Origin: Methanosarcina mazei S-6 | GTDB lineage: Archaea; Halobacteriota; Methanosarcinia; Methanosarcinales; Methanosarcinaceae | Direction of reading: 5' to 3' | NCBI RefSeq assembly: GCF_000970205.1 | Contig: NZ_CP009512.1 | Coordinates: 2,294,001-2,358,000 of the forward strand | Length of the DNA stretch: 64,000 bases | In this document: one piece after another, positions 1 through 64,000 of the stretch | Layout: every line of letters begins with the position of its first letter | How positions within the stretch are numbered: position 1 is the stretch's first letter | Made by a program: the position numbers and the translations under genes | The notes under the pieces: generated by a model | The model's input: only the letters and a program-made list of their open reading frames with translations | The model's database searches: none | What the model was told of the DNA's origin: nothing

Positions 1-332
1 ACGAACTTGTATCCAACTCTTTAAAGCATGCTTTTCCCGGTGAAAGAGGCGGAGAAGTTAATATCAGGCTTCACAGGCTGCATAACGGTGAAAACAGGAG
101 CTGCAAAGACCAGGACACCTGCGCTATCTCCGAGTTCCTGCTGATCGTCTCGGATAACGGAACAGGCCTTCCCGAAAATATCGATTTCAGGAACACCTCT
201 TCTCTCGGGCTTCAACTCGTAAATATCCTGGTAGACCAGATTGGAGGCAGTATAGAACTTAAAAAAGGAGAAGGGACTGAGTTCAGGATAAAATTTAGAG
301 AAGAAGTATGTCCAGAGAAAAAACAAAAATAA
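1..332 (+). CDS. Sensor histidine kinase, C-terminal ATPase domain (5' partial)
   Basis: Frame 3 is open from the window edge to TAA at 330-332. The protein begins inside an N box (ELVSNSLKHAFP) and continues to a G1 box (SDNGTGLPENIDF) and a short G2-like segment (SSLGLQLVNILVDQIGG), which is the arrangement of the HATPase domain in the HisKA_2/HWE-type kinases common in Methanosarcina. It would bind ATP and phosphorylate a histidine in the part lying outside the window. The sensor and phospho-acceptor domains cannot be seen, so the signal is unknown. Confidence 0.85.
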   Translation, partial: ELVSNSLKHAFPGERGGEVNIRLHRLHNGENRSCKDQDTCAISEFLLIVSDNGTGLPENIDFRNTSSLGLQLVNILVDQIGGSIELKKGEGTEFRIKFREEVCPEKKQK

Positions 333-1305
333 AACCCGACACTCAACTTAATTATCACATTAAAACTCGGCAGTAAATTCAAACTATAGAGCCTCTCCAG
401 ACATATGGAAATCAAATCCAGCCTGCTGGCTGAAGAAAGCCTCGAGCTCAACACATGCTGATTTTCATAAATATCATAGACTACGGATATATTGCAATCT
501 CAGGCATTATGCTGAGGCATAACTTAACAAACACTATTGCAAAAATCAGCAGTGAAATGTTAACCACAGCTTCTACCAGCCGTCCCATAAACTAAGATTG
601 TGACTTCGAATACATAACCCTTTTTCTTACACAGTTTCTTCCGATTTTATGTCTGTGCAGAAAAAAACCGGCTGCAAATTTGATAAGTTTCAGGTTTTGA
701 ACACCGAAAAGGAGCGTCAATTTGATTAAAATCGAAAAACCCGGGCTAAGAGAAGATATAATCGGTTTAGAATTAAAATATGGAAGTAAAATTCGAAATT
801 AAAATAGATAGAAAAGAGATATTAAATGGGTATTGTGACCCATAAGGCCCGATCCACAATTTAATGTAGTTCTTTACTTAGTAAAGTTATGCTTATTTAA
901 GTTACTACTTAGTCAAGTCATTACCTATTTAAGTTACTACTTAGTCAAGTCATTACCTATTTAAGTTACATACTTTCTTTGTACGTCTACTTCATAGATC
1001 TGGGACTGACCTTATGGATCAATTTATAATATGGCGTTAAAGGTATAAAAAAATAACGATAAGGATTTTTCCTTTAGAAAGTAATGGTTCCCGGCACACC
1101 GGCCCGGGTTAATAAAATGACCGGCTATTTACAATAATATTAAGGATTAAAGATAAGATTTATAAAGTCGATTTTTTCGGAGAATTTAAAGAAATTTCTA
1201 ATTCTGGTCAATGAAATTTCTGGCTCCAAACCATTCTAAAAAAGTGTATGCTGGAATCTCTGCTGCAAAGAAAAGCTTTTCAACTTCGCAGTCTACTGAA
1301 AATCA
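333..1305. other. Intergenic region, AT-rich, no convincing gene
   Basis: About 970 bases without a credible reading frame. It holds a perfect 32-bp tandem duplication at 901-964 (listed separately) and a GC-rich inverted repeat CCCGG/CCGGG at 1090-1108 that could form a small hairpin. No RNA gene was recognised. Confidence 0.6.
901..964. repeat. 32-bp perfect tandem duplication
   Basis: Two identical 32-bp units, each beginning GTTACTACTTAGTCAAGT, lie at 901-932 and 933-964. A degenerate copy (TTACTTAGTAAAGTTATG...) precedes them at about 874-900. The sequence is non-coding. Confidence 0.9.
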
Positions 1306-1911
1306 ATGAAACAATGGCCTCTAAATCCAAAGCTTACAGAAGAAACGGCTTCGGAAGAAATAATTCTGGAAAAAACTGTTTCCGGAAGAATCCCGCAAAA
1401 AGGAGAAACCGGATCTTTCTGGGAAGACAGGGGAGACAGATACCACTGCGGAGTTGACCTTTATGCCCCCGTGAATACAGAGGTGGTTTCGGTTGAAGGC
1501 GGAATTGTCGCAGAAACCGGTCTGATGACCTCGCCTGAGATCCTGCCTTACTGGAACCCTACATATTATGTTATAATTGAACACGACAAGGGGCTTTTCT
1601 GCAAATACGGTGAGCTTGCAGGCTTTACCGTGAAAAAAGGAGACGAAATCGAGCCCGGGAGTTTGATAGGGCGTGTGGGAATGGTGCTGAACTCCGCAAG
1701 AATAGATAATTCCTGCCCGCTTTATATCCAGAAGCTGAAGAATAGAAACCCGAGTATGCTCCATTTTGAAGTATGGGAAAATGAGCCCATTACTGTTCAC
1801 AGGAAGTATCTCGGAGGCAACTGGTTTGCAGAAGAAATGCCAGAAAATTTAAGGAATCCTTCGGGATATTTAAAGGCAAAAAGGATATTTTACACAGAAA
1901 TAACTGGCTAA
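1306..1911 (+). CDS. M23 (LytM-like) peptidase-fold protein, probably inactive
   Basis: A 201-residue protein. Residues 46-60 carry HCGVDLYAP, matching the first zinc-binding motif HxxxD of the M23 fold. The centre (YGELAGFTVKKGDEI, then a GRVG segment) matches the usual lysostaphin-type beta core, and MLHFEV near residue 150 corresponds to the C-terminal HxH motif. The first His of HxH, the general base in active enzymes, is Met here, so zinc could still be held but catalysis is doubtful. No signal peptide is visible and a stop lies two codons upstream of the ATG, so the ORF cannot extend. No clear ribosome-binding site is seen. Methanosarcina lacks murein, so a binding or scaffold role is plausible. 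Confidence 0.65.
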   Translation: MKQWPLNPKLTEETASEEIILEKTVSGRIPQKGETGSFWEDRGDRYHCGVDLYAPVNTEVVSVEGGIVAETGLMTSPEILPYWNPTYYVIIEHDKGLFCKYGELAGFTVKKGDEIEPGSLIGRVGMVLNSARIDNSCPLYIQKLKNRNPSMLHFEVWENEPITVHRKYLGGNWFAEEMPENLRNPSGYLKAKRIFYTEITG

Positions 1912-2500
1912 AAAACGGAAGTTCGACTGAAAATTCCGGATAACATTGCAAATATTTCAGAACAAATGTCAAATATAATCATACTGTAAGAGTATGTGTT
2001 TTTGGCACTTTCTGGTTTGAAAAGTCTACCAGTTTTGCGAATTAAGGCTAAATATAGTCATAGGCACATATTAAAAATATATACGAAAAATAGATTATTT
2101 TAAGAAATATTTATTAAACTAAAGAATCAATATACAGATTCAATATAATATAACAGATAATCAAAAACATTCAATATACAGATAGAAATTGAAGATAGAG
2201 TGTAACAAAAACAAGTTCACAAAAATAAGTTCACATAGAAATAATATCACCCACGACTCTTACATTTCTTACGACTCTTACATAAAAGGATGCATGCGCG
2301 ACTCTTCACGAAAGGATGAAAGGATCTACATAAAAACGCTCATGATATTCTTGGAATAAAATGCCCAAAAAATGAAAGTATCTGGAAGCACTTCTATGCC
2401 AAAGTAAACAATCTATAACCAATCAGGGCAATAATTATTAATGACGCAGATCTGTGACTTATAACACATTTAAGATTTTGAAAACTATCTGGTGGTATTC
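1912..2500. other. Intergenic region
   Basis: About 590 AT-rich bases with short direct repeats (CGACTCTTACAT twice near 2250-2283; AAAGGATG repeated near 2286-2323). I see no gene, RNA or strong hairpin. Confidence 0.5.
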
Positions 2501-3526
2501 ATGTCAATTCCGGGCTGCAAAAAATTTCCTGTGGATGAAAAAATCGAGACATTCCAGAAACTGCCGGTGATAAAAAATTATTACCTGGTCCTTGGTGGTG
2601 GAAAAATCGGCACTGATTTTCTTCAGTATGCCCGAAAAAACAATTTTCCTTTTGTGCTTGTCATCGACAGCGACGAAAATGCGCCGGCTTCAAAAGAGGC
2701 TCAGGTCCTTGAGACCGAAAGCGAGCTTTTAAGCCTTTTGAGGAAAAAAACAGAAGCTTCCCTTAAGGAAACCGGACATGGTTCACGGTCAGGGAAGGAA
2801 AGCGAAGGAGAAAATGATATACCGGAAACCGGGAAATCAGAGGCATACTTCTATAAAATGGACATTCACAGAGTTCCTTTCCTCTTCAGCTCAGGCATTC
2901 CCGAATATATTATTCCTGCAATTCCCTTTCATGCAGCTGCATATATGCTTGCAGATCTCCTGAAGTTCCCGATACTTGATGCATGCAAAAGCAAAAGAAA
3001 TAAAGAAAACCTTGCTGAAACATCCAGCCCTGAAGAAGGCTTTTCAGGCGAAAAAAGCCCTGTAAGTGAGCTTTTTATAAAGCCTGAAGATCCGGAACTT
3101 ATGAGTTACTTCAATAATATTGAATCAGTGTTTCCCGAAGATATAATAGCAGGCAGTTACCCTGAACACGGCATGTTATTTCTGTCATATGCCAGGGGAG
3201 GAGAAATCTGTCCTGACGGCTGCCCTGGACCGAGAGACAGGTGTCCTTCTTTCGGGAGGAAAAAACCCAGAACCATTACCGAATATTCCAGGGAACTTCT
3301 TCATAGCATTCCAGGATGGGTCTTTGAGAGCCACCAGATGAAACCCGGAACCGGAGGGCTGAAAGGAGCGGAATTCAGGCAAAATATCCTGGAAATCCTG
3401 GAGTTTTTGGGCAATATTCAGGGCGGAAAAAACGAAAAAAAATCCGAAAAAATCGAGGACAGGGCTTTTTTCATAGCTACCACCTGCACATGCCATGGAG
3501 TTTTGAACCTCTTCTATGTCACCTGA
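2501..3526 (+). CDS. Rossmann-like protein with cysteine cluster, function unknown
   Basis: About 341 residues. The N-terminus (YYLVLGGGKIGTDFLQYARK, then FVLVIDSDENA) has the glycine-rich turn and following acidic strand of a nucleotide-binding Rossmann fold, similar to TrkA-N domains. The C-terminal half contains CPDGCPGPRDRC and, at the extreme end, TTCTCHG, suggesting a metal or Fe-S site. A charged low-complexity linker lies between. A GTG at 2492 is possible, but GGTGG at 2491-2495 sits five bases before ATG 2501, so I prefer the ATG. No function can be assigned; the combination hints at a redox or nucleotide-linked role, which is inference. Confidence 0.75.
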   Translation: MSIPGCKKFPVDEKIETFQKLPVIKNYYLVLGGGKIGTDFLQYARKNNFPFVLVIDSDENAPASKEAQVLETESELLSLLRKKTEASLKETGHGSRSGKESEGENDIPETGKSEAYFYKMDIHRVPFLFSSGIPEYIIPAIPFHAAAYMLADLLKFPILDACKSKRNKENLAETSSPEEGFSGEKSPVSELFIKPEDPELMSYFNNIESVFPEDIIAGSYPEHGMLFLSYARGGEICPDGCPGPRDRCPSFGRKKPRTITEYSRELLHSIPGWVFESHQMKPGTGGLKGAEFRQNILEILEFLGNIQGGKNEKKSEKIEDRAFFIATTCTCHGVLNLFYVT

Positions 3527-3643
3527 ATATATTTTACCTGAATATGGCGCCCGGGTCCGGTTTAAGTAAAGGCTTCCGTGCTTTACCGGAAAATTGAACC
3601 AAAAATACATCTGTGAGCAGCCCAGATATCTCCAGGGGATTAT

Positions 3644-4327
3644 ATGGACGCTTTTGTAGGCACAAGCGGCTGGTATTATGAGTGGAATAAAAAGAAAAAC
3701 CTTGACTGGTTCGTGGAGAATTCAGGTCTTAATTCTGTAGAGCTCAATGCAAGTTTTTACAGGTTTCCTTTTCCAGGCAACGTAAAAAGCTGGGGCGAAA
3801 AAGGCAAGGGGCTCAGGTGGAGCGTAAAAGTGCACAGGTCCATAACCCACTGGCGCCAGTTCGGTGAGAGTGCGCTTGAAATATGGGAAAACTTTAGAGA
3901 ACTGTTCAAACCTATGGACCACTTAATTGATTTCTATCTTTTCCAGGCGCCTCCCAGGTTCGAGGAGATTGAAAGAGCCCTCAAATTTGCAGAAAAAACT
4001 GGGCTTGGCGAAAGGTTTGCCCTGGAAATAAGGAATAAGGAGCTTCTCGGGAATGATGAGCTCTGCGGAAGGTTTCTGAACAGGGTTACCCTTGTATCCG
4101 TGGACTCTCCCGATTACATTAACCGCATATTTCCCGGAAAAACAGTTTATATGAGGATGCACGGTAGAGAAAACTGGTACAGCTATAACTATTCTCAGGA
4201 AGAAATAAAAGAAACTATAGAAAAAATAACAGAATTGGAACGTGAAAAAGTCTATATTTATTTCAATAATAACCATAAAATGCTTGAAAACGCAAGGAAA
4301 GCATTAAAAGCCTTTTCTGGTTTGTAA
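3644..4327 (+). CDS. DUF72 (YecE-like) TIM-barrel protein
   Basis: A 227-residue protein. The opening MDAFVGTSGWYYEWN, then NSVELNASFYRFP, KVHRSITHWR, FLFQAPPRF-like and MRMHGRENWYSYNYS segments are characteristic of the DUF72 family, a TIM-barrel family found in bacteria and archaea whose biochemical activity is not established. The length is close to the family norm. It lies 117 bp after the preceding Rossmann-like gene on the same strand, but the gap is too long to claim translational coupling. Confidence 0.9.
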   Translation: MDAFVGTSGWYYEWNKKKNLDWFVENSGLNSVELNASFYRFPFPGNVKSWGEKGKGLRWSVKVHRSITHWRQFGESALEIWENFRELFKPMDHLIDFYLFQAPPRFEEIERALKFAEKTGLGERFALEIRNKELLGNDELCGRFLNRVTLVSVDSPDYINRIFPGKTVYMRMHGRENWYSYNYSQEEIKETIEKITELEREKVYIYFNNNHKMLENARKALKAFSGL

Positions 4328-4623
4328 ACCCTGAAGATCTTCCTTTGTTTTCAAAAAATTCCCTTTAAAGGGTAGAAAAACTATTATGAATAATGCCTCT
4401 TGTCATTATTTGTTTTTGTGTTAACCTGTTTTTGTGGCTCAATCGTTAACCCATATTATGAATAAATTATTATATAAAGAGGTATATTTTAGATTTTATC
4501 CGGATATCCCCCATAGTCAAAAGTTAAATGTCTCAAATAAGAGTCAAATTTTTCTGGCATTGTAACTGATGACAATAAGATATTTGCCCGGAACTCCCTA
4601 TATATAAAAAAGAAGTGAAATAT

Positions 4624-5721
4624 ATGTTCTGGAGTAAAGACGATATTGTCGAAAGGCTGAGCAAAATACCCAGGACGCTCGAAGATATCTCTATAGATAT
4701 CTTTGAAGGCGTACCCCCAGCAAATGACCTGGTGTATAAAACAGACCTTTCAAAAGAACATTGCATAGATGCGACCAGCGGCTGCAGAAACCCTCAAACA
4801 AATATAAGTGTAGAACAGGTGAGCATAGAAAAGGAACTTATGTACCCTTACATAGATGGCTCAGCTTCCGGCGAATTCGCCATTCCATCGGAGCAGTACC
4901 GGTTTATGCTGCCCTATGAGATCCTGGGCTACAATATCAGGAAAGAATACAGAATCATTCAGCCTGAGGAATTGAAAACCAAGTTTCCCATAGCTTATAA
5001 TCAGCTGATGGAAGCAAAACAGAATTCAGAAACCGGAAAACAGAACCTTGATTCTGCCGACTGCTACCGCCTGGAAGATGAAAGTTTCCTGCAGTATATA
5101 AAGACACCAAAAATAATTGTCACCAGCAACTACCGTCTCCGTGCTTCATATGATGTTAAAGGAAAACATGTGTTTTCAGAAGGAATAGGAGTTGTACTTG
5201 GAGACCCAACGCTCTATCATTACATCACAGCTGTGCTTAACTCTTCAATAGCAAGAGCTCTTCCTGAGATATGGAACCGTGAAAATATGCAGAGCAAGAA
5301 CCAGCTCAATTCCAGGATGCTCAAAAGGTTCCCGATAGAGTTCCCTAAAAAACAGATCACTGAGACCCTTATAAGCACAATCTGCAGGTACCTGATTTAC
5401 CTTAACCGGCAGAAGCAGACTGCAAGGGACTACTCCATACCCGGCTACCAGAAACTGATAGACTTCTACAGAAGAATTGCAGATCTTCTGATCCTGGACA
5501 CTTACATCACGAATGACCTTGATCCGAAGTTTCTTGAAATCCTTGCAGAAAACATCACAGCGTCTGGAGAAGAATTCGAATACAGCGATGACATTAACCT
5601 CCTGATAGGGCTTCAGGAAATAAAGAAAAACATTCTGGAATCTGCCAGTTTCCGTGAATGCAGGTTCAACAGCGAATTCACGAATATCCTGGCTACCCTG
5701 AAAAACAACGGCGCCTGGTAA
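4624..5721 (+). CDS. Orphan TaqI-like DNA-specificity domain (restriction-modification remnant)
   Basis: About 365 residues resembling the C-terminal target-recognition region of Eco57I/TaqI-type N6-adenine methylases and type IIG enzymes: DIFEGVPPANDLVY, EKELMYPYIDG, TPKIIVTSNYRLRASYD, then an LNSSIAR...RMLKRFPIEFP segment and a helical tail. The catalytic methylase motifs (NPPY and the AdoMet loop) are absent, and no methylase or nuclease ORF lies on either side. It is therefore either a decayed remnant or a stand-alone recognition subunit. A GTG at 4615 in the same frame is an alternative start. Confidence 0.7.
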   Translation: MFWSKDDIVERLSKIPRTLEDISIDIFEGVPPANDLVYKTDLSKEHCIDATSGCRNPQTNISVEQVSIEKELMYPYIDGSASGEFAIPSEQYRFMLPYEILGYNIRKEYRIIQPEELKTKFPIAYNQLMEAKQNSETGKQNLDSADCYRLEDESFLQYIKTPKIIVTSNYRLRASYDVKGKHVFSEGIGVVLGDPTLYHYITAVLNSSIARALPEIWNRENMQSKNQLNSRMLKRFPIEFPKKQITETLISTICRYLIYLNRQKQTARDYSIPGYQKLIDFYRRIADLLILDTYITNDLDPKFLEILAENITASGEEFEYSDDINLLIGLQEIKKNILESASFRECRFNSEFTNILATLKNNGAW

Positions 5722-6071
5722 AGAAATCGGGACAAAAAATAAGGAATCAGGTTTTAAGGATTTTTAGTTTTTATTCCTTCATTTTAAACCAATCTTTTTC
5801 CAGCCGGTTTTTCAGGTCAATTTTTTTCCGGTTTATTTCTTCCGGTTAATTTCCTGATTTATTTCTTCTGATTAATTTCCCGGTTTATTTCTGTTGTCTA
5901 AGGTTTAATTTATTTCAGATGATTAAGTTATATTATCAATATTATCAAAGAATTAATTTATTTTAAATGTCTAATTTATTTTAAATATTTAATTTATTTT
6001 AAATGTCTAATTTATTTTAAATATTTAATTTATTTTAAATATTTAATTTTCAGACAATCGCTTTCAGACTA
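5722..6071. repeat. AT-rich repeat region with five 18-bp units
   Basis: The intergenic gap holds T-rich imperfect repeats of the type TTTATTTCTTCNGGTTAA (about 5776-5895) followed by five tandem 18-bp units at 5955-6044. Two variants alternate, AATTTATTTTAAATGTCT (A) and AATTTATTTTAAATATTT (B), in the order A-B-A-B-B. The array ends just before the stop codon of the leftward kinase fragment. Confidence 0.85.
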
Positions 6072-7367
6072 TCACCCTTCAGTCCTGAATGAATCTGATT
6101 GGAAAACTTCCTGATATGCCGGAGAAGCAAATGTTCCGCAGTTCACTGGCTCGAGACTCCTTATCAGCTCAAGAAGCTTTCGTTTATTCAAGTCCTCTTT
6201 TTGCATAACAAATGAAATGCTGCTGTTTAACATTTTCATTTCCTGCATACTCAGGTCTTTAGAAGTGCATACAATTACAGGGATGTCCACGGTTTGAGGG
6301 TTTTTCTTGAGGGCTTTTATTACTTCAAATCCGGAAACATCCGGCATGTTAAGGTCAAGAATTATAGCATCGGGAATTTCTGTGGATGCTTTATCAATTG
6401 CTTCTTTTCCTCCCTGTGCCAGGCTGATAACGTAACCCTCGAATTCAATCATGGAAGACATAAGTTCCAGCATGGATTCCTGGTCATCCGCGATCAGGAT
6501 TTTTGGGGAGTCCTTTTTTAAATTCGTTTTCAAACGGTCAAGGCTTGAAAGCAGGACTGATTTGTCAACCGGTTTTACAAGATGGTCAAATGCTCCCCAG
6601 AGCATCTTGCAGTCGTTTTTTTCGGTTATTGAAAGGACAAGCACCGGAATCCCGGAAGTCACGCTGTCTTTTTTCAGGTTTTCAAGAACATCCCATCCGT
6701 TCATTTCCGGAAGCATAAGGTCCAGAGTGATCACAAAAGGCTTTAGTTTCTGGGCAAGGGAGAGAGCTTCTTCTCCGGTTGCAGCCTGGACTACTCTGTA
6801 TCCTGCTTCTTTTAATGTGAAAACCAGAAGCTCCCTGGACAGCCTGTCATCTTCAACAACCATAACAAGAGGAGCAGAGACATCAGAACCACAGGATTTG
6901 AAATCAACAGAGATATCTTCCATTTTCGGCATTTTGACCGGAATTTCTGCTCCGGATTCGGTCAGTTCATTTAGAACTATGGGTTCAACCGGTTTCCCGG
7001 ATTCAACTGCTTTCCCTGTTATAACAGGAGCTTCAATGGCATTCGTTTCACATGTTTCGGCTGTTTCATGTGCCGTTTCAGCTGTTTCATGTGCCCGGAA
7101 TATTTCCCCGGATTTCAGGGTCTTAACAGGGACCTCAAAAGTGAAGGTTGAGCCTTTTCCGGGCTCACTTTCAACCCATATCCTTCCTCCGTGCATCTCT
7201 ACAAATTTCTTTGAAAGCACGAGACCGAGCCCTGTCCCTTCGTATTTTCGACTAAGTGTGGAATCAATCTGCTTGAAGGGCTTGAAGAGCTGTTTGATTT
7301 CATCTTTAGAAATTCCTATGCCGGTATCGGATACTGAAACCCTGACCCCTTTTTCAGATACTATCCC
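6072..7367 (-). pseudogene. Hybrid histidine kinase, C-terminal part (ATPase end plus two receiver domains), severed by IS
   Basis: The fragment supplies the rest of the HATPase domain (VSDTGIGI G1 box, F box FKPFKQ, GTGLGL G2 box) and then two receiver domains: the first from about VMVVEDDRLSRELL with phospho-site TLDLMLPEMNGWD and Lys in LVKPVD, the second from ILIADDQESMLELM with ILDLNMPDVSGFE. The second lacks a clear conserved Lys (FVMQKED), so it may not be a standard phospho-switch. An ATG supplied by the insertion sequence at 7382 could start this piece, but without the phospho-acceptor helix. Joined to the part at 8543-10003 it makes a 918-residue kinase. Confidence 0.85.
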
Positions 7368-7386
7368 TAGTGTCATGACCATTTAA

Positions 7387-8046
7387 TTATTTCACATAAT
7401 ACTTTGACATTTTCTCATCTGCATTCTTCCTTGTAAACTTCCATTCAATTTTCCTTTTGTGTTCATTCCTTCTCTTTGTCCATGAATCCACTTCATTTTT
7501 AAGCGTCTCGATGTCCCCGATCCTTCTTCCTGTACATTCGATATCCATGACATTGATCTCGATTTCAGCAGCATTGAGCCAGCTTGCATGTTTTGGCGTG
7601 TAATGGAACTCTATCTTGTCCAGAATCTTCTTTGCTTCCTCTTCTGAGAATGCTTCGTAGAATGACTTCTCTTTATGGATATTGAGATTATCCGTAACCA
7701 GTCTGATGACTTCTGCTTCAGAATATTCTTCTGTGACAAGAATCTTCATGAATTGTGCAAAATCCTTCATTGTTCTTCTTTTGGTTACCTGAGTTACCCT
7801 TTTTCCTGCTTTGAACTCTACCGCCATGAATATGTTTGCTGTTCCGTTTCTGACATACTCATAATCATATTTTTCTGAACTTCCAAGCTTCATAGGAATG
7901 CTCATTCTTTTATCCCTGAGCAGTTGCTTAGGCTTCTCGTCAAGACAGATAAGAGGTTTTTTAGGATCATAATCCTCTTCATACAGACTAAGAATGTCAT
8001 ACATCCTGTCTCTATATTCAGTATCGATAGTCTGAATACACCACAT
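7387..8046 (-). CDS. IS630 family transposase, C-terminal (DDE) frame
   Basis: The RNase H-like catalytic half: MWCIQTIDTEYRDRMYDIL, LICLDEKPKQ (first acidic residue), RLVTDNLNIHK (second Asp), HYTPKHASWLNAAEIEI (the terminal Glu in the usual WLN-x-x-E setting). It has no good start of its own. It is expected to be made by -1 slippage on the A6G heptamer at 8072-8078 of the upstream frame, which yields a continuous ...KKSKTKPWLRRMWCIQ junction typical of the family. Confidence 0.92.
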   Translation of the reverse strand: MWCIQTIDTEYRDRMYDILSLYEEDYDPKKPLICLDEKPKQLLRDKRMSIPMKLGSSEKYDYEYVRNGTANIFMAVEFKAGKRVTQVTKRRTMKDFAQFMKILVTEEYSEAEVIRLVTDNLNIHKEKSFYEAFSEEEAKKILDKIEFHYTPKHASWLNAAEIEINVMDIECTGRRIGDIETLKNEVDSWTKRRNEHKRKIEWKFTRKNADEKMSKYYVK

Positions 8047-8051
8047 CCGTC

Positions 8052-8483
8052 TTAACCAAGGTTTAGTTTTGCTTTTTTCAAAATAAGCCTGACACTCTCT
8101 TTACCTATAGTTTCAAATCCTTCTTTTTTCCTAAGTTCTTCAGTAAGCAGGGAAAGAGACCATCTTTTGCTTCCATCAGGGGAACTGCTGCAGGCTAAAG
8201 CGATTACTTCTGCAACATGTTTTTCAGTGTATTTTATAGGTTGACCAGATCTTGATTTGTCAAAAAGAGCATTGGGGAGACCTTCATCAAGGTATCTTTT
8301 CCGTATATTCAAAGTGGTACTCCTGGAAATACCTAATATTTTCACGATTTCAGTGATTTCTGTTTGCTGGTTTGATAGAAGGAGAATACGGGCTCGAGTT
8401 AGTTCTCTTGCGCTTTTACGTCCTTTTCTCACAAAATCCTGAAGGAAATTTACCTCATTATCTGCAAGTTGAATCTGTAGCAT
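8052..8483 (-). CDS. IS630 family transposase, N-terminal (HTH) frame
   Basis: A 143-residue ORF with paired helix-turn-helix character: RKSARELTRARILLLSNQQ, ITEIVKILGISRSTTLNIRKRY, and GQPIKYTEKHVAEVIALA. This is the DNA-binding half that recognises the terminal repeats. The last residues before the stop (KKAKLNLG) are the zero-frame alternative to the -1 frame that continues into the DDE half. Confidence 0.92.
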   Translation of the reverse strand: MLQIQLADNEVNFLQDFVRKGRKSARELTRARILLLSNQQTEITEIVKILGISRSTTLNIRKRYLDEGLPNALFDKSRSGQPIKYTEKHVAEVIALACSSSPDGSKRWSLSLLTEELRKKEGFETIGKESVRLILKKAKLNLG

Positions 8484-8542
8484 GAAGGTATAAAAGGATT
8501 CAACGTTTATAATGATGACTAATAATTAAATGGTTGAGACAC

Positions 8543-10003
8543 TAGGACTTCGACAGAGCCGCCTTTCTGGGTAAACTTTACTGCATTGCTTACCAGGTTA
8601 TACATGATCTGCTTGAAGCGTGTCCTGTCCGCATAAACAAAGAAACCCGGCTCCACATTAAAGTCCATTGAGATGTTTTTCTTAAGAGCGAGAGGGGAGA
8701 GGATATTTTTAGTATTGGAAAAAATATCCTGAAGGGAGAAATAATCAGACTGAAGTTCCATTTTACCGGCTTCTATCTTGGAAAGATCCAGAATACTGTT
8801 TATTAGCGAAAGGAGATGTTTTCCACTGGTGGAGATATTTCCGAGAAACTTTTTATTGAGTTCGTCAAACTCTCCTGTTGACCCTCCGAGCATGAGCTCA
8901 GAAAAACCGATTATAGCAGTAAGGGGGGTTCGCAGTTCATGACTCATGGTCGCAAGGAATTCGCTCATTGAACGGTTTGCGCTTTCAGCTGCAATTTTTG
9001 CCTGCAGGAGTTCTTCCTCAGCCTGTTTCCGGTCCGAGAGATCTATGAAGCTTTCGACAAAATAACCCGTTCCCCCTATTGAGACGGGCACAACGCTTCT
9101 GAGGATAGGTAAAGTCTTTCCTGTAGCTGTAAGAAGTATACTTTCAGAAAGGTCTCCGGCCTGGTCCAGAGAAAGTGCAGCACAGTTCTCTTCCCCGTGC
9201 TGGCCGATTAACCGGTAACAGGTCATGCCTATGAGTTCTTTTTCGGAATAGCCTGCAGTTTTCAATGCTATAGGATTAGCATTAATAATTTTTCGGGAAG
9301 AAGATTCGATCAGAAGGATACCACACAGGGTATTGTCAAGAATGGCTTTGAGCCTTTCCCGGTTTTCCTGCTCGGATCTTTCCATGTTTTTACTGAAGGT
9401 GATGTCCTGGGCTACCAACTGAACAATATTATCCTTTCGATCAATAAGTGACAGGTTGACCTTAATATCAACAATTTCCCCTTCTGGTTTCTGATATCTC
9501 ATTTCAAAATTAGATGAACCCTGTCTGAAAGTCTCTTTAAATGCCTGCTGAAGTTCAGGAAGGTACTCCGCCTGAATAAAAGACATCAGAGAGACATTAA
9601 AAGGGCGTTTCTGTCCGAAACCGAAAATTTCGCAGCCTTTTTTATTAATATCCAGGACTTTTTTTCCGTCCGAAATAATAACAGCATCGCTGGACTGTTC
9701 AAAAAGAGTCCTGTACATTCTGTCTTTTTCTTCAAGATCACATTCTGCTTCCCTGTAAAGTACAAGGGTGTTTTCGAGTTCCGTCCACCTACGGAGGGAA
9801 AAAATTCCCATTCCGAAGGAGACATACACTGAAAGAACAAGCATAAGCCCCAGACCTTCGCTATCGCAGGATTCAATAAATATTACAATGGATTCAAAAA
9901 GGTTATAACTGGAAGCCGCAACTGTGAATATAAATCCCAGAACCAGAATAATTATCAGTTCATTAGATTTTTTTGTGAACGGTGGCTTTAAAATATTTTC
10001 CAT
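8543..10003 (-). pseudogene. Hybrid histidine kinase, N-terminal part (2 TM, PAS-PAS, HisKA), severed by IS
   Basis: Residues 16-32 and 51-70 are membrane helices. PAS domains follow at about 94-205 and 215-328, then the HisKA phospho-acceptor ATMSHELRTP with His355, and the N box (RFKQIMYNLVSNAVKFTQ). The frame then runs into the insertion sequence after GGSVEVL and stops six codons inside it. SD AAGGGGAT precedes ATG 10003. The kinase lacks its ATP-binding G boxes and cannot function alone. The response-regulator gene ends 35 bp upstream on the same strand, so the pair was probably one operon. Confidence 0.88.
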
Positions 10004-10038
10004 CCACTCATCCCCTTAAAAGACCCCTTTTAAATTCC

Positions 10039-10416
10039 TTATAGTACCGGATGCCCGCCAATGCATGAATCTAACATTGATTTGAGCCTTTCAATCTCAA
10101 TAGGCTTTGAGATATAGCCGTTGCACCCTGCTTTTAAGAACCTGTCCTCGTCACCCTGCATGGCATGAGCTGTAAGAGCAATTACAGGAGTCCTGCAGAC
10201 TTCCGGGAGGTTTTTGATTTCTTTAAGGACTTCAAGCCCGTCAAGTCCCGGAAGCTGTATGTCAAGAAGTATAAGGTCGAACCTGTTTTCTTTAACAATT
10301 TTGAGAGCTTCAAATCCATCCCTGGCTTCCTTACTCTCATACCCAAAAGTAGTAAGAAGGAATCTGATGAGTTCCATAATTATAGCGCTGTCCTCAACCA
10401 CGAGTATATTTTTCAT
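10039..10416 (-). CDS. Single-domain response regulator
   Basis: A 125-residue stand-alone receiver domain: ILVVEDSAIIMEL (acidic pocket), LILLDIQLPGLDG (phospho-Asp), VIALTAHAM (Thr/Ala switch) and GYISKPIEIERL (conserved Lys). There is no output domain, as in CheY or in phosphorelay intermediates. An upstream ATG at 10452 exists, but AGGGGT lies six bases before ATG 10416, so the shorter form is preferred. It immediately precedes the interrupted hybrid kinase and is its likely partner, which suggests this signalling pathway is now broken or uses another kinase. Confidence 0.92.
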   Translation of the reverse strand: MKNILVVEDSAIIMELIRFLLTTFGYESKEARDGFEALKIVKENRFDLILLDIQLPGLDGLEVLKEIKNLPEVCRTPVIALTAHAMQGDEDRFLKAGCNGYISKPIEIERLKSMLDSCIGGHPVL

Positions 10417-11263
10417 TACATGACCCCTCATATATTCTAAGGGATCTGACAAGATACAGATGCCTCTGGTTAACGGACTTCTTCCAAAGTCTGGACTGTT
10501 ATCTCCTGGAGATGCTGCTACCAGACCGTATAAAGGTCATAAGTCCCTTAAAGCGCCAGAGCTAAAAATAAAAAGTATTTTTGGCAGACCCCTTAGACAA
10601 TTAATCAAGTACCCTGTCGTTTTCCCCAAATTCAAAAAACTTACCAGCCGGCAAGTTAAACATATTATTTAATTTCCCCAGATATGGTAAAATGTATTAA
10701 TTTTTAAAAGTTAAACAGTAATTGTATTACATACATATAAAAACTTTGTCTATTGACAAGAAAAAGCCAGATCAGCAGGTAAATAGAATTTATTTTCTTA
10801 ATAAGAAAAACGATGTTTCTCAAAAAACAGGATAATAGCTGGTAAATAGCGGGTAAATAGCTGGAGAATATCCGGAGAATATCCAGAGAATGAAGGAAAA
10901 TTGACCCGGAAGAAAATCTACAGGCAGGTCTGAAATATAAGAATGAGAAGCAAATGAAACATTAAATCAATTATAAGGTCCGAAAATATCAGGATAATAC
11001 AGGTACAAAAATACAGGTACAGAAACAAAGAGAGATTAAAAGGAAGAAAAGTAGCTGTATAATACTTTTATATAATTTTATAACTATAATACCCCAATAT
11101 AACTTTAACTGTTATACCCTGATGTAACTTTGTAGCTATAATATTCCGATGCAACTTTAATACTTCAATAGATCCTATAATACCCTTAATATAGGATCAA
11201 TCCGGATATTTACAGTTAGAATATCCACTAAAGACCTTAATTATTCTGCTTTTCATTCAGGAG
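10417..11263. other. Intergenic region with short imperfect repeats
   Basis: About 850 AT-rich bases. Near 10848-10890 there are repeats of GGTAAATAGC and GGAGAATATCC. Near 11080-11190 a loose repeat of TATAATACCC-NATGTAACTTT occurs three to four times. No gene was identified. Confidence 0.5.
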
Positions 11264-12682
11264 GTGCAAATTACGGTTAATCCAGAGAAAGATTCTGAAA
11301 AAGAGGAAATTTCTGCTAAAAACGGTATTGAAAACCACAGGGTTCTGTTTGAAAGGTATGAGGAAAGGTTAAAGAACCTGGACCCGGAACTGCTTACACC
11401 TGAGGACGAAATTGTTTTACAGGAAGCATTCAAGCATGCAAAAGAGTTTCTGGGGTCCGAAGAATTAATAAAATGGTTTACAATTGCTGCCGAACCCTTC
11501 TACAGGTCAGCAAACTGGAAAATCCTTTTACCCATATATGAAGAACTGCTTGACACCGCAGAAAGAGAACTCGGACCTGAATCTTCAGGAACTGCAGCTG
11601 TACTGAGCGGGCTTGCAGGAATCTATCGTTACATGGGAAAACACGAAGACTCCCTGAAGCTGTATTTAAGAGCACTTAGCATCCGTAAAAAAGTCCTTGG
11701 TTCTGACCATCACGAGACCGGGGATACTCTCAGCGAACTTGGAATCCTCTGCTCTGTTATGGACAGGCTGGAAGAAGCTCTTTCATATTACACAGAAGCC
11801 CTCAAAATTCAGGAAAGGTTCCTGAGCCCTGAGAACCTTGGAGCCATCAGGACCCTTAACAGGACGGCTTTTTATTATAAGCTGATAGAAAAACCGGAAA
11901 AAGCAGAAGAACTTTTTTTCCGGTCCCTCGAACTGCTTGGGAGGCTGGCAGAAAAGGAGCCGGAAAACGGGAAGGTCCTGGCTTATACTGCCGGCACACT
12001 GAACAATCTCGGTGTCCTTCTTTCGGAAACGGGAAAACTTGAGAGAGCTGAGGAGATTTACGGGCAGGCACTCAAACTCCAGGAAAAGGTATACGGAAAA
12101 GAGCACCCTCAGATAGCCCAGACCCTGAACAACCTTGCTCTTCTTTATTTCCAGACTACAAGGTATGAAAAAGCCCTTATTCTCTACACACGCTCCCTTG
12201 AAATCATGGAAAAACTGGGAAAAACCGAGCATACAGGCTTTGCAACAACCCTGAACAACCTTGCAGGGGTCTATGTCCAGAAAGGGAGGAACGAAAGAGC
12301 CCTTGAACTTTATACCAGAGCTCTTGAAATCCGGGAGCGCATCCTTGGCCTGGATAATCCCGAAGTTGCCAAGACCCTGAACAACCTTGGCGAACTGTAC
12401 AGGATCATGGGAAAGCATAAAAAAGCGCTTCCCCTCTACACCCGCGCTCTAAAAATCTATGAGTCCACACTTGGACCATCGCACCCGGATGTGGGCACAA
12501 CCCTGAACAACCTCGCAGGCCTGCATGAAAGTATGGGAGAATATGAAACTGCAATCGATCTTTACGAAAAAGCCCTTGACATAATTGAAAAAGAGTACGG
12601 GCCTGAGCATCCTTATTTCAAAATTACGAGGAACAACCTGCTCGGCCTGTATGAGAAGATGGAAAGGAGCTGGAGGAGCTGA
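11264..12682 (+). CDS. Tetratricopeptide-repeat protein (kinesin-light-chain-type TPRs)
   Basis: About 470 residues. From residue 100 on, 42-residue repeats of the form TLNNLAxLYxxxGxYEKALxLYxRALEIxExxLGxxHPxVAxT recur at least seven times; this is the TPR_12/TPR_10 class seen in kinesin light chains and in many Methanosarcina proteins. The fold makes a protein-binding superhelix, and no enzymatic domain is present. The only conventional start (GTG 11264) lies inside its own AGGAGG at 11259-11264. Proper spacing instead points to ATT 11270 (5 nt) or ACG 11273 (8 nt), so the true start is uncertain by two or three codons. Confidence 0.88.
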   Translation: MQITVNPEKDSEKEEISAKNGIENHRVLFERYEERLKNLDPELLTPEDEIVLQEAFKHAKEFLGSEELIKWFTIAAEPFYRSANWKILLPIYEELLDTAERELGPESSGTAAVLSGLAGIYRYMGKHEDSLKLYLRALSIRKKVLGSDHHETGDTLSELGILCSVMDRLEEALSYYTEALKIQERFLSPENLGAIRTLNRTAFYYKLIEKPEKAEELFFRSLELLGRLAEKEPENGKVLAYTAGTLNNLGVLLSETGKLERAEEIYGQALKLQEKVYGKEHPQIAQTLNNLALLYFQTTRYEKALILYTRSLEIMEKLGKTEHTGFATTLNNLAGVYVQKGRNERALELYTRALEIRERILGLDNPEVAKTLNNLGELYRIMGKHKKALPLYTRALKIYESTLGPSHPDVGTTLNNLAGLHESMGEYETAIDLYEKALDIIEKEYGPEHPYFKITRNNLLGLYEKMERSWRS

Positions 12683-12742
12683 ACTTAAGGAGCTGGAATT
12701 TTAAGAGTAGAAATTAATAGATTCAGGACAAATTAAGAGCGG

Positions 12743-12830
12743 ATAAATTGAACACGATAAATTGAACACGATAAATTAAAACACGATAAATTAAAACACG
12801 ATAAATTAAAACACGATAAATTAAAACCGG
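12743..12830. repeat. Six tandem 14-15-bp units
   Basis: Units of ATAAATTGAACACG (two copies, 14 bp) and ATAAATTAAAACACG (four copies, the last ending CCGG) run without interruption. They lie between the TPR gene and the upstream region of the serine-protease gene. Confidence 0.9.
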
Positions 12831-12904
12831 ATATAACAATCTGTGCTTTAGAAATCTGTACTGGAAGCCCGGATAGTTCTTAATGGAAAATTGAGGGGGA
12901 TTTT

Positions 12905-13750
12905 CTGGTTCTAATTGACGGTATAACATTTGATGTCTGGGATCTGACTTTTCTTCTGTTTGCTTTTTTCTTTCTTTATGCTATAATATACCCGCAGTCT
13001 CAACTCAGAAAAATCCGTATGCAGCGTATGGCAAAAATGAAAGCCATGGAAAAACACCACGGATATAAGGTACTTACAATGATACACAGGCGGGAGATGA
13101 TATCCTTATTCGGGCTTCCCGCCTATCAGTCCATAGATGAAGAAGACGCCGAGCAGGTCCTGCGCTGGATAAGGAAATACAGGGACTATCCGCTTGAGCT
13201 GATCCTCCATACCCCCGGAGGGCAGCTTCACGCCAGCATCCAGATCGCCCGCGCCCTGAAGAACCACCCAAAAAAGACTCGTGTGCTCATCCCTCATTAT
13301 TCTATGTCAGGGGGTACGATTATTGCCCTTGCAGCAGACGAAATAGTAATGGATAAAGATGCCGTCATAGGGCCAATAGACCCCCAGGTTGGAGATCCCA
13401 TAAGGGGAGTCTTTCCGGCACCTTCCTGGATCCATGCCGCAGAAACTAAAAAAGAAGACGCTGACGACTCTACTCTTGTTATGAGCGATATATCGAGAAA
13501 AGCCCTCAGGCTCACACGAAACGTTGCAAAAGAGCTCCTTGAAGGTAAGATTCAGCCTGACGGAAAAGAAGACAGGCTTGAAGAGGTTGTCGAAAAACTG
13601 GTCAGCGGAGAAATGATACACAGCACTCCTCTCTCAGCCAGAGAAGCAAAAGAACTCGGGCTTTCAGTTAATACGGACTTCCCTGAGGACGTGCATGATT
13701 TCATGCGGCTTTTCCGCCCCGTGAAAAAGACTGTAGAATACGTGGGATAA
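12905..13750 (+). CDS. Membrane-anchored SDH/ClpP-fold serine protease (SppA-like)
   Basis: The soluble part has LELILHTPGGQLHASIQIARAL and then YSMSGGTIIALAADEIVMDKDAVIGPIDPQ, the oxyanion loop and nucleophile-Ser region of the SDH_sah (PF01972) branch of the ClpP/crotonase superfamily. These proteins are thought to degrade membrane proteins. The first ATG (13019) gives a soluble protein, but the frame is open back to 12884 and encodes ITFDVWDLTFLLFAFFFLY, an obvious membrane helix, preceded by GAGGGGG at 12893-12899. The codon at proper spacing is CTG 12905 (or GTT 12908), a non-standard start. I annotate the long form; the minimal form is 13019-13750. Confidence 0.82.
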   Translation: MVLIDGITFDVWDLTFLLFAFFFLYAIIYPQSQLRKIRMQRMAKMKAMEKHHGYKVLTMIHRREMISLFGLPAYQSIDEEDAEQVLRWIRKYRDYPLELILHTPGGQLHASIQIARALKNHPKKTRVLIPHYSMSGGTIIALAADEIVMDKDAVIGPIDPQVGDPIRGVFPAPSWIHAAETKKEDADDSTLVMSDISRKALRLTRNVAKELLEGKIQPDGKEDRLEEVVEKLVSGEMIHSTPLSAREAKELGLSVNTDFPEDVHDFMRLFRPVKKTVEYVG

Positions 13751-13774
13751 AAACAAATTAAGGGAAGTGTGCTA

Positions 13775-13878
13775 GTGTCATGAACATTTAGTTTTTGGTC
13801 ATTTTATAAGTTAAGAATCGTTATTTATTGACATAGAAATACTATAAATTATGCTCAATAATTAAATTGTCATGACAC
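13775..13878. mobile_element. 104-bp MITE related to the IS630 element
   Basis: The left end reads GTGTCATGAACATTTAG. The right end, reverse-complemented, reads GTGTCATGACAATTTAATTA, nearly identical to the left end of the IS630 element at 7370. TA dinucleotides flank it at 13773 and 13879. It has no coding capacity, so it would have to be mobilised by the transposase of the full element. A 10-bp repeat, GGAAGTGTGC, lies directly outside the TA on both sides. Confidence 0.85.
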
Positions 13879-14034
13879 TAGGAAGTGTGCCAAGAACTGT
13901 AGTCTGGCCTGAGGCAATATTTTTTTTGACCCTATTTTTTTTGACCCGGAAAAACTATTTTTAAATTTCCGCAAATATAACAACTTCTACCAGCTTTCCA
14001 TGTGGCAGTTTCAGCTTACGCCGCAGTATTTTTT

Positions 14035-14084
14035 ATTCCTTATCAGAAAGGTATTCTTCATTCCTTATCAGAAAGGTATTCTTC
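14035..14084. repeat. 25-bp perfect tandem duplication over a stop codon
   Basis: The unit starting ATTCCTTATCAGAAAGGT occurs at 14035-14059 and 14060-14084. The second copy is the last eight codons of the leftward permease gene. The duplication changes the stop from TAA to TGA but leaves the protein end unchanged. Confidence 0.85.
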
Positions 14085-15101
14085 AGAAAACATTTTTACA
14101 GTGAGGTAAAAATAAGCCAGTAAGAGGGGACCGATGATAATTCCTACAAGCCCGAAAAGCGGGATTCCTATGAAGATCCCAAGCAAAGACTGAAAAGGAT
14201 GAATTTTCCCTACTTTTTTCTGGATTACAGGCCTAAAAAAACTGGAGTCTGATACGCTCAGAAAAATTCCTGTTATGAGGATACCTGCTGCTGCAACATA
14301 GTCCTGCTGGAGAAATTGAATAATTACTGCCGGGATCCAGATAATGGGTGTTCCGACAACAGGCAGAAAAGACAGGACTGCTGCAATAGACCCCCAGAGA
14401 AAAGCTCCCTGGACTCCAAAAATAAGAAAGGAAACGATCAGAATTCCGCCTTCAATTACGGCAATAGCGCCGCTGGCGATAAGAGTTGTACGGACAATGT
14501 TCCTGAACTCATTGAGAAGGATAACAGTGTTCTTTGTATTGAAAGGAATTGCCAGAAAAAGGTTTTGCATAAAATCCGATTCCTCTCCTGTTAAGAGGTA
14601 ATAAAACAGGAAATACATTATAAGCAAACCAATTGCCCGGTGGCTGATGCTCTGAATTGAACCGACCACGAGCAAACTCAGGAAATTGATGATTTGAGTG
14701 GCAAGGTCCATTACCCTTTCTTCAAAATTGATCTGGAAGATGTTTTCAGAGATTCCAAACCTTGAAAAGAAATTGTTAAAAAGACGGTCTCCGACTTCAA
14801 TAGTCGCCATAATAGCTTCCTGATTCAATAAAATCTGCTGGATCTCAATAATAACCATGCTCAGGAGAAAAAAAAGAGGGATCAGTACAAGAAATATGGA
14901 AATAATTATAACCAGAAGCGCCGAGACCTGCCTGTTAAGCCGGGTTTTTTTGAGTAAAAAACGGTACAGAGGCTTGAAGGTAATAAAAAGAATAAAGCCT
15001 CCAAAAAGATAGTCTACGTAAGGAAAAATAGCATAAATAATGACTGCACTCAGTGCGACAATAAGAAAGAGAGCAAGTGCGGTCCTGACCTGTCTTTCCA
15101 T
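14058..15101 (-). CDS. AI-2E transporter family (PerM/YdiK-like) permease
   Basis: About 347 residues with roughly eight membrane helices: a pair at the N-terminus, a helix after a charged loop, then a long soluble segment (residues 85-150), and a C-terminal cluster including the family signature GFxxFIPxxG-like FLPVVGTPIIWIPAVI and FFRPVIQKKVG...HPFQSLLGIFIGIPLFGLVGIIIGPLL. The family exports autoinducer-2 in E. coli and acts as ion or solute permeases elsewhere; the substrate here is unknown. A second family member is at 40865-41917. ATG 15101 is preferred to the TTG one codon upstream. Confidence 0.9.
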   Translation of the reverse strand: MERQVRTALALFLIVALSAVIIYAIFPYVDYLFGGFILFITFKPLYRFLLKKTRLNRQVSALLVIIISIFLVLIPLFFLLSMVIIEIQQILLNQEAIMATIEVGDRLFNNFFSRFGISENIFQINFEERVMDLATQIINFLSLLVVGSIQSISHRAIGLLIMYFLFYYLLTGEESDFMQNLFLAIPFNTKNTVILLNEFRNIVRTTLIASGAIAVIEGGILIVSFLIFGVQGAFLWGSIAAVLSFLPVVGTPIIWIPAVIIQFLQQDYVAAAGILITGIFLSVSDSSFFRPVIQKKVGKIHPFQSLLGIFIGIPLFGLVGIIIGPLLLAYFYLTVKMFSEEYLSDKE

Positions 15102-15191
15102 CAAACATAATCTGTCTTCTTGTTATAAAATATATAAGCATAAGAGAGCTTTCAGGTCAAATCCAGGAACTTTCCGGACCCGAACAGGAAA

Positions 15192-16298
15192 TTAAGGAAA
15201 ATCTGTAATCAAAGTCTGCCTTTCATCTCTTTCCCTGAGTTTAGTAACCCCGACACCTACAAGCCTGAACTTTCGCCTGCCTGTAAATTCCGACAAAAGC
15301 TGCATTGCTGTCCTTTTAATCACAAAAACGTCCGAAGTCCAGATCGAAAGGGTTCTTGAGCGTGTATAGGTGGAAAAATCCTCAAAACGGACCGTAAGGG
15401 TTATGGTTTTAAAAAGAAAACTGTGCTTCATGAGAGAGCCGTGCACGCTCTCTATAAGAAGGTCCAGGGAACCGGAAACTTTCACAGGGTCATCCGTATC
15501 CTCTGCAAAAGTTCCGTGCCTGCTTATTGATTTTACGCTTTCTTTTTCTACAAGCTCTTCAAAGTCGAGACCGTTTGCCAGCTGTTTTAGCCTGAACCCC
15601 ATTTTTCCTAACTTTTCGGAAAGCATCTGTACATCGCAGTTTGCAAGCTCTTCCACCCTGTTTATCCCCATTTTTTTAAGAGTTTCCTCTGTCTTTTCTC
15701 CAACTCCGGGAATTCTGGAAACCGGCAGTGGAAAAAGAAAATCCCTGACATCTTCTGGCCTGACAACGGTAAGTCCGTCCGGCTTCTGAAAGCCTGAGGC
15801 AATTTTTGAAACAAGCTTGTTCGGCCCAACCCCGACAGAACATGTGATCTTCTGCTGCCTCTGTACCTCGTCCTTAATTCTTAAAGCATAAAGGGCGGCT
15901 TCTTCAAAATTCCTGACCCCGGAACCGGGTATAAGATAGGCTTCATCAACACTTACCTGCTGGAACTTTTCTGCAAATCCCCGCAAAATTTCCATTACCC
16001 CTGCTGAGACCCCTGCATAGAGCTTCATGTTCACAGGCAAAAATACAGCATCAGGGCAGAACCTGTAAGCCTGAGAGATCGGCATTGCAGAATGGATTCC
16101 ATACTTTCTTGCCTCGTATGAGCAGGTGCTTACCACTCCCCTTCCTGAACCTCCTTTAGGGTCAGAACCCACAATTACGGGCAGATTTTTCAGTTCCGGC
16201 CTCTCCCTTACCTCTACAGACGCAAAAAAACTGTCCATGTCTACATGAAAGACAATTCTCCTTTCAGAGCTGTTCTTTTTGGGATTGGAGGCAGGCAT
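15192..16298 (-). CDS. dinB: DNA polymerase IV (Y-family translesion polymerase)
   Basis: About 368 residues. FHVDMDSFFASVE near residue 18 and VSVDEAYL near 117 carry the carboxylates that bind the catalytic metals. SYEARKYGIHSAMP is the fingers motif, RIPGVGEKTEETLKKMGI is the thumb helix-hairpin-helix, and the C-terminal third matches the little-finger domain. It copies past damaged bases with low fidelity. The length is normal. The gene is alone; GTG-ATG at the start makes ATG 16298 the likely start with little leader. Confidence 0.95.
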   Translation of the reverse strand: MPASNPKKNSSERRIVFHVDMDSFFASVEVRERPELKNLPVIVGSDPKGGSGRGVVSTCSYEARKYGIHSAMPISQAYRFCPDAVFLPVNMKLYAGVSAGVMEILRGFAEKFQQVSVDEAYLIPGSGVRNFEEAALYALRIKDEVQRQQKITCSVGVGPNKLVSKIASGFQKPDGLTVVRPEDVRDFLFPLPVSRIPGVGEKTEETLKKMGINRVEELANCDVQMLSEKLGKMGFRLKQLANGLDFEELVEKESVKSISRHGTFAEDTDDPVKVSGSLDLLIESVHGSLMKHSFLFKTITLTVRFEDFSTYTRSRTLSIWTSDVFVIKRTAMQLLSEFTGRRKFRLVGVGVTKLRERDERQTLITDFP

Positions 16299-16450
16299 CA
16301 CATAAGATAGAATAGAACAGATAAAAAAGGCTTGAGGAAGTAGGGTGAAAGTATTAATTTCGGGACAGGGAAATGAATTTTTCAGGCTTATGTAACTATA
16401 ATTTCTATTCAGGGGCTGAAATATTACCTGAACCCTTTTAAAAGGTCAAT

Positions 16451-17107
16451 TTAATAGTCTTTGTCTCCACCTCCGTCTTCATCTTCATTGTCGGTTACTC
16501 CGTACATTGTTGCTTTCGATAAATAACATATTCCCGTAGCCGGCAGCAGGATACTCAGGTAAAAAGCCAGAGGCAGCATTATTGACTGAACACTTCCCGG
16601 GCTGGATAATCCCTTCAGTACAGAAAAAAGAAAAATTGCAGAAAAAATACTTGTTGCAGATGTGACCACGATGTATAGTTCTGTTAAACTATCCTGCCCG
16701 TATGAGGTCAGGAAAAGTAGTAACGAACCGGGGGACAGCAAAGCCAGTAAGACAAGCCAGAGAGTTTCTGACGTACTTATGGGGCCTCCGAGAAGCGTAT
16801 TTCCGTTAAAACAGATAAGAAGATTCGCGATAACCAGCAAAGCCAGGGAAATGCACAGAGGGGCTGCCAGATACCACCTGGCCAGTATTTTTCGGGCTTC
16901 CAGCAGGAAAAGCACGGAGCCGGAAAAAGAGATAATGCTGAGTAACTCGATAATGGCGATGAAAAGAAGATCGTATGCCGGCAAATAACGAATTGCAGGA
17001 TCAGGTATTGTAACGGGAATAAAGTGGAATATAACAGATACAAAACCTGCAACCCATGCTGTCAGAAAGACAGCCGACGTTAAAGCCAGAGCACTGTTTA
17101 TCTTCAT
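16451..17107 (-). CDS. Polytopic membrane protein of unknown function
   Basis: A 218-residue protein with six or seven hydrophobic helices (about 8-30, 45-70, 78-100, 112-132, 140-165, 178-200) and an acidic cytoplasmic-looking tail, NEDEDGGGDKDY. GGTGA precedes the ATG by six bases. I do not recognise the family. The tail could bind cations, but this is only a compositional remark. Confidence 0.7.
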   Translation of the reverse strand: MKINSALALTSAVFLTAWVAGFVSVIFHFIPVTIPDPAIRYLPAYDLLFIAIIELLSIISFSGSVLFLLEARKILARWYLAAPLCISLALLVIANLLICFNGNTLLGGPISTSETLWLVLLALLSPGSLLLFLTSYGQDSLTELYIVVTSATSIFSAIFLFSVLKGLSSPGSVQSIMLPLAFYLSILLPATGICYLSKATMYGVTDNEDEDGGGDKDY

Positions 17108-17484
17108 TAACCGTCACCGCAAATGTAAAGTTAACAGGTATGATACAGGCATCCATATTCAGATAGAGAGACAACAGCGGCTAATTCTGGCGAACCAGAC
17201 ACAGCAGCTTACCATTAAGGTGCTGCAGCCCAATAACCCCCAATTGTAAATGAATGCATACCCCGCATATCCCGTATAATACAGATAATACAGATAATAG
17301 AATAGATCCCCTACTCTAAATATTTCATGCTCTATGTTATTACAGGCAAAGAAAGTAATTACAGAAAAGGCATTTCGCCAGAAAAAGCATTTCTATAGTA
17401 CAGCAAATTATATAATATGGGCACTAACCTGAACCATTTGAACGGATTCAAACTTTAATTTCAGCTAAGAATTGGGGGGATTTC
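17108..17484. other. Intergenic region
   Basis: It contains imperfect repeats of ACAGATAATA near 17281-17300 and no gene. The reading frame of the next gene is open back to 17428, but its ribosome-binding site lies at 17474-17479. Confidence 0.5.
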
Positions 17485-18012
17485 ATCAAAGCAGGGCCGG
17501 GAAGTTCAAAAGCTGCAAAAGATATAATCGGACAGCCGTTTCCTGAAATAACATCAAAATCACTTGCAGGGAGAGTTGTACATCTTCCGGAAGAGGTGAA
17601 AGGAAAAGTAACGCTCGTCTGTATTGCTTTTATTCGAAGTGCGCAGAGCATGATAGATTCATGGGCTCGACCTTTTGAGCAGGAGTTCGGGAAAGATAGA
17701 AGGTTTACGGTTTACGAAGTTCCCATGATAAATAAAGGCTGGAAGGTCCTTTCCCGGATGATCGATTCCGGAATGAGAGGAGGAATACCTGTAGAAAAAC
17801 ATGATAATGTGGTCACTTTCTACGGGGACTATTCAGGCTACCGGAACGCTCTTGGAATGGAAAATACAGAGCTTGCATACGTTTTTTTACTGGATCAGGA
17901 GGGTGTTATCTGCTGGAAAGGGGAGGGTTATTCCAGCCATGAAACCGAAAAGAAACTTCTCAGCACTGCAATGGCTCTCAGACCAGCAGCTCTCAAACAA
18001 CGGGGTCTTTAA
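17485..18012 (+). CDS. ATP10-like thioredoxin-fold protein
   Basis: GTG 17596 gives 138 residues, but the frame is open upstream and encodes a plausible segment (FIKAGPGSSKAAKDIIGQPF, then EITSKSLAGRVVHLPEE). A run of six G (17474-17479) precedes ATC 17485 by five bases. The body, with VTLVCIAFIRSAQSMIDSW, FYGDYSGYRNALGMEN and AYVFLLDQEGVICWKGEGY, resembles the ATP10/peroxiredoxin-like fold; in mitochondria ATP10 assists ATP-synthase assembly. No redox CxxC pair is seen. The gene ends 18 bp before the sugar-dehydrogenase start and the two are probably co-transcribed. The family assignment is tentative. Confidence 0.6.
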   Translation: MKAGPGSSKAAKDIIGQPFPEITSKSLAGRVVHLPEEVKGKVTLVCIAFIRSAQSMIDSWARPFEQEFGKDRRFTVYEVPMINKGWKVLSRMIDSGMRGGIPVEKHDNVVTFYGDYSGYRNALGMENTELAYVFLLDQEGVICWKGEGYSSHETEKKLLSTAMALRPAALKQRGL

Positions 18013-18030
18013 GTAAAAATGGAGGGGAAA

Positions 18031-19176
18031 ATGAAAGGGACAAGGATAATACTTGGCTTTTTTGCTCTTGCCATACTTATTTTTTCAGCTTATGCTGTCC
18101 TGAGAACCGTGCCCATTAACGAATGCGGGGATAACGGGACAGGCATTGAATGTATCGGACTTCCTCCGGGTTTTTCCATTGATTATTATGCCGAAGGTGT
18201 TGAAGGTGCGAGGTCCATGGCTCTCAGTCCGGAAGGAACGCTTTTTGCAGGAAGCCGGGGTGCCGGGAAACTCTATGCCATGACCGACCGGAACGGAGAC
18301 AATAAAGCTGATGATGTACTCGTAATTGCCGAGGGCCTGGATATGCCCAATGGGGTGGCATTCAGGAATGGTTCACTTTATGTAGCCGAAATTTCAAGGG
18401 TGCTCCGGTACGATGATATCGAAGCAAGACTTGAAAATCCTCCCGACCCTGCAGTTGTCAGAGGAGACTTCCCTGCAGACAGGTCGCACGGCTGGAAATA
18501 CATAAAGTTCGGACCGGATGGAAAGCTGTATGTGCCTGTCGGTATGCCGTGCAATGTCTGCAACCTCGAAGAGGAAGAGGAACGCTATGGGACGATGATG
18601 CGTATGGAGCCTGACGGGAGCCAGCCCGAGATTTTTGCAAGAGGGATAAGGAATACGGTAGGTTTTGCCTGGAACCCCGAAACCGGAGAGTTGTGGTTTA
18701 CTGACAACGGCAGGGACTGGCTGGGGGATGATCTGCCTCCGGATGAACTCAACAGGGCGCCCGTGCCCGGGATGCACTTTGGCTTTCCATACTGCCATGG
18801 GAAAGATACCCCTGACCCGGAATACGGAGAATTCCGGAACTGCTCGGAGTTTACAGCGCCTGAGGTTGAACTGGGCCCGCACGTGGCTGCACTCGGTATG
18901 ACCTTTTACAATGGCAGCATGTTCCCGGAAGAATACAGGAACCAGATCTTTATTGCCGAGCACGGTTCCTGGAACAGGAAAATTCCCATAGGCTACAGGG
19001 TTTCCCTTGTCAGGCTTGAGAACGGGACTCCTGTAAGTTATGAGCCTTTTGCAGACGGCTGGCTTCAGGGGCTTGCGTCCTGGGGAAGGCCTGTGGATGT
19101 GCTTGTAATGCCTGACGGAGCTCTGCTTGTGTCGGACGATAAAAATAATGCTATTTACAGGATCAGTTACAGCTGA
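18031..19176 (+). CDS. PQQ-type glucose/sorbosone dehydrogenase (beta-propeller), secreted
   Basis: About 381 residues. An N-terminal hydrophobic segment (IILGFFALAILIFSAYAVL) acts as signal or anchor. The propeller then shows MALSPEGTLFAGSR, MPNGVAFRNGSLYVAEI, FGPDGKLYVPVGMPCNVCN, RGIRNTVGFAWNPETGELWFTDNGRDWLGDD, FIAEHGSWNR and GRPVDVLVMPDGALLVSDD, all typical of soluble glucose dehydrogenase/sorbosone dehydrogenase proteins. GGAGGGG lies directly before ATG 18031, so this start is chosen over ATG 18019. Whether an archaeon without evident PQQ synthesis uses the cofactor is open; many homologues are propellers of unknown substrate. Confidence 0.88.
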   Translation: MKGTRIILGFFALAILIFSAYAVLRTVPINECGDNGTGIECIGLPPGFSIDYYAEGVEGARSMALSPEGTLFAGSRGAGKLYAMTDRNGDNKADDVLVIAEGLDMPNGVAFRNGSLYVAEISRVLRYDDIEARLENPPDPAVVRGDFPADRSHGWKYIKFGPDGKLYVPVGMPCNVCNLEEEEERYGTMMRMEPDGSQPEIFARGIRNTVGFAWNPETGELWFTDNGRDWLGDDLPPDELNRAPVPGMHFGFPYCHGKDTPDPEYGEFRNCSEFTAPEVELGPHVAALGMTFYNGSMFPEEYRNQIFIAEHGSWNRKIPIGYRVSLVRLENGTPVSYEPFADGWLQGLASWGRPVDVLVMPDGALLVSDDKNNAIYRISYS

Positions 19177-19307
19177 AAGTAATGCCTTAAAAACACATTT
19201 TAAACATAGTCAGGAGAGCCGGAATAATTGAAAAGCCTGCCGAATTCCGAATTCAGTAAAATTACTTATGATTATATCTTCATATACGATAAGCAGGGGG
19301 TAAATAA

Positions 19308-19592
19308 TTGTTATCTAAAATTCCTGTAGACCTTAAGAAAATATCCGGAGAAGATATAGATAAGGAAATTCTCAGAGCCGGGATTGTTGCCGAGATCGAT
19401 GCCATAAATCTTTATGAGCAGATGGCTGCCCTTACGCAAAATGAAAATATAAAACGTGTCCTTCTGGATGTGGCAAAAGAAGAAAAAACACATATAGGGG
19501 AGTTTCAGGCACTTTTACTCAGGTTTGATGCGCAGCAAAAACAGGAACTTGAAGAAGGAAGTAAGGAGGTTGAAGAGGAGCTGTCCAGGTGA
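19308..19592 (+). CDS. Encapsulated-ferritin-like (EncFtn) protein without encapsulin
   Basis: A 94-residue two-helix protein with Glu29 (AEIDAINLYEQ), Glu59 and His62 (KEEKTHIGEF). The spacing 30 and 3 residues equals that of Glu32/Glu62/His65 of bacterial EncFtn, which oxidises Fe2+ as an annular decamer inside encapsulin shells. The sequence is also close to the ferritin-like domain fused to the Pyrococcus furiosus encapsulin, as I recall it. No shell gene is in the window and the C-terminus shows no targeting peptide. The start is TTG, eight bases after GGGGGT. The probable role is iron oxidation or oxygen protection. Confidence 0.85.
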   Translation: MLSKIPVDLKKISGEDIDKEILRAGIVAEIDAINLYEQMAALTQNENIKRVLLDVAKEEKTHIGEFQALLLRFDAQQKQELEEGSKEVEEELSR

Positions 19593-19721
19593 GCAACTCA
19601 AATAATACATGAAGCAATACATAAAGCCTCTGATTTTTAGATTATTAACTTTTTCCGGATTATTTAAAGACTATGGAAGTTTCCGTTAACTTCTAATTCC
19701 ATAGGGAGAAGCATAAAAACT

Positions 19722-19745
19722 CTGAGATAAAAACTCAGGCTTTTT
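19722..19745 (+). terminator. Hairpin with T-run after the ferritin-like gene
   Basis: CTGAG (19722-19726) pairs with CTCAG (19734-19738) and is followed by GCTTTTT. The stem is short, but the placement 130 bp after the stop codon and the T-run fit a terminator. Confidence 0.4.
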
Positions 19746-19855
19746 ACACAAAAACCAATAACTTAATATAAATTGAGATATACCGAAACTGCTAAAGAGG
19801 ATGTTACTATCACATTGCGTTCAATATCACGAAAAAGTTAAAAGGAGCGGGTAGA

Positions 19856-20026
19856 ATGTCGCCTGTCGAAATACAAATGTCAGTAAATGCATTGTTTTTT
19901 TCGTCCATATGTGCAATAATGTTATTCGTCGCTAACGAGTTTTTTGCCTGGCAGAGTCCAAAATATCATCAGATAAATCCTTTTTTGTATACATGGAAGA
20001 TGATCAAGACAATGAAGTTATGGTGA
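19856..20026 (+). CDS. Small single-span membrane protein, 56 residues
   Basis: ATG 19856 is preceded by AGGAGCGGGT at good spacing and opens a 56-residue frame ending TGA 20024-20026. Residues 10-31 (NALFFSSICAIMLFVANEFF) form a membrane helix, followed by an aromatic and basic tail (YTWKMIKTMKLW). It belongs to no family I know. The strong ribosome-binding site and clean topology support translation. Confidence 0.6.
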   Translation: MSPVEIQMSVNALFFSSICAIMLFVANEFFAWQSPKYHQINPFLYTWKMIKTMKLW

Positions 20027-20594
20027 ACTGAGATATTACCCATGCGTTGAGACAGGCACTGAAAGTGAGACTATATAAACTCTCAGCCTTGAACACATAA
20101 TTTTAGCAGTGCTGGAAAAAAGAAATTATCTTTTTTGGTACCATCCACCCGAAAAATGGCATTCTTCCGCTCCTGTACTCATCCTCCACCTCAGTTAGCC
20201 TCTGATGTGAAAGGATATTTTATAGTAAAGTGAATTTATTACTTTCTTTAAAGAATGCAGGATATAACGTATCTTGTTCTCCTATTCTTCATGGTAAAAT
20301 ACAAAGAAGCTTTAAAATGAAAATCCAGTATTATCAGCTCAATGCTTTTTGATCTTATCCAAAACTCAAATGTTGACTGGGTGAGATTTCTAAAATAAGA
20401 TTATTGCGGTTCTCGTGTGAGTGGGAAATAGTTGACATCACTGACAGGCTATGTTTTTGAAGAAGCGTTCTATCAATATTTTATAGGCTGTACATCAGTT
20501 ACTTCTAAACTCTTTTAAATGTATTAAAAAACAGACACCTTAAGAGCATTTCCACCCTCACTTTTGAAAAATTGACATTATGAAACCTTTATAT
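20027..20594. other. Intergenic region
   Basis: About 570 bases without a convincing reading frame, RNA gene or repeat. Confidence 0.5.
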
Positions 20595-20870
20595 TTAAAC
20601 CAGGTTTATCCAGAGAACCAGTAGAAGGTGAACTCCAATAAACGCAGGCACGGAGTACCTGAACAGGGGTTTCTGCGTCTTGTGCCTGAACTGTACCATT
20701 CCAAGCCACGCGCCGATTGGACCGAAAAATGCAGCTATCAACAGGCTCTGTTCCGAAATGCGCCATTTTTCCTTTCTTGCTTTGTATTTATCCATCCCGT
20801 AGAGGGCAAAAGAAACTGCGTTAAGGGCGATATAAACGAGAGGAAAAAGAAAGTAAACAGGATCTGTCAT
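20595..20870 (-). CDS. DUF1294 small membrane protein
   Basis: A 91-residue protein with two or three helices and the family pattern NAVSFALYGMDKYKARKEKWRISE, then FFGPIGAWLGMVQFRHKTQKPLF. DUF1294 proteins are small integral membrane proteins, sometimes fused to cold-shock domains; their function is unknown. GGAG lies about 12 bases before the ATG. Confidence 0.9.
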   Translation of the reverse strand: MTDPVYFLFPLVYIALNAVSFALYGMDKYKARKEKWRISEQSLLIAAFFGPIGAWLGMVQFRHKTQKPLFRYSVPAFIGVHLLLVLWINLV

Positions 20871-21019
20871 AGGAAAGAATTCTCCTTCATAATAATTAAA
20901 GGCTGTGATGTTCGATAGAAACTATTTTATTTTGATTTCGATGAAGAATTTTACAATTTAATTCAACTTTAGATAATTGAAATCTGGCTTTCATTAACAT
21001 GATTGGAAATGATTTTTCG

Positions 21020-21502
21020 TTATACTTCCAGGCTGCAAAGAATTTTAGATGAAACCGCCATTCCCATGCATGTGTCCAGTGTTTCCGAGGACATCATTCC
21101 TATTACCTTTCCTCCCTGCACGATAGGAGAGCCGCTATCCTCTGGAGCCGGCATATCGTGGCACTGGAATCCCAGAAAAAGTAATGAAGCCCCGGAGTTA
21201 GCTACCCGACAATAACGGATGGTACGGGTATCGTTGATAAGCTCAGCCAGTTCCAGCTCAGCCGGGATGCCAAATTCCGTGATTTCAACCGGGGTATCAG
21301 GAGGAAGCTCTATAAGGACTACACCGTGATCTTTCAGAATTCGCGTAACAACAAATTTCTTTCCATCAATTATCGGACGGTCTCCTTCTCCCTGGAATAA
21401 ATGGGAAACCGTGACCGCGTAAAGAACTCCCTTGAGTAAGATTACAGCACCGATAATACCGCGTTTACCATTGTGAAAAAAAGAACTGCCTGCTTTTATC
21501 AT
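21020..21502 (-). CDS. Trypsin-like serine protease fold protein
   Basis: A 160-residue protein. AVTVSHLF gives a candidate catalytic His34, KDHGVVLIEL a candidate Asp58, and PEDSGSPIVQGGKVIGMMSS the Ser123 loop in the place of the classical GDSGGP. The order His-Asp-Ser and the GKVIG strand after the serine match chymotrypsin-fold peptidases. No signal peptide is visible, so it may act in the cytoplasm. It is shorter than secreted trypsins and may be a minimal or non-peptidase member. GGTGA precedes the ATG by six bases. Confidence 0.6.
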   Translation of the reverse strand: MIKAGSSFFHNGKRGIIGAVILLKGVLYAVTVSHLFQGEGDRPIIDGKKFVVTRILKDHGVVLIELPPDTPVEITEFGIPAELELAELINDTRTIRYCRVANSGASLLFLGFQCHDMPAPEDSGSPIVQGGKVIGMMSSETLDTCMGMAVSSKILCSLEV

Positions 21503-21642
21503 AAGCTTTCACCAGCCTGCCGGTTTCGCCTGGGTATGGTTATTGTATTTTCGGGGTTTACGTAAAATTAGGTTTCAATTATATTTAACTTTAATATAAA
21601 AAAGATTTATTAACTGAGGATTATTCGATCACTCAGAAGTTT

Positions 21643-22278
21643 TTACTCAGATGCTTTATCACCCGGGTTCTTAACGCTTCCCTTTAATTCTGGAATAATT
21701 CTGTGAACCTTTTTCTGGTATTCCCTATACTCATCACCGAACTGTGCCACAAGCCTTGTTTCCCAGTGCAGAGATCCCAGAAACAGGTAAACAGTGGTCA
21801 GAAGGTATACGATAAGAAGGTTTACGGTCATAAAGGGAGTGAGCAGCATTACGACCAGCCCCGAGAGCAGGAAGGGGTCCCTTACCCACCTGTAAATTCC
21901 CTTTATCTTCAGGGAACCTTCTTCTGAAGCCTGTGGACCGGACAGCTGCGAGCGTATTTTAAACCTGTGCGGTGCATTCCAAAAAGCCATGGGAGCAAGA
22001 ATACCTGCAATAACCTGTCCACCGACCATGAGCCAGCGCCAGGGAGAAGGTATTTTATAGAGGATACGCCCCGGGTTTTTGTAGAGCTGATAGGCAAGCG
22101 GCAATACGGTCAGAACTGCAACAAGGCTGTATGCCGGCAAATAAAGTTTTTCTGCCCTGGGACCGGCAGCTTTCATGACCATGCGTTTGAAGGGCAGGCT
22201 AGCAGTCAGGCTGTGAATAACTGCAAATGCTACCAGAGAAAAAACAGGTGTAGTTTTAGAAGAAACCAAATCCAGCAA
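21643..22278 (-). CDS. NnrU/isoprenylcysteine-methyltransferase-like membrane protein
   Basis: About 211 residues with five or six helices. The C-terminal GIYRWVRDPFLLSG...LHWETRLVAQFGDEYREYQKKVHRIIP follows the PEMT/ICMT membrane methyltransferase pattern, in which the RHP-like and E-R-x-L segments bind S-adenosylmethionine; the N-terminal FAVIHSLTASLPFKR recalls NnrU. The substrate is unknown. TTG 22278 is almost on top of its GGGG, so CTG 22275 or TTG 22269 may be the real start. Confidence 0.75.
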   Translation of the reverse strand: MLDLVSSKTTPVFSLVAFAVIHSLTASLPFKRMVMKAAGPRAEKLYLPAYSLVAVLTVLPLAYQLYKNPGRILYKIPSPWRWLMVGGQVIAGILAPMAFWNAPHRFKIRSQLSGPQASEEGSLKIKGIYRWVRDPFLLSGLVVMLLTPFMTVNLLIVYLLTTVYLFLGSLHWETRLVAQFGDEYREYQKKVHRIIPELKGSVKNPGDKASE

Positions 22279-23133
22279 TCCCCTTTATTTTATTTAAATA
22301 GCTTATATCTCCACACTAATATGAAAAGTTTGCTATAGTGCCCAAAAAAGAGTGGAAGTGAGGACAATTAACTGGACTGATTGGGATAGAAGATAATTGA
22401 AGTGCAGGAAGATTGATATGGAAGGATTGATACGGGTTAATGCTCATAAAGTTTAAACATTATACTGATGACAACGTAAATCTCATCCTCAGTTTGACAG
22501 TATAAATTAAATTTAATGAGAAGCTTCAGTTTTTTACCAAAAATCAATTGACAGTATTCATAAATTTCATCAAATTGCCTCTGATGTTCCAGCTTCACAA
22601 TCACTATAAGGTAAATTAGTAGGGATTTTTGTCCTATTTTGGCATTTTTGGTATCTGACTTTTTAGATACTATCTGTGTTTTATCTGGGATTCATGTTTT
22701 CTGTCAAATTCTATACCAAAATTTTGATCAAAAATTATGAAAATAGCCATCAAGAGAAAGAGAATCATCTGTCAAATTGAATCGTAAAAAATGGGCAAAA
22801 ATTTGTTGAAATAATATTACTTATTATTCCAACAGATATGAAAACAGTCTTTCAACATAAAAATCAAACTGTCAAACTTAGGTCTCATTGGCCGTAGCGT
22901 AAATTTCATTTTCACTGTCAGGCAAGTCATAGTAGATGATTCCCCAAAAGATTTCTGTGTAAGGGGGTTAAAAAATAAGGATTATTGGGGAATGGTTTTG
23001 AAGAAACGTTTTTAAAAAATGTTATTGGGGTAGTTATTATAAAATCATATTTATAAAATTATATTGAGGTGCTCATAAAAATTGAAAATGTTAAGTCAAC
23101 TTATAATCAAGCCGACTTATGACGTTTTCAAAT
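22279..23133. other. Intergenic region
   Basis: About 850 AT-rich bases. No reading frame, RNA or clear repeat was found. Confidence 0.5.
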
Positions 23134-23562
23134 TTATTTAGTAATAATAGTTTTATGAACCCATAGCTTTCCGTTGTAACCAGTGCACTTGATAGTCAGA
23201 CAGCTAATATAATAACCATTCTTTGCATACTTGTGTACCGGATTTTTTAGCTGTGGGGTAATTTTCGTTCCTTCCAGATGAGTCCCATCTCCAAAGTCCC
23301 ATCTGATATATGTCTCTGTACCTTTAGACAGGTCCTTGAACTGTACTATTCGTGAATCAGTACTCGAAGCTGGTACCACCGTATAATCAATGTAATTACC
23401 CCCACCGGTTAAACGTTGTGTTGCTGGGGGAGTTCCTGCACCAAGGGGAGTTTTGTACACATTAAGTGCTGCAGAGGCTGCTGAAGACAATAAAGCCAGA
23501 ATCATCAATGTGGCGAAAACAGACAGTGTCATTTTCCATATATACTTTCTATTATTTTTCAG
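23134..23562 (-). CDS. Secreted PKD-domain protein
   Basis: The mature part is one PKD domain with YIRWDFGDGTHLEG and NPVHKYAKNGYYISCLTI, a beta-sandwich common on Methanosarcina cell surfaces. Its N-terminus (TLSVFATLMILALLSSAASAAL) is a signal peptide. ATG 23532 is inside this peptide. AGGAGG at 23571-23576 points to CTG 23562, which adds a basic n-region LKNNRKYIWK and makes a textbook signal sequence. It probably binds other surface proteins or sugars. Confidence 0.82.
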   Translation of the reverse strand: MKNNRKYIWKMTLSVFATLMILALLSSAASAALNVYKTPLGAGTPPATQRLTGGGNYIDYTVVPASSTDSRIVQFKDLSKGTETYIRWDFGDGTHLEGTKITPQLKNPVHKYAKNGYYISCLTIKCTGYNGKLWVHKTIITK

Positions 23563-24563
23563 TTTATTTCCCTCCTGTTTTTCTCATTACATGATCCGGG
23601 ATACCCCGTAATCAAAAACAACAGAATAAAATTACTCAAAAACTACAGGAGAAATTAACATATAAACATACTTATTTTCTAGAAATTAAATAAAAATTAA
23701 GATGCCAGTTTAAAACTTGATAATGCTTTATTTTCCGGTCTAAAACATGATAACAGTATAAATTCATTTATTAATAGCCTCACCCGTTTTAATCAAAAAA
23801 ATAAGGACTATGAGGAGGTTATAGAGTATACAGATCTGGAGAAATTTATTTATTATTGAGAAAGTTAGGAGGTTATTGATGCGCTGACTTCTGAGTCAGG
23901 GCATCCTTAAATCGCTTGATTTCCAGCAAGAATCGACGAAATATCCACAAGTTATAAAATTTTATAAATTTCAGGTATATGATAAATACAATGCTTAAAA
24001 AATGGCTAAAATACAATACTCAAATATGGTTAAAATACAATATTCAAATATAGCTATTCTGTGCCAGAATCCAAGTGTCTTAGAGCCATTAATTTAACTG
24101 GTCCGGATGCTCATGAAGTTCTTTTGAATGAAAAGACACTGAGTAAAAACATTTTAGCATGAGACTTCCAGAAGCCTTTCAGAGTCCTTACTGGTCTGAC
24201 AATTATCAGCCTGGGTAAAAGTGGATCCGTGAGAGTGAGGATTTCTGAGAACAGAAACTTATAATAAAAACACAGATTTTCTAAAATCCAGAATTGCGTT
24301 TTTTCACCTATCGACATATAAAAGGTTAGTACAAAGGTTAGTACAAAGGGTAGAATTCAAACCATCAGATTTTCTTTCCAGATGCAGAAATTCACTCAAC
24401 AATATTTATATGTGGGAAGGGTTACAGTAAAGAAGGATTTTTCCAAACATTTTATATTACTGATAAGATTAATTAAGATAGCATGACATGTAGAGACATG
24501 GCATTCATGCATAAAAACTTATGACCTGAGAATGGTTTCACAAATCAAAAGAAGGTTCTGTTA
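23563..24563. other. Intergenic region with a 28-nt hairpin
   Basis: About one kilobase. GATGC/GCATC and CTGACT/AGTCAG nest as one hairpin at 23878-23905 with a four-base loop and a single mismatch. It is preceded twice by GGAGGTTAT (about 23813 and 23869). No protein gene is convincing. Confidence 0.5.
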
Positions 24564-25865
24564 ATGAAATACTGGCAGCCGAAATACGAAACAATGAACC
24601 CCGACGAAATGAAGAAATTGCAGCTGAAACGCCTTCAGAAAAGCGTAAAGCTGGTCTATGACAATGTTCCTTTTTACAGGCAGAATTTCAAAGCAGCCGG
24701 AGTCACTCCTGATGATATAAAAACCCTCGATGATGTCCGTAAACTGCCTTTCACACGCAAAACAGACCTTCGGGACAATTATCCTTTCGGCCTTTTTGCT
24801 GCAAAAAAAGAAGATATAGTACGCATTCATGCATCCTCAGGGACAAGTGGAAAACCAACGGTTGTCGGTTATACTGCAAAGGACATAGAGACCTGGTCAG
24901 ACCTTATCGCCCGCAGCCTCACAATGATAGGCCTTTCAAAGGGCGACACGATCCAGAACTCCATGAACTACGGCCTCTTTACAGGCGGACTCGGATTCCA
25001 CTACGGCGTTGAAAGGATGGGAGCGATGATCGTGCCGGCAGCAACAGGAAACACTGCCAGGCAGCTTGAGATGATGATTGACTTTGGGGTAACCGCAGTC
25101 CACTGCACTCCTTCCTATGCTTTCTACCTTGCAGAAACCGCAGAAGAACTCGATCTTATAGACAAGCTATCTTTAAAAGCAGCAATCTTTGGAGGCGAGC
25201 CCTGGTCGGAAAACACCCGCAAGCAGCTTGAGAAAAAGCTCAACCTCAAAGCCTACGACTGCTACGGCTTATCCGAAATGTTCGGGCCCGGTGTCGGCTT
25301 CGAATGCCAGGAACAGGACGGTCTGCACATCTGGAGCGACAACTTCTTTGTAGAAGTCCTTGACGAAAACGGAGAGCAGGTTTCAGAAGGCGAAAAAGGC
25401 GAACTTGTCATTTCCTCAATCAACAAAGAAGGCTTCTGTAATATCAGATACCGCACAGGCGACATGACAAAACTCCTCGAGTCAGAATGCGACTGCGGCA
25501 GGACAACCACAAAGATCTCACGCCTGCTCGGCAGGGCCGACGACATGCTCATAGTCAGAGGGATTAACGTTTTCCCCTCCCAGATCCAGGACGTAATTTC
25601 AAAGATCCCGCAGGTAGGCGAACACTTCCAGTTGATCCTCGACCGCAACAAACACATGCTCGATGAACTCACAATCGAAGTTGAACTCGAAGAAAATGCC
25701 TTTACCGGCGACCTCAAAGACTTAAAAGCCGTCCAGGACCATGTACAGCACGAACTTAAAGCTGTCCTGAATATTCGCACAAACGTCGAACTGCTGGAGA
25801 AAGGTAGCATAGAGAGGACCGCAGGAAAGGCAAAGAGAATCATTGACAGAAGACCTCAGATCTGA
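24564..25865 (+). CDS. paaK: Phenylacetate-CoA ligase
   Basis: A 433-residue adenylate-forming enzyme. SSGTSGKPTVVGYT at residues 91-104 is the phosphate-binding loop, YGLSEMFGPGVGFEC the aryl pocket and adenine motif, YRTGDMTKL the hinge Asp, and IVRGINVFPSQI with the terminal GKAKRI the C-terminal catalytic Lys region. It makes aryl-CoA from arylacetate, ATP and CoA. In methanogens it typically partners indolepyruvate oxidoreductase in making aromatic amino acids from arylacetates; no partner gene is adjacent. AGAAGG precedes the ATG. Confidence 0.95.
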   Translation: MKYWQPKYETMNPDEMKKLQLKRLQKSVKLVYDNVPFYRQNFKAAGVTPDDIKTLDDVRKLPFTRKTDLRDNYPFGLFAAKKEDIVRIHASSGTSGKPTVVGYTAKDIETWSDLIARSLTMIGLSKGDTIQNSMNYGLFTGGLGFHYGVERMGAMIVPAATGNTARQLEMMIDFGVTAVHCTPSYAFYLAETAEELDLIDKLSLKAAIFGGEPWSENTRKQLEKKLNLKAYDCYGLSEMFGPGVGFECQEQDGLHIWSDNFFVEVLDENGEQVSEGEKGELVISSINKEGFCNIRYRTGDMTKLLESECDCGRTTTKISRLLGRADDMLIVRGINVFPSQIQDVISKIPQVGEHFQLILDRNKHMLDELTIEVELEENAFTGDLKDLKAVQDHVQHELKAVLNIRTNVELLEKGSIERTAGKAKRIIDRRPQI

Positions 25866-26201
25866 CATCCATGCAGTTTGGAATCATTGTTTACTAACTT
25901 AAATGGTCAGGGAATTTTTATTCTCTGATCCCTTCAACTTTTTTGCTTCCGTTAAGCAATTTTTTGATCCTTTTTTTCAAACAACAACCATGTTGAAAAT
26001 ATCGCTTTTTAAAGCCCCAGGCAACTACACGCTCGACGCAGGCGAGTGGCTTTTCCGTAAAAGCTGCAAAAAAGGTGAATTTCCTGAATTTAAGAAGAGC
26101 CCTAAAAACCAGTTAAAACCCGAAATTACTCACTTTAACCTTTCTAAATAGCAAGAAGGTATAATAAAACACGATTTGGTGTTATAGCCAAAAAGATAAG
26201 G

Positions 26202-26222
26202 AATGTGTTGAAATAACACATT
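26202..26222 (-). terminator. Hairpin after first duplicated gene
   Basis: AATGTGTT and AACACATT form a perfect 8-bp stem with a five-base loop, 27 bp past the stop codon. On the minus strand it is followed by CCTTATCTTTTT and a second stem of TTTGGC type. The arrangement is conserved in the other copy. Confidence 0.65.
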
Positions 26223-26248
26223 CATCCAGAGCTTGAACTTGCTTAATA

Positions 26249-27790
26249 TTAGGAGCTCATGTTACCAGAGCTCATTGGATCAAACTTTATAGCCCTATCA
26301 TACACGATTTCTGAGTAAGCTGGGCCGGTTTTTGTAGTGTTTTCCATATAGAGTCTCCAGGCAATGAAAAGAGGCTGATCCAGTTCTAAACCATGAGCTC
26401 CCTGACCATAAGGAACTTCATAGCAGTATTGATCATCCTCACTGCAGTTTCTGGCGAGCTTGTAGACATAGAGGTATTTCGCGTTTGGATTGTCAGGGAG
26501 GTATTCCTCAGCAGACCCGCTGAAATCTGCGTCTGTGATTGCTCTGACACCATTCCACACATCAGCTCCGTATATTGCGAAGTTCGAGTACGTTGCCTTT
26601 CCTGTGGCTACATGGTTGACCCCATAGACGATTATGAATTCATCGGAATCATTGCCCAGAGTGATTGCCGGGTCTCGCAGGAAAGGATAGTACTGCGAGG
26701 TGTCAAAGAAAGGAGGTGTAGGCGAAGAGATACTCTGGTTTGCTGTCCAGAGATAGCACGCGTCGTTAGCTGGACCCAGGACATTTATACCTCTCTGGAT
26801 AGCATCAGTCCCTATAGGAACTGTCTGACTGGTTGGAAGCGCTGTGGCATTTGATTCGTTATACTTGTCAAGAATCGCAATCCTTAGCTCTTCGAGATCA
26901 TCCATGAGGTCAAACTCTGTTTTCCCGGTTCCACGAACCCTTAGCTCCGGATAATCATACGGGTCAAGTTCAACAGTTTCGTTGGGAGTAATCCTGAAAA
27001 CAGTACCGGTTGAATTATTGATGTAATTCTCACCAGCCTGGGTGTCATTGAACAGGGCCGGGCGGATAAATGAGGCAAATGTATCTGAATCATTCTCCAC
27101 GCCCAGGTTCAGTATGACAGAGGGAAGAACCTGGGTATTAATTATATTATCCGAATATCCTGCAGACTCGGCAGCAGCCCGGATGCGCTGGTCAATGCCT
27201 CTGTCAGCAGTAACGATTATTACTGTGGTTTGATTGAAAGGATTTCCAGAAGCCCCATCCGGAGTCCCTTCGGTTTTGATAACCAGGTTGTTTATCGTAT
27301 CTGCTAAAGTAGCAAAGATCCATCTCCTCTCGTTCCCGATTGTCCTGTGTATCACAAAATTTTCGTAGCTGAAGTACCTGCATTCAGGCGGTGTCCTTCC
27401 CACGAAAACAACAGCCTCATCAGGACCAAGATTCCAGAAAGGAGTTGTATTCTCGCTTACTCCAAGCGTACTGGTTATTTGATTAATTCCTTCTTCTACT
27501 TCATAACCAGGCGCCGGTGGAACAAAATAGATCAGATATTTTGTGGTGGGATTATTTCCGTATGCAGAAGGCATTACTCCTTCCTCATATAACCTGAGAA
27601 AATCAAAAAATCCCAAGTCACCTTCCTGTACGATGAATCCATCCTGTTCTAAAGCCTGTTGAAAAGCCTCTGTGTCATCTACCTCTGTGTCGTTTACCTC
27701 TGTGTCGTTTATTTCCATATCCTCTGCAAGGGTAGTTCCTATTGACATTGTAAGCAAAACGGTTAGTATAACTACTAAATAATTTTTCGT
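26249..27790 (-). CDS. Secreted Asn-rich glycoprotein of unknown family, copy 1
   Basis: About 513 residues: a signal peptide, an acidic NDTEVNDTEVDDTE segment, then a soluble domain with many N-x-S/T sequons, so N-glycosylation is likely. Landmarks are NNPTTKYLIYFVPPAPGYE, DEAVVFVGRTPPECRYFSY, IIVTADRGIDQRIRAAAES, YDYPELRVRGTGKTEF and EFIIVYGVNH. I recognise no domain. The conventional start TTG 27757 leaves a damaged signal peptide. Alignment with copy 2 shows that the homologous start codon is ACG 27790, eight bases after GGGGG. Confidence 0.8.
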   Translation of the reverse strand, partial: TKNYLVVILTVLLTMSIGTTLAEDMEINDTEVNDTEVDDTEAFQQALEQDGFIVQEGDLGFFDFLRLYEEGVMPSAYGNNPTTKYLIYFVPPAPGYEVEEGINQITSTLGVSENTTPFWNLGPDEAVVFVGRTPPECRYFSYENFVIHRTIGNERRWIFATLADTINNLVIKTEGTPDGASGNPFNQTTVIIVTADRGIDQRIRAAAESAGYSDNIINTQVLPSVILNLGVENDSDTFASFIRPALFNDTQAGENYINNSTGTVFRITPNETVELDPYDYPELRVRGTGKTEFDLMDDLEELRIAILDKYNESNATALPTSQTVPIGTDAIQRGINVLGPANDACYLWTANQSISSPTPPFFDTSQYYPFLRDPAITLGNDSDEFIIVYGVNHVATGKATYSNFAIYGADVWNGVRAITDADFSGSAEEYLPDNPNAKYLYVYKLARNCSEDDQYCYEVPYGQGAHGLELDQPLFIAWRLYMENTTKTGPAYSEIVYDRAIKFDPMSSGNMSS

Positions 27791-27857
27791 ATACTTTTCC
27801 CCCTATCATTTATACTTATTCTCGCAAAGAATTGCATTTAAAAAAGAAGAATCGCAT

Positions 27858-28094
27858 TTAAAAAGAAAGAATCTCTTTAAATACTTTATAAGCATGTATG
27901 ATTTTGATACTTCTTAAAAATGAAATGTAATTCTTTACAATGGATACTATAATTATAATTAAATATATTAGAAACCTTGGTGGAACATTAACTAAACTTG
28001 GATAGTTGATCTGTTGATTGTTCGAATGATTCCTTATTCCCATACTGCTTTCACCTGTTCTTACTTTGTTAAAATAAAGTACAGAAATACCCAA
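27858..28094 (-). CDS. Possible small protein upstream of copy 1
   Basis: A 78-residue frame. A segment with KVRTG...INYPSLVNVPPRFLIYLIIIIVSIVKNYISF is paralleled by a frame upstream of the second copy (30093-30278) with the same VPPRFLIYLI core and a hydrophobic run. Because the whole region is duplicated, conservation of the frame is only weak evidence. It could equally be a leader region of the secreted-protein gene. Confidence 0.2.
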   Translation of the reverse strand: MGISVLYFNKVRTGESSMGIRNHSNNQQINYPSLVNVPPRFLIYLIIIIVSIVKNYISFLRSIKIIHAYKVFKEILSF

Positions 28095-28357
28095 AGCACC
28101 TAAAAAATTTTAAGTATATTTTCATATTATTCCCCAGAACAGTCAAATATAAATACTGCTTTCTAAGAACCGGGGAAATCCAACGCTCGACGAAGGAGAG
28201 CAGCCTTTCCCGTGAAGTATGCAAAAAAGATGGATTTCCTGAATTTAAGAAGAGTCCTAAAAACCAGTTAAAACCTGAAAATTATTCATTTTAACCTTTC
28301 TAAATAGCAAGAAGGTATAATAAAACACGATTTGGCGTTATAGCCAAAAAGATAAGG

Positions 28358-28378
28358 AATGTGTTGAAATAACACATT
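28358..28378 (-). terminator. Hairpin after second duplicated gene
   Basis: The same AATGTGTT/AACACATT stem as in copy 1. Here a second perfect stem TTTGGC/GCCAAA at 28331-28348 lies further downstream with a T-run between, on the minus strand. Confidence 0.65.
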
Positions 28379-28424
28379 CAGTCAGAGCTTGAATTTCTTA
28401 ATCAAAGCTTGAACTTACTTAACA

Positions 28425-29969
28425 TTAGGAGCTCATGTTACCAGAATCATTTGTGTCGAACTTTATAGCCCGGTCATACACAATCTCCGAGTAAGCTGGT
28501 CCGGTCCTTGTTGTGTTTTCCAAGTAGGCCCTCCAGGTAATAACAAGTGGTTGATCCAGCTCTATACCGTGAACTCCTTGACCATAAGGAACCTCATAGC
28601 AGTACTGATCATCTTCGCTGCAGTTCCTGGCGAGCTTGTAGACATACAGGTATTTCGCATTTGGATTGTCAGGGAGGTATTCCTCGGCAGATCCGTTGAA
28701 ATCCTCATCAGTTATTGCTCTAACGCCGTTCCACACATCTGCTCCATATACTGCGAAGTTCGAGTATGTCGCCTTTCCTGTGGCTGCATGGTTAACCCCA
28801 TAGACGATTATGAATTCGTCGGAATCATTGCCCAGAGTAACTGCAGGGTCTCGAATGAAAGGATAGTATTCCGAAGTGTCAAAGAAAGGAGGTGTCGGCG
28901 AAGAGATAGTCTGGTTTGCTGTCCATAGATAAGCTGCATCGTTGGTAGGACCTACGCCGTTGACTCCTCTCTGAATAGCATCACTCCCTACAGGAACTGC
29001 CTGACTGGTCGGAAGCTCTGTGGCATTCGATTCATTATATCTTTCGAGAATCGCAACCCTTAGCTCTTCGAGATCATCCATAAGCTCAAACTCTGTTTGC
29101 CCGGTTCCACGGACCCTCAGTTCCGGATAATCATACGGGTCAAGTTCCGTAGTGTTGTTGGGAGTGATCCTGAAAATAGTTGCAGGTGTATTATTGATGT
29201 AATTCTCTTCATCCTGGGTATCATTGAATAGGGCAGGGCGGACAAATGAGGCAAATGTATCTGAATCATTCTCCATTCCCATGTTCAGCATGGCCGAGGG
29301 AAGAACCTGGGTATTTATTATATTGTCCGAATATCCTGAAGACTCGGCAGCGGCCCGGACGCGCTGGTCAATACCTCTGTCAGCAGTAATGATTATTACC
29401 GTGTTTTGATCGAATGGATTTCCAGGCTCTCCATCTGGCGTTCCTTCAGTTTTGATAACCAGATTGTTTATCGTATCTACTACGTTGGCAAAGATCCATC
29501 TCCTCTCATTCCCAATTGTCCTGTGCATTAACATATAATCATAACTGAAGTACCTGCATTCCGGCGGGGTTCTTCCCACGAAAACAACAGCCTCATCAGG
29601 ACCAAGGTTCCAGAAAGGAGTTGTGTTACCGCTCACTCCAAGCGTACTGGTTATTTGATTAATTCGTTCTTCTACTTCATAACCAGGTGCCGGTGGAACA
29701 AAATATATCAGATATTTTGTGGTAGGATTGTTTCCATATGCAGAAGGTAATACTCCTTCCTCCAATAGCCTTAGTAAATCAAAATAGGCCAGATCACCTT
29801 CCTGTACGATGAATCCATCCTGTTCTAAAGCCTGTTGAAAAGCCTCTGTGTCGTTCGCTTCTGTGATATTTACCTCTGAGTCATTTGCTTCCATATCCTG
29901 TGCAAGGGCAGTTCCTGTTAATACAGCGAACAAAATGCCGAGCATTATAACTAATAAATAATTTTTCAT
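28425..29969 (-). CDS. Secreted Asn-rich glycoprotein of unknown family, copy 2
   Basis: About 514 residues, highly similar to copy 1 along the whole length. Here the signal peptide is intact: ATG 29969, nine bases after GGGGG, starts MKNYLLVIMLGILFAVLTG, cleaved near TALAQD. The mature protein is acidic, has three or four cysteines (ECRYFSY, NCSEDDQYCYEV) and many glycosylation sequons. It is probably exported and surface-associated. An in-frame ATG at 30017 would place a hydrophilic extension before the signal peptide and is rejected. Confidence 0.85.
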   Translation of the reverse strand: MKNYLLVIMLGILFAVLTGTALAQDMEANDSEVNITEANDTEAFQQALEQDGFIVQEGDLAYFDLLRLLEEGVLPSAYGNNPTTKYLIYFVPPAPGYEVEERINQITSTLGVSGNTTPFWNLGPDEAVVFVGRTPPECRYFSYDYMLMHRTIGNERRWIFANVVDTINNLVIKTEGTPDGEPGNPFDQNTVIIITADRGIDQRVRAAAESSGYSDNIINTQVLPSAMLNMGMENDSDTFASFVRPALFNDTQDEENYINNTPATIFRITPNNTTELDPYDYPELRVRGTGQTEFELMDDLEELRVAILERYNESNATELPTSQAVPVGSDAIQRGVNGVGPTNDAAYLWTANQTISSPTPPFFDTSEYYPFIRDPAVTLGNDSDEFIIVYGVNHAATGKATYSNFAVYGADVWNGVRAITDEDFNGSAEEYLPDNPNAKYLYVYKLARNCSEDDQYCYEVPYGQGVHGIELDQPLVITWRAYLENTTRTGPAYSEIVYDRAIKFDTNDSGNMSS

Positions 29970-30589
29970 ATTCCATATCCCCCTATCATCCATAGTTATT
30001 TTCGCAAAAAAATACACTAAAAAAGAAATATTGCATCTAAAAGGAGAGGATCTCCCTCAATCTCTTCTATGACCACATGCTTTTGATTCTTTCTAAAATA
30101 AAGTGTAATTCTTTGCAATTAATACTATAATTAAAATTAAATATATTAGAAACCTTGGTGGAACGTTAGCTAAATTTGGATAGTGGATCTGTAAATTGTT
30201 CAAACGATACCTTATATCCACCCTGTTTTGGTCTGTTCTCACTTTTTGAAAATAATTATATTTATAAAATAATGCCATAGAAGTTCACAAAACATCTAGC
30301 AGAATTTAAAGTCCCATATTCCAGATTATATTTCATGGCCAATGTAAATACTGCTTTCTAAGAACCTGGGAAACTCAACGCCTGACGAAGAAGAGTGGAC
30401 TTTCCCGTAAAACCTGTACAGAAGCTGAAGTTGAAAACTCTATTAGAAACAGGCTGGATGGAACTTTAAAACAGCTAAAACCTGGAAACCAGTCACTTCT
30501 CAGTGGTGAAATGATCATGGTGATGTTATTGAAAAATATCAGGGCGATATACAGTTAGCCATGATAATGTTATTGAAAAATATCTGGAG

Positions 30590-30680
30590 GATATACAGCA
30601 GTCCATGCGAAACTGTAATAAAAGCAATTGAATACTATAAGCAGGCACTGACAGTATCAAAAGTCAGTGATCCGGAATAA
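30590..30680 (+). pseudogene. Short TPR-like remnant
   Basis: A stretch reading TVIKAIEYYKQALTVSKVSDPE then stop resembles the second helix of a tetratricopeptide repeat. It is preceded by two imperfect copies of GATGTTATTGAAAAATATC-type sequence, with stops. It has no start of its own and looks like gene debris next to the duplication. Confidence 0.35.
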
Positions 30681-30797
30681 AAAGAGAGAAAGAATGGAAA
30701 CTTTTATTCCAAACAAATTTTATTTCTAGTCCTGAGATATAGAAAGTAAAATAGATTTTCTCTCAGATAATTTTGAGAGTTTTCCGTTTGAAATTGC

Positions 30798-31694
30798 TTA
30801 TCCACAGTTTTCAATTCTGTTATCGTGGATATTTACATTTGTTTCCTGTGTGTTTAAACGTATTACTGCAGGCACTGGCAGGTCATGGAAATAGTTTCCA
30901 GATGCTTCTATGTTTTTGAGATTTCCCTGCAGTTCAAGACCAGCATATCCGCCGCCTGATGTTGTACATTCATTGTTCTTCATTACTCCATCAGTTACGG
31001 AATCAAACCTGACGGATGAGTTGGTCCGGTTAATAAACTTGGAATTCTTAACTGTGATGCCATTTACGTGGTATGCATACACGCCATCATGGCCGCACTT
31101 GTTTACAGTTACGGAATCTATCATTACGTTGCTTGATTTTGAGATAAGCATCGCATCATTGCAACCGTTCTGGAACGTAACGCCCTGGATTGTCAGTCCG
31201 TTACAGTTTATTATGGTTGCCATATTGTAGCTTGAAGTTCCGAGCCTTATGCCAGAATAATAGTCACTCTGGCTTCCGTCAACAGTTAAGTTTTCTATTT
31301 TAACGTTGCTTGCAGAACCGCCCCTTATCATTATCATGGCTTTCTTTTCTGCAATACTGCTCTCACGACTACCCCAGAGAGGAAGCCCTTTGGCAAGCTT
31401 AATTGTTACACCGGAATCTCCGGCAAGGGTTGTGTCACTTCCAATCAGAAGAGAGTCACCAATGTCGTATGTGAACGGGCCTTTAAGCTGGACAGTTGTG
31501 CCCGGATTTGCCGCTGCAAATTCTAACGCCTGGTTAATCTGGACGTGGTCGTCCACTCCATCACAGTTGTAGTCTCCACTTCCATCTCCGGTAACAGTTA
31601 TAGTCTGTGTGTTCTCGCCGCCTAATACAGAAGGTACGGTTGTTAAAGTAAGGCATATTGCGAGGAATAGGGTTCCTAGCTGTCTTTTTAGCAT
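30798..31694 (-). CDS. Secreted right-handed beta-helix surface protein
   Basis: A 298-residue protein with a clear signal peptide (LGTLFLAICLTLTTVPSVLG), then TITVTGDGSGDYNCDGVDDHVQINQALEFA, the opening used by many Methanosarcina surface proteins with pectate-lyase/NosD-like helices. Repeated short strands follow (VKIENLTVDGS, TIINCNGLTIQGVTF, VMIDSVTVNKCGHDGVYAY, ITVKNSKFINRT). It is short compared with relatives that carry additional C-terminal repeats and may be a trimmed member. A polysaccharide-binding or lyase role is inferred from the fold only. Confidence 0.85.
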   Translation of the reverse strand: MLKRQLGTLFLAICLTLTTVPSVLGGENTQTITVTGDGSGDYNCDGVDDHVQINQALEFAAANPGTTVQLKGPFTYDIGDSLLIGSDTTLAGDSGVTIKLAKGLPLWGSRESSIAEKKAMIMIRGGSASNVKIENLTVDGSQSDYYSGIRLGTSSYNMATIINCNGLTIQGVTFQNGCNDAMLISKSSNVMIDSVTVNKCGHDGVYAYHVNGITVKNSKFINRTNSSVRFDSVTDGVMKNNECTTSGGGYAGLELQGNLKNIEASGNYFHDLPVPAVIRLNTQETNVNIHDNRIENCG

Positions 31695-31734
31695 CGTATC
31701 ACCTTTGGGTTGGATTTTTAGAACCTGAGTAAAC

Positions 31735-31836
31735 TCAAGTTCTACAGGTTAGTTGTGTGTTTTTTCCCAGAGTCGATACGGCTGTTAAGAGAATTCCTGT
31801 TATCAGGGATAGGGTCCCCTGATGTCTCTTCAGCAT
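31735..31836 (-). pseudogene. Signal-peptide-only relic of a beta-helix gene
   Basis: ATG 31836 opens MLKRHQGTLSLITGILLTAV, aligning with the first 24 codons of the downstream beta-helix protein (MLKRQLGTLFLAICLTLTTV), and stops after 33 codons. The DNA just upstream of both ATGs is also similar (GCATTGTATCGCCCTGGG versus GCATCGTATCACCTTTGG), so the relic is a partial duplication of the gene's 5' end. Confidence 0.65.
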
Positions 31837-31927
31837 TGTATCGCCCTGGGATGGATCTTTGGAGGGAAATAAACAGAATCTGATCTATAGGGTAATTCGA
31901 TATTTCCCATTATTTATTAAAATTATA

Positions 31928-31945
31928 TATTACGTATTCGTAATA
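31928..31945. promoter_or_regulatory. 18-bp palindrome, distal copy (probable operator)
   Basis: TATTACGTATTCGTAATA is an inverted repeat with arms TATTACG/CGTAATA around four bases, upstream of the leftward beta-helix gene and its relic. An equivalent site lies 97 bp away. Confidence 0.55.
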
Positions 31946-32024
31946 CCATTTTTCCGACATATCTAACTAGATAAGTTTGGATGATCTAATCAGGTCGGCT
32001 CTATGCTTGTTATTCAAAAATTTC

Positions 32025-32042
32025 TATTACGTGTGCGTAATA
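32025..32042. promoter_or_regulatory. 18-bp palindrome, second copy
   Basis: TATTACGTGTGCGTAATA has the same arms as the site at 31928. It is further flanked by TTCAAAAA (32013) and TTTTTGAA (32043), which extends the dyad. The centre-to-centre distance to the other site is 97 bp, close to nine helical turns. Confidence 0.55.
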
Positions 32043-32534
32043 TTTTTGAACCTATCAAATGGTTCTCTGCGATTTATGTGAGGCGGACACACTGTACACA
32101 GAGTCTCCACTTTCCTGCTGCCTTATAGGGATCAGGCACCGTAAGTGGCCGGAAATTAGAAGTTTTGTCTTCTATAAACAGAATATGTTACTGACCACAG
32201 GAAATTATTCCTCTGGTCAATACCTCCTTGTGTTGATGAATCATGAACTTAACCAGGATAATTATTCTGCCGAAAAATTCCGGCTCAAATGGAAGAATTA
32301 ACCTGTTATTGAATTCCTGACTTGACATTCAACGTCTACACGGTTATAATATAAAATATTATTGGTATTATAAAAGGCATATAATATATAATGGAATGTA
32401 TACAGTCTTTAATCGTTAGAACCCTCCAAAACCAATAAGCTATTAAGTAATCAACCACAAACCTTACCTGCAACTTTTTCCTAATTTGAATTTCTTAACA
32501 TTCATATTTTTGCTCAGCTCATAAAGGTGAAACT
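32043..32534. other. Intergenic region upstream of mmp8
   Basis: About 490 bases. An 80-codon frame at 32059-32301 has no ribosome-binding site or family likeness and is not annotated. AT-rich TATAATATAAAATATTA near 32344 may be the promoter of the next gene. Confidence 0.4.
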
Positions 32535-33383
32535 ATGCCCCACATAATGGAATTACTTGGAAAAACAAAAGTAGTCGTAAAAGATGGAAAGGTTATCGAG
32601 GTCGGAGAGCCTGAAGTCAAATGGTGCCCCCTCTTTGCCAAAATACGCGGAATCCAGAAAATCACCCCTGATGAAGTCAGGAAGAATATGGAATTCAGGA
32701 TCAGTGATTTCGGGATGTTTACCGATAAACGCAGGCTTGAACTCGAAGACTTTGTAGGATTTGGAGCATCCGAGGTTATGATGACAGGCCTCAGCAGAGG
32801 TTTGCTTGACACAACAGTAACCGCCTGTGAAGGCGCAGGGACTGTAATTTCCAACAACCCTACCCTTGTCCAGGGCATGGGCGGCAGGATGTCCGGCCTT
32901 GTAGAAACAGAGCCTATAGAAGGCATCATAAAAGGGATTACAGAGCGCGGCGGAATTGTGCTTGACCCTTCAACCGCAAAAATGGACCCTGTTGCAGGAG
33001 TGAAAAAAGCAGCAGAGCTCGGTTACAAAAAGATCGCAGTAACCGTTGCCTTTGCCGAGACTGCAAAAGAGGTTCGGAAACTTGAGTCCGAGCTCGGGCT
33101 TGACCTGATAGTAATCGGGGTGCATGTTACAGGTCTGGACAGGGAAGAAGCCCAGGCCCTTGTAGAAAATTCAGACATTGTAACCAGCTGCGCTTCAAAG
33201 CCCGTCAGAGACCTTGTAAAACCCCTCGCTCAGGTTGGAACTGCTGTACCTCTTTTTGCCCTTACCCAGAAAGGAAAAGAACTTGTTATTGAAAGGGCAA
33301 AGGACATCAAAAGCCCGATTCTGATCAATACCATGGCTCTTCCTGTTCTACCTGAGCACAAACAGCCAAAGAACCTTAAATAA
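32535..33383 (+). CDS. Methanogenesis marker protein 8 (DUF2099), copy 1
   Basis: A 282-residue protein matching the family of putative methanogenesis marker 8: MPHIMELLGKTKVVVKDGKVIEVGEPEVKWCPLF, GASEVMMTGL, CEGAGTVISNNPTLVQGMGGRMSGLVETEPI, VLDPSTAKMDPVAGVKKAAELGYKKIAVTVA, INTMALPVLPEHKQP. The family is confined to methanogens and their relatives; its reaction is unknown. AAGGTGA is placed seven bases before ATG. A paralogue sits 2.5 kb downstream in the same direction. Confidence 0.93.
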   Translation: MPHIMELLGKTKVVVKDGKVIEVGEPEVKWCPLFAKIRGIQKITPDEVRKNMEFRISDFGMFTDKRRLELEDFVGFGASEVMMTGLSRGLLDTTVTACEGAGTVISNNPTLVQGMGGRMSGLVETEPIEGIIKGITERGGIVLDPSTAKMDPVAGVKKAAELGYKKIAVTVAFAETAKEVRKLESELGLDLIVIGVHVTGLDREEAQALVENSDIVTSCASKPVRDLVKPLAQVGTAVPLFALTQKGKELVIERAKDIKSPILINTMALPVLPEHKQPKNLK

Positions 33384-33437
33384 AACAAAATAAAATGAAT
33401 AATGAAATAAAAGAATAAAATGAATAATGAAATAAGG

Positions 33438-33470
33438 CGGCTTAAACCATTAAAGCCGTTACTACTTTTT
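33438..33470 (+). terminator. Hairpin and T-run after mmp8 copy 1
   Basis: CGGCTT (33438) pairs with AAGCCG (33453) over a nine-base loop and is followed by TTACTACTTTTT. It lies 55 bp after the stop codon. Confidence 0.5.
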
Positions 33471-33572
33471 AGTAATCCCAGGCTTTTGTATTTTTGATTT
33501 TCTCTTTTTTATCTTTTATTTAATCTGTATTTTCACAGACCGAACCACATTCCCAATATAGAAATCGGGGGA

Positions 33573-33806
33573 ATGGAGTACAGTATCTACAACTATCTGG
33601 ACATCTACGATGCTGAAACCAGAGAGATGTCTCGGTTCAAAAAGGTAAAAGTTAACGAATATCCATCGGAAAAGGGTGACAAAAGGTGGATTATTACTGC
33701 TGAAGATGGTAAAGTATTAATGGTCACAAAGAGCTACTGCAAAGAGACTTTCAGCTTCACTAATAACTTCAATTTCAGGTTTTCAGGTATATTGAGAACT
33801 TTATAG
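33573..33806 (+). CDS. Small protein of unknown function
   Basis: A 77-residue frame beginning MEYSIYNYLDIYDAETREM and continuing KKVKVNEYPSEKGDKRWIITAEDGKVLMVTKSY, a beta-strand-rich composition. The last 20 residues are Phe/Asn-rich and could be read-through of non-coding DNA, so a frameshift near 33750 is possible. GGGGG directly abuts the ATG, which is poor spacing. Similarity is not recognised. Confidence 0.4.
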   Translation: MEYSIYNYLDIYDAETREMSRFKKVKVNEYPSEKGDKRWIITAEDGKVLMVTKSYCKETFSFTNNFNFRFSGILRTL

Positions 33807-34203
33807 ACGTTGTCGATTTTCAGTTCGGAATCGGGGGTAGGGTTATAACATTACAGGAGACAGGAAGTGGACTTGGCATGGTGGAAGATACTTCAGGGTT
33901 CGTAATATAAATTTTTAAAATCCTATTTTTTTAATCATATCTTTTTAATCATATCTTTCAAAATCTTATCTTTTTAAAATACTATCTTTTTTCATCAGCT
34001 AATTCTCAAAATCATTTCTTTGTTGATCTTTTTTGTGGATTTGATCACACTCAGAAATGTTCAATCAAAACAGTATAAGAAAGCTCAAAATATTTACTGG
34101 AGAAAACTTAATATTTTACTTTGCTTTCAGGAAATATGTACAATACAATAACTTTAAAGGTTATGACAAAAACTTTAACAATAAAGCAGGAAAATATGGA
34201 AAT

Positions 34204-35076
34204 ATGAAAAATGGAAATAAAAAAGCGGGCCTTCCTGGGGACTCAGTGATATCCGAAGGACAGGAAATGGCAGAAGTAAAAGCTATCAAGGAAAAGCTTT
34301 CCGAAATGCACAGTGATATTAAAAAAGTCATGGAATTCACCAGCAGGCTGCGTTTGGAAGCTGCTCTTGAAAGTTCAAGACAGGAGTACTCAAACGCTCT
34401 TCTCAACCACCTCTTCGAAGATATAGATACAGGGCTTGAGAAAAATATGGTGAAAAAATGCCCTGAAAAGCAAAAGTGTACCTCTGCATTTACAGCCCTC
34501 CTGCAACAGAATGCAGGGCTTATAAAGAAAAACAGAGTGGACGATGCTCTAATCTCGGATAGCAGAAAAAAGTTGGAAGATTTGAAATGTGGAGCTCCTT
34601 ACAGCAAATGTGAGAAATGCTTTTCAGAAGTTTCGAGCCTTCTCGTAAAACAGGTCAATCTCATGCGTTCCATGAGGATTTACGCAGATAATCAGGAACA
34701 GAAACCGAATATCTCAGCACTCAAAACCTCAGCGGTTATGAGCGAGATTCTTGAGCCGGTCTCAAACCTCCAGCGCCTGGAAATTCTAAGGGCAGTAGCG
34801 TTCGAAGCAAAAAGCTTCTCCGCTTTTTCCGAACTCACCGGCCTCAGAGGAGGAAATTTGCTCTTCCATCTCCAGAAGCTTACGGAGAGCAGGCTGATTA
34901 TGCAGCAGCACGAGAGAGGGGACTATATGATCACCGAAAAAGGGTTCAAGATACTTCAGGGCCTGAACGAAATTTATTCCTCACTTCAAGGTTATCCTCT
35001 TCAAAATTCTTCAAGGCAGGAATCCGAAGAGAATGACTCCCAGAAGAGGAAAGACACTCCAGAGTTGGCTATTTAA
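34204..35076 (+). CDS. Winged-helix transcriptional regulator with Cys motif
   Basis: About 290 residues. The N-terminal half is helical (coiled-coil-like KAIKEKLSEMHSDIKKVMEF), the middle holds CGAPYSKCEKC, a possible metal or redox site, and the C-terminal region, LQRLEILRAVAFEAKSFSAFSELTGLRGGNLLFHLQKLTESRLI then YMITEKGFKIL, is an ArsR-like winged helix. The ORF is open from ATG 34057, but the first 49 residues are AT-driven. ATG 34204 or ATG 34267 (after AAGGACAGGAA) fit better. Its position between the two mmp8 genes suggests control of this cluster. Confidence 0.78.
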   Translation: MKNGNKKAGLPGDSVISEGQEMAEVKAIKEKLSEMHSDIKKVMEFTSRLRLEAALESSRQEYSNALLNHLFEDIDTGLEKNMVKKCPEKQKCTSAFTALLQQNAGLIKKNRVDDALISDSRKKLEDLKCGAPYSKCEKCFSEVSSLLVKQVNLMRSMRIYADNQEQKPNISALKTSAVMSEILEPVSNLQRLEILRAVAFEAKSFSAFSELTGLRGGNLLFHLQKLTESRLIMQQHERGDYMITEKGFKILQGLNEIYSSLQGYPLQNSSRQESEENDSQKRKDTPELAI

Positions 35077-35374
35077 GTCCGGTTTTTTTGGCCCCGGTTT
35101 TTCAGTATTTACTGGCAATTTTATACTGCTCTTCTCACTATCTGGAAGATCAGGTAATCCAGGATTATGATAATACAGTGGAATGCATTAACTACATTTC
35201 AGTGCCGATTAAGTATATATAATAACCTGCCAATATAGGATTGTAGAATGAGTTCTCCGGGGAAATCATGCTTCACAGAGCCAGAAAATCAGGCAACAGG
35301 GAAATGGAAAAACGGGAAGGAAAAGGTTAGAGGAAAGACAAAATTCGAAAAAAACAAAAATATGAGGGATAAAT

Positions 35375-35614
35375 ATGACTGTAAGAGATGACATTCACGG
35401 ACAGATTGTTGCAGGCCTAAAAGGCGCAAAGTTTCCAATAAACACCCCCGAGGAATTGCTCGCTGCTTTTCCTGCGGGTGCAGACACCACATGCAGATCA
35501 GGCGACCTTGCAGTTACTGCAGGAGAAGCAGGCAAATTGCTTACTCCTGCAGATTTTCCGTTCAGGGATGCAAAACAGGTGGCAGACACAATAGTTGACA
35601 GGGCAGGGCTTTAA
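35375..35614 (+). CDS. MTH865 family protein
   Basis: A 79-residue protein (DDIHGQIVAGLKGAKFPINTPEELLAAFP, DTTCRSGDLAVTAGEAGKLLTPADFPF, ADTIVDRAGL). It matches the MTH865 family (PF07747), small helical proteins with an EF-hand-like fold known from a methanogen structural-genomics target and of unknown role. AGGGAT lies just before the ATG. It lies 298 bp downstream of the regulator and 296 bp before the second mmp8 gene. Confidence 0.92.
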   Translation: MTVRDDIHGQIVAGLKGAKFPINTPEELLAAFPAGADTTCRSGDLAVTAGEAGKLLTPADFPFRDAKQVADTIVDRAGL

Positions 35615-35910
35615 GTCCTGCTTATTTCTTTCTTCGTTCGCTTTAAGTTCTCCTTTTTCTCTCTTTCCTTCTGTATTGTTTTTCTATCCGTGCTCAGCAC
35701 CTCACTTCCGGAACGGATATGAGGTTTCATTTCAGGTCAGAAAACCAATGTTGTTTACCTTAGAAGATCAACCTGTAAAGATCCGATTACCTGTCAGATA
35801 GAAATTCAGAAATTAAGCAGGAATAATAAGGTAAAAATTACAATATTGAACCACAATATTAAATGATACGATTTTTAATACAATATTTCTTTTCAGGAGG
35901 GTGGTTTTAA

Positions 35911-36762
35911 ATGCCTCATATAATGGAAATGATGGGGAAAGCAAGAGTAGTCGTAAAAGACGGAAAAGTTATAGAAGTCGGAATCCCTGAAGTAGAATGG
36001 TGCCCTCTTTTTGTCAAACTGCGGGGAGTTGAAAAGATGACTCCTGATGAAATCAGGAAAAACATGGAGGCCCGGATCAGCGAGCTGGGAATGTTCACGG
36101 AAAACCGCAGGCTTGAATTTGAAACAACTGTTGTTGCCTTCGGAGCCTCAGAAATAATGATGAGCGGTCTCACCAGTGGCTTCCTTGAAACAACCGTAAC
36201 AACCTGTGACGGAGCAGGAACCGTGATATCAGGCAATCCTGCGCTGGTTCAGGGAATAGGAGGGAGGATGTCCGGCTTAATCGAAACCGAACCTATAGAT
36301 GCAGTGATCAGAGGAATAGAAGAACGAGGAGGAACTGTTTTGGATCCTTCAACCGCAACCATAGATCCTGCAGGCGGAGTAAGAAAAGCAGCTGAACTTG
36401 GCTATAAGAAAATTGCAGTTACAATTGCAGATGCCGAGACCGCAAAAAAGGTCAGGAAAATAGAATCCGAATCAGGGCTTGACCTTTTCGTTATTGCAGT
36501 ACACATAACGGGCATCAGCAGGGAAGAAGCTCAGGAGCTTCTGGATAACTCGGATATTGTGATCAGCTGTGCTTCCAAATACATCAGGAAACTTGCAAAA
36601 CCTCTTGTGCAGGTAGCAGCTGCAATTCCCCTATTTGCTCTCACAAAGAAAGGAAAAGAACTTGTGATCGAAAGGGCAAAAAATATCGAGAGCTCAATTC
36701 TGATCAATACCATGCCACTGCCGGTTATACCTGAGCATAAACAGCCGAGAGAACTGATTTGA
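35911..36762 (+). CDS. Methanogenesis marker protein 8 (DUF2099), copy 2
   Basis: A 283-residue paralogue of the protein at 32535, with every family landmark kept (VEWCPLFVKLRG, GASEIMMSGLTSG, CDGAGTVISGNPALVQGIGGRMSGLIETEPI, DPSTATIDPAGGVRKAAELGYKKIAVTIADAETA, INTMPLPVIPEHKQP). It has one extra residue and different middle sequence, so the duplication is not recent. AGGAGGGTGG precedes the ATG with good spacing. Confidence 0.93.
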   Translation: MPHIMEMMGKARVVVKDGKVIEVGIPEVEWCPLFVKLRGVEKMTPDEIRKNMEARISELGMFTENRRLEFETTVVAFGASEIMMSGLTSGFLETTVTTCDGAGTVISGNPALVQGIGGRMSGLIETEPIDAVIRGIEERGGTVLDPSTATIDPAGGVRKAAELGYKKIAVTIADAETAKKVRKIESESGLDLFVIAVHITGISREEAQELLDNSDIVISCASKYIRKLAKPLVQVAAAIPLFALTKKGKELVIERAKNIESSILINTMPLPVIPEHKQPRELI

Positions 36763-36881
36763 AGGCAATACATTTTAAAAATTATCTCCCAGAAGAGGCA
36801 AATAGAAGAGTTTTAATGGAAAACAAAAAGATAAAAAGCTCAAATGGGAAACAAAAAGATAAAAAATTCATTCTAATTTTT

Positions 36882-36937
36882 CAGGGTTTTCCGGACTGCC
36901 AAAATTGACTGCTAGAAATAAGCAGTCCGGGTCCCTG
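36882..36937 (+). terminator. Long two-part hairpin downstream of mmp8 copy 2
   Basis: CCGGACTGC (36891-36899) pairs perfectly with GCAGTCCGG (36922-36930), and CAGGG (36882) with CCCTG (36933) extends the stem after a small internal loop. It lacks an immediate T-run, so it may be a 3' stabiliser or part of a small RNA rather than a simple terminator. Confidence 0.5.
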
Positions 36938-37064
36938 TGGTTTGACTTAAAAACAGCAGCTTATCAATTTTTAAAATTTTAATTGATTTTCCAGTATTCA
37001 ATTTATGAATATTGTTTTAATTACTTTTTTTAGTTACTTATTTTTAAATATTGCTTTAATTAAC

Positions 37065-37142
37065 GTTTTTTAGTTATCGTTTTTTAGTTATCGTTTTTTA
37101 GTTATCGTTTTTTAGTTGTCGTTTTTTAGTTATCGTTTTTTA
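37065..37142. repeat. 14-bp tandem repeat, five and a half units
   Basis: The unit CGTTTTTTAGTTAT repeats at 37065, 37079, 37093, 37107 (one change) and 37121, with a partial sixth. Confidence 0.9.
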
Positions 37143-37275
37143 AATACAGTTTTCAGTCACTTTAGAACTCTTGATGTTTAAACCTACTGTATTTCCAGTT
37201 TTAAGAATATTTGAATTTTAAACTTTGATAAGTTACTGCTGAGAGGGTTGGCTTTATGAGGTAACCGGTTTGTTA

Positions 37276-37410
37276 TTATTTCTTTGAACCTTTGGATAGT
37301 TTGCTGTCAGCTTTTGCATTCTTCTTTGCTGGTGCTGGAGCTTTTGCCTGTGTTTTTCCACATTCTGCTCCTGTTTTTGGAGCTTTCTCAGTTGCTGTAT
37401 TTTTTGCCAT
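37276..37410 (-). CDS. Small Lys/Ala-rich basic protein, 44 residues
   Basis: ATG 37410 follows AGAGGTG by six bases and opens a 44-residue frame, MAKNTATEKAPKTGAECGKT, then QAKAPAPAKKNAKADSKLSK and a short GSKK end. About a third of the residues are lysine, with Ala/Pro spacing like histone tails and bacterial H1-like proteins, and there is a single Cys. It probably binds nucleic acid or is a charged tail without a core; this is inferred from composition alone. Confidence 0.65.
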   Translation of the reverse strand: MAKNTATEKAPKTGAECGKTQAKAPAPAKKNAKADSKLSKGSKK

Positions 37411-37713
37411 TAAAACACCTCTGACTTAATATTTTATATAAGTATGCTGAATACTGTTTTAAATAAATATATAAGTTTTGAACCAGAATGTTAACTTATT
37501 CAAAAAACTATTATGTAAATCAACTATCAACTAGAATTGAGCCCGTGACCATAATCAAATTACGGAGCCTGTAACCATAATCAATTTACAATAACTATAC
37601 AGTATCTGAAAGTAACTTAATTCCAGAATTCCAGAAAAACTGGTTGAGAATAAAGATGGTTGAGAATAAGATAAAACACAGGGTCACAGGAGAAAGTCTG
37701 GAATGGATAGGCT
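37411..37713. other. Intergenic region between two leftward genes
   Basis: About 300 bases, with a short direct repeat of AACCATAATCAA (37546 and 37573). Nothing else was seen. Confidence 0.4.
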
Positions 37714-38139
37714 TTACTTTTTTCCTTTTAACTTCCCGATTATTCCAGATAAATTAATTCTGGTTTGATATTCAGTTTCGGGGTTCTTTTGATTTTTAAT
37801 CTGAGAATTCTCTTTTTCTCGCATCTTCTTATCGATATTTTCCATTCTTTTATCTATTAAATATTCCCCAATCGGAGTGACAAAGCCAACAAGTATCCCC
37901 AGTCCCAGAAAAATATAGATTACAGTAAAAATCTTACCCAGGTCTGTTTGAGGCGTAAAATCCCCGTATCCTACAGTTGCCAGTGTTATTACCGAAAAAT
38001 AGAAAGAATCAAGCCAGCTCCAGCCCTCAACAGAATGATAGAAAAAAGTACCTGAAGCAAGCGTCAGTGTAGTAAGGTACAGAAGGGATCGGAATTTTGG
38101 ATCCTTAAGCAGCGTTTTTACTGTATTTAAAAACATCAT
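37714..38139 (-). CDS. Two-helix potassium channel
   Basis: A 141-residue protein. Helix one (LLYLTTLTLASGTFFYHSV), pore loop (WLDSFYFSVITLATVGYGDFTP) with the TVGYGD selectivity filter at residues 55-60, and helix two (IFTVIYIFLGLGILVGFVTPIGEYLI) make a minimal Ion_trans_2 channel, followed by a charged coiled tail (RMENIDKKMREKEN). No RCK domain is present, so gating is not by a visible nucleotide sensor. It would act as a tetramer in the cytoplasmic membrane. Confidence 0.93.
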   Translation of the reverse strand: MMFLNTVKTLLKDPKFRSLLYLTTLTLASGTFFYHSVEGWSWLDSFYFSVITLATVGYGDFTPQTDLGKIFTVIYIFLGLGILVGFVTPIGEYLIDKRMENIDKKMREKENSQIKNQKNPETEYQTRINLSGIIGKLKGKK

Positions 38140-38348
38140 TATTGTAAAAAGAAACGGTATCGTAACCTATATCCCCCACAGCTGTCGATCTTGCTTTATC
38201 CTTTTCTCATGCTACGAATCAGAGAATTCTGAAGGGTTTTTCCCTATTACTTCTCTCTCCAAGGCTTAAAAAGACATCTATGAGAAGGGTTAACCTGTGA
38301 TTACTCCATGTACAGGAGTAAATACAGGCTCCCAGAAACTGAAAGTTC

Positions 38349-39764
38349 TTAAAAGCACTGGCAATTATTACCGTCCCATTTCTCAAAACCTTTCCCAAGG
38401 AGGTAAAGGGCAAAAGGAACCAGCAGCAGATCCACAAGAGAATAATAAGGGCCAAACATGGAAAGAACTATGTTAAGCATCAGTAAAGGCACGACCGAAA
38501 GCGTATAAAGGGCAAAGGTCTTTGCGTTGTAGAGATTAGTGGACGGGGAAAGCCCGGTAAGGTAAACGAGTACTGCAACCATATAAAGTGAAATCGTAAG
38601 AAAAAGCAGCATTGATGGGATAAGGGACCCTGGTTCGTTTTTAAGGGCAAGCAGTGTAAGGATTGCCAGCGGAATGAGGTTGAGGAAAAGATAGCTGTTC
38701 AGTTTGCTCTTTATCATGTCAGATACTTTCAGGGGGAGAAAGGCGTAAGAAGCAAAAATATCATACTCGGTAAGCCAGTTATACATTGAAGATGAAAGCA
38801 CACCCAGCACCAGAGCAAAGATTGTAAGTGTACTTAAAGCAGGCATTACTCTTCCCAGAGCGGACAGGAGTATCCATACAAGCGTAAGAGGCAATACAAA
38901 AGAGAAAATTACTTTTCCGAGCCCTCCTTCACTCCTTTTAAGGTCAAGGGAATCTTTTGCAACAAAGGCTGCATATCTGTATGAACCCAGAAGCCTGCAT
39001 AGTTTTGAAAAAGAGTTTGAAAAACTCTTTTGAGACTGTGGAAAATCGATTTTAAGGAAAATTATTGACAGGGCTGAAGGGACAAGAATCAGGATGCCGG
39101 AGTGCAGGAGCTTGCTTACTGAAGGGTCAAGGAAAAAGGAGAGGCTTGGAAGGCTGTAAAGGACATTCTGGTTCATGTTTCCGGATATGTGGAGCAGGAG
39201 AATGGAAGCAATGAAGAGGCAGAAAAGTGAGATCTTTCCTGAATGAGCGTAAACTGTGGACAGGAAGAAAACTGTAGAAATACCAATCACAAAAGAAAGG
39301 GAAAGGGTCAGAACAAGCGTCAGAAGAACTGAAGGAATACTGAATATCCCAGCAGGGACAAATTCTGCAGCAAGAGAAAAACCTGCAACAAAAGGCAGAA
39401 TATAGAGAACAAAATAATATACTATATCTTTTCCAAGAAAATTAGCAAAGATAAATCTTTCAGAAACCGGAAGCACGCGTGAAGAATATGCGATCAGGCT
39501 TGCCTGCCCGAAGCGTCGGTTCATGAATTCGCGGCTCATGAGCCCGAAAGCACCGATCATACACCCTAGAAGCAGGAAAAAGTAATGTATTCCTAAAGCT
39601 ATCTGGGTATCGGTAACTATTTCCCTGAAAACAGGCAGGACAAGGCTTACAAAAAATGTAAATAAAAAAATAAAGACCGGAAAGAGGGCAAAACCTCTAT
39701 GCCCGAAAAGGCTTGAGTGCATCCTCCATTCTTCTTTGACCATGTTTTTGAAAATGTCAAACAT
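38349..39764 (-). CDS. ABC-2-like exporter permease
   Basis: About 471 residues with roughly twelve hydrophobic helices and little else. It follows the ATPase gene with about 50 bp between, on the same strand, so the two form one ABC transporter. ATG 39791 is possible, but GCAGGGA sits just before ATG 39764 (MFDIFKNMVKEEWRMH). The substrate is unknown. The protein begins with a cytoplasmic helix typical of ABC-2 exporters. Confidence 0.88.
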   Translation of the reverse strand: MFDIFKNMVKEEWRMHSSLFGHRGFALFPVFIFLFTFFVSLVLPVFREIVTDTQIALGIHYFFLLLGCMIGAFGLMSREFMNRRFGQASLIAYSSRVLPVSERFIFANFLGKDIVYYFVLYILPFVAGFSLAAEFVPAGIFSIPSVLLTLVLTLSLSFVIGISTVFFLSTVYAHSGKISLFCLFIASILLLHISGNMNQNVLYSLPSLSFFLDPSVSKLLHSGILILVPSALSIIFLKIDFPQSQKSFSNSFSKLCRLLGSYRYAAFVAKDSLDLKRSEGGLGKVIFSFVLPLTLVWILLSALGRVMPALSTLTIFALVLGVLSSSMYNWLTEYDIFASYAFLPLKVSDMIKSKLNSYLFLNLIPLAILTLLALKNEPGSLIPSMLLFLTISLYMVAVLVYLTGLSPSTNLYNAKTFALYTLSVVPLLMLNIVLSMFGPYYSLVDLLLVPFALYLLGKGFEKWDGNNCQCF

Positions 39765-39814
39765 AAAATCCCTGCAGATCGTTGTTTTCATAATTACTGT
39801 TTTTACACCTGCTC

Positions 39815-40579
39815 TCAGACCGGGAGAGGAACTTCTGTTGTAGGTTTTTGCATAATATCGTTTGAAATTTCTTTCCGTCTGCTAACAAGATCAAGGAAGA
39901 AGCCTTCAAAATTCCTTTTCTGAAGTTCGGGATCGTCAAGGCGGCCTGTATAGACCAGTTTTCCTCTGTAAATTACCCCTATGCTTGTGCAGATCTCTTT
40001 TGCAATTTCAAGAATATGAGTGGAAATGAAGATCGTACCTCCATTATTCACATAACCCTTCAGGAAGTCCTTGACCTTCTTCTGCATTACAGGGTCGAGA
40101 TTGATAAGAGGCTCATCGATAATGGCAAGTTCTGGCTCATGCAGAAAAGCCTGGGCAAACATAAGTTTCTGCCTTGTGCCTCGTGAAAGGTCTTTGCATA
40201 AAGAGTCTTTCTGGTCTGCAAAGTCAAAGAAATCAAACCATTTACTGCAGGCTTCTTCATAGTGTTCCATTTTCCGGATTTTTGCAACGAAATGAAGATA
40301 CTCTTCCGCGGTTAGAAAACTTGGAGGAGTTTCCTGTTCAGGAATAACGCCCACAAGCTCCCTGACTCTAAGAGGGTCTTCGAGTACATTTATTCCGTGA
40401 ACCCTCAGAGTGCCCGAGGTCGGCTTTATCTGCCCTGTAAGCATTTTAATCATGGTCGTTTTTCCGGAGCCGTTTGGACCAAGAAGGCCAAAAAGCTCAC
40501 CTTTTCCTATAGAAAGGTCAACACCGTCTACTGCCTGTGTTTGCCCGTAGAACTTGGAGAGACCCTTTACTTCAATCAT
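39815..40579 (-). CDS. ABC transporter ATP-binding protein
   Basis: A 254-residue protein with Walker A GPNGSGKTTMI, Q loop PEQETPP, signature LSRGTRQKLMFAQAF, Walker B LAIIDEPLINLDP and switch His ISTHIL. The signature reads LSRGTRQK, as in CcmA/ABC-2 exporter ATPases. AGGAG precedes the ATG. First gene of a two-gene operon with the permease. Confidence 0.95.
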   Translation of the reverse strand: MIEVKGLSKFYGQTQAVDGVDLSIGKGELFGLLGPNGSGKTTMIKMLTGQIKPTSGTLRVHGINVLEDPLRVRELVGVIPEQETPPSFLTAEEYLHFVAKIRKMEHYEEACSKWFDFFDFADQKDSLCKDLSRGTRQKLMFAQAFLHEPELAIIDEPLINLDPVMQKKVKDFLKGYVNNGGTIFISTHILEIAKEICTSIGVIYRGKLVYTGRLDDPELQKRNFEGFFLDLVSRRKEISNDIMQKPTTEVPLPV

Positions 40580-40772
40580 ATTTCAGGCTCCTTTAAGCTG
40601 TGATTTTCCTTAAGTCAAATATCTTTTTACAAATACTCTTTATATATTTTTAAGCCTTTCTGTTTTAAGATATATAATAGGTAATGTGAAAAATAATTTG
40701 GCTTTTATAACTATGAGATCATGAAGTCTTAAAATATAAGGCTCTTAATTCAGAAAGAATATAGCCTCTGAA

Positions 40773-40860
40773 AAATAAAAGAGAAAGAGAATAAAAGAGA
40801 AAGGGAATAAAAGAGAAAGGGAATAAAAAGAAAGAAAATAAAAAATAAAGGGAATATAAG
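40773..40860. repeat. Purine-rich tandem repeat (about 17 bp)
   Basis: Units of the type GAATAAAAGAGAAAGG repeat four to five times with small changes immediately downstream of the leftward permease stop. Confidence 0.75.
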
Positions 40861-40864
40861 AGAA

Positions 40865-41917
40865 TTAATCTTTATTGTATATATTAATTAGTTCTATATA
40901 GGACTCTTTCACAATTATTTTATAGATAATATATATCGGGATTGCGAGTACCATTCCGAGAGGACCTAAAAGTTTGGACGCTGCAAGGGTCAGGATCACA
41001 CTTAAGAGAGGGTTAATATTTACTTTTTCTGAGATCATGAAAGGAATGAGGTAGAGGTTATCAATAGTCTGGGCAATGACGACGGTTATTACTGCAAAAA
41101 GGGCTGTCATCGGGCTGTCGATATAGCCTATAATAACCGGAGGGATTGCTCCCAGGATAGGACCGATATAAGGAATAATATTCAGAAAACCTGCCAGAAT
41201 GCCCAGAAAAAGCCACCCATCAAGACCTCCGAGATAAAATCCGATACAGCAAATAAGACCTATGATAGCCGACTCAAGCATTTTAGCACTGAAAAAATCC
41301 TCCAGCTCACGGCCAATGCTTTCTAAAGCCCTGAGAATTCCATCTGCATGTTCGGGAGGGGCATAAGCATGAATATAATCCCCTATCTTGTTATGGTGCT
41401 TGAAATACATGCCAAACATTAGAGGGATTACCAGCACTCCGGTAAGGAAATAGTAAGAAACTTTTGAAACTAGATCCGTAATCCCGGAAAAGATGGTGTT
41501 TCCTATCTTTTGCAGGTCTTCAGGTTTTATAAGGCCGGAATCTGCAAGCTTTGAAAGCTCGGACTCGTGCTCGGTAAAAAGGGCTGAGGCTCCGCTTGCA
41601 TAGTCCTGCTGTATGTTGCCTATGTCCCCTATAAGGGCTCCAATGCCCTGAACCTGGCTGCTGAGGAAAAACAGGACCAGAAGCCCCGAACCTGTAAGCA
41701 GGATCAAGCCAACTGTTTTTCTGTTGCAGTTCGGAAACCTGTCCATGCACCTGTTGAATATCTCTATCACTTTTTCCACAATCAGGATAAGGATTGCTCC
41801 TGCAATAAGAACTATGAAAATGTCTTCAAAATAGAAGAGAATTGCGAAAAATAAGACAAAAAGTATGGTTGTCAATGCCAGAAACTGCCATATGTTCCTG
41901 TTGGTGCTGAGAGGCAT
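40865..41917 (-). CDS. AI-2E transporter family permease, second member
   Basis: About 350 residues with two N-terminal helices (FLALTTILFVLFFAILFYF and the next), a long central soluble part and a C-terminal helix cluster containing GILAGFLNIIPYIGPILGAIPPVIIGYID and NINPLLSVILTLAASKLLGPLGMVLAIPIY, hallmarks of the family. It is a distant paralogue of the permease at 14058. A role in solute export or turgor is possible but not shown. AAGG-x-AGGAA lies before the ATG. Confidence 0.9.
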   Translation of the reverse strand: MPLSTNRNIWQFLALTTILFVLFFAILFYFEDIFIVLIAGAILILIVEKVIEIFNRCMDRFPNCNRKTVGLILLTGSGLLVLFFLSSQVQGIGALIGDIGNIQQDYASGASALFTEHESELSKLADSGLIKPEDLQKIGNTIFSGITDLVSKVSYYFLTGVLVIPLMFGMYFKHHNKIGDYIHAYAPPEHADGILRALESIGRELEDFFSAKMLESAIIGLICCIGFYLGGLDGWLFLGILAGFLNIIPYIGPILGAIPPVIIGYIDSPMTALFAVITVVIAQTIDNLYLIPFMISEKVNINPLLSVILTLAASKLLGPLGMVLAIPIYIIYKIIVKESYIELINIYNKD

Positions 41918-42370
41918 GCGTTCCTACCTTTAAATTTCTATCCGGATATTATTAAACTATTTATGAATCTAAGATTTTTAGTTTCCAGATAGCTCTCTGA
42001 AAATATAAATAGTAGTTCCTTTGAGTTAAAGAACAGTCTCTTTAAATAATTCATTGAGTTAAAGAATGGTCTCTTTATAATTTTTTGAGTTAAAGAATGG
42101 CATTTTTTAAGTCAAAGAGTAATTCCTTCGAGTCTACAGATATATAGAAAAGAGGAAGATCAGAAGTCGTACTCATGTACTGGAAAAAGCTCTGGAAAAA
42201 GCTCTGTAAAAAAAGATAAATCTGTAAAAAGAGATAAATCTGTAGAAAGAGATAGATTTGTAAAAAGAAATTATTCGCCTTTCATTTTTTCAATCATTCT
42301 TTTGTTCAGACATTCCAAATTTCAATCATTCTTATTTATCAGACTTCTATTTTACCAGACTTCTATTTTA
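41918..42370. repeat. Intergenic region with several short repeat families
   Basis: GAGTTAAAGAA-(C/T)GG-type units occur three times at about 42023-42110. AGATAAATCTGTAAAAAG-type units repeat at about 42190-42268. TTCTATTTTA-CAGAC-type units repeat at 42343-42376. No gene. Confidence 0.7.
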
Positions 42371-42730
42371 TCAGACCTTAATCCTTTCTCTATAAAAACC
42401 TTCAGAAACGAAATCACTGTTTCCGGGAGTCAGGGAATTCAATTCACTGGCAGTTTCCCTTAAAAAGAGCAAAAAATCCGACTTTAACCTTAAAATGAGC
42501 TCTTCTGGCTGGATGCAGCAAAAAATGGTTGGTTCACCTTCGATTATTCTGACATAACCTTTTTTCTCCATCGTTCTGAGAGTTCCATATATCTTGGGTC
42601 TCGGAACTCCCGCATTTTCGGCAATTTCACTTGCCTTTGCCTGTTTCAGGCAGACAAGACTCGAATAAACCTTGGCTTCGTTGCCGGTAAAACCCAATTT
42701 CTGAAGGTTCTCAATAAGCTTAAGAGTCAT
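42371..42730 (-). CDS. TrmB family transcriptional regulator (HTH only)
   Basis: A 119-residue protein. LGFTGNEAKVYSSLVCLKQAKASEIAENAGVPRPKIYGTLRTMEKKGYVRIIEGEPTIFCCIQPEEL is the TrmB winged helix and wing. The sugar-binding C-terminal domain of full TrmB proteins is absent, so it is a short member. AAGGAGG precedes the ATG by eight bases. The target is unknown; it lies about 145 bp after the stop of a MarR gene on the same strand. Confidence 0.9.
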   Translation of the reverse strand: MTLKLIENLQKLGFTGNEAKVYSSLVCLKQAKASEIAENAGVPRPKIYGTLRTMEKKGYVRIIEGEPTIFCCIQPEELILRLKSDFLLFLRETASELNSLTPGNSDFVSEGFYRERIKV

Positions 42731-42874
42731 TCAGGTTTCCTCCTTCTTAATGTTCCGGGATCTGATCTAACTGAAAATTTCATTATCCAGCGATTCTATT
42801 ACCTCTTAAATTCCCTCAAGAATTTTGCTGTCTTTAAAGAATATTATTTATTAAACTCTCCATCTACTATACTG

Positions 42875-43351
42875 TCACCTTAAGCCGGCAGCTCTGCTTG
42901 CTTCTATTTTTCCCAGGATTCTTACCATGGTCTCAAGGCTTTCCATATAACTCTCAATGTCCTCATCATCGACAAACTGAAGCAACTCTTCAGATATTTC
43001 AGTGGTAATCTGGCTTAAGTCATTATAATAGTCAAGCCCTTTTTCAGTCAAAGAAACAAGCACTTTTCTCCTGTCATTGGTGTCGGTTTTTCTGAAAACG
43101 ATCCCCTTCTTTTCCAGGTCGTCAACCATCCTTGTTAAACTGCTCTTATCCATTCCTGTATACTTTCCAAGAGTGGAGGGCATAATTTCTCCTTCAATTC
43201 CCATGATCTTAATTACAATGGGCTGGTTCTTGCTCAGTTCCCTGAACTTGCCTGCTGTTTTTTTCTGAAAGGTCTGCTCAAAAATCAGGTTAGCAAGAGC
43301 GTCCCTTTCCACTGATAACAGAATTATCTTACTCAGTATTGCCTCATCCAT
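42875..43351 (-). CDS. MarR family transcriptional regulator
   Basis: About 158 residues, with LSKNQPIVIKIMGIEGEIMPSTLGKYTGMDKSSLTRMVDDLEKKGIVFRKTDTNDRRKVLVSLTEKG as the winged helix and the DRR wing signature, framed by dimerising helices. ATG 43351 aligns with the start of its paralogue at 46671 and is preferred over ATG 43360. A perfect palindrome lies 150 bp upstream over the expected transcription start, suggesting autoregulation. Confidence 0.92.
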   Translation of the reverse strand: MDEAILSKIILLSVERDALANLIFEQTFQKKTAGKFRELSKNQPIVIKIMGIEGEIMPSTLGKYTGMDKSSLTRMVDDLEKKGIVFRKTDTNDRRKVLVSLTEKGLDYYNDLSQITTEISEELLQFVDDEDIESYMESLETMVRILGKIEASRAAGLR

Positions 43352-43500
43352 TTTTACCATTCCTTTTTAGCGTACCTGGCCAATCCCCATGAAAAATAAC
43401 CTGTAACTTCCGGGACTATAACAAACTACCATGAATAAACAAATCTCCACGAATAAATTGAATTTACAATTATACAAAATCATATAATTGATAATCATAC

Positions 43501-43516
43501 AGTTGATAAATCAACT
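43501..43516. promoter_or_regulatory. Palindrome in the MarR promoter (probable operator)
   Basis: AGTTGATAAATCAACT has perfect arms AGTTGAT/ATCAACT. On the minus strand a TATA box (CTTATATAG, about 43528-43538) lies 12-25 bp upstream, so the dyad covers the expected start of transcription, as for repressor sites. Confidence 0.6.
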
Positions 43517-43804
43517 AATATTAGATACTATATAAGTATTTCGACATTATCGATCCGGTCTTAAAAGGCAAACCTGAAAATTGAACACAATATAAAACCA
43601 ACCTTAATTCCTGAACCTGCTCAGGACTTGATTTATATAGCACCCTCACAGGCCTGTCTGGTAACATCCAGAGTCGAAAGAATGATAGAAAAATCCGGAA
43701 CCTTCAATGAAGTTCACTACAATAAGTATTCAGTTCGTCCTCCTGAGCGAACGAACCAAATATTCTAAACCACAAATTAGACATGTTAGTCCTCTTGAGC
43801 GAAG

Positions 43805-43925
43805 CGAAAAGGACAGCGGACTGCAGAGACGCAAATCTGCCGAAAAGGACAGCGGACTGCAGAGACGCAAATCTGCCGAAAAGGAAAGAGTACTGTAGAG
43901 CCGCAAATCTGCCGGAAAGGACCCC
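43805..43925. repeat. 36-bp tandem repeat, three units and a partial
   Basis: Units start CGAAAAGGACAGCGGACTGC at 43805 and 43841, then diverge at 43877 and 43913. The GC content is higher than around it. Since 36 is a multiple of three, all frames stay open through the array, which explains the spurious ORFs on both strands. Confidence 0.9.
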
Positions 43926-44035
43926 GTTCCCCTGAAGCAGAATTCGGGCAAACAGGACTCCTTCTTCCCGATACAGGACTCAGGCGAGAAAAAAGAGCTT
44001 GAATCACGACTTATCCGGCACTCAGGTCTCGATTC

Positions 44036-44077
44036 ATAAGTTCACAGGGATAAGTTCACAGGGATAAGTTCACAGGG
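44036..44077. repeat. 14-bp tandem repeat, three units
   Basis: ATAAGTTCACAGGG repeats perfectly at 44036, 44050 and 44064. Confidence 0.9.
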
Positions 44078-44143
44078 CAGCGAATAAGTCTGATTTCATG
44101 CTCTTTTCTTCTCCGGGCGGTGAGTTTATCCGACCCGTGCCAT

Positions 44144-46561
44144 TCAGGTAACTGAATATTTTGCCCTCAGGTTTTTCATGAAAACCCCAATTTTCTCCAG
44201 TATTCCGGGCTTTTTTCCTCCCTGGCTGTCCATGAGGACTATCAGGGGTGGGAAAATAACGAAGGTTACAACCAGTGCCAGGAGGACATCTATGACAGTC
44301 ACCAGTCCGAAATTACTTATCATGGGGAAAGGTGAAAATATAAGGGCTGCAAACCCGAAAACTGTTGTGGCTCCCGAAGCGATAAGGGCAGTGCCAGTGG
44401 TGGAAGAAGCCTGGAAAATAGCTTCCACAGGGCTCATTCCAGCATTCTTTTCTTCAAAATAACGTTCCATCATAAGGATCGCATATTCAGAGCCCACTCC
44501 AAGAATCAGCGCACCCATAACTGCAGTCATTGGGTTATAGGCAATTCCAAGCCCTTCCATGACAAGGCCTGACCATCCGATTACCACCAGCATCGGGATA
44601 ATGGGAGAAAGAGCCTTTACGATGTTCCTGTAAACAACCAGGAGACCCACAAATACCAGGAAAACACCTAGTAAAGTCATCTGACTTCTGCCTGTTGTGA
44701 GCCCGGCAAGCATATCAATAATAACTACAGAGTTTCCCGTAACCGTAACCGAAACTCCGGGAGGCGGCTGCAACCATTGTATATCCTGCAGGATAATATC
44801 CCTGAGCTCTTTAATTCCTGCAACTTCAAGGTCTGCCATTGCGTTTCCTATATCGAGGTCGATATGAAGCAGCTGACCTCCTTCTATGTATTGCTGTTTC
44901 TGGCTTGCGGGGATTTCGTCATATATCGCCTGAATTTCCTCCGAAGTCTCGGGAATTATCCCGCTGTTTCGTTCTTTTACGAGATCTACAATGCTTGAGG
45001 CACTATGAACATGCCCTCTGTTTTCAACCTCGTGCCGGCAAAACTCATCTATCCACCTCAGCAACTCCGGATCACTTGTATCTTTTACTCTCAGGATAAC
45101 ATTCAGGTGGTCCCCAGACCCCGATAATATATTCTGCATGTTTTTATAATTGATCAGGGAAGGCATGTCCTGAGGGATAAAGGAATTGGTGTCTGTCTGG
45201 ATGGGAATTGACTGGTCAACATAAAGCCCTGCACAGCAGGTAAAAAGGGCAAATATAAGGACCAGTGTAGAATATTTGAGCGTAAGACCAGTGATTTTTC
45301 TCAGGATTTTTTCAATTATTCCAGGTTCACGCTCTCCAGTGACGGAAATAGAACCATATCCAGAATATTCAGAATTTTTGGAGTCTGATTCTAACCCGTG
45401 ATCTTCACTATCGTCCGCTTTGCTCTTTTTTAATTTCTTCATAAATAATCCATACGGATTCTTTCGAGAGATCCAGTCAAAACTGTAAAGGGTAATCAGC
45501 CCGAAAAAGAGTGAAGAAATGTAACACATGATTACACCTATGAGCAGGAGTTTTCCAAAGTCCTGGATCATAGGGACAACAGAAGTAAATAGAGAGATAA
45601 AACCGAGAGCTGTCATTACAAGAGCTATCAACACTGCAGGTGCTGTGTTCTTGACCGTAGATACAAGAGCCTGAGAAGAAGTTTTTCCTGCCCGGATCTC
45701 CTCTTCCATCCTGTTGTGGAACTGAATAGAATAGTCGATTCCAATGCCTATCAATACTGGAAAAGCTGCCATTGAAACCATTGTCATAGGCACTCCGAGA
45801 TACCCCATGACCCCGAAAGTAAAAAGGACTCCTAACAATACAACAGGGAGCGGAAGCAGTCCCCACCTGACATTCCTGAACACAAGTAAAAGTACGACCA
45901 CCATAAGTATCCCGGCAATTCCCAGAAGAGTGCCCATACTGGTCCCCATCTCACTTTGAATGTCAAGCATCAGGGAAGGCTTGCCTGTAAGAGTCAATTT
46001 ATAGCCAGGAGGAAATTCAGCTCCTTCCAGCGCGAGTTCTATGTTATTGATCATGTCTTCCTGCTGCTGGTTTGTGCTGTCCCCTTCTATCTGAATAATT
46101 ATGAGCGCATGGGTTTTATCAATTACCAGGTTTTTGAAATACTCCGGGTATCTCTCCATCATTTCCCGGATTTCACGGTCAGAATCCGGAATCTTTAACC
46201 TCCCCGACTCTGCATAATTAATTTGCTTTATAATGGAAGCAGGACTTGAAACTGTGGTGACTCCGGGAACAATAAGGACCTGCTGCTCGAGAAGGTCGGC
46301 AGCTTTCATGATAGCCCGGGTACCCACATCATTTCCCTCAACCATCAATATGATGCTATCCGTGCTGAAAGTTTTCAGGAAAAGATGGTCATAGTCCTTG
46401 TATAGCTGCGAATCTTTTGATACCTGGGTCTCGGTTCCAGATGCCATTTCAATATACTGGGCACCCTGCAGGGAAAGAAGGATCAGCAAAAATACAAGGG
46501 CCATTGTAACCTTACGGTTATTCAGAATAAAAAATCCCATTTTTTCAAAAACGTTTTTTAT
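44144..46561 (-). CDS. RND superfamily exporter (HAE3/MmpL-like)
   Basis: About 805 residues with the RND plan: TM1, a large extracellular loop, TM2-6 (from MGTLLGIAGILMVVVLLLVF), a charged cytoplasmic linker, TM7, a second loop, TM8-12. GIGIDYSIQFHNRMEEE and GVGSEYAILMMERYFEE are the paired TM4/TM10 signatures, with acidic residues for proton coupling. The family exports lipids or hydrophobic compounds. ATG 46540 (MGFFILNNRK) is the conventional start, but GGGGG at 46569-46573 points to ATA 46561, adding a KNVFEK segment usual at the start of relatives. A MarR gene precedes it, so drug- or stress-dependent control is likely. Confidence 0.9.
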   Translation of the reverse strand: MKNVFEKMGFFILNNRKVTMALVFLLILLSLQGAQYIEMASGTETQVSKDSQLYKDYDHLFLKTFSTDSIILMVEGNDVGTRAIMKAADLLEQQVLIVPGVTTVSSPASIIKQINYAESGRLKIPDSDREIREMMERYPEYFKNLVIDKTHALIIIQIEGDSTNQQQEDMINNIELALEGAEFPPGYKLTLTGKPSLMLDIQSEMGTSMGTLLGIAGILMVVVLLLVFRNVRWGLLPLPVVLLGVLFTFGVMGYLGVPMTMVSMAAFPVLIGIGIDYSIQFHNRMEEEIRAGKTSSQALVSTVKNTAPAVLIALVMTALGFISLFTSVVPMIQDFGKLLLIGVIMCYISSLFFGLITLYSFDWISRKNPYGLFMKKLKKSKADDSEDHGLESDSKNSEYSGYGSISVTGEREPGIIEKILRKITGLTLKYSTLVLIFALFTCCAGLYVDQSIPIQTDTNSFIPQDMPSLINYKNMQNILSGSGDHLNVILRVKDTSDPELLRWIDEFCRHEVENRGHVHSASSIVDLVKERNSGIIPETSEEIQAIYDEIPASQKQQYIEGGQLLHIDLDIGNAMADLEVAGIKELRDIILQDIQWLQPPPGVSVTVTGNSVVIIDMLAGLTTGRSQMTLLGVFLVFVGLLVVYRNIVKALSPIIPMLVVIGWSGLVMEGLGIAYNPMTAVMGALILGVGSEYAILMMERYFEEKNAGMSPVEAIFQASSTTGTALIASGATTVFGFAALIFSPFPMISNFGLVTVIDVLLALVVTFVIFPPLIVLMDSQGGKKPGILEKIGVFMKNLRAKYSVT

Positions 46562-46670
46562 AAGAAATCCCCCTGAGGAGGCTGTTTTTCACTTAGGTAT
46601 GTTTTTCAGTCAGGTTTGTTACGGATTACAGTATATTTTATCCGGGATTCGGGTTTTACTGCACTTGATA

Positions 46671-47156
46671 TTATTTACCATTTGATATTGAGGAATCAAT
46701 TTTCCTCAAAACTCGAAGCATTGTTTCAAGGCTATTTTCAAAATCCCGGAAGTCCTGCTCCCCAGCTAACCCCAGGAGCTCCACAGACATCTCCTCGCTT
46801 ATTTTATTCAGTATTTCGGAACACTTTTCCCCTTTTTCAGTCAGGGAAACGAGGACTTTCCTGCGGTCTTCAGGGTCGTTATTTCTCCGGACAAACCCTT
46901 TTTCTTCAAGAGAATCCACCATCCTTGAAAGGCTGCTGCGGTCCATGCCCATATATATCCCTATAGTTGAGGGCATAATTTCCTTTTCCAGCCCGATTAT
47001 CATGAGGGCAGCAGGTTGATTTTTGCTGAGTTCTTTAAGTTCGGCGTTTTTGGATGCAGCTATTTTTTTAAAAAACATTTCTTCAAACAATTTGCTGTGA
47101 AGTGCCCGGAATTCAAGGTCCATCAACCTTATCTTCTTAATTCTTTCGGGGTCCAT
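46671..47156 (-). CDS. MarR family regulator of the RND exporter
   Basis: A 161-residue paralogue of the MarR protein at 42875, with ELSKNQPAALMIIGLEKEIMPSTIGIYMGMDRSSLSRMVDSLEEKGFVRRNNDPEDRRKVLVSLTEKG. GGAGG lies four bases before the ATG. It lies directly upstream of, and on the same strand as, the RND exporter; a repressor relieved by the exporter's substrate is the usual arrangement. An 18-bp palindrome lies 86 bp upstream. Confidence 0.93.
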   Translation of the reverse strand: MDPERIKKIRLMDLEFRALHSKLFEEMFFKKIAASKNAELKELSKNQPAALMIIGLEKEIMPSTIGIYMGMDRSSLSRMVDSLEEKGFVRRNNDPEDRRKVLVSLTEKGEKCSEILNKISEEMSVELLGLAGEQDFRDFENSLETMLRVLRKIDSSISNGK

Positions 47157-47241
47157 TTTTCCTCCAGGGTCCTAAAGCAGGAGTTAATAATATACCGGCA
47201 GGTGAAATTTGATTATAGTAGGAAGATAGTTCGTATTTGGA

Positions 47242-47259
47242 TTGATGAAAATTCATCAA
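47242..47259. promoter_or_regulatory. 18-bp palindrome upstream of the MarR-RND operon
   Basis: TTGATGAAAATTCATCAA is a perfect inverted repeat with half-site TTGATGAA. A TATA-like TTTAAATAG lies about 27-40 bp upstream on the minus strand. The half-site shares TTGAT with the palindrome before the other MarR gene. Confidence 0.6.
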
Positions 47260-47678
47260 AAATGTAGTAATCGAGACGATTCAATACTATTTAAAAATAT
47301 CCATCAGCAAAATTTGCCTGCATTTTTGGAAGAAATGCTCCTCATTATCAAACATTGGGAAAAGTAAGGTGATGAGAGTATAGTTGCACCTGAAATATTG
47401 TGCTTTTTTCCCGTTGCCAGAAACAGATTTATATTAGCCCTCTAAAAATGAATACAGAAGTGTAAATTTCAGGAATGCCTGGAAAATCAGATACTTTTCA
47501 TTGTTTGATTATTCGAAATTTATGGAGCCCCGAATATCCGAAAAAATCTAATCACTTAAAGTCCCTGAAGTCGGAATCTTAAAAGTGAAATGCTGAGAAG
47601 GTTGAACTTGCCTGAAACTTTGCAGGTATGATGTTCCTGAAAACCTGGCAGTCTGGTAAGATAAGGGAGTTTATCCAG

Positions 47679-48848
47679 ATGTATGAACTGAAAATTGCTT
47701 TAAGGCAGATATTATCCAGAAAAAAGCAGACCCTTTTTGCTATACTTGCCGTTGCTCTGGCAGTTGCCGTTATCACAGTGATGATGGCAATGCTTTCAGG
47801 TTTTCAGGACGAGCTTGTAAGGTCAAGCATCGAAAATAACCCCCATATCGTTATCAGTCCTCAGGATGAGGGAGAAGAGTTCATCCATCTTTACAGGTAC
47901 ACCTCAGCTTTAATTGCTAAAAAAGAAGGGGTTATAGCCGTATCCCCCAAATACCTGGGCCAGGCTGCGCTTGAATATCGGGACAATGCCGAAGGTGTTT
48001 CACTTCAGGGAGTTAACCCTGAATCCGAAGAGAACGTTATGAGGGTAAATAAAGACGTTATAGAAGGAGACCTCCTGACCCTTGTCCATACGAAGTACGG
48101 AATCCTTCTCGGTGACAGGCTTGCGGAAAATCTTGAGGTCCATATAGGGGATAGGGTGGACGTTGTTTTTCCAGGATCGCAGACAACTTCCTTTAAGGTG
48201 GTAGGCCTGGTTCATACCGGTACTGCTGCAGATGAAACCATAGCCTATGCAAGACTGGATTCAGTACAGGACTTTTTCAATGAACCCGGAGTAGTAAGCA
48301 CCATAGGGGTAAGGGTTGCAGATCCTTACCAGGCAAACGTTATCGCATCTTCGATTGAGAGGGAAACCGGGCTGAATGCAGTAAGCTGGAGTGAAGCAAA
48401 CGCCGAAATCCTCGGGCTTCTGGAAACCCAGATGGTTTTTGTAAATATTTTTTACCTCCTCATTTACGGGATTGCAGGCTTTGGGATTGCAAACACCCTT
48501 ATTACCATTGTTGCCCAGAGGACAAGGGAAATAGGAATCCTGAAAGCTATGGGAGCCTCGCAAAAAAGCATAATGGTGATATTTATTTTCCAGTCACTGG
48601 TTCTCGGAGCCATAGGCCTGGTCCTCGGCACGGTTCTGGGTTATATTACAATTGTTGCGCTTCAGAACTATAAAATAGAGGTCCCTCAGGAGATGTATTT
48701 CGGGCTTCAGACCCTGCCCCTTGAAGTAGAAGCACTCAATTTTGTATATGCCGCTTTCTTTGCTTTCATCGTCAACATCCTCTCAGGGATTTATCCTGCG
48801 CGCAAAGCCTCAAAACTCGACCCTGTAAAAGCTATTGAAAGCGCCTGA
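47679..48848 (+). CDS. FtsX/LolC-type ABC permease
   Basis: About 389 residues. The N-terminus MYELKIALRQILSRKKQTLFAILAVALAVAVITVMMAMLSGFQDEL, a large extracytoplasmic MacB-like domain, and three C-terminal helices (ending GIYPARKASKLDPVKAIESA) are the LolC/MacB permease plan. ATG 47628 is in frame, but GGGAG precedes ATG 47679 with proper spacing and this start matches the family. No ATPase lies beside it, so it must borrow one from elsewhere. Confidence 0.92.
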   Translation: MYELKIALRQILSRKKQTLFAILAVALAVAVITVMMAMLSGFQDELVRSSIENNPHIVISPQDEGEEFIHLYRYTSALIAKKEGVIAVSPKYLGQAALEYRDNAEGVSLQGVNPESEENVMRVNKDVIEGDLLTLVHTKYGILLGDRLAENLEVHIGDRVDVVFPGSQTTSFKVVGLVHTGTAADETIAYARLDSVQDFFNEPGVVSTIGVRVADPYQANVIASSIERETGLNAVSWSEANAEILGLLETQMVFVNIFYLLIYGIAGFGIANTLITIVAQRTREIGILKAMGASQKSIMVIFIFQSLVLGAIGLVLGTVLGYITIVALQNYKIEVPQEMYFGLQTLPLEVEALNFVYAAFFAFIVNILSGIYPARKASKLDPVKAIESA

Positions 48849-48936
48849 AAAAGAGAGATTATGAAAGCTATCGAGAGTCCCTGAACAGGAGAGATTATAA
48901 TCCTCAACAATTTAAGTTCTGAAATGGCCTGATTCG

Positions 48937-49749
48937 TCAGAGAATTCCTATCATTTCCAGCCCCACGTAGATCATGAGAAGTACAAAAAGATGCTTCAGG
49001 TACTCGGGATTTACGATATGAGCTATATCTGCCCCTTTTCTTGCCGCAAAAAAACCGGGAATTGCCAGCAGAACCCAGTTAAGAAGATTTATATATCCAA
49101 GGGAATAAGGCGGAAGTCCAGGCTGGCCCCATCCGTGGATTATGTATCCAAGTGAGCCTCCAAAGGATGTGAACATTATTACCGCAGCCGAAGTCCCTAC
49201 AGCTTTCAACATGTCAAAATGCAGGAAAATCAACATAATGGGGATTCCAATTACTCCTCCTCCTATTCCGAGAAGCCCGGAAAAAAAGCCTATGAGGATA
49301 CCGGCAAAGATGTAAGAGAGTTTTCTGGTGCTTATCTCTTCTGTTTCTTTTGCAGCAGGTGTTTTATAGGTCCTGACCGCTCCGATAATGACCACAATAC
49401 CAAAGGTTGTGCTCAGTACGGATGCAGGAAGATAAGAGGCTACAGCCGAACCCCCGAAACTGGCAACCGACCCGAAAATTCCCATAAGAGTTGCCTGCCT
49501 CCATAGCACAGCCTTCTTCCGCTGGTACTTCAGAGTTACACTGATGGAATTTAACAGGATTACAAAAAGGCTTGTTCCGAGAGCTATCCTTATGGCAATG
49601 TCAGGATGAAGCCCGTTTTCCTGCAAAAGCCAGTACTGGACCGGGAACATAATAAAACCCCCTCCTACTCCCAGCAAGCCTGAAATCACACCTGTAAATG
49701 CGCCTGTGAGAAAGAGGGTTACAATATAAAGAGGCTCTACAGAAGTCAT
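48937..49749 (-). CDS. TauE/SafE family sulfite or anion exporter
   Basis: A 270-residue protein with eight helices in two halves; each half carries the family motif (GAFTGVISGLLGVGGGFIMFPVQ and GILIGFFSGLLGIGGGVIGIPIML). The family moves sulfite, sulfonates and other organic anions across the cytoplasmic membrane. The substrate here cannot be read from sequence. CAGGA precedes the ATG. Confidence 0.93.
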   Translation of the reverse strand: MTSVEPLYIVTLFLTGAFTGVISGLLGVGGGFIMFPVQYWLLQENGLHPDIAIRIALGTSLFVILLNSISVTLKYQRKKAVLWRQATLMGIFGSVASFGGSAVASYLPASVLSTTFGIVVIIGAVRTYKTPAAKETEEISTRKLSYIFAGILIGFFSGLLGIGGGVIGIPIMLIFLHFDMLKAVGTSAAVIMFTSFGGSLGYIIHGWGQPGLPPYSLGYINLLNWVLLAIPGFFAARKGADIAHIVNPEYLKHLFVLLMIYVGLEMIGIL

Positions 49750-50172
49750 TTTAATATCCTGATTTTCAGTATTCTATTTTCGGGATATAAGGACAGTTCT
49801 CAGGTTAAGGACATTCCTTTAATTAAGAAATAACTCGGATTAAGAACAGGTTTCAGGTCTCTTTTTACATGGGATTTGCAGCTTATTTGAGTTAATAGTA
49901 TCGTACTGGAAATATACAGTACTGCCGCTTATCGTTAGACGGAAAAACCCGGAGCTTGCAGAGAAGTCATACTTGAAGGGATAAATCATGGGTTAAGAGG
50001 GTGACTGTTTCTCTTAAATAATTTACCCATGAAAAGTCTTTTTTTCTGCGCAACAGATATTTAAAATGAATTGTAAGTTATTATCCAGAAGCAGGTTTAC
50101 AAACGTTTACCATAATCAGTTAACCATACCGGCTTTATAATTCTACGAAAACCGGGTTAAAGAGGCGCTTTT
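49750..50172. other. Intergenic region between divergent genes
   Basis: About 420 bases that should hold the promoters of the TauE gene and of the gene at 50173. No repeat or palindrome strong enough to call. Confidence 0.4.
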
Positions 50173-50814
50173 ATGATAAAAATAGATTTACACGGTACAT
50201 ACAACCTTTATTATGCGATTCTTGGAATGCGGAACCCCATGAATTCCTGGCACCTTATGGACAGCAGCGAGCCTGATCAGGCAGGGAACTGCACAATCGG
50301 GGAAAAAGACCTTAACCTTGCCCAGCGTCTGACTCTCGCAGGAAACGAGCACGGCAAGTTTCTCCGGTTCATTACGGTCTGTTTTGACCTCACAGCTCCC
50401 CTTTACTGGTGGAAAGAGTTTGATACATACAAGTTTACGGAAAAGAATTCAACCTCAACAATGCATAAGCTTACAAGCAGGGACCTTGCTCCTCATGATT
50501 TTTCTTTTGATGAGATGACCGAATACAGGAACACACAGATAAGACACCTGAATGACCTTATCAAGGCCTACAAATCGCGTGAAGGAGACAGCGAGGAGGA
50601 CAATGCTTACCGGAAAGCAGTTTTCAGGGAGCTTGTTCAGGACCTTCCGAGCGCTTACATGCAGAAGAGGACAGTCATAACAAACTATGCCGAACTCAGG
50701 AACATTTATTTCCAGCGCCGCCACCACAAGCTTGATGAGTGGAGAGAGTTCTGTGACTGGATGAAAGAAAATCTTCCTTATGCACGGGAACTTATCTGCA
50801 TAGAAAAAGATTAA
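50173..50814 (+). CDS. Conserved protein, phage-like, possibly distant ThyX fold
   Basis: A 213-residue protein. NEHGKFLRFITVCFDLTAPLYWWKEFDTYKFTEKNSTSTMHKL, and then LPSAYMQKRTVITNYAELRNIYFQRRHHKLDEWREFCDWMKENLP, recall a family common in phages and Clostridia and, loosely, the order of segments in flavin-dependent thymidylate synthase; the ThyX RHRxxS motif is absent. I am confident that it is a gene, not of the function. The ATG is preceded by AGAGGCGCTTTT. Confidence 0.6.
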   Translation: MIKIDLHGTYNLYYAILGMRNPMNSWHLMDSSEPDQAGNCTIGEKDLNLAQRLTLAGNEHGKFLRFITVCFDLTAPLYWWKEFDTYKFTEKNSTSTMHKLTSRDLAPHDFSFDEMTEYRNTQIRHLNDLIKAYKSREGDSEEDNAYRKAVFRELVQDLPSAYMQKRTVITNYAELRNIYFQRRHHKLDEWREFCDWMKENLPYARELICIEKD

Positions 50815-50950
50815 AACAGAAGATGGATATGAAAATAACAGTTAAAAGTAGTTTTTCAGGGTTTTAAAAACCCTGTTTCTATCTTCTATTTCAAATTTTT
50901 TTAAAATTCCCTTTTATCTATATCAGTATAATATATTATAAAATATATTG

Positions 50951-51060
50951 TAATATGCTACAATATACTATAATATACTATAATAGACTATAATAGACTA
51001 TAATAGACTATAATAGACTACAATATAATATAATATAATATAATATAATATACTACAATA
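50951..51060. repeat. 10-bp-period repeat, eleven units
   Basis: Units of TAATATACTA / TAATAGACTA / TAATATAATA follow each other with an exact 10-bp period for 110 bp. TAATAGACTA occurs four times in a row at 50981-51020. Confidence 0.9.
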
Positions 51061-51141
51061 CGTCACATTATTATTTTAATAGTCTATTGGATTTATTCCA
51101 TTTTTGATATTTACTTCCACGCCGAACTAAAAATAGTGAGT

Positions 51142-51375
51142 TCAGGCTGCAATATCAAAAGGATAAATTTCCTCCCATCTATCTCCTGTAAACGAACTGA
51201 TGCCTCCTTCTTCTATCCTCATCTGCATTGTGTCCCCTCCCAGTCTGATAGTTATAAAGTCTCCACATTCGTAATAATCGCATTTAACAGGAGAAGAATT
51301 CCCGTATCGCAAAAAGGCAGTGCCGCAGTCATACAGAACGAGATAATCATTACCTGATTGGAATTTTCGCTTCAT
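51142..51375 (-). CDS. Small protein of unknown function
   Basis: A 77-residue protein (MKRKFQSGNDYLVLYDCGTA, then CDYYECGDFITIRLGGDTM), rich in beta strands and with three cysteines. A longer frame starts at TTG 51414, but GGAG lies eight bases before ATG 51375. No family recognised. Confidence 0.6.
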   Translation of the reverse strand: MKRKFQSGNDYLVLYDCGTAFLRYGNSSPVKCDYYECGDFITIRLGGDTMQMRIEEGGISSFTGDRWEEIYPFDIAA

Positions 51376-51984
51376 GTGGGGGTCTCCATGACTTCGAATT
51401 CTCTTGTAGTGCAAATTATTAAATTTATTTTTAATGTATTGTTATATTTCTTTATTAATTTTTTGCCTGTGTTATATTTCTCCTCTATTTAACCGGAGTG
51501 GAGTTCTTCCAGATAACCCGAATAAAAAAATAATATATAGATGGATTGATACCTAGATAAAAATAACATATAGATTAATTGATAATCCAGAAGAATTGAG
51601 ATAAAAAGAATAAAAAAGGAGATAGACAGCCATAATCCAGGTCTACTTTATTACTTTTAATGCTTTTTTAAGGTTTTTCTTCCTGTTTTCAGCTTTCAAC
51701 ACCTTTTTTCAACTTTTATTCTCTTTATAGTAAGATCGCCAGAAAAACTGGCCTGAAATTTTACATTATTTTTTAAGTGAGATTCCTGCTTGGGAATGAT
51801 ATCTCCGGGCTTATTAGATATTTTACCTTTATGCAGGTCTCAAATAGAATACCTGCAGCCTAAAAAACGCAAAGGTTATAGGGCTGAAAGTTTTTTCTAT
51901 CTCTTCACCTTTACTTCATATTCCCATAGCCGCCGGTAAAACCTGTTGATAAGTATGAATCCTTAAACTTGAAGGATAAAAATC
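51376..51984. other. Intergenic region
   Basis: About 600 AT-rich bases with an imperfect repeat of ATAACATATAGAT-type sequence near 51530-51570. Nothing else was recognised. Confidence 0.45.
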
Positions 51985-53334
51985 ATGACAGAACTGAAAA
52001 AAACAGTAACTCTGGGGCGAGGTGTGGTCCTTGCAATTCTTATGGTCATAGGTTCGGGACTCCTCGGACTGCCCGGTCTGGTCGCCGATGCGGGAACGGT
52101 TCAGGAAGTAGTTTTCGGCTGGCTCCTGATTATCCTGGCTGCAATGCCTCTTATTCAGATCTGTGCAGAACTTGGAAAGAAATTCCCATATTCAGGGGGA
52201 CTTTTTCATTATGCCCGTGAGGCTGTAGGAGAATGGGGAGGATATGCAGTAACCGCTCTCGTCTGTGGTTCCTTCATCCTTGGAGAACCGGCTGTTGCCC
52301 TCATTGGCGGAGAGTATCTTCAGCATATCTTTGGCCTGTCTGATTATGGAGTGCATCTGCTGGCTTTTCTCATTATCACAGCCATGACTCTTATAACGGT
52401 TGCCGGAGTCAGGCTTGTTTCATTTTTCAACTACGCAGCGGTAGTCATACTTTTGTTCCTGATTGCAGCACTTACTTTCTATAACTTCAATTTCTTTTCC
52501 TCGGGGCTGGTTTTTTCAATAAATGCTCTATTTGAAGGCATATCAGGAATTACAGGCATGGTTTTGGGAATTTCCGGCTCCGATAGTCCTGTCCATTTTC
52601 CTGACCCTTATAATGTCTGGAAAATTTCTGCCCTGCTTTTCTGGGCTTTTCTGGGCTGGGAGAATATGTCATTTGGGCTGGGAGAACTACAGAATCCCGA
52701 AAAAAATGTTAAGCGGGTTTTCTGGCTAAGCTTCGGGTTGACAATTTTTATTTACCTGATGCTTGCAGCCACAAGTATAGGAGCAGATGCTGACGGAATT
52801 CCCCTTAGCGGGGCTTCCGGGCTTGTGGAGCTGGTTAAATTTACGCCTCCGGGAAATTTGCTTATCTGGCTGATGGGCGTAGTTATCATTGCCAATGTGA
52901 CCTGCTGGAATTTTGCTTCAAGCCGTCTTGTCTACGCATCAGGAAAGGAAGAAGTACTTCCGGCTTTTCTGGGTAAAATTTCAAAACGGGGACAGCCCAT
53001 GGCAAGCATCTTGAGCATGTATATTGCTTTTGTGCTGGTGCTTCTGATAACCTGTGTGTTCGATATTTCAGTTTCTTCCCTGCTCATGCTTGTGAACCAG
53101 AATTTCCTCTTCCTTTACGGCTTTATTCTGCTCTCTTACTGGAAGACAGAAACCGGCTGGAGGCGCTGGGTGTATTCGGGTTTTTCCTTCCTTTCCATTT
53201 CCTTCCTTGTCTCGGGCTTTACCTGGAAAATTCTGTATTCTGTTGCTCTTACAGGAATCGGGTATTACGGTTTTGTCAGGAAAAACGCAAAGAAGAAAGA
53301 AAAGGAAGAAAAAGCAGCTTATACGGCTTATTAA
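51985..53334 (+). CDS. APC-superfamily amino-acid permease, copy A
   Basis: A 449-residue protein with twelve predicted helices. The first helix, LGRGVVLAILMVIGSGLLGLPGL, carries the broken GSGxxGLPG substrate motif of the APC fold. The closest family members exchange or import amino acids. AAGGAT lies before the ATG. A paralogue follows in the same direction 140 bp on, so the pair arose by tandem duplication. Confidence 0.93.
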   Translation: MTELKKTVTLGRGVVLAILMVIGSGLLGLPGLVADAGTVQEVVFGWLLIILAAMPLIQICAELGKKFPYSGGLFHYAREAVGEWGGYAVTALVCGSFILGEPAVALIGGEYLQHIFGLSDYGVHLLAFLIITAMTLITVAGVRLVSFFNYAAVVILLFLIAALTFYNFNFFSSGLVFSINALFEGISGITGMVLGISGSDSPVHFPDPYNVWKISALLFWAFLGWENMSFGLGELQNPEKNVKRVFWLSFGLTIFIYLMLAATSIGADADGIPLSGASGLVELVKFTPPGNLLIWLMGVVIIANVTCWNFASSRLVYASGKEEVLPAFLGKISKRGQPMASILSMYIAFVLVLLITCVFDISVSSLLMLVNQNFLFLYGFILLSYWKTETGWRRWVYSGFSFLSISFLVSGFTWKILYSVALTGIGYYGFVRKNAKKKEKEEKAAYTAY

Positions 53335-53475
53335 GGTCTGCAAAACCGAACCTTTAAATCAATTTCTACTTAACCTGTAGTGGCGAATATATATAAGTAG
53401 CACAAAATATATTTGCTGATAAATATTCGTTAATAATATTTGCTGGAACTTTACCGGACACATGTAAGAGGAAAA

Positions 53476-54816
53476 ATGAGAAAACTGGAAAAAACAATCA
53501 CGCTCAGGAGGGGACTGGGACTTGCAATCTGCATGCTTATCGGGACAGGCATTCTGGCACTTCCCGGTCTTGCGCTCGATGCCGGCAGCGCTCATGAAGC
53601 GATTCTTGGCTGGTTCCTGATTGCCCTTATTGCAGTACCTCTTATACAGATCTGCGCCCGCCTGGGCCTGAAATTCCCTTCAACTGCAGGACTTGCAGGG
53701 TATGCCGAAGAAGCCGTGGGTCCCTGGGGAGGGTATGCAGTCTCGTATCTTGTAGGCGGTTCTTTCTTTTTCGGGCTTCCTGCTGTTGCTCTTATCGGCA
53801 GCGAATACATGAAGCAGCTATTCAGCCTGACAGAGACAGGAGTAGCCCTGTTTGCAGTCCTTCTTGTAACATTAATGTTTATCTCAAACCTGGCAGGAAT
53901 GAAAGCAGTATCCATGATCAACTATGCGGCTCTGGCTGTTTTATTTCTGCTTACGGGACTTCTCATAGTTTTTAACCTTGATTTCCTGGGTTCGGGACTC
54001 GAGCTTGCAGGTGAAGTTTTCAGGGGCAGTGAAAAAATAGACCTTAACAATGTCTGGAAAGTCTCAGCACTTCTTTTCTGGGCATTCATTGGCTGGGAAA
54101 ACCTTTCTTTTTCCCTCGGGGAGATTAAAGAACCCGAGAAAAACGTGCCTTTACTTTACTGGTTGAGTTTTGCACTTGTAACCTCGATTTATATTGTCCT
54201 GGCTCTCATAAGTACAGGAGCAAGCGCCTCAGGTGTCCCCCTGGAAGGGGCTGCGGGTCTTTCAGGACTTGTCCTTTTTACTCCCGGTGGAAGCCATCTC
54301 ATATGGCTCATGGTGATAGTAATTGCAGCAAACGCCTGTTCGTGGAACTTTACTGCAAGCCGCCTTCTTTATGCCGGGGGCAGGACAGGTGCCTTCCCTG
54401 ATGTTTTTGGCAAGCTTTCAGGGAAGAATATCCCCGTATCCAGCCTTGTGGGGCTGTATGTCCTGTCAATTTTACTCATCCTCGGAACTTACGTTTTCAA
54501 AATCCCTGTGTCAGCCATGATGCTGCTCGTAAACCAGAACTTCGTCTTCCTCTATGCCTTTATCATTATCGCCTACTGGAAAACAGAATCTGGCTGGCAG
54601 AAATGGGTTTTTTCGGTTCTCGCACTCCTGTCTCTTAGTTTTCTGGTCTCAGGTTTTACGTGGAAAATCATTTACCCTGTCTTTTTGATAGGGCTTGGAT
54701 ACTGGAGATTTCTCGGGAGAAAAAATTCCGAAAAAACCATTTCCTCCAGAAAGGAACACGTAATTCGGGAAGAAACCCAGGAAATACCCTGCCTTACCCG
54801 GCATCAGGAACAATAG
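53476..54816 (+). CDS. APC-superfamily amino-acid permease, copy B
   Basis: About 446 residues, similar to copy A throughout (RRGLGLAICMLIGTGILALPGL, KVSALLFWAFIGWENLSFSLGEI, LLVNQNFVFLYAFIIIAYWKTESGW). ATG 53440 lies upstream in frame, but AAGAGG just before ATG 53476 and alignment with copy A favour the shorter form. The long, charged C-terminal tail is cytoplasmic. Each copy may have its own specificity. Confidence 0.93.
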   Translation: MRKLEKTITLRRGLGLAICMLIGTGILALPGLALDAGSAHEAILGWFLIALIAVPLIQICARLGLKFPSTAGLAGYAEEAVGPWGGYAVSYLVGGSFFFGLPAVALIGSEYMKQLFSLTETGVALFAVLLVTLMFISNLAGMKAVSMINYAALAVLFLLTGLLIVFNLDFLGSGLELAGEVFRGSEKIDLNNVWKVSALLFWAFIGWENLSFSLGEIKEPEKNVPLLYWLSFALVTSIYIVLALISTGASASGVPLEGAAGLSGLVLFTPGGSHLIWLMVIVIAANACSWNFTASRLLYAGGRTGAFPDVFGKLSGKNIPVSSLVGLYVLSILLILGTYVFKIPVSAMMLLVNQNFVFLYAFIIIAYWKTESGWQKWVFSVLALLSLSFLVSGFTWKIIYPVFLIGLGYWRFLGRKNSEKTISSRKEHVIREETQEIPCLTRHQEQ

Positions 54817-54820
54817 TAAT

Positions 54821-54919
54821 TCTACTGTTTCTACTGTTTCTACTGTTTCTACTGTTTCTACTGTTTCTACTGTTTCTACTGTTTCTACTGTTTCTGCTGT
54901 CTCTGCCGTCTCTTCGGTC
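54821..54919. repeat. 9-bp tandem repeat, eleven units
   Basis: TCTACTGTT repeats eight times perfectly from 54821, then three times with changes to about 54919, directly after the stop codon of the second permease. The 9-bp period keeps a reading frame open (Leu-Leu-Phe repeats) that I treat as an artefact. Confidence 0.9.
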
Positions 54920-55117
54920 TTCGCTATCTAAAAATTCAGCGGTTTCAAAAATGTTAGTATGGACTTCTAAAAGGGCTGCAATATTTTTGGAACGCCTGCA
55001 AAAATTTACAAAAACTTTGGCATGAAAATCTTCTGACAGAAAATTATAAATGAGTTGACTTCTGAAAATAATGCAATAGTTCCAGGCAGTTTACAATACG
55101 TGCAGGAGCCTGATCAA

Positions 55118-55504
55118 ATGTCATTGATAAGTGTTAAAGACGCACCAGGAAAAGGTAGAGGCGTATTTGCACAGAGAGATCTTAAAAAAGGTGAATTGAT
55201 AGAAACCTGTCCGGTCATCGTTCTTCCCCCTGAAGAAGTAAATACTCTTGAGCTTACCCGGCTCTACAATTATTACTTCGCATGGGGAGCCGATTCAACA
55301 GCAGCAGCGATTGCTTTGGGCTACGGGTCCCTTTACAACCATTCCTACACCCCAAACGCAAAATACCAGAAAGACTTCAACAACGGCCTTTTAAAATACG
55401 TCTGTATAAAAGATATAAAGAAAGATGAGGAAATTACCATAAACTATAACTGTGACCCTGAAGACAAAACCCCGGTCTGGTTTGATGTTGCAAGCCAGAA
55501 CTGA
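55118..55504 (+). CDS. SET-domain protein lysine methyltransferase
   Basis: About 128 residues forming a compact SET domain: GKGRGVFAQRDLKKGELIETCP, FAWGADSTAAAIALGYGSLYNHSYTPNA (the NHS knot strand) and ICIKDIKKDEEITINY-like end with the catalytic Tyr. Such a protein from Methanosarcina mazei is reported to methylate the chromosomal protein MC1, which suggests a chromatin role here. The frame is open from TTG 55055, but GCAGGAG lies nine bases before ATG 55118, where the domain begins. Confidence 0.9.
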   Translation: MSLISVKDAPGKGRGVFAQRDLKKGELIETCPVIVLPPEEVNTLELTRLYNYYFAWGADSTAAAIALGYGSLYNHSYTPNAKYQKDFNNGLLKYVCIKDIKKDEEITINYNCDPEDKTPVWFDVASQN

Positions 55505-55821
55505 TTTTTTGTATCATAAATTATTATGGTACCATAGAATAGTATGGCATCATAGAATAGTATGGCATCATAGAATAGTATGATTTCAACATTTTTTAAT
55601 TTTAATTTTTAATTTTAATTTTTAGTTTTAATTTGACTTTCTGTAGTATTTTTATTCCATAGCTACATTTAAAGAACCTATCCGGGTTTTTCTATGAATG
55701 AATTAGAGATGATCGAATAAATATAGATAATCAAACTTTATTAAAAAATAGACAAAAGGATTTAAAATAATAAGAGGATTTAAAATAATAAGGGGATTTA
55801 AAATAATAAGGGAATTTAAAA
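55505..55821. repeat. Intergenic region with two 18-bp tandem repeats
   Basis: CATAGAATAGTATGGCAT repeats from 55533 with nearly three units. GGATTTAAAATAATAAGA repeats from 55758 and runs up to the next start codon, so each unit carries an AGGGG- or AGAGG-like segment and the last one (AAGGGA) serves as ribosome-binding site. Confidence 0.8.
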
Positions 55822-56640
55822 ATGGGAAATATACTTTTCGATGCCCTAAAACTCAGTCTGTTAGAAACTTTCTGTGTCACAGGTGCTCTGATCCTCACAG
55901 GCATACTCCTTGGGATACTTGAGCACAGAGCCAACTTTTATATCCAGAGTATTTTCGGCATGAAAGGAATTATGCTCACATCCTGGATAGGCACTCCGAT
56001 TCATGAATCAGGCCACCTTCTCATGTGCTATATTTTCAAGCACAAAGTAAGTGAATTCAAACTATTTACCCTGAAACCCAGGGATGGAGTACTGGGATAC
56101 GTCAACCACAGCTGGAACTCAAAAAGCCTTTATCAGAATATAGGGAACTTTTTCATAGGCATGGGTCCCATATTCAGCGGAACCGCAGCCCTTATCCTTG
56201 GAATGTACCTTTTCCTTCCTGATTCCTTTTCCACGTTTTCAAATTATTTTTCTTTTGAACCCGGACAGCCCGATTCACAGACGTTAGCGGATATTTTCAT
56301 GCTGACAATCCAGCTTTTTAAAAGCATTTTTACTGCAGAAAATCTGGCTTCCCCCGGTTTTTTGATTTATTTTGCTCTTGCAATTGCGATTTCCTCCCAC
56401 ATAGCTCTGAGCAAAGAAGACCTTAAAGGAGCAGGGAGAGGCCTGATTACTATCTTTTTCTTCATTTTACTTGTAAATGCCTTTGCCCTGCTTCTCAATG
56501 CCGATTTTTCCGGCTTTTTTATGAGGATCCTGGTTCTGAATATTTATATGCTTGCGTTTTCAATGATTTCAGTTGTTTTTTCTTTAATCAGGCTGGTTTT
56601 AAGTGCTTTTGTTTATATGCTTGTTTCCAGAATCGCTTGA
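55822..56640 (+). CDS. Membrane zinc metalloprotease (M50-like)
   Basis: A 272-residue protein with about six helices. TPIHESGHLLMCYIF gives the metal motif HExxH at His61-Glu62-His65 inside the membrane region, and IGMGPIFSGTAALILGMYLF is the partner G-x-GP segment of membrane proteases. The second metal ligand is uncertain. It may cleave membrane proteins or regulate an envelope response. It is the last core-type gene before the defence island. Confidence 0.75.
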   Translation: MGNILFDALKLSLLETFCVTGALILTGILLGILEHRANFYIQSIFGMKGIMLTSWIGTPIHESGHLLMCYIFKHKVSEFKLFTLKPRDGVLGYVNHSWNSKSLYQNIGNFFIGMGPIFSGTAALILGMYLFLPDSFSTFSNYFSFEPGQPDSQTLADIFMLTIQLFKSIFTAENLASPGFLIYFALAIAISSHIALSKEDLKGAGRGLITIFFFILLVNAFALLLNADFSGFFMRILVLNIYMLAFSMISVVFSLIRLVLSAFVYMLVSRIA

Positions 56641-56940
56641 TGTGAAGCAATTTTTTCTTTAATTACCGGATTCTTTCATCTTCGATGCTATCTCCACAGC
56701 AAGCGGATGGGGTATTCGACTGGATAAACTTGGCTTATTTCTAAGCATGCTATAACCAAAATCAAACATGGGTATGTATAAAATGGTCTGTCTATTTATC
56801 TTAATCATAAGTATTACATCCTTATAAAAAAAGACTCATTTGCTTCCAATGTAATTTTTGAGTGCTGATTTCTTAACTCTGACGCTACTCGCAAATTGAA
56901 GATATTGCCTTCATAGGGAATTATTGGACTGGGTGAATTA
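56641..56940. other. Left border of the defence island
   Basis: About 300 AT-rich bases. No attachment site, tRNA or repeat matches the right border. GGGTGA six bases before ATG 56941 is the ribosome-binding site of the first island gene. Confidence 0.4.
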
Positions 56941-58317
56941 ATGAGCGGAAATAATTACAAATCAATATGTTTCGTTGCTATGCCCTATGGCAAGAAAACT
57001 GATTTGGCAACTGGAACTGAAATCGATTTTGACAAAATATACGAATTGGCCATAAAACCAGCAATTGAGGAAGCGGGACTGGAGCCACTGCGTGGTGATG
57101 AAGAGCTAACCGGGGGGATAATTCATACTACAATGTTTGCCAGACTATTACTTTCCGAATATGTGGTGGCTGATTTAACTCTTTCCAATCCGAATGTATT
57201 TTATGAACTGGGAATCCGTCACGCCGTCAAACCATTTACTACAGTGCCCATTTACGCCAAAATACATCCTTTACCTTTTGACGTGGACATGATTAGGTCA
57301 ATTGGTTATAACCTAAAAAACGGTATTTTATCAAAAGAGGCAGCTGAAAATCTAAAATCTGAACTTATGAAACGTATTCAACAAGCGATCAACGGTCCTC
57401 AAGCAAATGACAGCCCACTATTTGAATTGATCCCGAAATTTCCAGCTATCAAGCTGCCATATGAAGTAACATACTCTTTTAGAGAACGAGTTAGCCACGA
57501 CAAAGAATTCCATGAACGTCTTGACAGGGCCAAATTAAAACCATCTAATCAGGAACGATGTGTGGCCCTTCTAGAGATTCAAGAAGATTTAGGTGATCTG
57601 AAAGGAACTCAAGCTAGTATACTCTTAGATCTGATGCTCTCTTTTCGCAGTGTGGAAGCCTGGAACAAAATGACGGATCTATGCGAAGCTTTTCCGGATT
57701 ATTTAAAAAATAATATCTTTGTACGTCAGCAGTGGGCCTTTTCACTAAATCGACGAAACAAACCGGGAGATAGGGATAAAGCTGTTTCACTTCTCACAGA
57801 GGTTATGAAAGAATATGGTCCCGATCCCGAGACTCTTGGTATATTAGGGCGCATACACAAGGACCGCTACCGTGAAGCAAAAGAGAAGGGGAGCATTATA
57901 GCTTTAGCTGCCCTGGACGAATCAATCTCTACTTATGTTGAGGGCTTCAATTCAGATCCTCGTGATTACTATCCGGGCATAAGTGCTATTACACTACTTA
58001 TCGAGAAAGGCGATAAAGAAGCTTTGAAAAAGGCGGAACAGCTAGCTCCGCTCGTAAGTTTTGCAGTGGCTCGCCGTGGTGGTGCCAGTTCCAATAACTA
58101 CTGGGATCTTGCTACGGTACTCGAACTTAATTGTATAAGCTGTGATTGGGTTTCTGCAGTAAACGTTTTACCAAAAGTTCTAGACAAAGCAAAAGAATCA
58201 TGGATGCTAAAGTCCACATCAGACAATCTTAGAATGTTAAAACAGGCTCGTATTTGCCAAGGTCATAATATAGAAAAGCTTCAAGAGATTATCAAAGAAT
58301 TCGAGAAATGTATATGA
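56941..58317 (+). CDS. Deoxyribosyltransferase-like (DRHyd) domain fused to TPR-S-like helical region
   Basis: A 458-residue protein. Residues 8-150 form a nucleoside-deoxyribosyltransferase-like Rossmannoid: ICFVAMPYGKKTD, DFDKIYELAIKPAIEEAGLEPLRGDEE, MFARLLLSEYVVADLTLSNPNVFYELGIRHA, with Glu89 in the NPNVFYELG motif as a candidate catalytic residue. The rest is alpha-helical and matches the DUF4071/TRAFs-binding class of TPR-like repeats, including KAVSLLTEVMKEYGPDPETLGILGRIHKDRY. In bacterial conflict systems such domains are proposed to sense or cleave nucleotides and to regulate caspase or TIR effectors. The caspase gene downstream supports this. Confidence 0.8.
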   Translation: MSGNNYKSICFVAMPYGKKTDLATGTEIDFDKIYELAIKPAIEEAGLEPLRGDEELTGGIIHTTMFARLLLSEYVVADLTLSNPNVFYELGIRHAVKPFTTVPIYAKIHPLPFDVDMIRSIGYNLKNGILSKEAAENLKSELMKRIQQAINGPQANDSPLFELIPKFPAIKLPYEVTYSFRERVSHDKEFHERLDRAKLKPSNQERCVALLEIQEDLGDLKGTQASILLDLMLSFRSVEAWNKMTDLCEAFPDYLKNNIFVRQQWAFSLNRRNKPGDRDKAVSLLTEVMKEYGPDPETLGILGRIHKDRYREAKEKGSIIALAALDESISTYVEGFNSDPRDYYPGISAITLLIEKGDKEALKKAEQLAPLVSFAVARRGGASSNNYWDLATVLELNCISCDWVSAVNVLPKVLDKAKESWMLKSTSDNLRMLKQARICQGHNIEKLQEIIKEFEKCI

Positions 58318-58322
58318 TTTAA

Positions 58323-58492
58323 AGTAAGTGGATTGACAAAGAGCTTGAAATTGCAGAGTACTTCGGAAGATCTATAATTGCTGTTGAACTTGGGGATCAG
58401 AAAGAACATCGAGAATTGTAAAAAAGCATGTTGATAGGATTGTAAAACGGGACACTGAGTCGATAGTTGGTGCAATAAGGGACTGGGCATAA
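58323..58492 (+). pseudogene. Remnant of a TIR-like (MTH538/ThsB-type) protein
   Basis: The reading frame SKWIDKELEIAEYFGRSIIAVELG, after a one-base shift near 58397, continues as SERTSRIVKKHVDRIVKRDTESIVGAIRDWA and a stop. This is the C-terminal third of the DUF1863/TIR-like family (kWIxKEIexA..gkpIIgV....aDxiVxWnteSIVxAIR). There is no start and a stop precedes it. It ends 12 bp before the caspase ATG, whose GGTGA lies at the remnant's end. Confidence 0.7.
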
Positions 58493-58504
58493 GGTGATGG
58501 AATC

Positions 58505-59452
58505 ATGAGAAAGGCATTGGTTATAGGAATCGATAATTATCCATACGATCCATTAGAGGGCTGTGTAAATGACGCTGTATGTGTAGCCAGTCTGCTGAAA
58601 AAAAATGAAGATGGATCCCCCAATTTTGATGTTAGATTAATTACAAATCCTTCAGACAGGCAGGATATTCCCACAACAAGAAGGTTAATTGATGAACTTT
58701 TTGAAACACATAGTGATGTTGCGTTATTTTATTACGCGGGTCATGGTTTGTTAAAATCTACAGGTGGGTATATTATTACATCAGATTTTAAAACACATAA
58801 TGAAGAAATACCTATGAGCGAAATCCTTGGGCTTGCAATAAACTCAAGAGCTAGAAGTAAAATCATTATCTTAGATTGTTGTCATGCGGGCTCCTTTGCG
58901 GAATCAAATCTTGGAAACTCAAGTATTTCCAATTTATGCGATGAGTTGACAGTAATTACAGCTAGTCGTGACATCGAGTCTGCAGATGAAATAGGTGGCC
59001 ATGGAGTATTCACTTCATTATTAATAGATGCACTTCAAGGGGGAGCTGCAGATATTCGGGGACATATCACAGCTGGAAGTATATATGCTTACATAGATTC
59101 TGCTCTTGGTGCCTGGGCACAAAGGCCTATTTTCAAAACAAATGTTTCCAGATTTGTACCAATCAGAAGCATAAATCCAAAAATACCACTTGAAAAGCTG
59201 AGACGAATTCCCAAATACTTCCCAAAGCCTGAAAATGAATTTAAATTGGATCCTTCTTATGAACCTACCTCAGAGAAGGCTATTGCTTTTAAATGTGAAA
59301 TATTCAAGGATTTACAAGATTTTGAATCTGAAGGTCTTGTAAAACCTGTGGATGAGGAGCATATGTATTATGCTGCAATGAATTCAAAATCTTGTAAGTT
59401 GACAGCTTTAGGATATCACTATTGGAGATTAGTCAAACAAAACAAACTATAA
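58505..59452 (+). CDS. Caspase-like cysteine protease (peptidase C14)
   Basis: A 315-residue protein. RKALVIGIDNYPYDPLEGCVNDA opens the p20-like domain; ALFYYAGHG gives His80 and IIILDCCHAGS gives Cys126, the catalytic dyad. GVFTSLLIDALQGGAAD closes the domain. The C-terminal 80 residues (FPKPENEFKLDPSYEPTSEK and a helical NSKSCKLTALGYHYWRLVKQ end) are a separate small domain found on stand-alone bacterial caspases. Cleavage of cell proteins as a self-destruct effector is the expected role. Base composition is more AT-rich than core genes. Confidence 0.9.
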   Translation: MRKALVIGIDNYPYDPLEGCVNDAVCVASLLKKNEDGSPNFDVRLITNPSDRQDIPTTRRLIDELFETHSDVALFYYAGHGLLKSTGGYIITSDFKTHNEEIPMSEILGLAINSRARSKIIILDCCHAGSFAESNLGNSSISNLCDELTVITASRDIESADEIGGHGVFTSLLIDALQGGAADIRGHITAGSIYAYIDSALGAWAQRPIFKTNVSRFVPIRSINPKIPLEKLRRIPKYFPKPENEFKLDPSYEPTSEKAIAFKCEIFKDLQDFESEGLVKPVDEEHMYYAAMNSKSCKLTALGYHYWRLVKQNKL

Positions 59453-59756
59453 TTTCATTTGGGCAAGAATTAATGCTCAAATCTTTATTGTCCAGCAATC
59501 AGGCTGGGTTATTTACTCACTTAATATGAGATGATCGTCTTACTCCTTCAGATTTAAACTTGCCTTTATACAGATGTTTTAATAATCGGCCTTCAAAATC
59601 GAATTCCTTACTATTTTATCTATTGCTACGCTTCTATATATCAAAACGAAAAATTTTTAATCGTTTGTGAAATGATGGTTTCTAATCAAAAGCTGATGGG
59701 ATCAAATCTAATTTTAAATTTCCGCATAATCGCAAAAGAGTTTTTAAAATGGTTCT
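59453..59756. other. Gap between caspase and TIR-like genes
   Basis: About 300 AT-rich bases without a coding frame or a ribosome-binding site for the next gene, which may have its own promoter (TTTTTAAAATGG just before it) and a short leader. Confidence 0.4.
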
Positions 59757-60524
59757 ATGGAAATTCCAGTGTTTCTTAGTTATGCAAAACCGTTCAATCA
59801 AAAACAAACAAAATTTATCCGCAAAGTTGCAGGACATTTAGTAGAAATCGGCTTCAAGCCGAGAACTCTAGGAATTACCGACAATAGTACTTCAGCACCA
59901 TTAATCAAAATAAGAGAGATAATAAATGAATCTCATGGGCTATTATCAGTTGCATTTAGGCGAGGTTTTATAGAAAAAGGAGTTGGTAAACCTAATACAA
60001 ATCTGACAGGACATACACAGTACGATATTTCTCAAAAATGGATTACAAGTCCCTACTGTCAAATTGAACCTTCCATGGCTTTCCAAATAGATATGCCCAT
60101 CTTGATTTTTAGGGAAAAAGGGGTTATTGATGATGGTATTCTAGAAAACGGTGTTGTTGGTTCCTATATACCTGAATTTGATCTTGATTCCTCAATTGAT
60201 CAATATTTTGAATCTTCTGAGTGGAATCAGTTAATAATTGAATGGAAAAAGTCTGTGCTAGAATATAAAAGATGGAAACAGTTCAAATCAAATGTGCTTG
60301 TTCACCACATAATAAGTTGCTGCATTTGTGAAGAAAAAGGGATAACATTCGATCATTTGTATAAGGCATTCAAAATGTCTATAGATAGAGAAGGTCTCAA
60401 TCATTACGAAATATTTGCGGCAATTATCGGTGCAGATGAGAGTTTTGAAAGTAGATATAAGATTCCGAATCATTCGCTACAATCTGATTATATCTTAATT
60501 TGCAATAATGTTTTCAAAGATTGA
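59757..60524 (+). CDS. TIR-like domain protein
   Basis: A 255-residue protein. VFLSYAKPFNQKQTKFIRKVAGHLVEIGFKPRTL matches the first strand and helix of TIR-type domains. INESHGLLSVAFRRG is the central strand, and TSPYCQIEPSMAFQIDMPILIFREKGVI corresponds to the SxxCxxE helix of TIR NADases, with Glu104 in the position of their catalytic residue. The C-terminal third is helical and not recognised. It is likely an NAD-cleaving or signalling partner of the caspase. Alternatively it is a nucleoside-hydrolase-like cousin. No ribosome-binding site is seen. Confidence 0.72.
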   Translation: MEIPVFLSYAKPFNQKQTKFIRKVAGHLVEIGFKPRTLGITDNSTSAPLIKIREIINESHGLLSVAFRRGFIEKGVGKPNTNLTGHTQYDISQKWITSPYCQIEPSMAFQIDMPILIFREKGVIDDGILENGVVGSYIPEFDLDSSIDQYFESSEWNQLIIEWKKSVLEYKRWKQFKSNVLVHHIISCCICEEKGITFDHLYKAFKMSIDREGLNHYEIFAAIIGADESFESRYKIPNHSLQSDYILICNNVFKD

Positions 60525-60563
60525 CCATTCAATTTCAATATTTTCCGAGGTAAAGGGACGGGA

Positions 60564-61012
60564 TTAAAATCCACTCTCTTTCCCGGTCATCCTTTCAATC
60601 TCAATCTTAATCACACACAGCCTGTTAACCTTCCATTCTTCAAACTCAAAAGGTCCCTCCATTCCGTAATGCTCTGAAAGCACAGTAAGCCCCCTGACTT
60701 TTTCGTCGTAATCTTCCAGAAACTTTGCCTGCCCGTGCCCAATAACACTCCTGTAACGGACATTGTATTTGCAGGGGTCATTAGCAGTAATAAGTTCTGT
60801 TTCGGCGGCGGCTTCAAAACAGACCCTGGGGTTCTTTTTAAGGATCTCAATTTTCCTGCCTTTCTGGGAGCTGTGGAGATAGATAGCGTTTTCCTTATAG
60901 CCGAAAGACATTGGGACGATGTACGGCGTTTCGTCATCAGAGAGAGCGATGCGGATAAATTTTGCTTTTGAAAGGATGTCTTCGATTTGCTGCCTGTCAG
61001 ATATCAATTTCT
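60564..61012 (-). pseudogene. NimA-like flavoprotein gene, 3' part (5' end cut off by IS1)
   Basis: The protein reads ISDRQQIEDILSKAKFIRIALSDDETPYIVPMSFGYKENAIYLHSS, then KIEILKKNPRVCFEA, a split-barrel pyridoxamine-phosphate-oxidase-like protein of the nitroimidazole-resistance (NimA) type that binds FMN. Its first five codons (MGSQK, preceded by AGGTGA) lie at 62215-62229, on the other side of the insertion sequence. TTG 61007 could restart translation from the junction with only two or three residues changed, so residual function is possible. Confidence 0.88.
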
Positions 61013-61027
61013 GGTCGTGTCCTCATA

Positions 61028-61729
61028 TTATTGAACAGGAACTCTAAATGTTAATAGTTCCTTTAAACTCCATATGTGATCAGTTATTCCTTCTGCCATA
61101 GCTGGAGTCCTTTGAAACCATTTTCTGTTTCCAGAATCTATTTTTAGCCTTAGAGACTTATGAGGTTTTATAAAGTTATACCATGCCTGGAATAAATCAA
61201 TAGCTTTCTGATGCATCCTTTTGGTTTTACTGAAATTCATTCCTTTTCTTATAAATCTTGCAAGAGATGTCCTTATCGTAAGGTTAATCCTTTCTGCATA
61301 AGAAGTTCCAATATAACTATCCGCATCAGCTCCAAGCATTTCGAATATCTCATCAGGATCTCCAAAGATGATACGTTGAACTGTTTCAACTACATAATTT
61401 TTTACCTTTTTCTTCAATACTTTGACATATTTTAAATCGTCAGGTGGAACCAGTTTAGGTAGCGGTTTTCTTCCGATACCTTTGTATTGTGGCAACTCGA
61501 TTTTACCATAAACGTTTATAAGTGCTTCTTCAAAGGCATCCCAATCATCTGAGGTAAATACAGGAATAGGAGAAGATGTGGAACGCATCTTCTCAACTTC
61601 TTTAAATAACTCTATAGCATCCTCAGCACTACGTTTTCCTTCATGATGAGAAAGGAGCAATCTTGTGTCACTTTTGATTGCTGTAAGTGAATACACATCC
61701 CCACACTCTTCAGAATCCTCGTCAGTCAC
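61028..61729 (-). CDS. IS1 family transposase, InsB-like catalytic frame
   Basis: A 233-residue frame with the DDE nuclease core: an Asp in VYSLTAIKSDTRLLL-type strand, PVFTSDDWDAFEEAL, and a Glu region in YIGTSYAERINLTIRTSLARFIRKGMNFSKT, ending KPHKSLRL. It has no good start of its own and is expected to be produced by -1 slippage on the A7 run at 61731-61737, joining IKKSKK to NVTDEDSEECG. Confidence 0.92.
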   Translation of the reverse strand: MTDEDSEECGDVYSLTAIKSDTRLLLSHHEGKRSAEDAIELFKEVEKMRSTSSPIPVFTSDDWDAFEEALINVYGKIELPQYKGIGRKPLPKLVPPDDLKYVKVLKKKVKNYVVETVQRIIFGDPDEIFEMLGADADSYIGTSYAERINLTIRTSLARFIRKGMNFSKTKRMHQKAIDLFQAWYNFIKPHKSLRLKIDSGNRKWFQRTPAMAEGITDHIWSLKELLTFRVPVQ

Positions 61730-62172
61730 ATTTTTTTGCTTTTTTTTATATATGACCAGATCTCATCAACCTCTACTCTCGTAAGATTAAGATTTTTGAG
61801 GAAATAAGTTGTAACTTCTTCTGCATGGGTTCCTGCAATCTCAAGCCATCTACAAATAGTGTCTTTACTATGTCCAGTAGCTCTTGCAACTCCACGAATA
61901 CTGCCTTTTTCAGGAAGCATAGCTATTGTCCTTAGAACTTCTTCATCTGGAGTGTTTAATTCGAAAAATATTGTACCTTTGGTTTCACTAAAACATTTTT
62001 TACAAGTTTTACATTTAAAAAGAGCATGGTTATTTTTACCATATCTTTCTTTAAGGACTATATTCCCTTGATTTTTAATTCCATAATCAGTGCAGTCTTT
62101 GTTCCAGCAAAAAAATTGTGAAAAATCGATTTCAGAAGTGATTAAGATGCCCCCAAATAATAATAGATTCAA
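61726..62172 (-). CDS. IS1 family InsA-like DNA-binding protein
   Basis: A 148-residue frame with a zinc-ribbon (CWNKDCTDYGIKNQG, CKTCKKCFSETKG) followed by a helix-turn-helix (GSIRGVARATGHSKDTICRWL) and the linker LTRVEVDEIWSYIKKSKK that leads into the catalytic frame. As in bacterial IS1, the unshifted product would bind the ends and repress. Confidence 0.92.
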   Translation of the reverse strand: MNLLLFGGILITSEIDFSQFFCWNKDCTDYGIKNQGNIVLKERYGKNNHALFKCKTCKKCFSETKGTIFFELNTPDEEVLRTIAMLPEKGSIRGVARATGHSKDTICRWLEIAGTHAEEVTTYFLKNLNLTRVEVDEIWSYIKKSKKM

Positions 62173-62211
62173 GATTATATAAAACTAAGTCAATGATTTG
62201 AGGACACGACC

Positions 62212-62229
62212 CAATTTCTGGCTTCCCAT
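62212..62229 (-). pseudogene. NimA-like gene, detached 5' end
   Basis: ATG 62229 and the codons for GSQKL, with AGGTGA six bases before, precede the IS1 element. The remainder of the gene is at 60564-61004. Confidence 0.85.
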
Positions 62230-62497
62230 TTTTTTCACCTGAAAGAGATAATTTGTGAAAAATTTTATAAAGCTTACTAAATTCTATAAAGCTTACTAAC
62301 CTGATAACTTTTCATTTATATTTTAGATATTGCATCTAAAACAATAATTACATCTAAAACAATATTAGATAAGATAAAACTTGAAAAAAAGACATGCTCA
62401 GCTTTTATAGGCTGGTTTATTAATAATTCTTCTGCAATCGGTTTTCAGAATTTCTCCACGCTCCGATGCCGAATAGTCAGAAAACCCATGACAACTC
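62230..62497. other. Intergenic region right of the IS1 element
   Basis: About 270 AT-rich bases with a repeat of AAGCTTACTAA (62271, 62290) and AAAACAATA-type units near 62339-62370. No gene seen. Confidence 0.4.
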
Positions 62498-62508
62498 TTA
62501 AGTATAAG
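62498..62508 (+). promoter_or_regulatory. TATA-like box of the leader transcript
   Basis: TTAAGTATAAG is centred about 25 bases before the ATG of the leader peptide, the usual distance to an archaeal transcription start, so the transcript may begin on or next to that ATG (leaderless). Confidence 0.5.
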
Positions 62509-62528
62509 ATTCTTCTTCTACTCTCCTA

Positions 62529-62612
62529 ATGTTAAGTTCTACCACAAAGTACACGGAATCCGATTTTCCTGTATCCGTAGTAACTGTAGTAGTGGTAGTA
62601 CTATTCGCTTGA
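62529..62612 (+). CDS. Val/Leu-rich leader peptide of the acetolactate synthase gene, 27 residues
   Basis: ATG TTA AGT ... TGA encodes a peptide that opens MLSSTTKYTESDFP and ends VSVVTVVVVVLFA. Eight valines (seven GTA, one GTG) and a leucine (CTA) are packed into the last 13 codons; valine and leucine are end products of the pathway whose first enzyme is encoded 100 bp downstream. E. coli ivbL, upstream of ilvB, has the same design. There is no Shine-Dalgarno sequence, consistent with leaderless translation. The stop codon TGA lies inside the 5' arm of a hairpin. Translation has not been shown. Confidence 0.6.
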   Translation: MLSSTTKYTESDFPVSVVTVVVVVLFA

Positions 62613-62653
62613 GCAAGAAAAAGAAATCATTCTGGCTCAAGTGTGCTGTTTTT
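62608..62653 (+). terminator. Candidate attenuator hairpin with T-run
   Basis: CTTGAGC (62608-62614) pairs perfectly with GCTCAAG (62635-62641) over a 20-base loop. A TTTTT run follows at 62649-62653. The 5' arm overlaps the stop codon of the leader peptide, so a ribosome there would block the stem. ACTATTC (62600-62606) can also pair with GAATAGT (62666-62672), a possible competing or enclosing structure. Confidence 0.5.
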
Positions 62654-62712
62654 GGTTATTATACTGAATAGTGCATTCTGTGCCAGTTTTGTTTCTTTCC
62701 GGGTGTTTTAAG

Positions 62713-64000
62713 ATGAAAGAAATGAATGGAGCAGAAGTCCTGATTAAGTGTCTGGAGGACCTTGGTGTCAAACATATCTTTGGCTATACGGGAGCAGCAA
62801 TACTTCCGGTATTCCATGCCCTCAGGCATAGTGATATTGAGATTATAGTTAATTCCAATGAGCAATCTGCAGCATTCAGCGCGGCAGGCTATTCACGGTC
62901 AAGTAACCGGGTAGGTGTGGCTATAGTTACATCCGGACCTGCCATAACTAACACGCTCACGAGTGTTGCTGATGCTTATGGGGACAGCATTCCCCTGCTT
63001 GTATTTGCAGGGCAGGTCCCTGAGCATAAGATAGGCACCGATTCCTTTCAGCATATTAACGTAAGAGGTATCTTCAGGGATGCAGCCAAAAAGGTCATAC
63101 AGCTCTCCAATGGTGATGACATAGAAACCATAATCAAGGATGCCTATTACTTTTCAAAGTCAGGAAAACCCGGACCTGTAGTCATAGATTTTCCTCTTGA
63201 CAAACAGATAAAAAACCATGAGTATCATGGTATGGACGTCAAAAGGTTCGAGGGAAGTTATCATGATGATAGACATCTGTCTGAAGGCCAGTGTGAAAAT
63301 TTTTTTAAGCTGCTGCTCAACTCCAGAAGGCCCCTGCTCTATCTCGGAGGCGGTCTGAATTCTGAGTCAGGAAGCCAGGCAGTCAGGGAATTCAATGAGC
63401 TTTTCGGAATACCTTCTGTCAATACACTTATGGCAAAAGGCGTCGTTGACGAAAGGCATGACCTGAACCTTGGAATGCTGGGAATGTTCGGTACACCTTA
63501 TGCGAACATGCTCATACAGGAGAACGACTTATTCTTCGCCATCGGAGTAAGATGGGATGACCGGGTTGCGGAAAAGGTCGGGTTTGCAATAGGCACTGAC
63601 ATAGCTTATATTGATATTAATCCTGAGAAAATGCATCAGATAAAAATCGAGCGCAGCCCGAAATTCACATTCATAGGAGATGCTGCCACAGCGCTACGCG
63701 ACCTGCTGAACTATGCCAGGAAGCATAATATCCGTCTTGATATTCGGGAATGGCAGATACGTGCAAGATACCTGAAAAAGTCGTGGCCTCTGAATTACAA
63801 CAGATCATCCGAATACATACAGGCTGCCAAGGTAATTTCAATGCTTGCAAACCACGTTGACGAAAGCACAAAGATAACTACTGGTGTAGGTAACCACCAG
63901 ATGCTTGCAGCTCAGTACCTGTCAATGCAATGCCCAAAATCTTTCATGACTTCCGGCTCTTTTGGCACAATGGGCTTTTCCCTGCCCACAGCAATTGGTG
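62713..64000 (+). CDS. Acetolactate synthase-like thiamine-diphosphate enzyme (3' partial)
   Basis: 429 codons are visible. MNGAEVLIKCLEDLGVKHIFGYTGAAILPVFHAL and VNSNEQSAAFSAAGYSR (Glu of the ThDP pocket) are the N-terminal PYR domain, TSGPAITNTLTSVADAYGDSIPLLVFAGQVP its core, and LNLGMLGMFGTPYANMLIQENDLFFAIGVRWDDRV the central domain. The Pyr-binding domain begins at the window end (TTGVGNHQMLA, then GSFGTMGFSLP). Acetolactate synthase joins two pyruvates (or pyruvate and 2-oxobutyrate) at the start of valine, leucine and isoleucine synthesis. GGGTG precedes the ATG. The valine-rich leader supports an anabolic role; a regulatory subunit would lie outside the window. Confidence 0.9.
   Translation, partial: MKEMNGAEVLIKCLEDLGVKHIFGYTGAAILPVFHALRHSDIEIIVNSNEQSAAFSAAGYSRSSNRVGVAIVTSGPAITNTLTSVADAYGDSIPLLVFAGQVPEHKIGTDSFQHINVRGIFRDAAKKVIQLSNGDDIETIIKDAYYFSKSGKPGPVVIDFPLDKQIKNHEYHGMDVKRFEGSYHDDRHLSEGQCENFFKLLLNSRRPLLYLGGGLNSESGSQAVREFNELFGIPSVNTLMAKGVVDERHDLNLGMLGMFGTPYANMLIQENDLFFAIGVRWDDRVAEKVGFAIGTDIAYIDINPEKMHQIKIERSPKFTFIGDAATALRDLLNYARKHNIRLDIREWQIRARYLKKSWPLNYNRSSEYIQAAKVISMLANHVDESTKITTGVGNHQMLAAQYLSMQCPKSFMTSGSFGTMGFSLPTAIG

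Follow-up and report, generated by a model that had tools for sequence, protein, structure and literature searches.

Proteins of the encapsulated-ferritin (EncFtn) type are known as cargo encoded beside an encapsulin and bearing a targeting peptide (TP), as in Rru_A0973 and EncB/EncC, and as a domain fused to a shell, as in Pyrococcus furiosus PFC_05175 (5n5e/2e0z, fusion-FLP). In the available part of PMC5012862 the ferroxidase site of Rru-EncFtn is given as Glu32, Glu62 and His65, and EncFtn without its shell is said to be unable to mineralise iron; the available part of PMC7762939 adds that EncFtn sites have a tyrosine nearby and that ferroxidation by O2 has been demonstrated for EncFtn, the preferred oxidant being left open. 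Shell-less EncFtns as a kind are already in print. He et al. 2016 named an EncFtn-related group without encapsulin 'Non-EncFtn' (PMC5012862, partial text), and Eren et al. 2024 described short TP-less forms (s-FLP), first called non-encapsulated, as mainly bacterial, leaving their encapsulation open (PMC11202242, partial text). No mention of Methanosarcina was found in the accessible portion of the shell survey of Andreas and Giessen 2021 (PMC8346489), and that of a 2026 paper on the Methanoperedens mini-bacterioferritin does not mention EncFtn (PMC13168243). The limited open-licence literature searched yielded nothing on Methanosarcina EncFtn or on shell-free EncFtn in methanogens.

The window analysed here, a stretch of 64,000 nucleotides from Methanosarcina mazei S-6, encodes a short protein that resembles each of these systems in part. 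With PFC_05175 it shares about 50% identity over the domain, the fold, the ligands and the archaeal DxxxEExA/TH motif described for fusion-FLPs (PMC11202242, partial text), but it is unfused, its reading frame ends where the domain ends and its genome has no shell gene. The TP-bearing EncFtns encoded beside encapsulins, including those of 24 loci from other families of the same phylum, have the same fold and Glu/Glu/His site, whereas the window protein lacks both a tail of the T-[IV]-G-[SA]-L type and an adjacent encapsulin. Like the s-FLP NE0167 of Nitrosomonas europaea (3k6c) and the 'Non-EncFtn' group it is short and TP-less, with the s-FLP features of about 95 amino acids, no targeting peptide and a predicted EncFtn fold; its sequence, however, is only weakly similar to NE0167 (phmmer E 0.081), which lies outside the tree described below. 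As regards a strict definition of an encapsulated ferritin, no shell is encoded or fused and there is no C-terminal targeting peptide. Rubrerythrin and sulerythrin share the ferritin-like di-iron helical hairpin. Rubrerythrin has four helices in its chain, two ExxH motifs and a rubredoxin domain, whereas the window protein has 94 amino acids, two main helices, one ExxH and no rubredoxin domain.

The gene and its product

The features of the locus are as follows (clades A and B are two groups of paralogues treated below):

17596 to 18012, + strand: ATP10-type gene (PF05176), second gene upstream; homologue at 10 of 21 clade A loci
18019 to 19176, + strand: glucose/sorbosone dehydrogenase-like gene (PF07995), upstream neighbour; homologue at 13 of 21 clade A loci
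19263 to 19269, + strand: TATA-box-like TACTTAT, about 45 nt 5' of the start codon
19296 to 19300, + strand: Shine-Dalgarno-like GGGGG ahead of the TTG start
19308 to 19592, + strand: gene of the stand-alone EncFtn-like protein, 94 amino acids, clade A; predicted ferroxidase ligands Glu29, Glu59 and His62 with Tyr36

The reading frame begins with TTG and lies exactly where an earlier note, made from the sequence alone, had placed it. Of the 21 Methanosarcina clade A loci, all have a Shine-Dalgarno-like motif and 19 also have a TATA-like site some 45 nt ahead of the start, including loci that have moved to other neighbourhoods. The site at 19263 to 19269 suggests a promoter belonging to the EncFtn-like gene itself, and from these motifs the Methanosarcina clade A gene looks singly transcribed. 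An operon with the upstream sugar-dehydrogenase-like gene was considered and is weakened because clade A genes keep their own Shine-Dalgarno- and TATA-like sites where the upstream genes differ; the PF07995 gene is a conserved neighbour, probably with a separate transcript. Additional clade A copies in Methanosarcina (L053, L055, L058; L056, L062, L063) sit in unrelated neighbourhoods and retain promoter-like and Shine-Dalgarno-like sites.

The product is a real, conserved ferritin-like protein of the EncFtn type, in agreement with the homology claimed in the earlier note. The resemblance is well above what chance would give: the top solved structure in phmmer is the encapsulated-ferritin domain of PFC_05175 (5n5e, E 1.3e-23), followed by 2e0z and EncC and, lower, by EncB. 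The protein passes the Pfam cut-offs of EncFtn-like PF22277 (28.3 against 27 bits) and of Rubrerythrin PF02915 (31.4 against 22.8 bits), stays below the curated cut-off of the NCBIfam family EncB_fam NF058679 (70.3 against 90 bits) and has no match to the cage ferritin family PF00210 among Pfam families at E<=1. An AlphaFold2 model built from 37 sequences (mean pLDDT 93.1) places helices at residues 14-42, 46-73 and 75-93, so that the predicted fold is the EncFtn arrangement of two long antiparallel helices with a short C-terminal third. With this model Foldseek put 5n5e on top (E 4.2e-06), as did VIA-align (Z 11.6, rmsd 2.7, 89 residues), and the Rru, Hoch and Mx EncFtns and NE0167 came after it, 3k6c being second by VIA (Z 10.6, rmsd 2.6, 87 aligned). 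Rubrerythrin-like structures match the model too, with VIA Z of at most 8.8, and all listed EncFtn structures rank above them. Values of Z between 8 and 11 are only moderate for helical hairpins; therefore the assignment rests on the sequence match.

The spacing of the predicted ligands, 30 residues from Glu29 to Glu59 and 3 more to His62, is that of Glu32, Glu62 and His65 in Rru-EncFtn, as the note had read it, and Tyr36 is likely the counterpart of the tyrosine near the EncFtn site. Glu29, Tyr36, Glu59 and His62 are invariant in 103 aligned rows (83 of 83 in clade A, 13 of 13 in clade B and 7 of 7 shell-fused). Glu65 is invariant in clade A and in the fused rows, and is Met in all 13 rows of clade B. 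The gene is under purifying selection, with a median dN/dS of 0.087 in 15 clade A genes (93 computable of 105 pairs), and a homologue is present in 28 of 30 Methanosarcina genomes (E<=0.001). Within these 30 genomes, G001 has no clade A gene and G023 no match. A further genome, G029, is without clade A, and its clade B copy (L086) is shortened by a stop codon and appears pseudogene-like.

Shells and targeting peptides

The earlier note had reported neither an encapsulin nor a targeting peptide, had asked for a genome-wide search and had allowed that the shell may lie elsewhere. The genome is a single contig of 4.14 Mb, 99.97% complete. It contains no match to PF04454 (Linocin_M18/encapsulin), for which three control genomes were positive, or to the phage capsid family PF05065, whose controls were positive as well; for PF19307 there was no match either, but the control genomes gave none and the search is uninformative. 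With neither a PF04454 nor a PF05065 protein anywhere in the genome, the idea of a shell encoded elsewhere is not supported: a hidden shell is rejected for these two families, the PF19307 search being without a working control. A shell fused or frameshifted 3' of the reading frame was also looked for and none was found; the best 80 of at least 441 relatives, 64-80% identical, all stop at 92-98 amino acids and none is fused.

PF04454 matches occur in 2 of 77 carrier genomes (2 of 50 and 0 of 27), which represent 78 of the best 80 loci among the at least 441 relatives, and both are Methanolobus genomes in which the match lies amid provirus head genes (L168, L169). The phylum was sampled with 392 genomes: an EncFtn-like match (E<=1e-8) is present in 187 and a PF04454 match in 50. 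Strong EncFtn-like matches (E<=1e-29) were counted by hand in 94 of the 392, nine of which also have PF04454. In eight of these nine (G001, G062, G071, G079, G086, G088, G101, G291) the PF04454 gene is beside provirus head/tail homologues, and the eight loci share one provirus type, with matches to tape measure, tail and head. The remaining locus, L220 (genome G054), has no match to the provirus reference set, and its neighbours resemble head/tail genes by eye. Hence the PF04454 matches in the Methanosarcinaceae that carry stand-alone genes and in G291 were rejected as shells. The provirus capsids of L087, L217-L219 and L221-L224 exceed the PF04454 cut-off, and automatic annotation could label them encapsulins. 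Around the stand-alone genes outside Methanosarcina, gene families are shared by at most eight neighbourhoods, and the recurring families listed are unlike shell genes by eye.

True cargo of the same phylum supplied a positive set of 24 strong encapsulin loci (L181-L204), each having an EncFtn gene within 1.5 kb of flanking sequence. All 24 of these EncFtn genes end in a T/V/I-I/V-G-S/A-L/M targeting core, a pattern picked after inspecting those same 24 tails. The core is missing from all 83 rows of clade A, all 13 of clade B and all seven fused rows, the latter trimmed to the EncFtn domain for this scoring, so that the claim of a missing targeting peptide is borne out. A broader consensus taken from a review fits no stand-alone tail, but it is a poor detector, as it fits only 4 of the 24 positive tails. 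A 25th encapsulin-like locus, L205, is the provirus capsid of G291 and has no EncFtn alongside. In a third architecture EncFtn and shell are joined in one frame of 335-339 amino acids; it is seen in six genomes (L210-L215) from a single family, which we infer to be Archaeoglobaceae. A large family without a true encapsulin in the genomes examined, set against the TP-EncFtn/encapsulin operon or the fused form in the same phylum, makes a clean natural comparison, and the role of a ferroxidase when nothing is stored becomes directly testable. Laboratory genetics is available for Methanosarcina.

A broad family with two paralogues

The earlier note had treated the gene as a lone orphan, a view that does not hold: the protein is a member of a broad stand-alone family across archaea and bacteria, and one of two paralogues in its own genome. 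At least 441 relatives were confirmed among named genome contigs. Their archaeal labels include Methanosarcinaceae, Bathyarchaeota, DPANN lineages, Thermoplasmata, Hadesarchaea, Njordarchaeota, Methanofastidiosum and Archaeoglobus, and their labels among bacterial metagenome-assembled genomes (MAGs) Nitrospirae, Patescibacteria, WOR-3, Actinomycetota, Deltaproteobacteria and Dehalococcoidia; single labels and single absences are weak, since most relatives are MAGs. The open-licence literature searched yielded nothing on the breadth of this shell-less archaeal-type family, on how it contrasts within one phylum with the TP-bearing and the fused forms, on the A/B tandem or on the stress operons described below.

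The second paralogue, of clade B, lies at C1:1302128-1302385 (L068, about 6129-6398) and gave a match of 55% identity at C1:1302134; its likely start codon is CTG, which most clade B genes of Methanosarcina have at the equivalent position. Eight Methanosarcinaceae loci from outside Methanosarcina (L104, L113, L126, L127, L128, L133, L161, L166) have the B gene behind the A gene, with a gap of 11-18 bp in seven of them, an arrangement that suggests a two-subunit complex. In Methanosarcina the A and B genes are apart, B being upstream of a LigD 3'-phosphoesterase gene. In L068 (from 6662 onward) and its relatives L069-L085 the B gene is conserved near genes for LigD 3'-phosphoesterase, a DUF4325 STAS-like protein and a PIN-domain protein, and a C1-peptidase/lectin/PKD gene runs divergently from it.

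A quick maximum-likelihood tree was built from 103 rows and 94 columns, with a midpoint root and no bootstrap. Clade B forms one clade of 13 rows in it, with SH-aLRT 100. The seven fused rows also form one clade (99), placed within the stand-alone rows and next to a pair of stand-alone genes from their own family (84, 87); this nesting is a lead only, because the columns are few, many forks are weak, there is no bootstrap and the root is at the midpoint. Tentatively, the shell-free EncFtn might be the original and common state of the archaeal-type lineage, a free ring ferroxidase of anaerobes that acts together with bacterioferritin or classical ferritins; the fused form of Pyrococcus and Archaeoglobus would then have arisen later, when a stand-alone gene joined a capsid gene, and a tandem duplication in Methanosarcinaceae would have produced the two-subunit A+B version.

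Function and rival readings

The best-supported reading, which we consider fairly probable, is that the protein works as a free di-iron ferroxidase in the detoxification of iron and in oxidative stress. The protein would be a free cytosolic two-helix EncFtn-type molecule, two copies of which would pair to create one symmetric di-iron site with two glutamates, one histidine and a nearby tyrosine from each, and the pairs may assemble, by analogy, into an open annular ring. On exposure to O2 or peroxide, Fe2+ would be bound and oxidised to Fe3+; Fenton-active iron would be removed and the oxidant consumed. Having no cage of its own, the protein would hand the ferric iron to bacterioferritin or to other ligands, and none would be mineralised in an encapsulin. 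It counts against this reading that EncFtn alone cannot mineralise iron, so that a free form must have another iron acceptor. The suggestion of an iron oxidase without storage holds for the protein itself only: the genome encodes a bacterioferritin-like protein of 156 amino acids (PF00210, 125.7 bits; bacterioferritin by eye).

The Methanosarcina neighbours of the clade A gene also speak against it, as they include no stress genes and give no hint of function. Outside this genus some copies are near genes for ferritin, superoxide reductase, SOD, peroxiredoxin or rubrerythrin. An operon of Thermoplasmata has, by Pfam, the order peroxiredoxin, ferritin, EncFtn-like gene and desulfoferrodoxin; the genes ahead of this row look by eye like Hcp and FprA, and those behind it like BCP and rubrerythrin. 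In an operon of G291 the ferritin gene (Pfam) overlaps the start of the EncFtn-like gene, and a 39-aa desulforedoxin-like reading frame and then a cation transporter (both by eye) make up the 3' part. Of 69 non-Methanosarcina loci, however, only 12 have a stress gene within 1 kb; without the three query-supplying loci the figure is 9 of 66, and in three of those nine the stress gene is on the opposite strand. In the nearest 1 kb there are 1.52 hits per 10 kb; the zone at 4-6 kb has none, and that at 6-10 kb has a single one in 311 kb.

Some of this evidence can also be read in favour of a rubrerythrin-type peroxidase, whose di-iron site would reduce H2O2 with electrons from rubredoxin or desulforedoxin, iron oxidation being incidental. 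Since rubrerythrin-like proteins share the fold match, sulerythrin and rubrerythrin being among the listed structures, such a role keeps some probability; the protein also exceeds the PF02915 cut-off, and some copies adjoin desulfoferrodoxin or desulforedoxin-like genes and peroxiredoxin. We nevertheless regard it as unlikely, for the single ExxH motif, the two main helices and the missing rubredoxin domain speak against it, and the rubrerythrins rank below every EncFtn structure listed. The invariance of the first-shell ligands and the tyrosine in both A and B weighs against a metal buffer, sensor or scaffold binding Fe, Zn or Mn with little ferroxidase activity, in which a mixed A+B complex would have a regulatory role. 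The close A/B tandem in Methanosarcinaceae and the Met that clade B has in place of Glu65 of the A and fused forms would fit this proposal, which appears to us quite improbable.

To encapsulation in a shell outside PF04454 and PF05065 we give very little credence. According to the accessible text of a review, short TP-less forms could theoretically be encapsulated (PMC11202242); the PF19307 search was without a working control and encapsulin families 3 and 4 are outside the searches. Against this stand the lack of either searched family in the own genome, the 75 of 77 carrier genomes without PF04454 and the provirus nature of the remaining two, the absence of a targeting peptide from every clade A row, and neighbourhoods in which no widely recurring or shell-like family was recognised. 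As a further observation on neighbourhoods, in two Methanofastidiosum genomes (L144, L151) the EncFtn-like gene stands after a gene for an 851-aa SMC/Rad50-like ATPase (by eye) and before a 181-aa gene.

Follow-up and report, generated by a model that had tools for sequence, protein, structure and literature searches.

A Val-rich leader ORF and a candidate three-way RNA switch ahead of an acetolactate synthase gene in Methanosarcina mazei

The leader ORF, its promoter and the acetolactate synthase gene

The window analyzed here is a stretch of 64,000 nucleotides from Methanosarcina mazei S-6, and it ends inside a gene for an acetolactate synthase (ALS). The gene starts with an ATG at 62713, occupies 62713–64000 on the plus strand and extends beyond the window end; its product of 570 amino acids has TPP-enzyme domains. 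The best NCBIfam match, TIGR00118 (biosynthetic acetolactate synthase large subunit), scores 505.7 bits against a curated cutoff of 538, implying that the protein is a divergent relative, and the closest solved sequences are acetolactate synthases. This ALS is the second in the genome, its paralogue, the main ilvB, being about 38–40% identical. The gene stands alone: a small subunit was not seen beside it, and its neighbors vary among species. A Shine-Dalgarno-like sequence, GGGTG, precedes the start at 62701–62705 and reads GGGAG or CGGAG in most relatives.

A first-pass annotation of this DNA had reported, upstream of the ALS gene, a 27-codon Val-rich ORF, a TATA-like box before its ATG, a perfect 7 bp hairpin with the stop codon in its 5' arm, and a T5 run followed by the ALS gene. 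We find all of these, on the plus strand. The ORF (62529–62612; MLSSTTKYTESDFPVSVVTVVVVVLFA) ends in VSVVTVVVVVLFA and a TGA stop at 62610–62612, and eight Val codons and one Leu codon stand among its last 13. The Val/Leu run spans 62571–62603, with a core of VVVL at codons -6 to -3, counted back from the stop (62592–62603). The pattern exceeds chance: five consecutive GTN triplets, in any frame and on both strands, occur at only four places in the 4.14-Mb genome. The remaining five-Val runs, which were set aside, lie in an apparently unrelated frame of 51 codons, in a frame of 56 codons and in a repetitive one of about 260 codons.

The TATA-like box of the leader promoter is CTTAAGTATAAG (62497–62508). 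It includes AAGTA (62500–62504), and its center lies about 27 nt 5' of the leader ATG; among 39 relatives, 35 have a distance of 26–27 nt, the usual TATA-to-start distance in archaea. Mean pairwise identity is 0.75 in the box, compared with 0.41 just 5' of it. Between the leader ORF and the ALS gene, no TATA box is conserved across the compared relatives. The near-fixed spacing from TATA box to ATG suggests that the transcript should start at or beside the leader ATG, and the ORF is therefore predicted to be leaderless. Leaderless transcripts make up about 15% in these methanogens (PMC7531240; PMC5378194).

Some surroundings of the locus also deserve mention. Two overlapping minus-strand ORFs at 61028–62172, one of them matching an IS1 transposase, end about 325 bases 5' of the leader TATA box. 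Further upstream, 56941–60524 holds genes for a protein with a MAP3K TRAFs-binding domain and a TPR-S sensor domain, a caspase-domain protein and one further, unassigned protein, possibly a defense or cell-death cluster. As for the main ilvB, no ORF rich in branched-chain amino acid (BCAA) codons recurs across species in its leader among 22 Methanosarcina loci. By eye, its 5' region (L002, L010–L031) carries a recurring hairpin-like motif, ACTGGA...GTGAG..TCCAGT, some 50–110 bases before the gene.

Conservation and distribution of the leader

In all 46 leaders compared, which represent 42 distinct ORFs, the ORF is open and the Val run, the stop codon within a stem and the hairpin recur; the frameshifts or missing Val runs that would have counted against the first-pass annotation do not occur in them. 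The ORF has 22, 23, 24, 25, 27 or 30 codons, so that its length changes by whole codons only, while the distance from its stop to the ALS gene (92–131 nt) takes all values modulo 3. Its 3' end is nearly always a Val run, Leu, any residue, Ala and TGA. The last ten codons hold on average 7.0 Val, Leu or Ile codons, whereas the two alternative frames average 1.0 and 1.4 (42 distinct relatives). Mean pairwise identity is 0.78–0.90 in the Val run and hairpin. Thus, the expectation that the functional elements are kept while the flanks drift holds for the Val codons, the stop in the stem and the drifting 5' flank, but not throughout for the U-run, which is broken in some relatives.

Codon by codon, the 42 distinct ORFs have Ala at -1 without exception; at -3 they have Leu in 39 cases, through CTA, TTA, CTG and CTC, and Ile, Ser and Pro in one case each. 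Val occupies -4 in 40 of them and both -5 and -6 in all. Codon -7, which lies outside helices H0 and A described below, is Val, Leu or Ile in 42 of 42; codon -8 is Val in 33, Leu in 4 and Ala in 5, and codon -10 is Val in 34. Because codons -6 to -4 also sit in helices, the fact that they hardly vary does not prove selection on the codons; codon -7 and the synonymous Leu codons at -3 are better evidence. Beyond the Val/Leu run, the leader peptide is not conserved (pN/pS about 0.86), and we rejected peptide conservation as proof of translation on this ground. Bacterial leader peptides are likewise not conserved outside their regulatory codons.

A close ALS orthologue is present in 7 of 31 Methanosarcina species, the other six proteins being 90–93% identical to the one studied here, and orthologues of 74–85% identity occur in Methanolobus, Methanococcoides, Methanohalophilus and Methanohalobium. 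A survey of 238 genomes of the class gave strong ALS matches (E at or below 1e-150) in 44 of them. Strong matches to the leader RNA (E at or below 2e-27) fall in exactly these 44, and the next best genome reaches only E = 4e-5. Because the leader model, R1, derives from sequences of this very set, matches within it are expected, and the informative part is that strong matches are lacking elsewhere. The pairing of leader and ALS spans six genera of Methanosarcinaceae and varied gene neighborhoods. In an Ignavibacteriae metagenome genome whose ALS homologue is 59% identical (L060), the 330 bases upstream hold no such ORF.

Outside the genomes with ALS, a covariance-model search gave weak matches only, four of which were inspected. 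One of these (L141, in genome G035) is an apparent remnant of a deleted leader with a truncated ALS 3' of it: the leader ORF is gone, and the TATA box nearly abuts GGTTTCTTTC and the truncated ALS start. Two others (L142 and L146) are an unrelated start region in Methanohalophilus, and L145 is uninformative. Three Methanolobus genomes carry second leader copies (L096, L143 and L144), each before a gene for a predicted membrane protein; these copies are degenerate, and two of the three have lost the ATG. In two further genomes the leader is kept although the ALS sequence carries stop codons: in G066 (L128) the gene has one in-frame TAG, and in G060 (L071) the ALS match covers residues 227–568 with one TGA and one TAA.

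Competing helices and an occluding ribosome

Four predicted structures of the leader RNA, which we call H0, A, B and C, were tested. The hairpin noticed earlier is the upper stem of hairpin A, in which CTTGAGC (62608–62614), holding the leader TGA, pairs perfectly over 7 bp with GCTCAAG (62635–62641). A lower stem, AGTAC (62597–62601) with GTGCT (62643–62647), extends it and ends one base 5' of the U-run. This T5 run (62649–62653), a possible termination signal, has at least four T in most relatives and is broken in a few, for example L047, L072 and L073. Helix B has three parts: an outer one, AAAGAAAT (62620–62627) with 62691–62698; an inner one, CTGGC (62632–62636) with GCCAG (62682–62686); and an apical one, TGTGC (62642–62646) with GTGCA (62671–62675), whose 5' arm overlaps the lower stem of A. 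As RNA these read AAAGAAAU:GUUUCUUU, CUGGC:GCCAG and UGUGC:GUGCA. The pyrimidine-rich segment GTTTCTTTC (62691–62699) is the 3' arm of helix B (62691–62698) and also the 5' arm of helix C (62691–62699), in which GUUUCUUUC pairs with the first ALS codons (GAAAGAAAT, 62715–62723), leaving the Shine-Dalgarno-like sequence in a 15-nt loop. Finally, when no ribosome is on the ORF, the start of the ORF can pair with the Val run in helix H0 (CTACCAC at 62539–62545, codons 4–6, with GTGGTAG at 62592–62598).

Bases 62635–62636 and 62643–62646 are common to A and B, and 62691–62698 to B and C; the mutual exclusion of A and B is well supported by these comparisons of sequence. The first-pass annotation had described the upper hairpin only and suggested that it may act by sequestering sequence. 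The hairpin is conserved, but by itself it is not the device, being part of a predicted three-way switch with B and C; these alternative helices, the lower stem of A and helix H0 all go beyond that earlier description.

Pairing was tested on an alignment (A3) of 44 distinct sequences. In the upper stem of A (CUUGAGC:GCUCAAG) all cells are paired, with one both-sided change from GC to AU, in L122. The lower stem (AGUAC:GUGCU) is 92.7% paired and changes from GC to AU in Methanosarcina and from GC to UG in L111 and L112. In the outer part of B, three pairs out of the six counted show both-sided changes, in several lineages; the inner part is 95.9% paired and has a UG to GU double change, and the apical part is about 93% paired. 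H0 is paired in 98.4% of cells, with zero both-sided changes. When B is taken together with H0, 96.1% of cells are paired and 19 are both-sided; slid controls give no more than 6 such cells, and shuffling gives a mean of 3.4. The A and C set is 97.2% paired and has 15 both-sided cells, compared with at most 4 when slid. When mapped on a tree, the both-sided changes of A and B fall on several separate branches. In L046 and L070, which are Methanococcoides-type rows, the alignment register of B is shifted, making their both-sided cells less secure. Helix C shows little covariation despite about 97% pairing, and it overlaps coding sequence that is similar in the bacterial homologue L060, which has no such leader, so its pairing may be partly fortuitous. 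Predicted energies for the window sequence are near balance (-16.3 kcal/mol for A with C and -15.3 kcal/mol for B), and helix C alone has -6.1 kcal/mol. A search of Rfam, including T-boxes, riboswitches and ilvB motifs, gave four matches at E up to 10; each of them falls far short of its gathering score, and they belong to unrelated families.

To represent a ribosome, we removed the RNA 5' of a given boundary in 45 leaders and folded the remainder, counting the boundary from the T of the stop codon. Without a ribosome, A together with C is the default fold. At boundaries of -12 to -2, the mean probabilities are 0.75–0.84 for A, 0.10–0.19 for B and 0.80–0.88 for C; at 0 they are 0.32, 0.35 and 0.66. 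From +2 to +10, A falls to about 0, with B at 0.49–0.52 and C at 0.48–0.51. B then declines again as C rises: 0.41 and 0.57 at +12, 0.15 and 0.83 at +14, 0.03 and 0.93 at +16, and 0.00 and 0.94 from +18. If the leading edge lies 13–15 nt beyond the first base of the A-site codon, which is an assumption rather than an archaeal measurement, the window for B of +2 to +10 places the A-site between codon -4 and about codon -1, and a ribosome on the stop codon gives a boundary of about +13 to +15, at which B is largely lost. Only about half of the sequences have a P(B) above 0.5. A second folding run with a longer 3' flank gave the same direction. If the ribosome pauses at one of the early Val codons (-10 to -5), A can still form, and severe starvation could thus close the switch. 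Mean openness around the ALS start was dropped as a readout, since helix C holds this site in its loop.

A candidate attenuator, its rivals and its known counterparts

We conclude from the comparative evidence that the leader, the switch and the ALS gene are a real unit, and that its most likely function would be to sense Val- and Leu-tRNA. The first-pass proposal that ribosome position reports valine and leucine supply is supported, the sensing step itself being a part that we infer. Specifically, we think it probable that the leader is a leader-peptide attenuator, in which the position of a ribosome on the leaderless ORF would read the charging of Val-tRNA (and Leu-tRNA), with A and C as the OFF state and B as the ON state. 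Transcription would start at or beside the leader ATG. When Val-tRNA is plentiful, the ribosome would reach the stop codon and leave; A would close over the stop codon before the U-run, and C over the ALS ribosome-binding site, giving reduced translation and perhaps termination at the U-run. When Val- or Leu-tRNA is scarce, the ribosome would pause within the final VVVL stretch, where its front would cover the 5' arm of A and leave the GAAA(C/U) segment free. Helix B could then form, taking the 3' arm of A and the 5' arm of C, looping out the U-run and freeing the ALS start.

Our assignment of the two states follows from the fact that the U-run comes after A but sits in the loop of B, and that B dismantles C. 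Because the last helix of the switch can close off the ribosome-binding site of ALS, some or all of the control may act on translation instead of through a bacterial-type terminator. Archaeal termination needs a U-tract, not a hairpin (PMC8716108, PMC7289017). The polarity of the switch, the pausing of the ribosome, the action of helix C in vivo and any termination are, like the sensing step, what we infer from these patterns.

The same sensor could operate with its roles reversed: A would be the ON state, formed upon a stall at any upstream Val codon, and B the OFF state, formed with the ribosome at the stop, as in region 3:4 of trp. Stalls at -10 to -5 do leave A intact; all Val codons would then contribute, in keeping with the length of the run, and the 2:3 versus 3:4 geometry resembles trp. 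Nevertheless, stalling would make little difference, given that A with C is the default even when no ribosome is present; the U-run lies 3' of A and inside the loop of B; helix C at the ALS start is opened by B; and B is weak with the ribosome on the stop codon (see the values at +12 and +14 above). We consider this reversal unlikely. Another reading, which we hold to be improbable, dispenses with the ribosome as sensor: a structured RNA, either a riboswitch or a protein-binding element, would respond to something else, and the Val codons would be a by-product of pairing, whether or not the ORF is translated. It would account for the helical location of the most invariant Val codons (-6 to -4), for the presence of GTGGTAG in both H0 and A, and for the lack of conservation in the rest of the peptide. 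It accords poorly with a codon -7 that is invariably Val, Leu or Ile outside H0 and A, with a Leu at -3 kept through four different codons, with length changes by whole codons and a nearly fixed spacing from TATA box to ATG, and with the absence of a fitting Rfam family.

Finally, the ORF might encode a small hydrophobic peptide with its own function, the RNA structure being a separate matter. The C-terminal stretch is indeed hydrophobic, and Methanosarcina mazei translates numerous small proteins (PMC11456600). Against this stand the absence of purifying selection over most of the peptide and of any Pfam match, the occurrence of strong leader matches without ALS only as degenerate copies, and a stop codon that is built into the switch; we regard this explanation as very improbable. 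Returning to the attenuator with A and C OFF and B ON, we lean toward classing it as an archaeal ribosome-mediated attenuator, in which a leaderless start, a stop-codon hairpin and a ribosome-binding-site lock would make up a three-way switch, open only upon a pause within a few codons of the stop.

If this is real, translation of a leader ORF can govern the gene that follows it in archaea too, and the locus offers a small system open to experiment in a genus for which genetic tools exist. It would bear on whether a following ribosome can attenuate archaeal transcription, and also on the origin of such switches, given a bacterial relative of this ALS (L060) without such a leader. The first-pass annotation knew of no established attenuation of this kind in archaea; likewise, we found no case of leader-peptide sensing of tRNA charge in archaea in the open-access literature.

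Bacterial leader peptides on which the position of a ribosome reports the charging of tRNA are textbook knowledge. Two traits of the trp/ivbL class of attenuators are present here: an ORF of pathway codons before ALS, and mutually exclusive helices, one of which overlaps the ORF end. Escherichia coli ivbL-ilvBN is similar in having a short Val-rich ORF directly 5' of acetolactate synthase, competing helices and a U-run. In contrast, the locus studied here is archaeal, its ORF is predicted to be leaderless, its stop codon lies inside hairpin A, an extra helix C covers the ALS ribosome-binding site, and archaeal RNA polymerase terminates without needing a hairpin. The ilvBNC attenuator of Corynebacterium, or ilvB-II motif, also combines a BCAA-rich uORF and overlapping terminator and antiterminator hairpins with an acetolactate synthase target (PMC10272879, PMC11857589), and initiation on leaderless mRNA has been discussed for it (PMC11857589); it differs in its bacterial terminator, its sequence and helices, and its operon with ilvN and ilvC, whereas the archaeal ALS is alone. 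The ilvB-OMG and Leptospira ilvB motifs are proposed attenuators in which the uORF 5' of ilvB has many BCAA and Thr codons, and all examples of the Leptospira motif have at least three consecutive Val codons (PMC10272879). These motifs are bacterial, and no related Rfam family matched the archaeal region at E up to 10. Leaders of the erm type, which sequester a ribosome-binding site, offer a further likeness, as there a stalled ribosome shifts the pairing and frees the site; their signal is a drug, whereas that of the archaeal switch would be tRNA charging.
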